Source: a virus
IMG/VR virus record: IMGVR_UViG_3300047334_000146
Coordinates: 1 to 21,606 of that record
DNA length: 21,606 nucleotides
Reading direction: 5' to 3' (one strand)
Part shown: one piece after another, positions 1-21,606 of the stretch
Layout: each line of letters opens with the position of its first letter
How positions within the stretch are numbered: the first letter of the stretch is position 1
Program-made: the position numbers and the translations under genes
The notes under the pieces: model-generated
Databases searched by the model: none
The model's input: only the letters and a program-made list of their open reading frames with translations
What the model was told of the DNA's origin: nothing

Positions 1-1416
1 CGTCAGGGCAATCTGCACCGCGCCGCTTGCGGTCGCTGCCGTGCCGGTCGCGCTCGTCGCGGCCGGAAAGGATTGGTTGGCCGCCGTCATCCAGCCATCG
101 TTGCTGTAGGTGCTCGGCACCACCGTCACGCACCAGGCCCGGCGGCCTGCGCCCGCATACCGCGCCGCAACCGCCGTGATCGTGCTCTTCAGAGCCGATG
201 CGCCCGACAGAAGGATTTCGATGTCGTTGCGCCCTGGCTCCAGGATCACGTCGGTGATGCCCGTGTCGATCGACAGCGCATATTGGCCGTCGCCATGCGC
301 CAGCAGCCCGGCAGCCGTGGTGGATCCCCGCGCCGCGGAAATGAACGGCACGTTGTTTTCGAGCGATCGCTGGATGTATCCCTCCAGCCCCAGCGCATCC
401 GCCGCATCGCCCGTGCCCGCCGCGATGCTGTCACCCAGGATCAGCACCGCACCGGGGGGCACCGCACCCGCATTCGGTGTGACGAGCGCCAGCACCGCGA
501 CCGGGCCCCAATACCCGCCGCCGGTATTGGCCACCTGCAGCGGCGTCATGGTCTGGTCGTTCACCGCCGTGCCGCGGCTGTCGAATTCCTGGAAGCTCGA
601 CCCGTTGCTCGTCACGGTCAGCCGCGCGGTGCCCGGCATGTCGGCCAATTGCAGCCCGGTGCCGGACATCGTGGCCGACGTCCGAACCAGGAACCATGTC
701 GAGGGGGCCAGCGTCACGGCCACGGGATCGGACGTCACGACGTCATGTGCCGGCTCGATCGTGAAGCTGCGCTTGCCGCCGAATTTCACCGGCGTGAACA
801 GGCCGCTGAAGGTGAATTTCTCGCCGGCGGTCGTGGCGGCCGTCGTGGCGGCGCTCAGCGTCACGCTGGTCGAGCCGGGCACGTTGCCGCTGCCCGCGGT
901 GAAGCTGTTGGCAATGCCTGTCACATAGGCGCCGCCCGCCACGCCACCCGTCGAGGTCGCGCTGACGAACTGGCCCAGGCTCACGCCATTGGCCGATTGC
1001 AGCGTGCTGGGAAACGGATTGATGACGAACGAGCCCGCCGCCACGCCGCTGCCGCTCGTCAGCACGTTCGTGTTCAACGAGGGCACGAAGATCGCCGCCG
1101 TTCCCGTCGCCGTCACCGGCCGGTCCACTTCACCCTGCTGCGGCATGTCGAAGGCTGCGAACACCAGCTTCACCGCCGTCACCGTCCCCCAGGAGGGTGA
1201 AATGCAGGCCTGCTGATCCATCACCGCCGTGTTCGTGTTGTCGAACCATGCCGCGGATCCGTTCACGCCCCGCCGCGCGCAGAGCGGCACCCAGACCTGC
1301 CGCCCGTCGAGCCAACGCAGGCTCCTCTGCGGCGCGGTCACCGACCCTTGGGCCGGCTGCACGCAATACGCTGCGAACATCGCGAGGCTCGCCCACGCCG
1401 CGATCCATGCGCGCAT
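1..1416 (-). CDS. Exported SGNH/GDSL-family hydrolase (3' end outside window)
   Basis: The frame is open from an ATG at 1416 to the window edge, giving 472 visible residues; the C-terminus is missing. Residues 1 to about 24 look like a Sec signal peptide (M-R-A-W start, hydrophobic Ala/Trp/Leu/Phe core, small residues before S25). A long Ser/Thr/Gly/Ala-rich, probably beta-structured region follows to about residue 320. An SGNH hydrolase domain then begins: GDSIAAGTGD at 328-337 is block I with presumed nucleophile Ser330, and GRND at 395-398 matches the block III GxND motif. The block V Asp-x-x-His is not visible. Family members are esterases or deacetylases, often acting on acetylated polysaccharides; the substrate here cannot be read. 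The gene starts 4 nt after the stop of the upstream exported-protein gene, so the two are probably co-translated. The domain call is fairly firm; the role in the phage cycle is inference. Confidence 0.75.
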   Translation of the reverse strand, partial: MRAWIAAWASLAMFAAYCVQPAQGSVTAPQRSLRWLDGRQVWVPLCARRGVNGSAAWFDNTNTAVMDQQACISPSWGTVTAVKLVFAAFDMPQQGEVDRPVTATGTAAIFVPSLNTNVLTSGSGVAAGSFVINPFPSTLQSANGVSLGQFVSATSTGGVAGGAYVTGIANSFTAGSGNVPGSTSVTLSAATTAATTAGEKFTFSGLFTPVKFGGKRSFTIEPAHDVVTSDPVAVTLAPSTWFLVRTSATMSGTGLQLADMPGTARLTVTSNGSSFQEFDSRGTAVNDQTMTPLQVANTGGGYWGPVAVLALVTPNAGAVPPGAVLILGDSIAAGTGDAADALGLEGYIQRSLENNVPFISAARGSTTAAGLLAHGDGQYALSIDTGITDVILEPGRNDIEILLSGASALKSTITAVAARYAGAGRRAWCVTVVPSTYSNDGWMTAANQSFPAATSATGTAATASGAVQIALT

Positions 1417-1420
1417 GATC

Positions 1421-2056
1421 CTAGCCCTCCCAGGCGGAGACGGTGGTGGCGACCGGCGCATAGATCGAAACCGCGCCGTGGGTCACGAATGTCCCGCTTT
1501 CGTACAACGTGCCTGCGCTCAGTTGCACGCAGTCCGTGGCGCCCGGTCCCGCCGTGCCGCCCACGAAATTCACCCACACCGATGTCCCGCTCGGCACCTG
1601 GAACGCCAGATAGCGCCGCGCGGCGTTGACCGGGAAAAGCGGCGTGCTGGTCGTGGCCGACAGCGAAAGCGAGCGTGACACCACGGTTCCGCCAGCCGGC
1701 GTTGCCGTCACGCCATTACTCAGCGAAACGATCACGCCTTTCAGCAGCGCCACCAATGACCCCGCGCCGCCCGTATAGGCCGGGTCCTGCGGGGTTCCCA
1801 AACTCGCTGCCTGTGCCTGCGCCGACTGCAACTCTGCGCTCTGTGTCGCCGCGTTCGCCAGCGCCGTGGCACTGGTCGTCACCAGCGGCTGCGCCTGCGT
1901 GCCGCACGGCACTGCCAGGTTGTTGGCGCCGACGCAGTGCAGCGTCACGGCCGGCGACCGGTTCAAGCCGTCGCCCGTCACGTAGGAATTGCCCGCCTGC
2001 GCCCAGGCCGGGCTTAGCAGAAGGCAAGGCAACAAGCCGAAAGAAATCACGCGCAT
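1421..2056 (-). CDS. Small exported protein of unknown function
   Basis: This is a 211-residue protein with an obvious Sec-type signal peptide: M-R-V start, hydrophobic core LLPCLLLSP, and an AWA|QA cleavage site after residue 19. The mature part has two Cys in a short loop (about residues 41-51), an Ala/Gln-rich stretch around residues 65-85 that could be helical, and a C-terminal half of alternating small and hydrophobic residues that looks like a beta-sandwich, ending in AWEG. The last 65 residues resemble small capsid- or fibre-associated beta proteins in style, but I recognise no named family. It starts 12 nt after the stop of the membrane-protein gene, and the SGNH hydrolase gene begins 4 nt after its TAG. 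It may be a lysogenic-conversion or cell-envelope protein, or a partner of the hydrolase; both are guesses. Confidence 0.7.
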   Translation of the reverse strand: MRVISFGLLPCLLLSPAWAQAGNSYVTGDGLNRSPAVTLHCVGANNLAVPCGTQAQPLVTTSATALANAATQSAELQSAQAQAASLGTPQDPAYTGGAGSLVALLKGVIVSLSNGVTATPAGGTVVSRSLSLSATTSTPLFPVNAARRYLAFQVPSGTSVWVNFVGGTAGPGATDCVQLSAGTLYESGTFVTHGAVSIYAPVATTVSAWEG

Positions 2057-2068
2057 AGCCGCCCGCCC

Positions 2069-2485
2069 TCATTGCTTCAGGTAATGCTGTTCCACGATCC
2101 ACCGGTACAGCGGTTCCGCCAGCCACATGGCGACACTGCCCAGCACGCCCAGCCCCAGCACCACGCCCGCCACGCGGGACCGCAAGGCCACGATTTCCGA
2201 AACCGGCGCGCGCAGTTCCTGCACCACGCGCAACAACTCCTCGACCGCCCGCCCGCTCGCCGAAGCGCCGGTACGCAGGCTCTCCAGGTCGTGCTGCATG
2301 ACGCAGATCACGCAATCCAGCTTCTCTTCCAGGTCGCGCTGGTCCTGCCGCAGCGTCGCCATGTCGGCGCGCATCAGATCGTGCAGCTTTTCGCCCTGGC
2401 TGCCGCGCAGCTCGATCGTGTCGCTGAGCGCCCGCAGGCCCTGCAACACCTCACCCATCTGCTGGTAGAGCGGATTGAGATCCAT
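2069..2485 (-). CDS. Coiled-coil protein with one C-terminal membrane segment
   Basis: The protein has 138 residues from an ATG at 2485, which lies 14 nt past the stop of the tailspike gene. A longer in-frame extension to 2662 was rejected because it overlaps the tailspike and reads as an Arg-rich shadow. Residues 1 to about 100 are charged with heptad-like Leu/Ile/Val spacing, suggesting a long helix or coiled coil. Residues 105-123 (VAGVVLGLGVLGSVAMWLA) form a single hydrophobic membrane span, followed by a short charged tail ending HYLKQ. The layout resembles small phage inner-membrane proteins with an N-terminal coiled coil. Position after the tail fibres would fit a lysis accessory or superinfection protein, but no family signature is visible. 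The Shine-Dalgarno is weak (AAGGA about 10 nt upstream), so coupling to the upstream gene is likely. Confidence 0.7.
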   Translation of the reverse strand: MDLNPLYQQMGEVLQGLRALSDTIELRGSQGEKLHDLMRADMATLRQDQRDLEEKLDCVICVMQHDLESLRTGASASGRAVEELLRVVQELRAPVSEIVALRSRVAGVVLGLGVLGSVAMWLAEPLYRWIVEQHYLKQ

Positions 2486-2499
2486 CGGGCCGGCATCCT

Positions 2500-4770
2500 T
2501 CAGGCGATGCTCAGCACGCCGCCATTGTTCCAGATCTGGTTGGAGCCGGCGGCGGGCTTGCTGGTCGGCAAGCCGGGCGCGAACAGCCCGGTCCCCGGCG
2601 AAAGCCACAGCGCCCCCTTGGGCTGGATGCCGATGCCGCCCGCATTGGTCGTCACCTCGCACAGATTCTGCCCGGTGGCGTTGCCGATCGCGATCCAGTT
2701 GGTGGAGCCGGGCACGTTCAGCAGGCTCAGCATGTTCCCGCTATTGCTCGTGCCGCCCGCCGCGTTGATGAACAGCGACCCGCCCTTGGTCTGGATCACG
2801 CCATTGATGGTGCCGTCCGTGCCGTCGAAGATGATGGTCGGCGGATTGGTCGCGGTCACGGGTTCGATGCGGACATAATTCGCCGCCTTCGGCACCGCAT
2901 TGATCCGGAAGAGCGGCGAGCCATCCACCGCGGTGAACAGGTGGTCCTTGGTGTTCGCGACACCGGACGGCGCCGTGCTCGTCGCCGGAGACTGGAACGT
3001 CACCAGATTGCCGTTGCTCGCCGCTGAATTATCGATGATGGCGGTCGCCAGCGGCACGTTATAGGGGTTGAGCCCGAATGTCGTGAGCCCCACCGTCGCA
3101 TTGCCGGTGCCGATGTTCAGGATCGTCGCCATGTCCTGGAAGGTCGAGCCGCCGACCACGTTGCCCGATGAATCGAACGTGCTGGTGAACCTGAAAGCCG
3201 TGTCCTGATTGTTCCCGCCCGCCGGGCCGCCGATGAAATTGCAGCCCATGACGAAGAAGCTGGAAACGTTGGTCAGGTCGAACAGCACCTGTGGCGTATT
3301 CGGGCCGCCCTCGCGCGTGATGTCGAGCCCCACGAAGAAGCCGTTGCCCACGGCGGCAGCCTGCACCGTGCCCAGGCTGCAATTCAGCTCGCCATTCGCC
3401 ACCCACAGCCCCAGCAGCATCAGCTTGGTCGGTGCATAACCGGGCCAGGTGGTGATATCGGTCTGCTTGAACAGGTAATCCGTGCCCACCACGAGCGGAT
3501 TGGTGAAATAGATGCCTTCGCAATAGCCCGTCTGCAGAACCGCCGCGTTGCCGTAATACGCCTGCAGGCCGGTGATGCGCGTGTCGATCGAGCCGTTCAC
3601 CTCGATCACGGCGGTGCTCGTGGCGCCCGCGGTCGCTGGCGGGCCGAAGAAGCTGATGTTGTTGACCTGCACGCTCCAGCAATTGTTCAGCACGAAGCCG
3701 CGCAGGAAGGTCTGCGGAAACGGTGACGCCCCGCTGGACGGGTTGGGATAGCCGAAGCACTCGATATCAGTGATGAAGCCCGACACGTAACCGAACGAAA
3801 TCTCCTGCGGAAAGGTCAGCCGCGCCACGGCCGCCGTCTGCCCGCCGGTATTCTCCGCGTAGGCCGAAAAATCCCGCAGCACCACGCGGTTCGTCGGCAC
3901 GGTCTGCGAAATGTCGAAGCCGATACCGGTGTGCTGCAAATGCAGCCGCGTGATCGCCTTGCCCGCACCGCGTATGGTCAACGGCTTGCCTGCCCAGACC
4001 AGGCTGCTCGCCAGCTGGTAATCGCCTGCCGGTATGAAGATCTCGCCACCCGCATTCGGCAGCGCCGCGAAGGCCGCGTTGAAGGCGGCGGTGCAATCCC
4101 CGCCGCCCGCCACGGCGCCGAAATCCAGCACGTTGACCGTATCCAGCGACATGGCCTGCAGCGTGCGGCTCGGCGCGCCGGTGGCGACCTGCACCGTGCC
4201 CAGCGTCACCGGCCCCGCTGTCGGCGCCGTGATGTCGCCCTGCGCATTCAACGATACATAGCCGCCCGCCGGGATCTTCGCCGCCAGCGCCGCCAGATTT
4301 GCCTCAGTCGTGTTCAGCCCTGTCGTCAGGGACGCAAGCTCGCCCGTCACCGACGCATCCGTGCTCGCCGACACCGTGCCGGCGGCACTGATCGCCACGT
4401 TCGTGCCCGCGGTGAACAGTCCGCGCAGCAACGGCATCGGCACGCGGGATGGCGTCCCGCCCGAATTCACGATGACCTGATCGTTCAGATTGAGCGCGCT
4501 CTCCAGCGCGAATCCCGCATGGTCCGCGCCATCGGCCGACAGTGCCCCGCTCTGCAGCGCCAGCCCCGTCGCCACCGTCACCGGCTCCGGTCCGCCCGGC
4601 CCCAGCGACACGCGCCCCAGCAGCGTCGCGCTCGGGATTTCGATCGCCGGCTGCGTCCCGGCCAGCAGTTCGGCCACCGTGACGGATCGCGTGATCCCCG
4701 CCTGGCTCACGGGAAATTCGTCCTGGGCTCCCGAGCTGGTTGCGGCCGGCAATTGCGGAATGGTCGGCAT
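2500..4770 (-). CDS. Tailspike 2, pectate-lyase-like beta-helix
   Basis: The protein has 756 residues; the ATG at 4770 has a strong Shine-Dalgarno (GGAGGA, 6 nt spacing). Residues 1 to about 120 match the N-terminus of the neighbouring tailspike: both begin MPTI and share the pattern LLAGxQPA...PSxxLLGR at identical positions 35-53, as expected of a virion-anchoring domain. Residues about 140-165 look helical, perhaps a trimeric neck. DFGAV at 216-220 followed by AAF and PAGDY marks the start of a right-handed beta-helix of the pectate-lyase-3 superfamily, running to roughly residue 590. The C-terminus (about 660-756) resembles phage fibre ends, finishing with NQIWNNGGVLSIA. The likely role is binding, and possibly cleaving, a surface polysaccharide. 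No catalytic residues can be assigned from sequence alone. Confidence 0.85.
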   Translation of the reverse strand: MPTIPQLPAATSSGAQDEFPVSQAGITRSVTVAELLAGTQPAIEIPSATLLGRVSLGPGGPEPVTVATGLALQSGALSADGADHAGFALESALNLNDQVIVNSGGTPSRVPMPLLRGLFTAGTNVAISAAGTVSASTDASVTGELASLTTGLNTTEANLAALAAKIPAGGYVSLNAQGDITAPTAGPVTLGTVQVATGAPSRTLQAMSLDTVNVLDFGAVAGGGDCTAAFNAAFAALPNAGGEIFIPAGDYQLASSLVWAGKPLTIRGAGKAITRLHLQHTGIGFDISQTVPTNRVVLRDFSAYAENTGGQTAAVARLTFPQEISFGYVSGFITDIECFGYPNPSSGASPFPQTFLRGFVLNNCWSVQVNNISFFGPPATAGATSTAVIEVNGSIDTRITGLQAYYGNAAVLQTGYCEGIYFTNPLVVGTDYLFKQTDITTWPGYAPTKLMLLGLWVANGELNCSLGTVQAAAVGNGFFVGLDITREGGPNTPQVLFDLTNVSSFFVMGCNFIGGPAGGNNQDTAFRFTSTFDSSGNVVGGSTFQDMATILNIGTGNATVGLTTFGLNPYNVPLATAIIDNSAASNGNLVTFQSPATSTAPSGVANTKDHLFTAVDGSPLFRINAVPKAANYVRIEPVTATNPPTIIFDGTDGTINGVIQTKGGSLFINAAGGTSNSGNMLSLLNVPGSTNWIAIGNATGQNLCEVTTNAGGIGIQPKGALWLSPGTGLFAPGLPTSKPAAGSNQIWNNGGVLSIA

Positions 4771-4788
4771 CGTGCGTCCTCCGGGAAG

Positions 4789-7275
4789 TCAGGCGATGGC
4801 CATCCAGCCGGTCGCGTCGGTATTGGCCTGCTTCACCCAGAAGGTGTTGCCCGGGCCGCCATTGAGGTTCCGGAAATCCGATCCTGGCGGCGCCGCCACT
4901 GCCCCCAGCGGCGAGCCGCGCCCGACCGACGACGTGCAGCCGCTCGCCTCGGCGCCGCTCGCAATATGCAGCGCGCCGCCGCTCGCCGGCCGCAGCACCA
5001 GGCTGCCGCCCGCGACAGTTTGCAGGATCGCGCCGCCATCGCCGGTCGGCGACAGATAATCCACCGGCGGGAAATTCACCGCGCGCCAGCTGCCGAACAC
5101 GCCCTCCAGATCCACCGCGCCGAACGCCGGCACGGTCGAGGCAAACCCGGTCCAGCTCGTCTGCGGCGGGCTCGATCCCGCAAGCGCGAGTTGCATCTGG
5201 CAATTGCAGGCCAGCCGCAATCGCCGGCCTTCCAGCACCGGCAATCCGGCATAGGCCGCGGCCATCGCGCCGCTGCCGTCGCCGGTGATCGTGACGGTCA
5301 CCGCAGCGCCGACCGGCCCGTACCCCGATCCGGGATTGGTCACCACGATCCAGCACAGGGATCCGTTGCTCACCACGGCCGTCGCGGCGGCGCCCGTGCC
5401 GGTGCCGGCAATCGCGATTTGCGCCTGCGTATAGCCCGCACCACCCGCGGTCACCTTGATGAACACGATCTGCCCGAGCGTATCGGCCTGGTGGTTCGTC
5501 AGCACCGAGGCGATCGGCGCCGGCGCACTCGTCACCAGCACCTCGTCCGCCACATCCGGCACCACCAGCGCCTCCAGCCCGGCCACCGCATTGGCCTGCG
5601 CCGTGAACCGTGCCTGATTGTTCCAGCGATTGCCGCGCGCCACCGCCGCATCCGTGTGCAGCCAAAGCGCCTGGTCCAGGCTGGCGCTGCCCCAGCCATT
5701 GATGTCGTTATCTGTCACGGCCACGCCCTGCGCAGCATCCAGCAGCTGGATGCCGCCGCCCTGCGCGGTCGTGAAGCCGATCCAGTTGCCGCTCACCGTC
5801 ACCGCGCCGGTCGGCACGAACGACAAACCGGGTTCGATCGCCGAAACCACGATCCCCCAGCCATTCGCCAGCAGGATGTTGCCGCAAACGCGCATGTTCT
5901 GGCTGCCGCCCACCGTCAGGCCCGCACCGGCGCCCGACACATGGTTCTCCGCGATCAGGCTGCCCCAGCACCCCCGCGCATCGATGCCGGTCACCCCCCC
6001 GCGCACGATATTCCCGCAAAGGCGTGAAGCGCCGAGCCGCGCCAATATCCCGCCCGCGCCCGGCCCGCTGCCCGCCTGCACCGCGTTGCCGCTGATCGCG
6101 GCGCCGCCGGCCGCCACCGCGATGCCCCAACCCGCATTGCCGGTGCAGCCATTCCCAATCACCATGCAGCCTGCGCCCACCGGCGTCGCCACCGCCCCCG
6201 CCGCCCCCGCATTCCATGCCCCGACGCTGATGCCGGTGCCATTCGAAATGCAGGCATTATTGCGCACCATGCAGGCAGCGCCCGGCTCCACGCGCACGCC
6301 GCACCCGGCATTGTTCGCGGCCGTGCAACCATCGATCACCACGGTACCGAGCCCGGCCGCATCCACGCCATGCAGCGCGTTGCCGCTCAGCGCGCAGCGC
6401 GTCACCTGGCACACCGCACCCGCGGCGCCATCGACGCTCAGCCCGCTGCCCGAGGTCGGACCGGTCGCATTCAGAAAGCCGCACGCCGTGAACACGGCAT
6501 GCAGGCAGGGCGGCTGCACCGCGACCGCCGGCATATCCACGCCCGCCAGCCCGCCCGCATCGAACACCACGCCCTCGGCCCGGAAACATGGTCCGTCCAC
6601 CACGATCCAGGCCGCCGCCGCCGCCAGCTTCGTCCGCCGCAGGATGGTCGCGCCCGCCACGCCCACCATCGCCGCCCCGCTCAGCGTCAGCGGGCCGTTC
6701 ACGATATAAACGCGCCCATCCAGCCGCAGTGGCCGGCCGGTCGCCGCCGCCGCCGCCGCCGCGAAGGCCGCCGTGTCATCCGTCACGCCGTCGCCCACCG
6801 CGCCGAAATCCTCGACGCTCAGCGCATCGGCCAGGCAATCCGCCATGCGCCGCGCCTGCACGCCGCCGGTCACCGCCACGGTCAGGTTCGATCCGTCGAT
6901 CCCGCCCAGCGCACTCAGCGCGCCCATGAACGCCGCGTAGGAAACGGCGGCGTTCTGCCCGCCCTGGCCGAGCGCCACCTGGTCCGCCGCACCCGGCGCG
7001 GCTCCCGCCGGCAGCGCATCGATCACGAACGGCGCCGGCGCGCTCAGCACACCATTCGCCGCCGTCAGGTTTTCCCCGAGCAGGATCGTCTCCGGCGCGC
7101 CCAGCCCGGCGCTCAGCCGGCCCAGCAGGCTGCCGGAAGGCACCGCCAGGGCCGGCTGCACGCCCGCCAGAAGCTGCGCGCGCGTCGCCTTGCGCGCGAT
7201 ATCGGATTGCGAAACCATCAGCTCGTCGGTGTCGCTCACCGACACGGCGGCGGGCAGGTCATCAATGGTGGGCAT
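4789..7275 (-). CDS. Tailspike 1, cysteine-rich beta-helix
   Basis: The protein has 828 residues from an ATG at 7275 preceded by GGGAGGG. Residues 1 to about 120 form the anchor module shared with the second tailspike. DFGAVGDGVTDDTAAF at 156-171 is a textbook pectate-lyase-3 (beta-helix tailspike) entry motif. From about 200 to 560 there are PbH1-like coils with recurrent Asn and Cys at turn positions; 14 Cys lie between residues 230 and 464. Residues about 604-672 hold two copies of a GG[AS]GY-containing beta module found in many phage fibres, then a C-terminal domain ends NTFWVKQ...WMAIA. It is expected to be a trimeric receptor-binding or depolymerase spike attached to the baseplate. The gene follows the adaptor-like gene after 15 nt, and the second spike gene follows 18 nt after its stop, so both are probably made from one transcript. 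Confidence 0.87.
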   Translation of the reverse strand: MPTIDDLPAAVSVSDTDELMVSQSDIARKATRAQLLAGVQPALAVPSGSLLGRLSAGLGAPETILLGENLTAANGVLSAPAPFVIDALPAGAAPGAADQVALGQGGQNAAVSYAAFMGALSALGGIDGSNLTVAVTGGVQARRMADCLADALSVEDFGAVGDGVTDDTAAFAAAAAAATGRPLRLDGRVYIVNGPLTLSGAAMVGVAGATILRRTKLAAAAAWIVVDGPCFRAEGVVFDAGGLAGVDMPAVAVQPPCLHAVFTACGFLNATGPTSGSGLSVDGAAGAVCQVTRCALSGNALHGVDAAGLGTVVIDGCTAANNAGCGVRVEPGAACMVRNNACISNGTGISVGAWNAGAAGAVATPVGAGCMVIGNGCTGNAGWGIAVAAGGAAISGNAVQAGSGPGAGGILARLGASRLCGNIVRGGVTGIDARGCWGSLIAENHVSGAGAGLTVGGSQNMRVCGNILLANGWGIVVSAIEPGLSFVPTGAVTVSGNWIGFTTAQGGGIQLLDAAQGVAVTDNDINGWGSASLDQALWLHTDAAVARGNRWNNQARFTAQANAVAGLEALVVPDVADEVLVTSAPAPIASVLTNHQADTLGQIVFIKVTAGGAGYTQAQIAIAGTGTGAAATAVVSNGSLCWIVVTNPGSGYGPVGAAVTVTITGDGSGAMAAAYAGLPVLEGRRLRLACNCQMQLALAGSSPPQTSWTGFASTVPAFGAVDLEGVFGSWRAVNFPPVDYLSPTGDGGAILQTVAGGSLVLRPASGGALHIASGAEASGCTSSVGRGSPLGAVAAPPGSDFRNLNGGPGNTFWVKQANTDATGWMAIA

Positions 7276-7290
7276 GAACCCTCCCGCCGG

Positions 7291-7773
7291 TCAGGTCGTG
7301 GTAATGATCGGGGCGTCGGTCTGGTCGGTGATGGGCGCACCGGTCTGGTCGGTCAGCGTGCCGGGCGGCACCGGCGGCGTCGCCAGCGCCACCACCGGCA
7401 AATTGATGGTGCGCCCGATCACGCGGCCGGCATTCGTGCCCGCCGTCACCGTCACGGCGTAGGTGGTTCCCGCAAATCCTGCCGTCAGCCACAGGATCGC
7501 CTGCGTCCCATCCGCGCTCGATGATTGCAGTGTCAGGTCGCCGGGATTGGCCGGGCTGATCACCACGTCGAGCGTGGCGATCGCATCGCCGTCATTGCCC
7601 GCGACCGCTTCGGAAATATCCAGGATGAAGTCCAGCGTGTCGCTCGGGTCCTTGGCCGGCCAGCACAAGGGCGGCGCGCAGGGCGGCGTGCCGCGCGGCG
7701 CGATCCCGAAACCATCCAGCACGACCAGGCGTGCCGTGGACGGTATCCAGGAATAGGATGCCGGTGTTGCCAT
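7291..7773 (-). CDS. Fibre-tail adaptor-like structural protein
   Basis: The protein has 160 residues from the ATG at 7773. Another ATG lies two codons upstream at 7779, but the only Shine-Dalgarno (GGGGG) is 2 nt from that one and 8 nt from 7773. After a Pro-rich N-terminus, the segment WPAKDPSDTLDF..DIS...GNDGDAIATLDV...L..WL..G.AGTTYAVTV...GR matches the pattern of small Ig-like phage proteins that sit between fibre genes and are often annotated as fibre-tail adaptors. The last 25 residues are a Pro/Thr tail with a repeat (TDQTGAPITDQTDAPI). It lies between the Gly-rich fibre and the tailspikes, which suits a linker attaching them to the baseplate. The family assignment is from memory of the motif pattern only. 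Confidence 0.7.
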   Translation of the reverse strand: MATPASYSWIPSTARLVVLDGFGIAPRGTPPCAPPLCWPAKDPSDTLDFILDISEAVAGNDGDAIATLDVVISPANPGDLTLQSSSADGTQAILWLTAGFAGTTYAVTVTAGTNAGRVIGRTINLPVVALATPPVPPGTLTDQTGAPITDQTDAPIITTT

Positions 7774-7826
7774 CGTCATGTCCCCCGGATTCAGGCGGGA
7801 AAATCGTCAGCGCGGCATGGTCCCGC

Positions 7827-9065
7827 TCACCACTCCACGAGCACGAGACCGGGTCCGCCCTGTCCGCCGAGCCCGCTGCCTACGCCGCCTGATCCGCCGG
7901 TTCCCGGCAGGGTCGCGGCATGGCCATTGGCCGCGCCCGCGGAAACCGCGGCCTCCGCGCCAGAGCCGCCATACGCACCGCCGCCGCCGCCGCCGATCCA
8001 GCTGCTGCCGGCCTGGAAGGCCGTGCCGCCGGTCTGCCCGGTCACCAGCAGCCCGGTGCCCGCCCCGGTGCCTCCGGCGCCGCCCGCGCCGCCGACGCCC
8101 GCGCCGCCATTCGCCCCGGCAGCACCGCCGGAAGCCGAGGCCAGGCTGCCGAAACTGGAAGCACCGCCCGCCGTGCCCGCGCCCACGCCGCCGCCACCCA
8201 CGGTCACGGCATAGCTCTGGCCCGGAGTCACGGGATAAAAGCCCTCGGAATAGCCGCCGCCCGCGCCGCCGCCGCCGCCGCCGCCCGATCCCGCGCCGCC
8301 CGCGCCGCCGCCCCCCCAGATTCGCAATTTCACGCTCGTAATGCCCGCGGGCACCGTGAACGCGCCCTGCGACACCGGCGTGAAGGTGGCGAGGTTATGC
8401 GTACCCGGCGTTTGCTGCGGCAGTTTCGTGGCGATGAAGGGCGCCTGCGCCAGCGTCACGATATTGGCCGAGGTCACCGCCGTCTGCCCGGCCGACACCG
8501 TCACGACGTAAAGCCCCGACCAGCCCGCATCCACCGAGGGCGTCTGCTGCGTCCCCGCCCCGCCCGGCGCGCCGGCCTTCAACTGCAGTTGCACCTGCTG
8601 CAGCCGCTGCGTGTTCTGCGAGGCGCCGTTATTCCCCGGTCCGCTATAAGGCTGCGCCGGGTTGGCCGCATTGTAATACGGCAGCACGACCGGGCTTGCA
8701 TCGACTTCCAGCAGCGTCGCCTCGATCAGGTAATTGATCGCTTCCCCCGGCGTGGTCGGCGCGGTCAGCGTGAAACCCGTGCTGGCGAGGTTGATGCCGA
8801 TGCGCAGCAACGGCTCGGAGGGCTCGGCCGCCAGCGATCCGAAAGGCAGCGTGTCCACCACGCCATATTGCGTAATGCTGCCCGGCCCCACGGTCACGGT
8901 CATGGAGGCGGGCGCCGTCGGCGTGCAGGCCAGCCCGTCCGCGACCGTCGAGGTGCCGAGCACGGCCTGCGCCAGATAGCCGAGCGCCACCATGACGTTG
9001 CGCTCGATGTTCAGCACATCCGTGTCCAGCGGTATGCCGCCGGGATAGACAATCTGCCTGTCCAC
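7827..9065 (-). CDS. Glycine-rich tail fibre / adhesin
   Basis: The protein has 412 residues. The start chosen is GTG at 9065 (VDRQIVYPGG...), with GAAAGG 7 nt upstream. An in-frame TTG at 9278 would add a Pro/Ser/Leu-rich leader made of translated 17-bp repeats, which is implausible. Residues 1 to about 190 resemble the attachment part of short phage fibres (PGGIPLDTDVLN..RNVMVALGYLAQ). Around residue 265, FTVPAGITSVKLRIWGGGG begins a Gly-rich domain that continues almost to the end, with long Gly/Ala runs broken by YSEGFYPVTPGQSYAVTVGGGG. Such domains fold as polyglycine sandwiches in phage adhesins and bind receptors. The gene follows the baseplate gpI-like gene after a 209-base gap, the usual position for a receptor-binding fibre. 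The C-terminus is PGLVLVEW. Confidence 0.82.
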   Translation of the reverse strand: MDRQIVYPGGIPLDTDVLNIERNVMVALGYLAQAVLGTSTVADGLACTPTAPASMTVTVGPGSITQYGVVDTLPFGSLAAEPSEPLLRIGINLASTGFTLTAPTTPGEAINYLIEATLLEVDASPVVLPYYNAANPAQPYSGPGNNGASQNTQRLQQVQLQLKAGAPGGAGTQQTPSVDAGWSGLYVVTVSAGQTAVTSANIVTLAQAPFIATKLPQQTPGTHNLATFTPVSQGAFTVPAGITSVKLRIWGGGGAGGAGSGGGGGGGAGGGYSEGFYPVTPGQSYAVTVGGGGVGAGTAGGASSFGSLASASGGAAGANGGAGVGGAGGAGGTGAGTGLLVTGQTGGTAFQAGSSWIGGGGGGAYGGSGAEAAVSAGAANGHAATLPGTGGSGGVGSGLGGQGGPGLVLVEW

Positions 9066-9274
9066 GTCAGAGCCTTTCAGATTTGCCGGATGGGAGGGAA
9101 GGAAGGATGGGAGGGAAGGAAGGATGGGAGGGAAGGAAGGATGGGAGGGAAGGAAGGCCGGGAGGGAAGGAAAGCCGGATGCACGGCCCCTGGGCCTCGC
9201 TGGGGGCAGGGCCTCCAGACCTCCATGAGCTGTGCCCGCCAGGCCCGTGCTTCGCAGCAGGCCGCGGGCCTTCT
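9066..9274 (-). promoter_or_regulatory. Leader region of the fibre gene (209 bases non-coding)
   Basis: This gap separates the baseplate gpI-like gene from the Gly-rich fibre in an operon where most neighbours touch or overlap. It contains five 17-bp polypurine repeats ending 24 bases upstream of the fibre start. It also holds a 7-bp inverted repeat AGGCCCG/CGGGCCT (9241-9247 with 9265-9271), whose loop contains CGTGCTTCGCA (9246-9256), the core of the 24-bp array at 15918-16037 in the other orientation. No convincing -10/-35 pair and no T-run after the inverted repeat are visible, so neither promoter nor terminator can be claimed. Confidence 0.4.
9090..9174. repeat. 17-bp tandem repeat, five copies, polypurine
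   Basis: The unit ATGGGAGGGAAGGAAGG is repeated exactly at 9090-9106, 9107-9123, 9124-9140 and 9141-9157. A degenerate fifth copy lies at 9158-9174. The octamer GCCGGATG flanks both ends (9085-9092 and 9174-9181). The plus strand, which is the template for the phage operon, is almost pure purine, with two GGG runs per unit. The unit length is not a multiple of three, so it is not built as a coding repeat. Confidence 0.95.
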
Positions 9275-9916
9275 TCAATTCGAAATGCGCATCCAGGCCG
9301 TCGTCGCCGCCGGCAATAATCCTGGAATCGCCGTCTGGATCACCGCATCCGAAACCGGATCGTTCTCCATCGTAAGGCTACCATAAACCGGCACGCCGCC
9401 CGTCCCATAGCCTGCAAATTCCGCAATGCCGCCGCCGCTCGGCCGGAACGCGGTGACGAAAACCTGATACGGCAAGCCCAGGCAGCCCCAGCCGCCCCCT
9501 GCGCCATACCCCACCCCGCCGATCGTATAGCCGCCCGTGTCGCTCGTCCGTCCCGGCTCGAAAATCACCGGCGGCCGCCCGGTCAATTCCTGCAGCGCAA
9601 GCGTCAACGCCGCGCGGGTCGCGCGCGGCCGCAACAGTCCGTCCATGATCCGCGCGCGGAACGCATCGTCCTGCTCGTCGGCAAACCGCACGAGCCCGGC
9701 GCCGAAGAAATCCGCGCTGATCAGGTCCAGGAACGTGCCCGTCGCCGTCCTGATCCGGCTCTGTGCGGTCACCGATTGCAGCAGCGTCCAGAACCCCGCG
9801 AAGGACGTGCCCAGTCCCTGCAACAGGCTGGCCAGCACTGGCGCCGTGTCGCCGAACCATCCCGCCGGCAGCATGGCCAGAAGCCGCCGCGCCATATCTC
9901 CCGCATCGCCGATCAT
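9275..9916 (-). CDS. Baseplate wedge protein, gpI/Mu gp48-like
   Basis: The protein has 213 residues; the ATG at 9916 is one base beyond the stop of the gpJ-like gene (TGACATG). It has the layout of phage tail protein I / Mu gp48-type wedge proteins: an N-terminal helical half (MARRLLAMLPAGW...LASLLQGLGTSF), then LDLISADFFGAGLVR...DDAFRARI...LRPRATRAALTLALQELTGRPP at about residues 63-116, then a Gly-rich C-terminal half. These proteins bridge the gpJ ring and the fibres. Being last before the fibre genes fits the standard order J, I, fibre. The Gly/Tyr-rich segment at about 127-145 is looser than usual and may be the fibre-contact part. The name rests on order plus general similarity. Confidence 0.75.
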   Translation of the reverse strand: MIGDAGDMARRLLAMLPAGWFGDTAPVLASLLQGLGTSFAGFWTLLQSVTAQSRIRTATGTFLDLISADFFGAGLVRFADEQDDAFRARIMDGLLRPRATRAALTLALQELTGRPPVIFEPGRTSDTGGYTIGGVGYGAGGGWGCLGLPYQVFVTAFRPSGGGIAEFAGYGTGGVPVYGSLTMENDPVSDAVIQTAIPGLLPAATTAWMRISN

Positions 9917-9917
9917 G

Positions 9918-11039
9918 TCAGGATACCACGACGCTGGCCGGCACGATCACGCCATTCACCGGCGCCGTCAGATCCTGCGCCGCCCCGTTGATCAGCGTGC
10001 TCGTCACGCTCACCACGCTTGCATCGGCCGCGTGCGCCAAGGCATCGATCCTGGAAATCGCCAGCGTGCCCGCAATCGGCAAACCCTGGATCCACGCCAA
10101 TATGGCCTGTTGCGCGCTCGCCGCCACCGCCGCGTGCGTCAATGGATTGGACGTCTCCAGCACGACCGTTACCGAAGCCTGCACCACCGCCGGCCCCTGC
10201 ACCGCGAAAACCGCGCCGATCGGCCGCACGGCATCCACCGCACCCTGCACCGCCGAAAGCAGCGCGGTCCCCGGCGATCCCGTGCCATTATCCGCCACGA
10301 CCAGAAAACCGCCCGGCGTCGCATTCAACGCGGCATCGACATTCTCGATCACCGTCGTGCGCAGACCCTGCTGCACCGCCTCGACGGCATCCAGGATCGC
10401 CGTCACCGTCGCCAGCGACCGGCTGTTGATATAAAGCTGGAACCGCGCGCGGAAGGCCGCATCCGGCTCCGCGCTCACCCCGCCGGTGAAAGGCGCCGCA
10501 TTGCTCACCGTATCCACGCCGGGAATGGGTGAGGCCAGCAACCCGACCGTGCCGGCCTGCACGTTCCCCGCCGGTCCCACGGTCGTGCACTGCACCGGCA
10601 CCGCAACGCTCGCCTGCTGCGCCGCCAGCATGTACCCGCCGGCCCCGTTCCAGGCCGGATTGGTATCGTCCTCGATCACGGCGAAGCTCAGCGAGCCGTC
10701 GCTCGTCAGCACCGTGCAACCCACCGGCACCACGCAGCTCAATCCCACCGTGCTGCGCGCAAACGTCACCGCGCCCGCCGCCGCCGCCCCCGGCAACCGC
10801 ACGAACGAAAAATCCGCCATCCAGCTATCGAGGTCGGGCCCCGTGCTGGTCGCCGCCCGCGTGCTCGCCAGCACCTGCAGGATCAACCATTGCAGCCACA
10901 GCGCAACGGAAGCGCAGGATTCCAGCAGCGCCCGCAACACGCTGCCGACGGTCAGGTCGATCAGCTGCGTGGCAGTGCCCTGCACGCCCGCCGCCATCTG
11001 CTCCACCAGCCCGGAAAACGTCAGAACGGGAAGCTGCAT
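9918..11039 (-). CDS. Baseplate J-like protein
   Basis: The protein has 373 residues from the ATG at 11039, one base after the stop of the gp25-like gene, again in a TGACATG junction. A GTG three codons upstream (11048) is possible but has no Shine-Dalgarno. The baseplate-J hallmarks are a first helical part (TATQLIDLTVGSVLRALLESCASVALWLQWLILQVL), the segment GPDLDSWMADFSFVRLPGAAAAGAVTF, a middle domain with GNVQAGTV, and PFTGGVSAEPDAAFRARF around residues 180-205. The C-terminal domain ends with PVNGVIVPASVVVS. In contractile phages this protein forms the wedge ring around the hub. Strong neighbour support comes from the gp25-like gene before and the gpI-like gene after. Confidence 0.9.
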   Translation of the reverse strand: MQLPVLTFSGLVEQMAAGVQGTATQLIDLTVGSVLRALLESCASVALWLQWLILQVLASTRAATSTGPDLDSWMADFSFVRLPGAAAAGAVTFARSTVGLSCVVPVGCTVLTSDGSLSFAVIEDDTNPAWNGAGGYMLAAQQASVAVPVQCTTVGPAGNVQAGTVGLLASPIPGVDTVSNAAPFTGGVSAEPDAAFRARFQLYINSRSLATVTAILDAVEAVQQGLRTTVIENVDAALNATPGGFLVVADNGTGSPGTALLSAVQGAVDAVRPIGAVFAVQGPAVVQASVTVVLETSNPLTHAAVAASAQQAILAWIQGLPIAGTLAISRIDALAHAADASVVSVTSTLINGAAQDLTAPVNGVIVPASVVVS

Positions 11040-11040
11040 G

Positions 11041-11409
11041 TCAGACACTCACGGAGAATGTCAGCGTCTGCGTCTCGGCCGACGCCGCATCGCTATAGGC
11101 GATCGCCACGAACACGCTGCCATCGGGCTGGGCGCTCGTCGTCACCTGGGGTTCCGGCTGGTGCGCCACCGCGGCCTCGGCATAAAGCTGTCCGCGTATC
11201 GCGCCCTCGATGGCGCGCGGCTGCGCCACCTGGCCCACGAACTGCCCCAATCCGCCGCCATAGTCCGGCTGCCAGGTGTAATCCTCCAGATTGGTCAGCA
11301 GCCGCCGCAGCACCCGCTGCTGCCCCAGCACCGGCCCGTCCGCCAGGCTCAGATCGCCCGCCGGCGTCACTGACAGATCGCCGCTCCAAACCAGGCTCGC
11401 ATCCGGCAT
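11041..11409 (-). CDS. Baseplate wedge protein, gp25/gpW-like
   Basis: The protein has 122 residues from the ATG at 11409, which has an excellent Shine-Dalgarno (AAGGAG, 6-nt spacing). A TTG five codons upstream was rejected. The core QQRVLRRLLTNLEDYTWQPDYGGGLGQFVG followed by AIEGAIRGQLYAEAAV matches the gp25-like fold: an R-R-L-L helix, aromatic Y-x-W-x-P-x-Y-G-G-G-L, then a helix. In T4 and P2 this small protein joins the wedge to the sheath's first ring and nucleates sheath assembly. The C-terminal strand part is ordinary. It lies between the spike gene (11-nt gap) and the gpJ-like gene. Confidence 0.85.
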   Translation of the reverse strand: MPDASLVWSGDLSVTPAGDLSLADGPVLGQQRVLRRLLTNLEDYTWQPDYGGGLGQFVGQVAQPRAIEGAIRGQLYAEAAVAHQPEPQVTTSAQPDGSVFVAIAYSDAASAETQTLTFSVSV

Positions 11410-11420
11410 GCGACACTCCT

Positions 11421-11945
11421 TCAATCCGTAGGGGAAGGCGGGGTAGTGCCCGGCGGATGCACGTGCTCGTTGTAATGCCCGCGCAGTTGCGCCATCGATC
11501 CGTGCTGGTCGAACACGTTGCCGCTCACATGCAGGTCACCCGTATGCGTCCAGCTCGCGGCGTTGCTTTCGATCGACCCGTCATGACGCAGTTTCAGGAA
11601 ACTGCCCGTGCTGTGCTGCAGCCATAGCTCACCGGCAGGCGCGTTGGGCGGCGGGGCGGCGTTCGACCACAACCGTCCCACGATCACACCCTGCTCGGCA
11701 TCGCCGTCCTGCCAGATCACCACGACCTGATCGCCCGGCATGGGCGCGCAGGCCAATCCCCAGCCATTGCCCACCCATGGGCTCGCCACCGGCAGCCAGC
11801 CCGACAGCACCGCTTCCGGCTGCACCGTCACCCGCGCGGTGAAGGTCGCCGGATCGACCGACGTCACGACCGCGATGCGCGGATGCGCCCAGCCCTGGTC
11901 CAGCTGCGACGCCTGGCCGCGCACCAGGTTCAGGAAACTGTCCAC
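11421..11945 (-). CDS. Baseplate spike, gpV/Mu gp45-like
   Basis: The protein has 174 residues from a GTG at 11945, within the end of the gpD-like gene (16-nt overlap). The start is fixed by GAGGAG 6 nt upstream. The N-terminal OB-like part contains the typical spike sequence: VTSVDPATFTARVTVQPE, WLPVASPWVGNGWGL, PMPGDQVVVIWQDGD and GVIVGRLWSNAAPPP. A short beta-helix region GDLHVSGNVFDQHGSM follows. The C-terminus contains YNEHVHPPGT; the H-x-H resembles the metal-binding apex of P2 gpV, whose tip holds an iron ion. The protein should be the membrane-piercing spike under the hub. Confidence 0.88.
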   Translation of the reverse strand: MDSFLNLVRGQASQLDQGWAHPRIAVVTSVDPATFTARVTVQPEAVLSGWLPVASPWVGNGWGLACAPMPGDQVVVIWQDGDAEQGVIVGRLWSNAAPPPNAPAGELWLQHSTGSFLKLRHDGSIESNAASWTHTGDLHVSGNVFDQHGSMAQLRGHYNEHVHPPGTTPPSPTD

Positions 11946-12931
11946 GGCACGCTCCTCGCATCCACGCTCTGCACGAAGCCGTGCCGCACCGAAAGCCGCC
12001 GCTCCACCGCGCAGACGCTATAGATGCCGTCGAAATCCGTGCCCGTGCCGGCCAGCGCGATCGTCATGCGCGGAAACATGAAAAGATCGCCCGGCATGTC
12101 GATATCGAGCCGCCGCTCATGCCCGGAAATCTGCCCCACCAGCTGCGCCGCCAGCGCCTGCGCATCGCCCGCGGAAAGATTCGGCCGCACCACCGTCCGC
12201 GTCACGCCGCCGCTGCCGCTCGATGCGGTCTGCGTCACCGCGCTCTGCGCCACGCAATCCCAGCTCTTCACCGCCACCGTCACGCCGGCCGCGATATCCA
12301 GCGCATGGTGCATGTGCAGGCGCACGCAATCGCCTGGCGTGATCGTCAGCGCCGGCACGGGCGGGGCAGGGGGCTGAAAATTCAGCGTCTGCCCGCTCAC
12401 CCACACATCGTAATTCTCCAGCTGCGCCAGCCAGCACAGCAAATCCCATTGCGTGGTCGCCCGCGCATGCTGCGTCAGCGCCGTGCGCGTGCGCCCGGTC
12501 TGATAATACCGCCCCACCAGGTCCTGCGTCGGCGTCACCGCCGCTGCCAAACCCTGCCGTCCCGCCAGCAAGGTCGCGATCTCGCTTGCCGTCTGGTTCT
12601 CGAAACTCTCCTCGATCTGCGCCGCCACGAACAGCGCGGCCAGATCGCGCCCCGCCACCCGCACCTCGCCGCGTATCGGATCGATCGACACGCTGTCCGC
12701 ATTGCCGGTCACCAGGCTGGCGCTTGCCCCGCCCATGGTCACCTGCACCTCGGTCAACAGCGGCACGGCCGACCACGCGGCGGCGCCGGAGCCATCCAGC
12801 GCGGCCGTCACGCTGAACCGGTCCGCGCCCAGAAAGCTGTTGGCCTGCACCTCCACGGCCGTCACGCCACTGGCCGCCACGCCATTGATCAGCACCACCG
12901 GCAGAGGCTGGCGCGTCTCACGGCCCAACAT
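11930..12931 (-). CDS. Baseplate hub protein, gpD-like (late control D family)
   Basis: The protein has 333 residues from the ATG at 12931 (CAGGGAAG upstream), overlapping the end of the LysM gene by 14 nt. The order gpX-like, gpD-like, gpV-like is that of P2-type baseplates. Features typical of gpD/gp27-type hubs are an N-terminal beta part with D-R-F near residue 38, EVRVAGRDLAALF (about 88-100), a helical stretch FENQTASEIATLLAGR, the aromatic segment TQWDLLCWLAQLENYDVWVSGQTLNF (about 160-185), and a C-terminal beta domain with H-E-R-R-L-D-I-D-M-P-G-D. It would form the trimeric hub at the tail tube end that holds the spike. Confidence 0.85.
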   Translation of the reverse strand: MLGRETRQPLPVVLINGVAASGVTAVEVQANSFLGADRFSVTAALDGSGAAAWSAVPLLTEVQVTMGGASASLVTGNADSVSIDPIRGEVRVAGRDLAALFVAAQIEESFENQTASEIATLLAGRQGLAAAVTPTQDLVGRYYQTGRTRTALTQHARATTQWDLLCWLAQLENYDVWVSGQTLNFQPPAPPVPALTITPGDCVRLHMHHALDIAAGVTVAVKSWDCVAQSAVTQTASSGSGGVTRTVVRPNLSAGDAQALAAQLVGQISGHERRLDIDMPGDLFMFPRMTIALAGTGTDFDGIYSVCAVERRLSVRHGFVQSVDARSVPWTVS

Positions 12932-13094
12932 TGGCGCTTCCCTGCGCCGGTGGCAGCACCAGCGTCACCAGCCCGCTCAGCCACGGATCATTCAGCTCGT
13001 TGAGCGTCGCGATGCTCTGCCATTGCGACGCGTCGCCCAGATGACGGCACGCAATATCGAACAGCGTCCCGCCGCATACGGTGAGCGTCTGCAT
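12918..13094 (-). CDS. LysM-domain tail protein, gpX-like
   Basis: The protein has 58 residues from the ATG at 13094, which shares its A with the stop TGA of the upstream gene (TGATG coupling). Nearly the whole protein is one LysM-like domain: GGTLFDIACRHLGDASQWQSIATLNELNDP, then LVTLVLPP. P2 gpX and equivalents in other contractile tails are single LysM proteins that sit at the tube/hub junction, so the role is probably structural rather than cell-wall hydrolysis. The position, just before the gpD-like gene, is canonical. Confidence 0.85.
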   Translation of the reverse strand: MQTLTVCGGTLFDIACRHLGDASQWQSIATLNELNDPWLSGLVTLVLPPAQGSANVGP

Positions 13095-13774
13095 CAGAAC
13101 CCCGCATTGTCGAAATTCGCCGCCGCCCGCCCGGCATATCCTGCAGCGGCGGTCAGCGCCGCGAGCGAGCCGGAGGCCGAGACCAGGTCCGGCAGCTCGG
13201 CCGCCCCCATGCCCGCATCCGCCTCCGCCACCGCGGCCGCGATCGCGCTGCCCGCGCCCAGCAGCGCGCTCTGCGCCGCCGCAAATGCCTGGCTGCCGCC
13301 CGCCGTGGCGCCTGCCGCGTTCACCGCCGTGAGCGCCGCCGCGATCCCCGGGGCCGCGCCCGCCAGCCCGAGATCGGCCACCACATCGGCCAGCGCATTC
13401 ACCACCGGGGCCGCCAGCCCGGGCACCTGCGTTCCGACCAGCACCGTGCAGGCGATCTGATACGGAATCCACCAGCTGTTGCAGAATTCCAGCTTCAGCT
13501 CGCAGACCACGACGCTCGCCGCGAACACATCCCAGGAAAGCGCCACCGCGCGCCCGGCCACGCGCAACGCATCGAGCGTCCGCGCCCTGTCCGCGGCATC
13601 GCTGCCGGAAAGGATGCCGTGCCACGCGATCACATCGTCATCCGGCCCCATGGCGTCGATCACCCGCGCGCCGCCCGGCAGGCGGTGCACGGCCAGCGCC
13701 TGCGCGCCGCCGAAACGAATGCGCGCCGACACCTCGAAACCATCCAGGAACACGCCGCCCAGCCACACGCCCAT
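13094..13774 (-). CDS. Baseplate hub/tail initiator protein, Mu gpN (DNA circulation protein N-terminus)-like
   Basis: The protein has 226 residues; the ATG at 13774 has GGAGG at 7 nt, and the upstream stop lies 3 nt before it. The first 110 residues fit the N-terminal domain of phage DNA-circulation/gpN proteins: FLDGFEVSARIRFGGAQALAVHRLPGGARVIDAMGPDDDVIAWHGILSG, then DRARTLDALRVAGRAVALSWDVF and a hydrophobic beta stretch SVVVCELKLEF. Despite the old name, these proteins act in tail-tip or baseplate assembly in Mu-like phages. The C-terminal half (115-226) is almost all Ala/Gly/Val/Leu and probably helical. Order between the tape-measure slot and the LysM gene agrees with Mu-type clusters. 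Confidence 0.75.
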   Translation of the reverse strand: MGVWLGGVFLDGFEVSARIRFGGAQALAVHRLPGGARVIDAMGPDDDVIAWHGILSGSDAADRARTLDALRVAGRAVALSWDVFAASVVVCELKLEFCNSWWIPYQIACTVLVGTQVPGLAAPVVNALADVVADLGLAGAAPGIAAALTAVNAAGATAGGSQAFAAAQSALLGAGSAIAAAVAEADAGMGAAELPDLVSASGSLAALTAAAGYAGRAAANFDNAGF

Positions 13775-13777
13775 CGG

Positions 13778-14890
13778 TCAGCCTCCGATCATGGCGCCGG
13801 CCGGAAACACCCCGCGCCTTGGGTCGAAAGCGGCGTTCCCGCTTGCCGGCCGCCCCGCTTCCGCCGCCAGCGTTCGTGCCATCCAGCGCCCCAGCAACGT
13901 CCCATCCAGGTACACGTCGCCCTCCATCGGCCCGGCCGCCGCGGCCGCGGCCGCAGGTGGCGCGGGGCTACCCGGCGCGGCCACAGCCTCCGCCCGCTCC
14001 ACGATCCGCGCGTCGGTCACCCCGCCCGCGCCATCCCGCGCCGGCGCTGCCCGCCCGCCTTGGGCGCCCGCCTCCGAGGCAGCCGGCGCCCATGGCAAAC
14101 CGAGCCTGCTTCCCGCTCCGCCGCCAGGCCGCCCCGGCCCCGCTGCCGCAGGCGCCACTGCCCCCGGTGTCGACAGCCCAGCTGCCGTCACATACGGCGC
14201 CACCTGCCCCAAACCGGCTGCCACGCCCGCCGCGCCCGGCCATCCCGGCAGGGCCCGGCCAGCCGGCACCGGGGCCACCGTCGCGGCGCCAGGGGCTGCG
14301 CTCTTCCCGGCGTCCGCGCCGTAAGCCATCCCACGTCCCGGCGCCGCGCCTATCCGGGTCCCGGCCTTCGGCACGCCGTCTCGGGCGGTTCTGCCGCCCG
14401 GCGCCGCATCGCGCGGCGCAGCCGCCGGCGCGGTCCCAGCCTGCGCCGTAAACCCGCCAGCGCGATCGTCATGGAGCCGCAGCTTCACGCGCCCCGCCGG
14501 CGCGGCCTGCGCCACCCCAGCCGTCTTCTGCTCCTGCCGTGGCGCGACCTCGGGCCCGGGCGCGGGCACCGCCCGCGTTCCGCCAGGCCCTGCCCCTGCC
14601 ACCGCCGCGCTCTTCCCGGCCTCCGCGCCGTAAGCCATCCCACGTCGCGGCGCCTCCACCGGCGCGTCCCGGTGGCGCGCCGAAGCCGGCCCGGCCTCCT
14701 GGCGCTGCGGCGCCGCGGTCACCGCCCGCTCCGCGGCTGCCATCAGCCGCGCCAGCCCGGCATCATCCACCCGTGCGCCCAGCCAGGCCGACCGCCCGGC
14801 ATCCACCAGCCGGAAAACCCCCAGCCGGCGCGCCAGCGCCGCCGCCCCGTCTGCCGCCCCGTCTGCCGCCCCGTCTGCCGCGTCGCGCAT
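13778..14890 (-). CDS. Ala/Gly/Pro-rich protein in the tape-measure position
   Basis: The protein has 370 residues from the ATG at 14890 (GGAG 8 nt upstream). A GTG at 14899 with GGGGA six nt upstream is an equally possible start. The slot between the chaperone frameshift pair and the gpN-like gene is normally that of the tape measure protein. The sequence is unusual: roughly half is Ala, Gly or Pro, with few large hydrophobics and no long coiled coil. Near the N-terminus is a DGAA x3 repeat, and the motif GMAYGA[ED]AGKSA occurs twice. The last ~45 residues look conserved and folded (GDVYLDGTLLGRWMARTLAAEA...AFDPRRGVFP), like the C-terminal cap of alphaproteobacterial tape-measure-type proteins. 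At about 1.5 A per residue it would specify a tail near 55 nm. The function is positional inference. Confidence 0.6.
   Translation of the reverse strand: MRDAADGAADGAADGAAALARRLGVFRLVDAGRSAWLGARVDDAGLARLMAAAERAVTAAPQRQEAGPASARHRDAPVEAPRRGMAYGAEAGKSAAVAGAGPGGTRAVPAPGPEVAPRQEQKTAGVAQAAPAGRVKLRLHDDRAGGFTAQAGTAPAAAPRDAAPGGRTARDGVPKAGTRIGAAPGRGMAYGADAGKSAAPGAATVAPVPAGRALPGWPGAAGVAAGLGQVAPYVTAAGLSTPGAVAPAAAGPGRPGGGAGSRLGLPWAPAASEAGAQGGRAAPARDGAGGVTDARIVERAEAVAAPGSPAPPAAAAAAAGPMEGDVYLDGTLLGRWMARTLAAEAGRPASGNAAFDPRRGVFPAGAMIGG
14298..14345. repeat. 48-bp direct repeat, copy A, inside the tape-measure-slot gene
   Basis: This segment matches 14607-14654 at 46 of 48 bases by eye, in the same orientation. 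The offset is 309 bp, exactly 103 codons. Both copies encode RGMAYGA[D/E]AGKSA in the gene's reading frame. Confidence 0.9.
14607..14654. repeat. 48-bp direct repeat, copy B, inside the tape-measure-slot gene
   Basis: This is the partner of 14298-14345 and differs at two positions. In this copy the flanking residues are EAPR before and AVAGAG after, against AAPG and APGAAT in the other, so similarity drops sharply outside the 48 bp. Confidence 0.9.
14845..14880. repeat. 12-bp tandem repeat, three copies
   Basis: The unit CCCCGTCTGCCG occurs three times without change and encodes the repeated DGAA near the N-terminus of the tape-measure-slot protein. The unit is a multiple of three, so copy-number change would keep the frame. 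Confidence 0.9.
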
Positions 14891-14932
14891 GCCACTCACT
14901 CCGCTTCCCCAGGGCGCCGCGTCGCGCCCACC

Positions 14933-15435
14933 TCAAGGCGTGCGCCAGCTCATCGACGCCCAGTCGAACGCGAACCCGTCCAGCTGTCCCAGCGCCACCA
15001 CCCAGGCCAGCCGCTCGGACGGCGCCAGGCTGAACGCCACGTCGAACGGCACCCCGTTCCGAACCAGGTACAAACTATCCACCAGATCGGGGTGCCCGCT
15101 CAGTTTCCCGGGTCGGCTGCCTCCGGGCCCGCGCCGTCCAGCGCATCGGCCACCGCCGCGATGCCCGCATCGCCGAGCCGCCGCACCAGCGCCTCCACCT
15201 GCTCCTCCGTCACCGGCGCGGGCACCGGCACGCCGTCGATCTCCGTCACCGCCGAGGCGAGCAGCGCCATGCCCAGATATGGCGCGTTCATGGAGAGCGT
15301 GGCGCCCAGCGCCTTAAACAGCCGCAACCGGTCCAGCGCATCCAGCCGCCGCAGCGTCAGCACGCGGCCGCCCGCATCCGTCGCCGCGACACGCCGCCCC
15401 GCCTCCGCCACCAGCCGCTCGGCAGGCCCTGCCAT
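14933..15435 (-). CDS. Tail assembly chaperone, long form made by -1 frameshift (GT-like)
   Basis: The frame after the first chaperone's stop is not independently startable by ATG. A -1 slip on GGGAAAC (15109-15103) gives CTG AGC GGG CAC ... and a 56-residue extension ending at a TGA at 14935-14933. The extension reads as a real protein: LSGHPDLVDSLYLVRNGVPF, then DVAFSLAPSERLAWVVALGQ, LDGFAFDWASMSWRTP, including the aromatic W...G..FDW..M.W ending common in tail-chaperone extensions. The fusion would be 167 residues. In lambda (G/GT) and P2 (E/E+E') such pairs recruit the tape measure and tube subunits at a fixed ratio. Location between the tube and tape-measure-slot genes is the classic one. 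The frameshift is predicted from sequence, not measured. Confidence 0.85.
15100..15435 (-). CDS. Tail assembly chaperone, short form (G-like)
   Basis: The protein has 111 residues from the ATG at 15435, which overlaps the tail-tube stop codon (TGATG). A longer in-frame start at 15501 was rejected because it lies inside the tube gene. The protein is mainly helical: MAGPAERLVAEAGRRV, LRRLDALDRLRLFKALG, LGMALLASAVTEIDGVPVPAPVTEEQVEALVRRLGDAGIAAVADAL. It has the length and helical character of phage tail-assembly chaperone N-parts. Its last codons GGA AAC form the slippery site with the stop TGA directly behind, so it is both a product and the first part of the frameshift protein. Confidence 0.82.
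   Translation of the reverse strand: MAGPAERLVAEAGRRVAATDAGGRVLTLRRLDALDRLRLFKALGATLSMNAPYLGMALLASAVTEIDGVPVPAPVTEEQVEALVRRLGDAGIAAVADALDGAGPEAADPGN
15103..15109 (-). promoter_or_regulatory. -1 ribosomal frameshift slippery heptamer GGGAAAC
   Basis: The minus strand reads CCG GGA AAC TGA, so the heptamer G GGA AAC is in the X XXY YYZ phase needed for tandem -1 slippage, with the stop as the next codon. Slipping opens a 56-codon frame. No strong downstream stem-loop or pseudoknot was seen by eye. Confidence 0.85.
15120..15124 (-). promoter_or_regulatory. Internal Shine-Dalgarno (GGAGG) upstream of the slippery site
   Basis: GGAGG lies in the chaperone coding sequence with exactly 10 nt (CAGCCGACCC) between it and the heptamer. 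An internal Shine-Dalgarno at this distance stimulates -1 frameshifting in E. coli dnaX. The matching spacing suggests the same role here. Confidence 0.6.
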
Positions 15436-15863
15436 CAGATGCGCTGCCGCTGCGTCGCGAAGAATTCCAGCTTCTGCTTCACGCTGGAATCGCCCCGCCA
15501 CGTGCCCGAATTGCTCACCCGGAACACCACGCCGCTATATTGGTAGGTGGAGGTCGAGCCATCCACCTCCTGCACGTACTGATACACCGTGCCGGCCGGC
15601 AGATAGCCCTGCGTGAAAAACGCCTGTTCCGCCGCCGCCATGAAATCATCGACCGCGCTGGTCCCGCGCTCCACCTCGAAGCTGCCCTCCCAGCCTTTCG
15701 GCAGTTCCGCACCCATCGGCACGCCATCCAGCCGGTCCAGCCGCACCGACTGCGTCAATTGCCGGCTCTCGAACCCTGTCACATAGGACAGATCGACGCG
15801 TCCCTGTGGTCCGAGCACGACGAGCTGGCAGTCCCTGCCTATGGAGAACGAATTGATCGGCAT
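15435..15863 (-). CDS. Phage tail tube protein
   Basis: The protein has 142 residues; the ATG at 15863 has AGGAAAGG upstream. The sequence fits the small tube proteins of contractile tails: MPINSFSIGRDCQLVVLGPQGRVDLSYVTGFESRQLTQSVRLDRLDG, then GWEGSFEVERGTSAVDDFMAAAEQAFFTQGYLP, a beta hairpin YQYVQEVDGSTSTYQYSGVVFRV and GTWRGDSSVKQKLEFFATQRQRI. Hexameric rings of this protein form the inner tube through which DNA passes. It sits between the sheath and the chaperone gene, the canonical order, but is separated from the sheath by a 206-base repeat-bearing gap. Confidence 0.88.
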   Translation of the reverse strand: MPINSFSIGRDCQLVVLGPQGRVDLSYVTGFESRQLTQSVRLDRLDGVPMGAELPKGWEGSFEVERGTSAVDDFMAAAEQAFFTQGYLPAGTVYQYVQEVDGSTSTYQYSGVVFRVSNSGTWRGDSSVKQKLEFFATQRQRI

Positions 15864-15917
15864 GGCATGGCCTTTCCTGGAATCACCCGGCGCGATTGAC
15901 TGAAGGCCAGGGCGTCG

Positions 15918-16037
15918 TGCGAAGCACGCGCCTAGCGTGGGTGCGAAGCACGCGCCTCGCGGTCGTGCGAAGCACGCGCCTGGCGTGGGTGCGAAGCACG
16001 CGCCTGGCGTGGGTGCGAAGCACGCGCCTCGCGTGAC
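15918..16037. repeat. 24-bp tandem repeat, five copies, each with a GTGC-GAA-GCAC hairpin
   Basis: Consecutive 24-bp units start at 15918, 15942, 15966, 15990 and 16014. The first 16 bases, TGCGAAGCACGCGCCT, are identical in all five; the last eight vary (AGCGTGGG, CGCGGTCG, GGCGTGGG twice, CGCGTGAC). Each unit, with the base before it, contains the inverted repeat GTGC/GCAC around GAA, read as GUGC-UUC-GCAC in the phage transcript. The array fills most of the gap between sheath and tube genes. Copies are back to back with no spacers, so this is not a CRISPR. Confidence 0.95.
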
Positions 16038-16069
16038 GCTCCCGGCCTTTCTAAATCACCCGCCCACAT

Positions 16070-17635
16070 TCAGCTCGGCAGGATCTGCTGCTGCACCAGC
16101 ACGGTCTGCCCACCCTCGACATTGACGATGAACTTCTCGTTGATGCCCTGATACTGCACCTGCGCATCGCTCTGCACGTAACCCAGGCTCGTCCGCGCCG
16201 GCGGATTATTGCTCGCGTCGCAAATCACCGAGAACGGCAACTTTCCGTTGCCGGTCATGCCCAGAATGCCCTGGCTCAGCAGCGTCTGCAGAAAGCTCAG
16301 CTGCGTCGAGCGGATTTGCTGGAACAGCTGGGTGTTGATCACCTGGCCCACGAACGGTCCCATGCCCGCCGCCAGCGTCGCCGCGATGAAATTCGTCATC
16401 CGGCTGTAATTGTCGCCATTGGTCGCGGCGTTGCCCGACGTGTTATGTCCGCACCTCACGCCCCAATAGGCGCCCCCAGGCTGCGGATTGGCGATCACGT
16501 CGATGCCTGCCGCAAACAGCGTCTGCAGCTCCGTCTCGCTATAGGTCGAGACCTGCCCGCTGCCCGGCAGCCCGGAGCGCTGCGTGCCGATCACGCTGTA
16601 CAGCGGCTTGTTCAGGCTCGATTGCGCGGGCGAGAGATTCCCCAACCGCCCGGCCACGAAACCCTGGGGTGAGACCAGCCGGATCACGCCGTTGCTCTGG
16701 TCGCTCCAATAGACCCAATCGCCGAACATCAGCTTGGCGCTGGTCGCATCGAGCCCCGCCTGCTGCATCACCATCACAGCGTCGGTGATCGTGTCGCCAG
16801 ATGGTCCCGTCAGGATCATGTAAACGCCTTCGGAGGCGCCGAACGCGGCCTGCGTCACCCATTGCGTGGGATCGTCGCTATCCGCCAGCACGCCGATGCT
16901 GCAGCCCTGGCCCCGCAGCGCATACATCCCCGTGCGCGGCACGACGTCCTGGCCCACCAGCACCGTGGCGCTCACCGCCGCCGCGCCATCCGTCCCGCCC
17001 AGCAATGTCCGTCCCGTCACCGCCGCCGGCGCGGTGCTCAGTGCCGTGCCTGCCGTCGCCACGACGAGCTGAGACGCACCGCGCAGCGGCCCCGTCCCGT
17101 CATTCACCGCATTGACCAGCGCCGGCCAGAACGTCGCCGGCGACGCCCCGGGGATGTTGTCGTACACCTCCGGCAGCAGCCCAGGCATGGCGAGCGTCAG
17201 TTTCCACGTTCCGGCCTGCGATCCCGTAGTCAGCGCCACGCTCACCGTATTGCCGAGTGCGCCGCTGTACCGCGCCGTCAGCATCGCGGCATAGGCGCCG
17301 TTCGCCACCCCGAATGCATAACTGGCGGCGGTATCGGTGCCATCCGTCACGCGCACGCAGCGGAACCCGGTGGCGCCCTGCTGCACCGCCGTCGCCACCT
17401 GCGTGCCCATATCGTATTTGCGCACGATCACCGGCCCGAACGCCGCCGCGTAATCCGCCATGGAACCCGCGATCACCGGCTGGTTCACCGGCCCCCAGCT
17501 CGCCGTGCCGACGATCCCCACCAGATTGGTCGGCACGCCGTTCAGCACCAGATTCTGCGGCGGCACGATCTGCACGTACAGATCCGGCACCACCAGCGCC
17601 GCGGTATTGATCGATCCCTGCTGATAAATCGTCAT
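16070..17635 (-). CDS. Contractile tail sheath protein
   Basis: The protein has 521 residues; the ATG at 17635 has AGGAGGG 7 nt upstream. It is recognisable as a phage sheath protein by its opening (YQQGSINTAALVVPDLYVQIVPPQ..LNGVPTNLVGIVGTASWGPVNQPVIAG), the middle domain, and especially the C-terminal domain with NYSRMTNFIAATLAAGMGPFVGQ, LSFLQTLLSQGILG and the final strands that join neighbouring subunits (NEKFIVNVEGGQTVLVQQQILPS). It forms the outer contractile tube around the tail tube protein. It follows the 52-residue gene after 3 nt. Presence of this gene defines the particle as a myovirus-type phage. Confidence 0.93.
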   Translation of the reverse strand: MTIYQQGSINTAALVVPDLYVQIVPPQNLVLNGVPTNLVGIVGTASWGPVNQPVIAGSMADYAAAFGPVIVRKYDMGTQVATAVQQGATGFRCVRVTDGTDTAASYAFGVANGAYAAMLTARYSGALGNTVSVALTTGSQAGTWKLTLAMPGLLPEVYDNIPGASPATFWPALVNAVNDGTGPLRGASQLVVATAGTALSTAPAAVTGRTLLGGTDGAAAVSATVLVGQDVVPRTGMYALRGQGCSIGVLADSDDPTQWVTQAAFGASEGVYMILTGPSGDTITDAVMVMQQAGLDATSAKLMFGDWVYWSDQSNGVIRLVSPQGFVAGRLGNLSPAQSSLNKPLYSVIGTQRSGLPGSGQVSTYSETELQTLFAAGIDVIANPQPGGAYWGVRCGHNTSGNAATNGDNYSRMTNFIAATLAAGMGPFVGQVINTQLFQQIRSTQLSFLQTLLSQGILGMTGNGKLPFSVICDASNNPPARTSLGYVQSDAQVQYQGINEKFIVNVEGGQTVLVQQQILPS

Positions 17636-17638
17636 GGC

Positions 17639-17797
17639 TCAGCCCTCCTGCGCCGGCGGCTGAGACGGCAGATGCGTGGCGACCACGCTGCGCGCATTCT
17701 CGCCGGCCAGCGTCTCGCGCATCGTCTTCGTATCGATGATCAGGTCGCCCTGCTTGTAACGCCCGAACGGGCGCACCACCACCAACGCGCCGCTCAT
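17639..17797 (-). CDS. Small protein before the sheath, unknown function
   Basis: The protein has 52 residues. The ATG at 17797 is fixed by an excellent Shine-Dalgarno (GAGGGGAG, 7-nt spacing). A start at 17836 would lie inside the preceding gene. The sequence MSGALVVVRPFGRYKQGDLI...TMRETLAGENARSVVATHLP has a beta-strand start, a G-R-Y-K-Q-G-D-L-I turn that reminds one of small structural phage proteins, and a Pro/Gln-rich end. It lies 13 nt after the putative neck protein and 3 nt before the sheath, so it is probably a minor structural or assembly protein. Confidence 0.7.
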   Translation of the reverse strand: MSGALVVVRPFGRYKQGDLIIDTKTMRETLAGENARSVVATHLPSQPPAQEG

Positions 17798-17810
17798 GCG
17801 CAAACTCCCC

Positions 17811-18614
17811 TCAGGCAAAGATCGTGGTTCCGTCATAATCCAGATCGCCGAACAGCATGGTCGGGCGCTGCACCGTCACCGTCGTGCCGTACTCGACCAC
17901 GAACACCAATTCGCGCCGGTACACCGACGCCACCTGGTCGTCGTCGAAACTCGCCGTCCTGGCATAGCGCAGCCGGCCCGCCGTCCCGTCCGCGAGCGTC
18001 AGGAACGCGATCTGCGCCAGCGCCGCCGAAATCGCGCCGCAGACCGCGTCGCGCGCCGCGGGGGTGGGCGCCCAGACCGAAATCCGGATCTCCTGTTCCT
18101 GCCGGGCCCATTCCTGCACCACGCTGGCCGTACCCGCGGTGCGCGCCACCAGCGTCACCGCGCCGGGGATTGTCAGAGTGGCCTGCTGCAACCAGCAGAT
18201 CCGCACGGCCCGTATCGCATCCGCCAATGCCGCCGCCACCAGCGCCCCGCTGTCACCGGCCTGCGCCGCGTACACAAAGGGCTGCCCATCCGCCAGTACG
18301 CCGGCCAGTTCGCCGCCCAGCGCCGTGCCGGCGAACGTCGCGCTCTGCCCGCTCACCGCCGCACCCAGCCCATTGGCAATCGCCAGCGTCGCGGTCTGCA
18401 CGCCCCACCGCGTCGTGTCCCGCGTCGCGCCCGGCACCGGAAACACGCACACATCCACCAGGCCCGCGGCGCGATCCAGCGTCAGCCCGGTCACCGGCGG
18501 CGTTCCGCGATAAACCCGCGCCGGCTGGCCACCCAGTCGCACCACCGGCCCGCCACCGCCGGCACACGCCACCGCCGCCACCAGCGCGTTTTCCACGTCG
18601 CAAAGATCGGCCAA
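17811..18614 (-). CDS. Putative neck / tail-completion protein
   Basis: The protein has 267 residues. The start chosen is TTG at 18614 because CGGGAG lies 6 nt upstream and the protein then begins with the typical (M)ADLCDVENALVAAV. Another TTG at 18659 directly after the upstream stop would add 15 residues. The protein has an N-terminal helix, a beta region with VRLGGQPARVYRGTPPVTG, a middle Ala-rich helical part (ALVAAALADAIRAVRICWLQQ), and a C-terminal beta half containing RYARTASFDDDQVASVYRRELVFVVEYGTTVTV. I know no family name. The position between connector-type genes and the sheath is where a tail terminator would be expected. Confidence 0.65.
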   Translation of the reverse strand: MADLCDVENALVAAVACAGGGGPVVRLGGQPARVYRGTPPVTGLTLDRAAGLVDVCVFPVPGATRDTTRWGVQTATLAIANGLGAAVSGQSATFAGTALGGELAGVLADGQPFVYAAQAGDSGALVAAALADAIRAVRICWLQQATLTIPGAVTLVARTAGTASVVQEWARQEQEIRISVWAPTPAARDAVCGAISAALAQIAFLTLADGTAGRLRYARTASFDDDQVASVYRRELVFVVEYGTTVTVQRPTMLFGDLDYDGTTIFA

Positions 18615-18659
18615 TATCGGCTCCCGCCGCAGGACGCCGCAGCGTCGGAAATCCGCCAA

Positions 18660-19298
18660 TCAGCCGGCGACCTGCCGCAGGATCATGCGCCAGCCGAGAT
18701 CGCTCTGCTCGGCCGAGGCCACCAGAAAAAAGCGCCCGGTATCGTCCGCCACCACATCTCCCGCCAGCACCGCGCAGGGCAGTGCCGGCAGCAGAAGCGT
18801 CCAGCTGCCGAAACGGGATTCCGGCAAGCTGCCGGAGACGCGCGCGCTCTGCGCGAGCAGGCTGGCCGGCCAGCCTTCCAGCACGGTCGCGGCGCTTTCC
18901 GCCACCATGCCGCCATAGCCGCCGAACGACGGGGCAGGGGGGCGCGATATCGTCACCACGCGGTTCGTCTTCACGCATTGCGCCGGCAGCAAAGGCCGCT
19001 GGGCCGCCACGAAATATACCGCGGCGGCCCTATCGGCCGCGCCGCCGGACAGATAATCCCCCGCCTGCGTATAGAGGGAATCGAAAACCCCCCACCAGAC
19101 CGGTTCGCCGAACCCGCTCACCCGCCGGAACCGCTCATCCAGCGCGTTGAACGCGGCCTCGAGCTTGATCACACGGTTCGCCGGCGCCAGCGGCGCGCAG
19201 GCCCCGCGCGGCCGGTACACCACGAAGGGTGTCCCCAGCCTTCGCGCCGCCACGCCCAGCCCCTTGCTGATCAGGTTCTGCAGCCTGGGCCCGTCCAT
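18660..19298 (-). CDS. Putative head-tail connector (head-closure) protein
   Basis: The protein has 212 residues from the ATG at 19298, sharing its A with the upstream TGA (TGATG). A GTG one codon earlier is also possible. The N-terminus MDGPRLQNLISKGLGVAARRLGTPFVVYRPRG is followed by a W-W-G-V-F-D-S-L-Y-T-Q-A-G-D-Y-L segment (about 65-84), the hydrophobic block VYFVAAQRPLLPAQCV, and a C-terminal beta domain with ALPCAVLAGDVVADDTGRFFLVASAEQSDLGWRMILRQ. The final strand pattern, as in many stopper or baseplate-like proteins, is compatible with a neck ring. No name can be given from sequence alone; the role is inferred from its place after the capsid. Confidence 0.65.
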   Translation of the reverse strand: MDGPRLQNLISKGLGVAARRLGTPFVVYRPRGACAPLAPANRVIKLEAAFNALDERFRRVSGFGEPVWWGVFDSLYTQAGDYLSGGAADRAAAVYFVAAQRPLLPAQCVKTNRVVTISRPPAPSFGGYGGMVAESAATVLEGWPASLLAQSARVSGSLPESRFGSWTLLLPALPCAVLAGDVVADDTGRFFLVASAEQSDLGWRMILRQVAG

Positions 19299-19672
19299 CA
19301 CACCACCAGGCTCAGGCCGCCTTGCCCAAGTCCTTCGCCGGGCGGCACGCCCATGAACGCGCAGAGCCGCCGCCGCCAGCCATCGAACAGCCGCACCCGG
19401 TCGGCGACCTCGTTGCTGTTATGCGTCCACGATGCCGCGGCCTCGCTGTCCAGATTCTCGCTGGCGCCCACCACGGCGAGCTCCAGCTGCGCCAGCGTCG
19501 CCAGATACGTCACCACGACGGCCATTTCATTGGCCGAGAGGTTGTTCATGCGGTATTCCAGCGCACCATAGGCGGTGAAGAAGCGCCAGCCCATATTGCC
19601 GTCCGGCGCCGCACCATAGGCCGGATAGCCGCAGAACCGGCGGATGGCAGTCTTCTGCTGATCGGTGAACAT
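19298..19672 (-). CDS. Putative head-tail adaptor protein
   Basis: The protein has 124 residues. The ATG at 19672 is supported by AAAGGGG upstream; an open extension to 19825 enters the capsid gene and was rejected. The protein is helical: MFTDQQKTAIRRFCGYPAYG, then GWRFFTAYGALEYRMNNLSANEMAVVVTYLATLAQLELAVVGASENLDS and NEVADRVRLFDGWRRRLCAFMGVPPG. A helical protein of this size directly after the capsid gene fits the adaptor that docks on the portal. The sequence style is one I associate with prophages of alphaproteobacteria, but this is memory, not a search result. Confidence 0.7.
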   Translation of the reverse strand: MFTDQQKTAIRRFCGYPAYGAAPDGNMGWRFFTAYGALEYRMNNLSANEMAVVVTYLATLAQLELAVVGASENLDSEAAASWTHNSNEVADRVRLFDGWRRRLCAFMGVPPGEGLGQGGLSLVV

Positions 19673-19713
19673 GGCGCACCCCTTTGATCGGAAAGCCGGA
19701 GTGGGCGCCGCCG

Positions 19714-21042
19714 TCAGCCGATATGTTCGATCATCACCGCCCGTTTGAAGCTGGCATTGGTCGCCGTCGGCACCGTCAGATTCGTCGTCGTGGTGTCCGA
19801 GGGCGCGCAGAACCCGCCCATCCAATACCAGGATTGCGCAATGATCTGCTGCAGCCGGTCGATCGGCTCGCGCGTCACCATGCAGACATTATCCACCATG
19901 GAAACGATGGAGTCCGCCGGGGCCACGTCCTCGGCCGCCATGCCAGCGAAATCGCCCTCGATCAGCGCGCCTTTGCCCACCAGGATCGGCCGCCTGATCA
20001 TGGCGCCCGTCACACCCGGCGCCGCCTGCACATAGGCTTCCGTCGTCAGCACGAAGCGCAGACCGAGGAATTCGTTCACCACCCCCTGGCCTGGCTTGAA
20101 CACCTCATTGGCCGAGGTCACGCCGATGAACAGGCGCTGGAAATCCTGGTCGGCAAATAATTGCCGCGCGCTGATCGGATCCAGATAGCAGTTATAGGAT
20201 CCGTCGATGTCCGGCACGGCGTTCAGCCGCAGATTGGCCACCGCATCCAGCACGTTGCTCATGGTCAGCGTGTCGGTGCTCACGAGCTGCCCGGTATTGG
20301 TTCGCCCGTTGGGCCGCAGGATCAACGACGCGGTCGCCGCCTGCGCCGTATTCCCGGCCGTACCGTCGCTCACCGTCACATTGCCCGAAAAGGTCAGCAC
20401 GCCCGAAATGCCGCCCGGCGCCGTGGACAGGTTGGTCGCATCCGCGGCGGCCCCGACCAGCGTATAACTATCCGCACCCACGGTCACCGTCAGCGGATTG
20501 CTGGCGGACACCGTCTGCTGCACGCCGTTCACGAACGCGGTCTGGAAGCCGCGTATATCGTCCACGCTCACCGCAGGCCCCGCCGATGCCAGCGTCACCC
20601 GCACCCGCGTATTGCCCCCGAAATACGGCGCGAACAGCGCATTGCGCGCCAGATCATCCAGGCTGCGCGCCGCCTGCTCGCCATTCACATACGCATTCTG
20701 CAAAAACTGGCTGGCAATCCCCACACGGCTCGTCACCATGTTCAGATCCATGGTGGAGGCGTAATGGTTGATGCTGAGCGTGTATTGCTCCACGCCCCAG
20801 CTGCCGGGGGTCAGACCGTTATCCAGATTCGTGTTTGTCGCCGGCGCCAGCGGCGTCGTCACCGCCGGGCGCAGCCCGGCCCGCGTCTTGGTCAGTGTCT
20901 CGCCGATGCCGACTGCGATCTCCTCCCGGTCCGCGCAGGCGCGGAACCCCAGGCGGGAGCGCAGCGCCTGCTGGAACTCACGTTCCAGAAAGCCCTGCTG
21001 AATGATCGGCTGCAGCGCAAGCGGAAAATTCTGGATACCCAT
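19714..21042 (-). CDS. Major capsid protein (HK97-fold, N4 gp56-like)
   Basis: The protein has 442 residues; the ATG at 21042 has GGGGG upstream. The N-terminal segment FPLALQPIIQQGFLEREFQQALRSRLGFRACADREEIAVGIGETLTKTRAGL, followed by the N-D-N-G-like region TPGSWGVEQYTLSINHYASTMDLNMVTSRVGIASQFLQNAYVNGEQAARSLDDLARNALF, has the layout of gp56-family capsids. A Thr/Gly/Ser-rich insertion at about 175-260 is probably a surface domain. The second half contains YNCYLDPISARQLFADQDFQRLF, VVNEFLGLRFVLTTEAYVQ and a C-terminal W-Y-W-M-G-G. No separate scaffold or protease gene lies in the window. A 399-base non-coding leader precedes it, unlike the rest of the operon, so it may have its own promoter or an mRNA processing site. 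Confidence 0.85.
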   Translation of the reverse strand: MGIQNFPLALQPIIQQGFLEREFQQALRSRLGFRACADREEIAVGIGETLTKTRAGLRPAVTTPLAPATNTNLDNGLTPGSWGVEQYTLSINHYASTMDLNMVTSRVGIASQFLQNAYVNGEQAARSLDDLARNALFAPYFGGNTRVRVTLASAGPAVSVDDIRGFQTAFVNGVQQTVSASNPLTVTVGADSYTLVGAAADATNLSTAPGGISGVLTFSGNVTVSDGTAGNTAQAATASLILRPNGRTNTGQLVSTDTLTMSNVLDAVANLRLNAVPDIDGSYNCYLDPISARQLFADQDFQRLFIGVTSANEVFKPGQGVVNEFLGLRFVLTTEAYVQAAPGVTGAMIRRPILVGKGALIEGDFAGMAAEDVAPADSIVSMVDNVCMVTREPIDRLQQIIAQSWYWMGGFCAPSDTTTTNLTVPTATNASFKRAVMIEHIG

Positions 21043-21171
21043 GCAAGCCCCCGCAAAGAAAAAGATCGGCAGGGCCCGCGCCGCAGCCGTTGGTCATGGT
21101 CGTCATGTCCGCACAACACGCCAGGACACGGGGGTTCTACCCCTCGCCTCCATTCAGGCCGTCACACCGAA

Positions 21172-21189
21172 GGCGTGCGAACGCACGCC
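21172..21189. other. Perfect hairpin GGCGTGC-GAAC-GCACGCC
   Basis: Seven perfect G/C-dominated base pairs close a four-base loop (GTTC on the transcribed strand). No T-run follows on either strand, so it does not look like an intrinsic terminator. The arms contain the same GTGCG/CGCAC core seen in both tandem arrays. Confidence 0.75.
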
Positions 21190-21273
21190 GGCCCCAAACG
21201 CCATTTTCAGGATGAATAAACAAACCAGATCTGATGCGGCCCGCCTCAGCGGGGTCCAGGGGCCTCACGTGCA

Positions 21274-21427
21274 GAGCGCGCTCCGCACGACCGAGGCGCG
21301 CGCTCCGCACCATCTAGCAGCGCGCTCCGCACGACCGAGGCGCGTGCGTCGCACCACCTAGCAGCGTGCGCCGCACCATCTAACAGCGTCCGCCGCAGCA
21401 TCTCGCAGCGTGCGTCGCACGACGCCC
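21274..21427. repeat. 22-bp tandem repeat, seven imperfect copies
   Basis: Units begin at 21274, 21296, 21318, 21340, 21362, 21384 and 21406, all exactly 22 bp. The consensus is (c/g)(a/c)gcg(c/t)(g)c(t/g)(c/t)CGCAC(g/c)A(c/t)C(g/t)AG. Copies alternate between a GCGCGCTCCGCAC and a GCGTGCGTCGCAC core; the latter contains the palindrome GTGCG-T-CGCAC. The array begins 14 bases after the stop of the 53-residue gene. Confidence 0.85.
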
Positions 21428-21441
21428 AAGGCCTTCCCTCC

Positions 21442-21603
21442 CTATTGCCGCCGCAGCAACTCCGCCCGCGCCAGCCGCCATTCCTCCAGCGTCATCTCCG
21501 TGGCACGCTTCTGCCTCGCCGCCGCTGCCGCCGGCACGCCCGCCACGCTGCTCGAGCTCTGCGCCCCGAACAGAAATGGCTTGTCCCGCCGCAGCCGCGT
21601 CAT
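21442..21603 (-). CDS. Small protein of unknown function, possibly truncated by the window edge
   Basis: This is a minus-strand frame of 53 codons from ATG 21603 to TAG 21444-21442: MTRLRRDKPFLFGAQSSSS, an Ala-rich linker, then a helical, charged end MTLEEWRLARAELLRRQ. The codon before the ATG is also open, so an upstream start outside the window is possible. The C-terminal E-E-W-R-L-A-R-A-E-L-L-R-R looks like a real amphipathic helix and third positions are mostly G/C. It lies upstream of the capsid leader, where small decoration, scaffold or accessory proteins are common. I do not recognise a family. Confidence 0.5.
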   Translation of the reverse strand: MTRLRRDKPFLFGAQSSSSVAGVPAAAAARQKRATEMTLEEWRLARAELLRRQ

Positions 21604-21606
21604 GGC

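What the first reader, a model, noticed from the sequence alone, without database searches (positions are those of the whole stretch)
14933..15435. Programmed -1 frameshift in the tail chaperone gene with dnaX-like signal layout
The chaperone's final codons form G GGA AAC in the correct phase, with TGA immediately after, and a -1 slip opens a 56-codon protein-like frame ending just before the next gene. GGAGG lies exactly 10 nt upstream of the heptamer, the geometry of the stimulatory Shine-Dalgarno in E. coli dnaX. The combination of slippery site, adjacent stop and internal Shine-Dalgarno without an obvious downstream stem is a compact frameshift cassette that ATG-based gene calling would miss.
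Basis: partly seen in the sequence, partly recalled or inferred. Interest (0 to 1): 0.65.

Follow-up and report, generated by a model that had tools for sequence, protein, structure and literature searches.

The report
Tail-chaperone frameshift signal with conserved hairpin

Summary
On the minus strand the 111-codon ORF at 15435-15100 ends G GGA AAC TGA (heptamer 15109-15103). A -1 slip opens 56 codons to 14933, giving a 167-residue fusion, and GGAGG lies 10 nt upstream of the heptamer.

Across 125 relatives with an in-phase slippery heptamer (91 non-redundant), mostly Acetobacteraceae prophages and viral contigs, plus Paraburkholderia, Phytobacter and Komagataeibacter phage phiKX1, the downstream domain is always in the -1 frame. 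The heptamers are 83 GGGAAAC, 7 AAAAAAC and 1 AAAAAAA. One further relative, L123, lacks a heptamer. No conserved start codon precedes the domain, and -1-frame constraint begins at the slip site.

A 9-bp GC-rich hairpin starts 6 nt after the heptamer, is 97.5% paired, and shows compensatory changes at three pairs. The upstream SD-like element is real at family level but weak and variable.

AlphaFold plus Foldseek places the 0-frame protein next to the HK97 tail assembly chaperone. The neighbours are sheath, tube and a tape-measure-like gene. This is a new member of the known lambda G/GT class, not a new system. The slip itself was not measured.

The parts
15100..15435 (-). 0-frame ORF, short product (111 aa), G-type tail assembly chaperone; matches PHROG 20383 (unknown function)
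   Evidence: PHROG E 2.9e-18; AlphaFold2 pLDDT 89.7; Foldseek PDB rank 1 = 2ob9 HK97 tail assembly chaperone, E 0.07, prob 0.89; VIA-align Z 5.2 to 2ob9 and 4.8 to 3klu YqbN; lies between tube and tape-measure-like genes
15120..15124 (-). SD-like GGAGG, 10 nt upstream of the heptamer (probable upstream stimulator)
   Evidence: Family enrichment of anti-SD pairing: z -6.7 for 141 loci, z -3.2 for 40 loci below 70% identity; in this window alone 12% of codon shuffles match it
15103..15109 (-). slippery heptamer G GGA AAC
   Evidence: 83 GGGAAAC, 7 AAAAAAC, 1 AAAAAAA in 91 non-redundant relatives, always in phase at the junction
15100..15102 (-). 0-frame stop TGA abutting the heptamer
   Evidence: adjacent stop in 44 of 61 non-redundant viral loci, otherwise 6-7 codons further on
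15088..15096 (-). 5' arm of the stimulatory hairpin (GGCACCCCG), 6-nt spacer after the heptamer
   Evidence: 97.5% of cells paired, 8 cells with double compensatory changes in 3 pairs, slid controls 36-48% paired
15048..15056 (-). 3' arm of the stimulatory hairpin (CGGGGTGCC); covers the frozen Gly-Val codons GGG GTG
   Evidence: Val codon GTG in 90 of 91 relatives, while other conserved Val codons in the same domain vary
14933..15103 (-). -1 frame extension (56 codons plus stop), T-type domain of the 167-aa fusion
   Evidence: 71% of single-base codon differences are synonymous in the -1 frame versus 23% and 11% in the other frames, first 12 codons after the heptamer; conserved LxxHPDxxxxLYLVRNGVPFDVAF
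15435..15863 (-). upstream neighbour: probable tail tube gene (PHROG 12993, unknown function)
   Evidence: PHROG E 6e-41; lies next to the sheath, same order in Phytobacter and Paraburkholderia prophages; the tube role is inferred from position
16070..17635 (-). tail sheath gene
   Evidence: phrog_23 tail sheath E 4.6e-48
13778..14899 (-). downstream neighbour: short tape-measure-like gene (likely start ATG 14890)
   Evidence: C-terminal GDVYLDGxxVGRWM motif found in 52 of 125 loci, also at the C-terminus of the Paraburkholderia gene that matches tape measure PHROGs; no direct family hit for the window protein

Best explanation
The gene at 15435-15100 encodes a G-type tail assembly chaperone of a contractile-tailed phage. 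Most ribosomes stop at the TGA and make the 111-aa protein. A minority, probably a few percent, pause with GGA and AAC in the P and A sites, held by the hairpin 6 nt downstream and in many relatives helped by an SD-like pairing upstream. They slip to GGG AAA and continue in the -1 frame to make a 167-aa G-T fusion. By analogy with lambda, the G part coats the tape measure and the T part recruits tail tube subunits. Shown here: slippery heptamer, frame, conservation, hairpin covariation, fold and gene order. Inferred: that slippage occurs, its rate, and the assembly roles.
For: (1) All 125 relatives with a heptamer carry it in phase at the junction, with three heptamer variants that keep only the slip rule. 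(2) The codon before GGA encodes A, P, Q, L, V, E or T, yet ends in G in all 57 GGGAAAC loci of the first set. (3) The downstream domain is in the -1 frame everywhere. The genome search would have accepted an in-frame fusion (one of its peptide patterns spans the junction) and found none. (4) -1-frame coding constraint starts at the heptamer: synonymous fraction 0.71 versus 0.23 and 0.11, and 0.79 in 47 loci that have no ATG, GTG or TTG before codon 17. (5) The hairpin covaries in position-specific fashion and its Gly-Val codons are frozen. (6) SD-like pairing is enriched 4-12 nt upstream. (7) The fold is nearest the HK97 chaperone. (8) Gene order is sheath, tube, chaperone, then (after a neck gene in distant relatives) tape measure.
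Against: No peptide or reporter data. G_GGA_AAC is a low-efficiency heptamer in E. coli (PMC4066793), although it is used by IS elements and by haloarchaeal virus HCTV-1 (PMC5009743). L123 lacks the heptamer. L005 and L125 do not form the same hairpin well. The fold match is suggestive rather than strong (Foldseek E 0.07, TM 0.45).
Confidence: 0.94

Rival explanations
1. The -1 frame is a separate small gene translated from its own start codon, by coupling to the upstream stop codon (termination-reinitiation), with the GGAGG serving as its Shine-Dalgarno.
For: phiKX1 is annotated this way, with an ATG start 14 nt after the stop. SD sequences near gene ends often serve coupling (PMC5009743). 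In the window CTGA overlaps the stop and a CTG.
Against: 47 of 91 relatives have no ATG, GTG or TTG in the -1 frame before codon 17, which lies in the conserved core; 58 of 61 have none in the 60 nt upstream. The first -1 codon is CTC, CTT, CTA, CGC or ATA in many. In 17 of 61 the stop is 6-7 codons away. It does not explain the invariant heptamer.
Confidence: 0.03
2. Transcriptional slippage at the homopolymer run produces mRNAs with one base more or less, and standard decoding makes the fusion.
For: Members with A AAA AAC or A AAA AAA have runs of 6-7 A.
Against: 83 of 91 use GGGAAAC, which has no run longer than three. A hairpin 6 nt downstream and the codon phase of the heptamer fit ribosomes, not polymerase.
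Confidence: 0.02
3. The two frames are a decayed or misassembled single gene (sequencing error or pseudogene).
For: The window is a metagenomic viral record with no cultured representative.
Against: The same arrangement occurs in 125 loci including isolate genomes (Acidisphaera sp. L21, Paraburkholderia, Phytobacter) and phiKX1, with constraint in both frames.
Confidence: 0.01
4. The hairpin is a by-product of coding for His-Pro-Asp and Asn-Gly-Val-Pro and does not stimulate slippage; the heptamer alone does the work.
For: The arms overlap conserved residues; L005 and L125 lack the canonical stem.
Against: Double compensatory changes at 8/54, 9/53 and 12/50 in different clades, frozen GGG GTG codons where other Val codons vary, and slid controls at 36-48% pairing versus 97.5%.
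Confidence: 0.08

Closest known systems
lambda gpG/gpGT and the conserved tail assembly chaperone frameshift of dsDNA tailed phages (Xu, Hendrix and Duda 2004; reviewed in PMC5009743)
   Same: Small gene between the major tail protein and tape measure genes, -1 slip near its 3' end at an X_XXY_YYZ site, C-terminal extension domain, fold near the HK97 tail assembly chaperone 2ob9
   Different: Contractile-tail phage; heptamer GGGAAAC abuts the 0-frame stop in most members; covarying downstream hairpin plus variable SD-like element; no family-level sequence match to named chaperones (PHROG 20383, unnamed)
E. coli dnaX -1 frameshift cassette
   Same: Upstream SD-like element, heptamer, downstream stem-loop; 10-nt SD spacing in this window (dnaX spacing recalled from general knowledge)
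   Different: dnaX uses A_AAA_AAG at about 50% efficiency and makes the shorter product by shifting; here the shifted product is longer, the heptamer is a weak one, and the SD spacing varies
IS3-family and IS911 frameshift windows (PMC4066793)
   Same: Heptamer plus hairpin, SD-like element in part of the family; G_GGA_AAC is used by some IS elements
   Different: Different gene and function; IS911 has a branched three-way-junction structure
Komagataeibacter phage phiKX1/phiKX2 (LC644975, LC644976)
   Same: Same gene order, A AAA AAC TGA at the junction, same GGCACCCCG/CGGGGTGCC stem
   Different: Annotated as two hypothetical proteins, the frameshift not recognised; about 33% identity for the fusion protein

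Membership tests
Phage tail assembly chaperone (G/GT type) | Gene lies between the major tail (tube) protein and the tape measure | tested here: met
   Sheath, tube, chaperone, tape-measure-like in the window and relatives; the window's own tape measure is identified only by a C-terminal motif and the tube by position
Phage tail assembly chaperone (G/GT type) | Chaperone fold | tested here: met
   Best PDB matches are 2ob9 HK97 chaperone and 3klu YqbN; modest scores (E 0.07, Z 5.2), so supportive, not proof
Phage tail assembly chaperone (G/GT type) | Programmed frameshift near the 3' end giving an extended minor product | tested here: met
   Comparative signal in 125 relatives; the product itself was not observed
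Phage tail assembly chaperone (G/GT type) | Binds tape measure (G) and tail tube (T); absent from the mature virion | not testable with these tools
   Needs biochemistry
-1 programmed ribosomal frameshift signal | In-phase X_XXY_YYZ heptamer | tested here: met
-1 programmed ribosomal frameshift signal | Downstream structure starting 5-8 nt after the heptamer | tested here: met
   9-bp hairpin after a 6-nt spacer, with covariation; no conserved pseudoknot found
-1 programmed ribosomal frameshift signal | Upstream SD-like stimulator (optional) | tested here: inconclusive
   Enriched family-wide (z -3.2 to -6.7) but spacing varies and many members lack it
-1 programmed ribosomal frameshift signal | Measured slippage in vivo | not testable with these tools
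   No reporter or proteomic data
dnaX cassette | A_AAA_AAG heptamer in the DNA polymerase tau/gamma gene | tested here: not met
   Different heptamer and different gene; the layout works like dnaX but is not a member

The most novel reading that the evidence does not exclude
In this phage group a weak slippery heptamer placed directly against the 0-frame stop is tuned by three interchangeable aids (slow termination at the abutting stop, hairpin, SD-like pairing). Lineages trade these aids against each other to hold a set G:GT ratio for unusually short tape measures.
Probability: 0.2. Interest if true: 0.45.

Novelty: new member of a known kind. Interest (0 to 1): 0.3.

Why it matters
It gives a likely function to an unnamed protein family (PHROG 20383) and its unannotated C-terminal extension, which public records such as phiKX1 list as two hypothetical proteins. 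It also offers a natural data set of about 90 diverged versions of one bacterial frameshift signal with hairpin covariation and a variable SD element, useful for asking how much each stimulator contributes. As a phenomenon it is well known.

Tried and rejected
Pfam and NCBIfam gave no family for the chaperone, the extension or the downstream gene (one sub-threshold RHS_repeat match judged spurious); PHROG 20383 is unnamed. A profile search of PDB sequences gave nothing. Rfam gave no hit. A scan for a conserved pseudoknot found no long helix between the hairpin loop and downstream sequence; the other helices at or above 80% pairing were only 4-5 bp and lie mostly in coding-conserved positions. 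tblastn for the Phytobacter and Paraburkholderia homologues in phage records and blastn in E. coli genomes gave no match. The exact-pattern scan was not used for heptamer or stem statistics because it selects for them; it was used only for the upstream SD test. The window GGAGG alone was rejected as evidence because it is within codon-shuffle expectation.

Full report
Observation. The region is on the minus strand. The 0-frame ORF 15435..15100 encodes 111 aa and ends CCG GGA AAC TGA. GGGAAAC lies at 15109-15103 in X_XXY_YYZ phase and the -1 frame continues for 56 codons to a stop at 14935-14933. GGAGG lies at 15124-15120, 10 nt upstream. The window is a whole IMG/VR record of 21,606 bases. GGGAAAC is expected about once in such a sequence and is found once, so the comparative evidence decides.

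Relatives. A search of viral contigs with an alignment of fused proteins found 323 relatives, of which 80 were kept. With the first set this gave 90 entries (including the window and its near-identical copies), 61 of them non-redundant. Every one has the downstream domain in the -1 frame and an in-phase heptamer exactly at the junction: 57 GGGAAAC, 3 AAAAAAC, 1 AAAAAAA. A genome scan gave 36 loci, mostly Acetobacteraceae (Rhodopila, Acidisphaera) with single Paraburkholderia and Phytobacter cases; 35 have the heptamer. One peptide pattern of that scan spans the junction and would match only an in-frame fusion; none was found. The exception L123 has lost the heptamer, keeps the -1 arrangement and has an in-phase U_UUU, a tetramer class that PMC4066793 reports as shift-prone.

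Why it is a slip and not a second start. The codon before GGA varies in meaning (A, P, Q, L, V, E, T) but always ends in the base that the heptamer needs. No other heptamer of the type XXXYYYN (Y = A or T) occurs in 2,730 upstream codons of 91 relatives. In the first 12 codons after the heptamer, among loci with an adjacent stop, 71% of single-base codon differences are synonymous in the -1 frame, 23% in the 0 frame and 11% in the +1 frame. In 47 of 91 loci there is no ATG, GTG or TTG in the -1 frame before codon 17, and in those the synonymous fraction is 0.79. Independent initiation and CTG reinitiation are therefore not tenable as the general mechanism.

The hairpin. There is one: positions +7..+15 pair with +47..+55 (window 15096-15088 with 15056-15048), 9 bp, 6-nt spacer, the longest conserved helix in the region. 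The window RNA from the slip site folds into it (-31.7 kcal/mol for 74 nt, z -2.3). On 53 diverse sequences 97.5% of cells pair, versus 36-48% in slid controls; three pairs show double compensatory changes (0-2 of 500 shuffles reach the covariation measures). The changes are in different lineages: 8/54 G-C to C-G (L006, L009), 12/50 C-G to G-C (L015, L016, L020, L025) and to U-A (L120), 9/53 C-G to A-U (Phytobacter L126). The Val codon in the 3' arm is GTG in 90 of 91 although other conserved Val codons vary. Shuffle counts treat sequences as independent, so they overstate significance; the separate lineages of the compensatory changes are the stronger argument. No conserved pseudoknot was found.

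The SD-like element. Mean anti-SD pairing energy peaks 7-10 nt upstream of the heptamer and exceeds codon shuffles (z -6.7 for 141 loci; z -3.2 for 40 loci under 70% identity). About half of the loci have a GGAG, GAGG or AGGA core 5-14 nt upstream (32 of 61 against 10 expected). The exact 10-nt spacing is not conserved, and in the window alone 12% of shuffles do as well. It is a probable, dispensable helper.

What the gene is. AlphaFold2 on 31 homologues gives a confident model (pLDDT 89.7). Its best match among solved structures is the HK97 tail assembly chaperone 2ob9 (Foldseek E 0.07, prob 0.89; VIA-align Z 5.2), followed by 3klu YqbN (Z 4.8). Several named tail assembly chaperones appear in the viral library. 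Upstream lie the tail sheath (phrog_23, E 5e-48) and the probable tube gene. Downstream lies a short Ala/Pro-rich gene whose C-terminal GDVYLDGxxVGRWM motif is shared with the C-terminus of a Paraburkholderia gene matching tape measure PHROGs. In the Phytobacter relative the tape measure is clear (phrog_28, E 1e-25).

Comparison with what is known. Frameshifting between the two tail chaperone products is widely conserved in long-tailed dsDNA phages; lambda uses about 30:1 (PMC5009743). Measured efficiencies for two HK97-like cases were 6-7% (PMC3711429). G_GGA_AAC is used by haloarchaeal HCTV-1 (PMC5009743) and by IS elements, and is weak in E. coli (PMC4066793), which fits the need for stimulators. 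Stimulatory structures typically start 5-8 nt downstream (PMC4066793); here it is 6. The finding is thus a new member of a known kind with a well-resolved signal. The slip rate and the assembly roles are inferred, not measured.

Noticed in passing
window 15917-16035: Tandem 24-bp copies (about five) containing GTGCTTCGCAC hairpin units between the sheath and tube genes; strongly folded (z -4.3). Of 226 fetched loci only the window's own copy and its near-identical contig (there seven copies) carry the array (one stray copy in L156).
   Followed up: partly
window 13778-14899: Putative tape measure gene is very short (about 370 aa; 264-516 aa open frames in relatives) and Ala/Pro-rich, recognised only by its C-terminal motif; would imply a short tail if the usual length rule holds.
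   Followed up: partly
window 9088-9172: Five copies of a 17-bp GGATGGGAGGGAAGGAA repeat near the start of the ORF at 9278-7827.
   Followed up: no
L123 around 4315-4380: Only relative without an X_XXY_YYZ heptamer; has CAT TTT CCG (in-phase U_UUU) at the site and a shortened stem, still with the -1 domain.
   Followed up: partly
window 21275-21420: 22-bp tandem repeats of AGCGCGCTCCGCACCACCGAGC type upstream of the major capsid gene.
   Followed up: no
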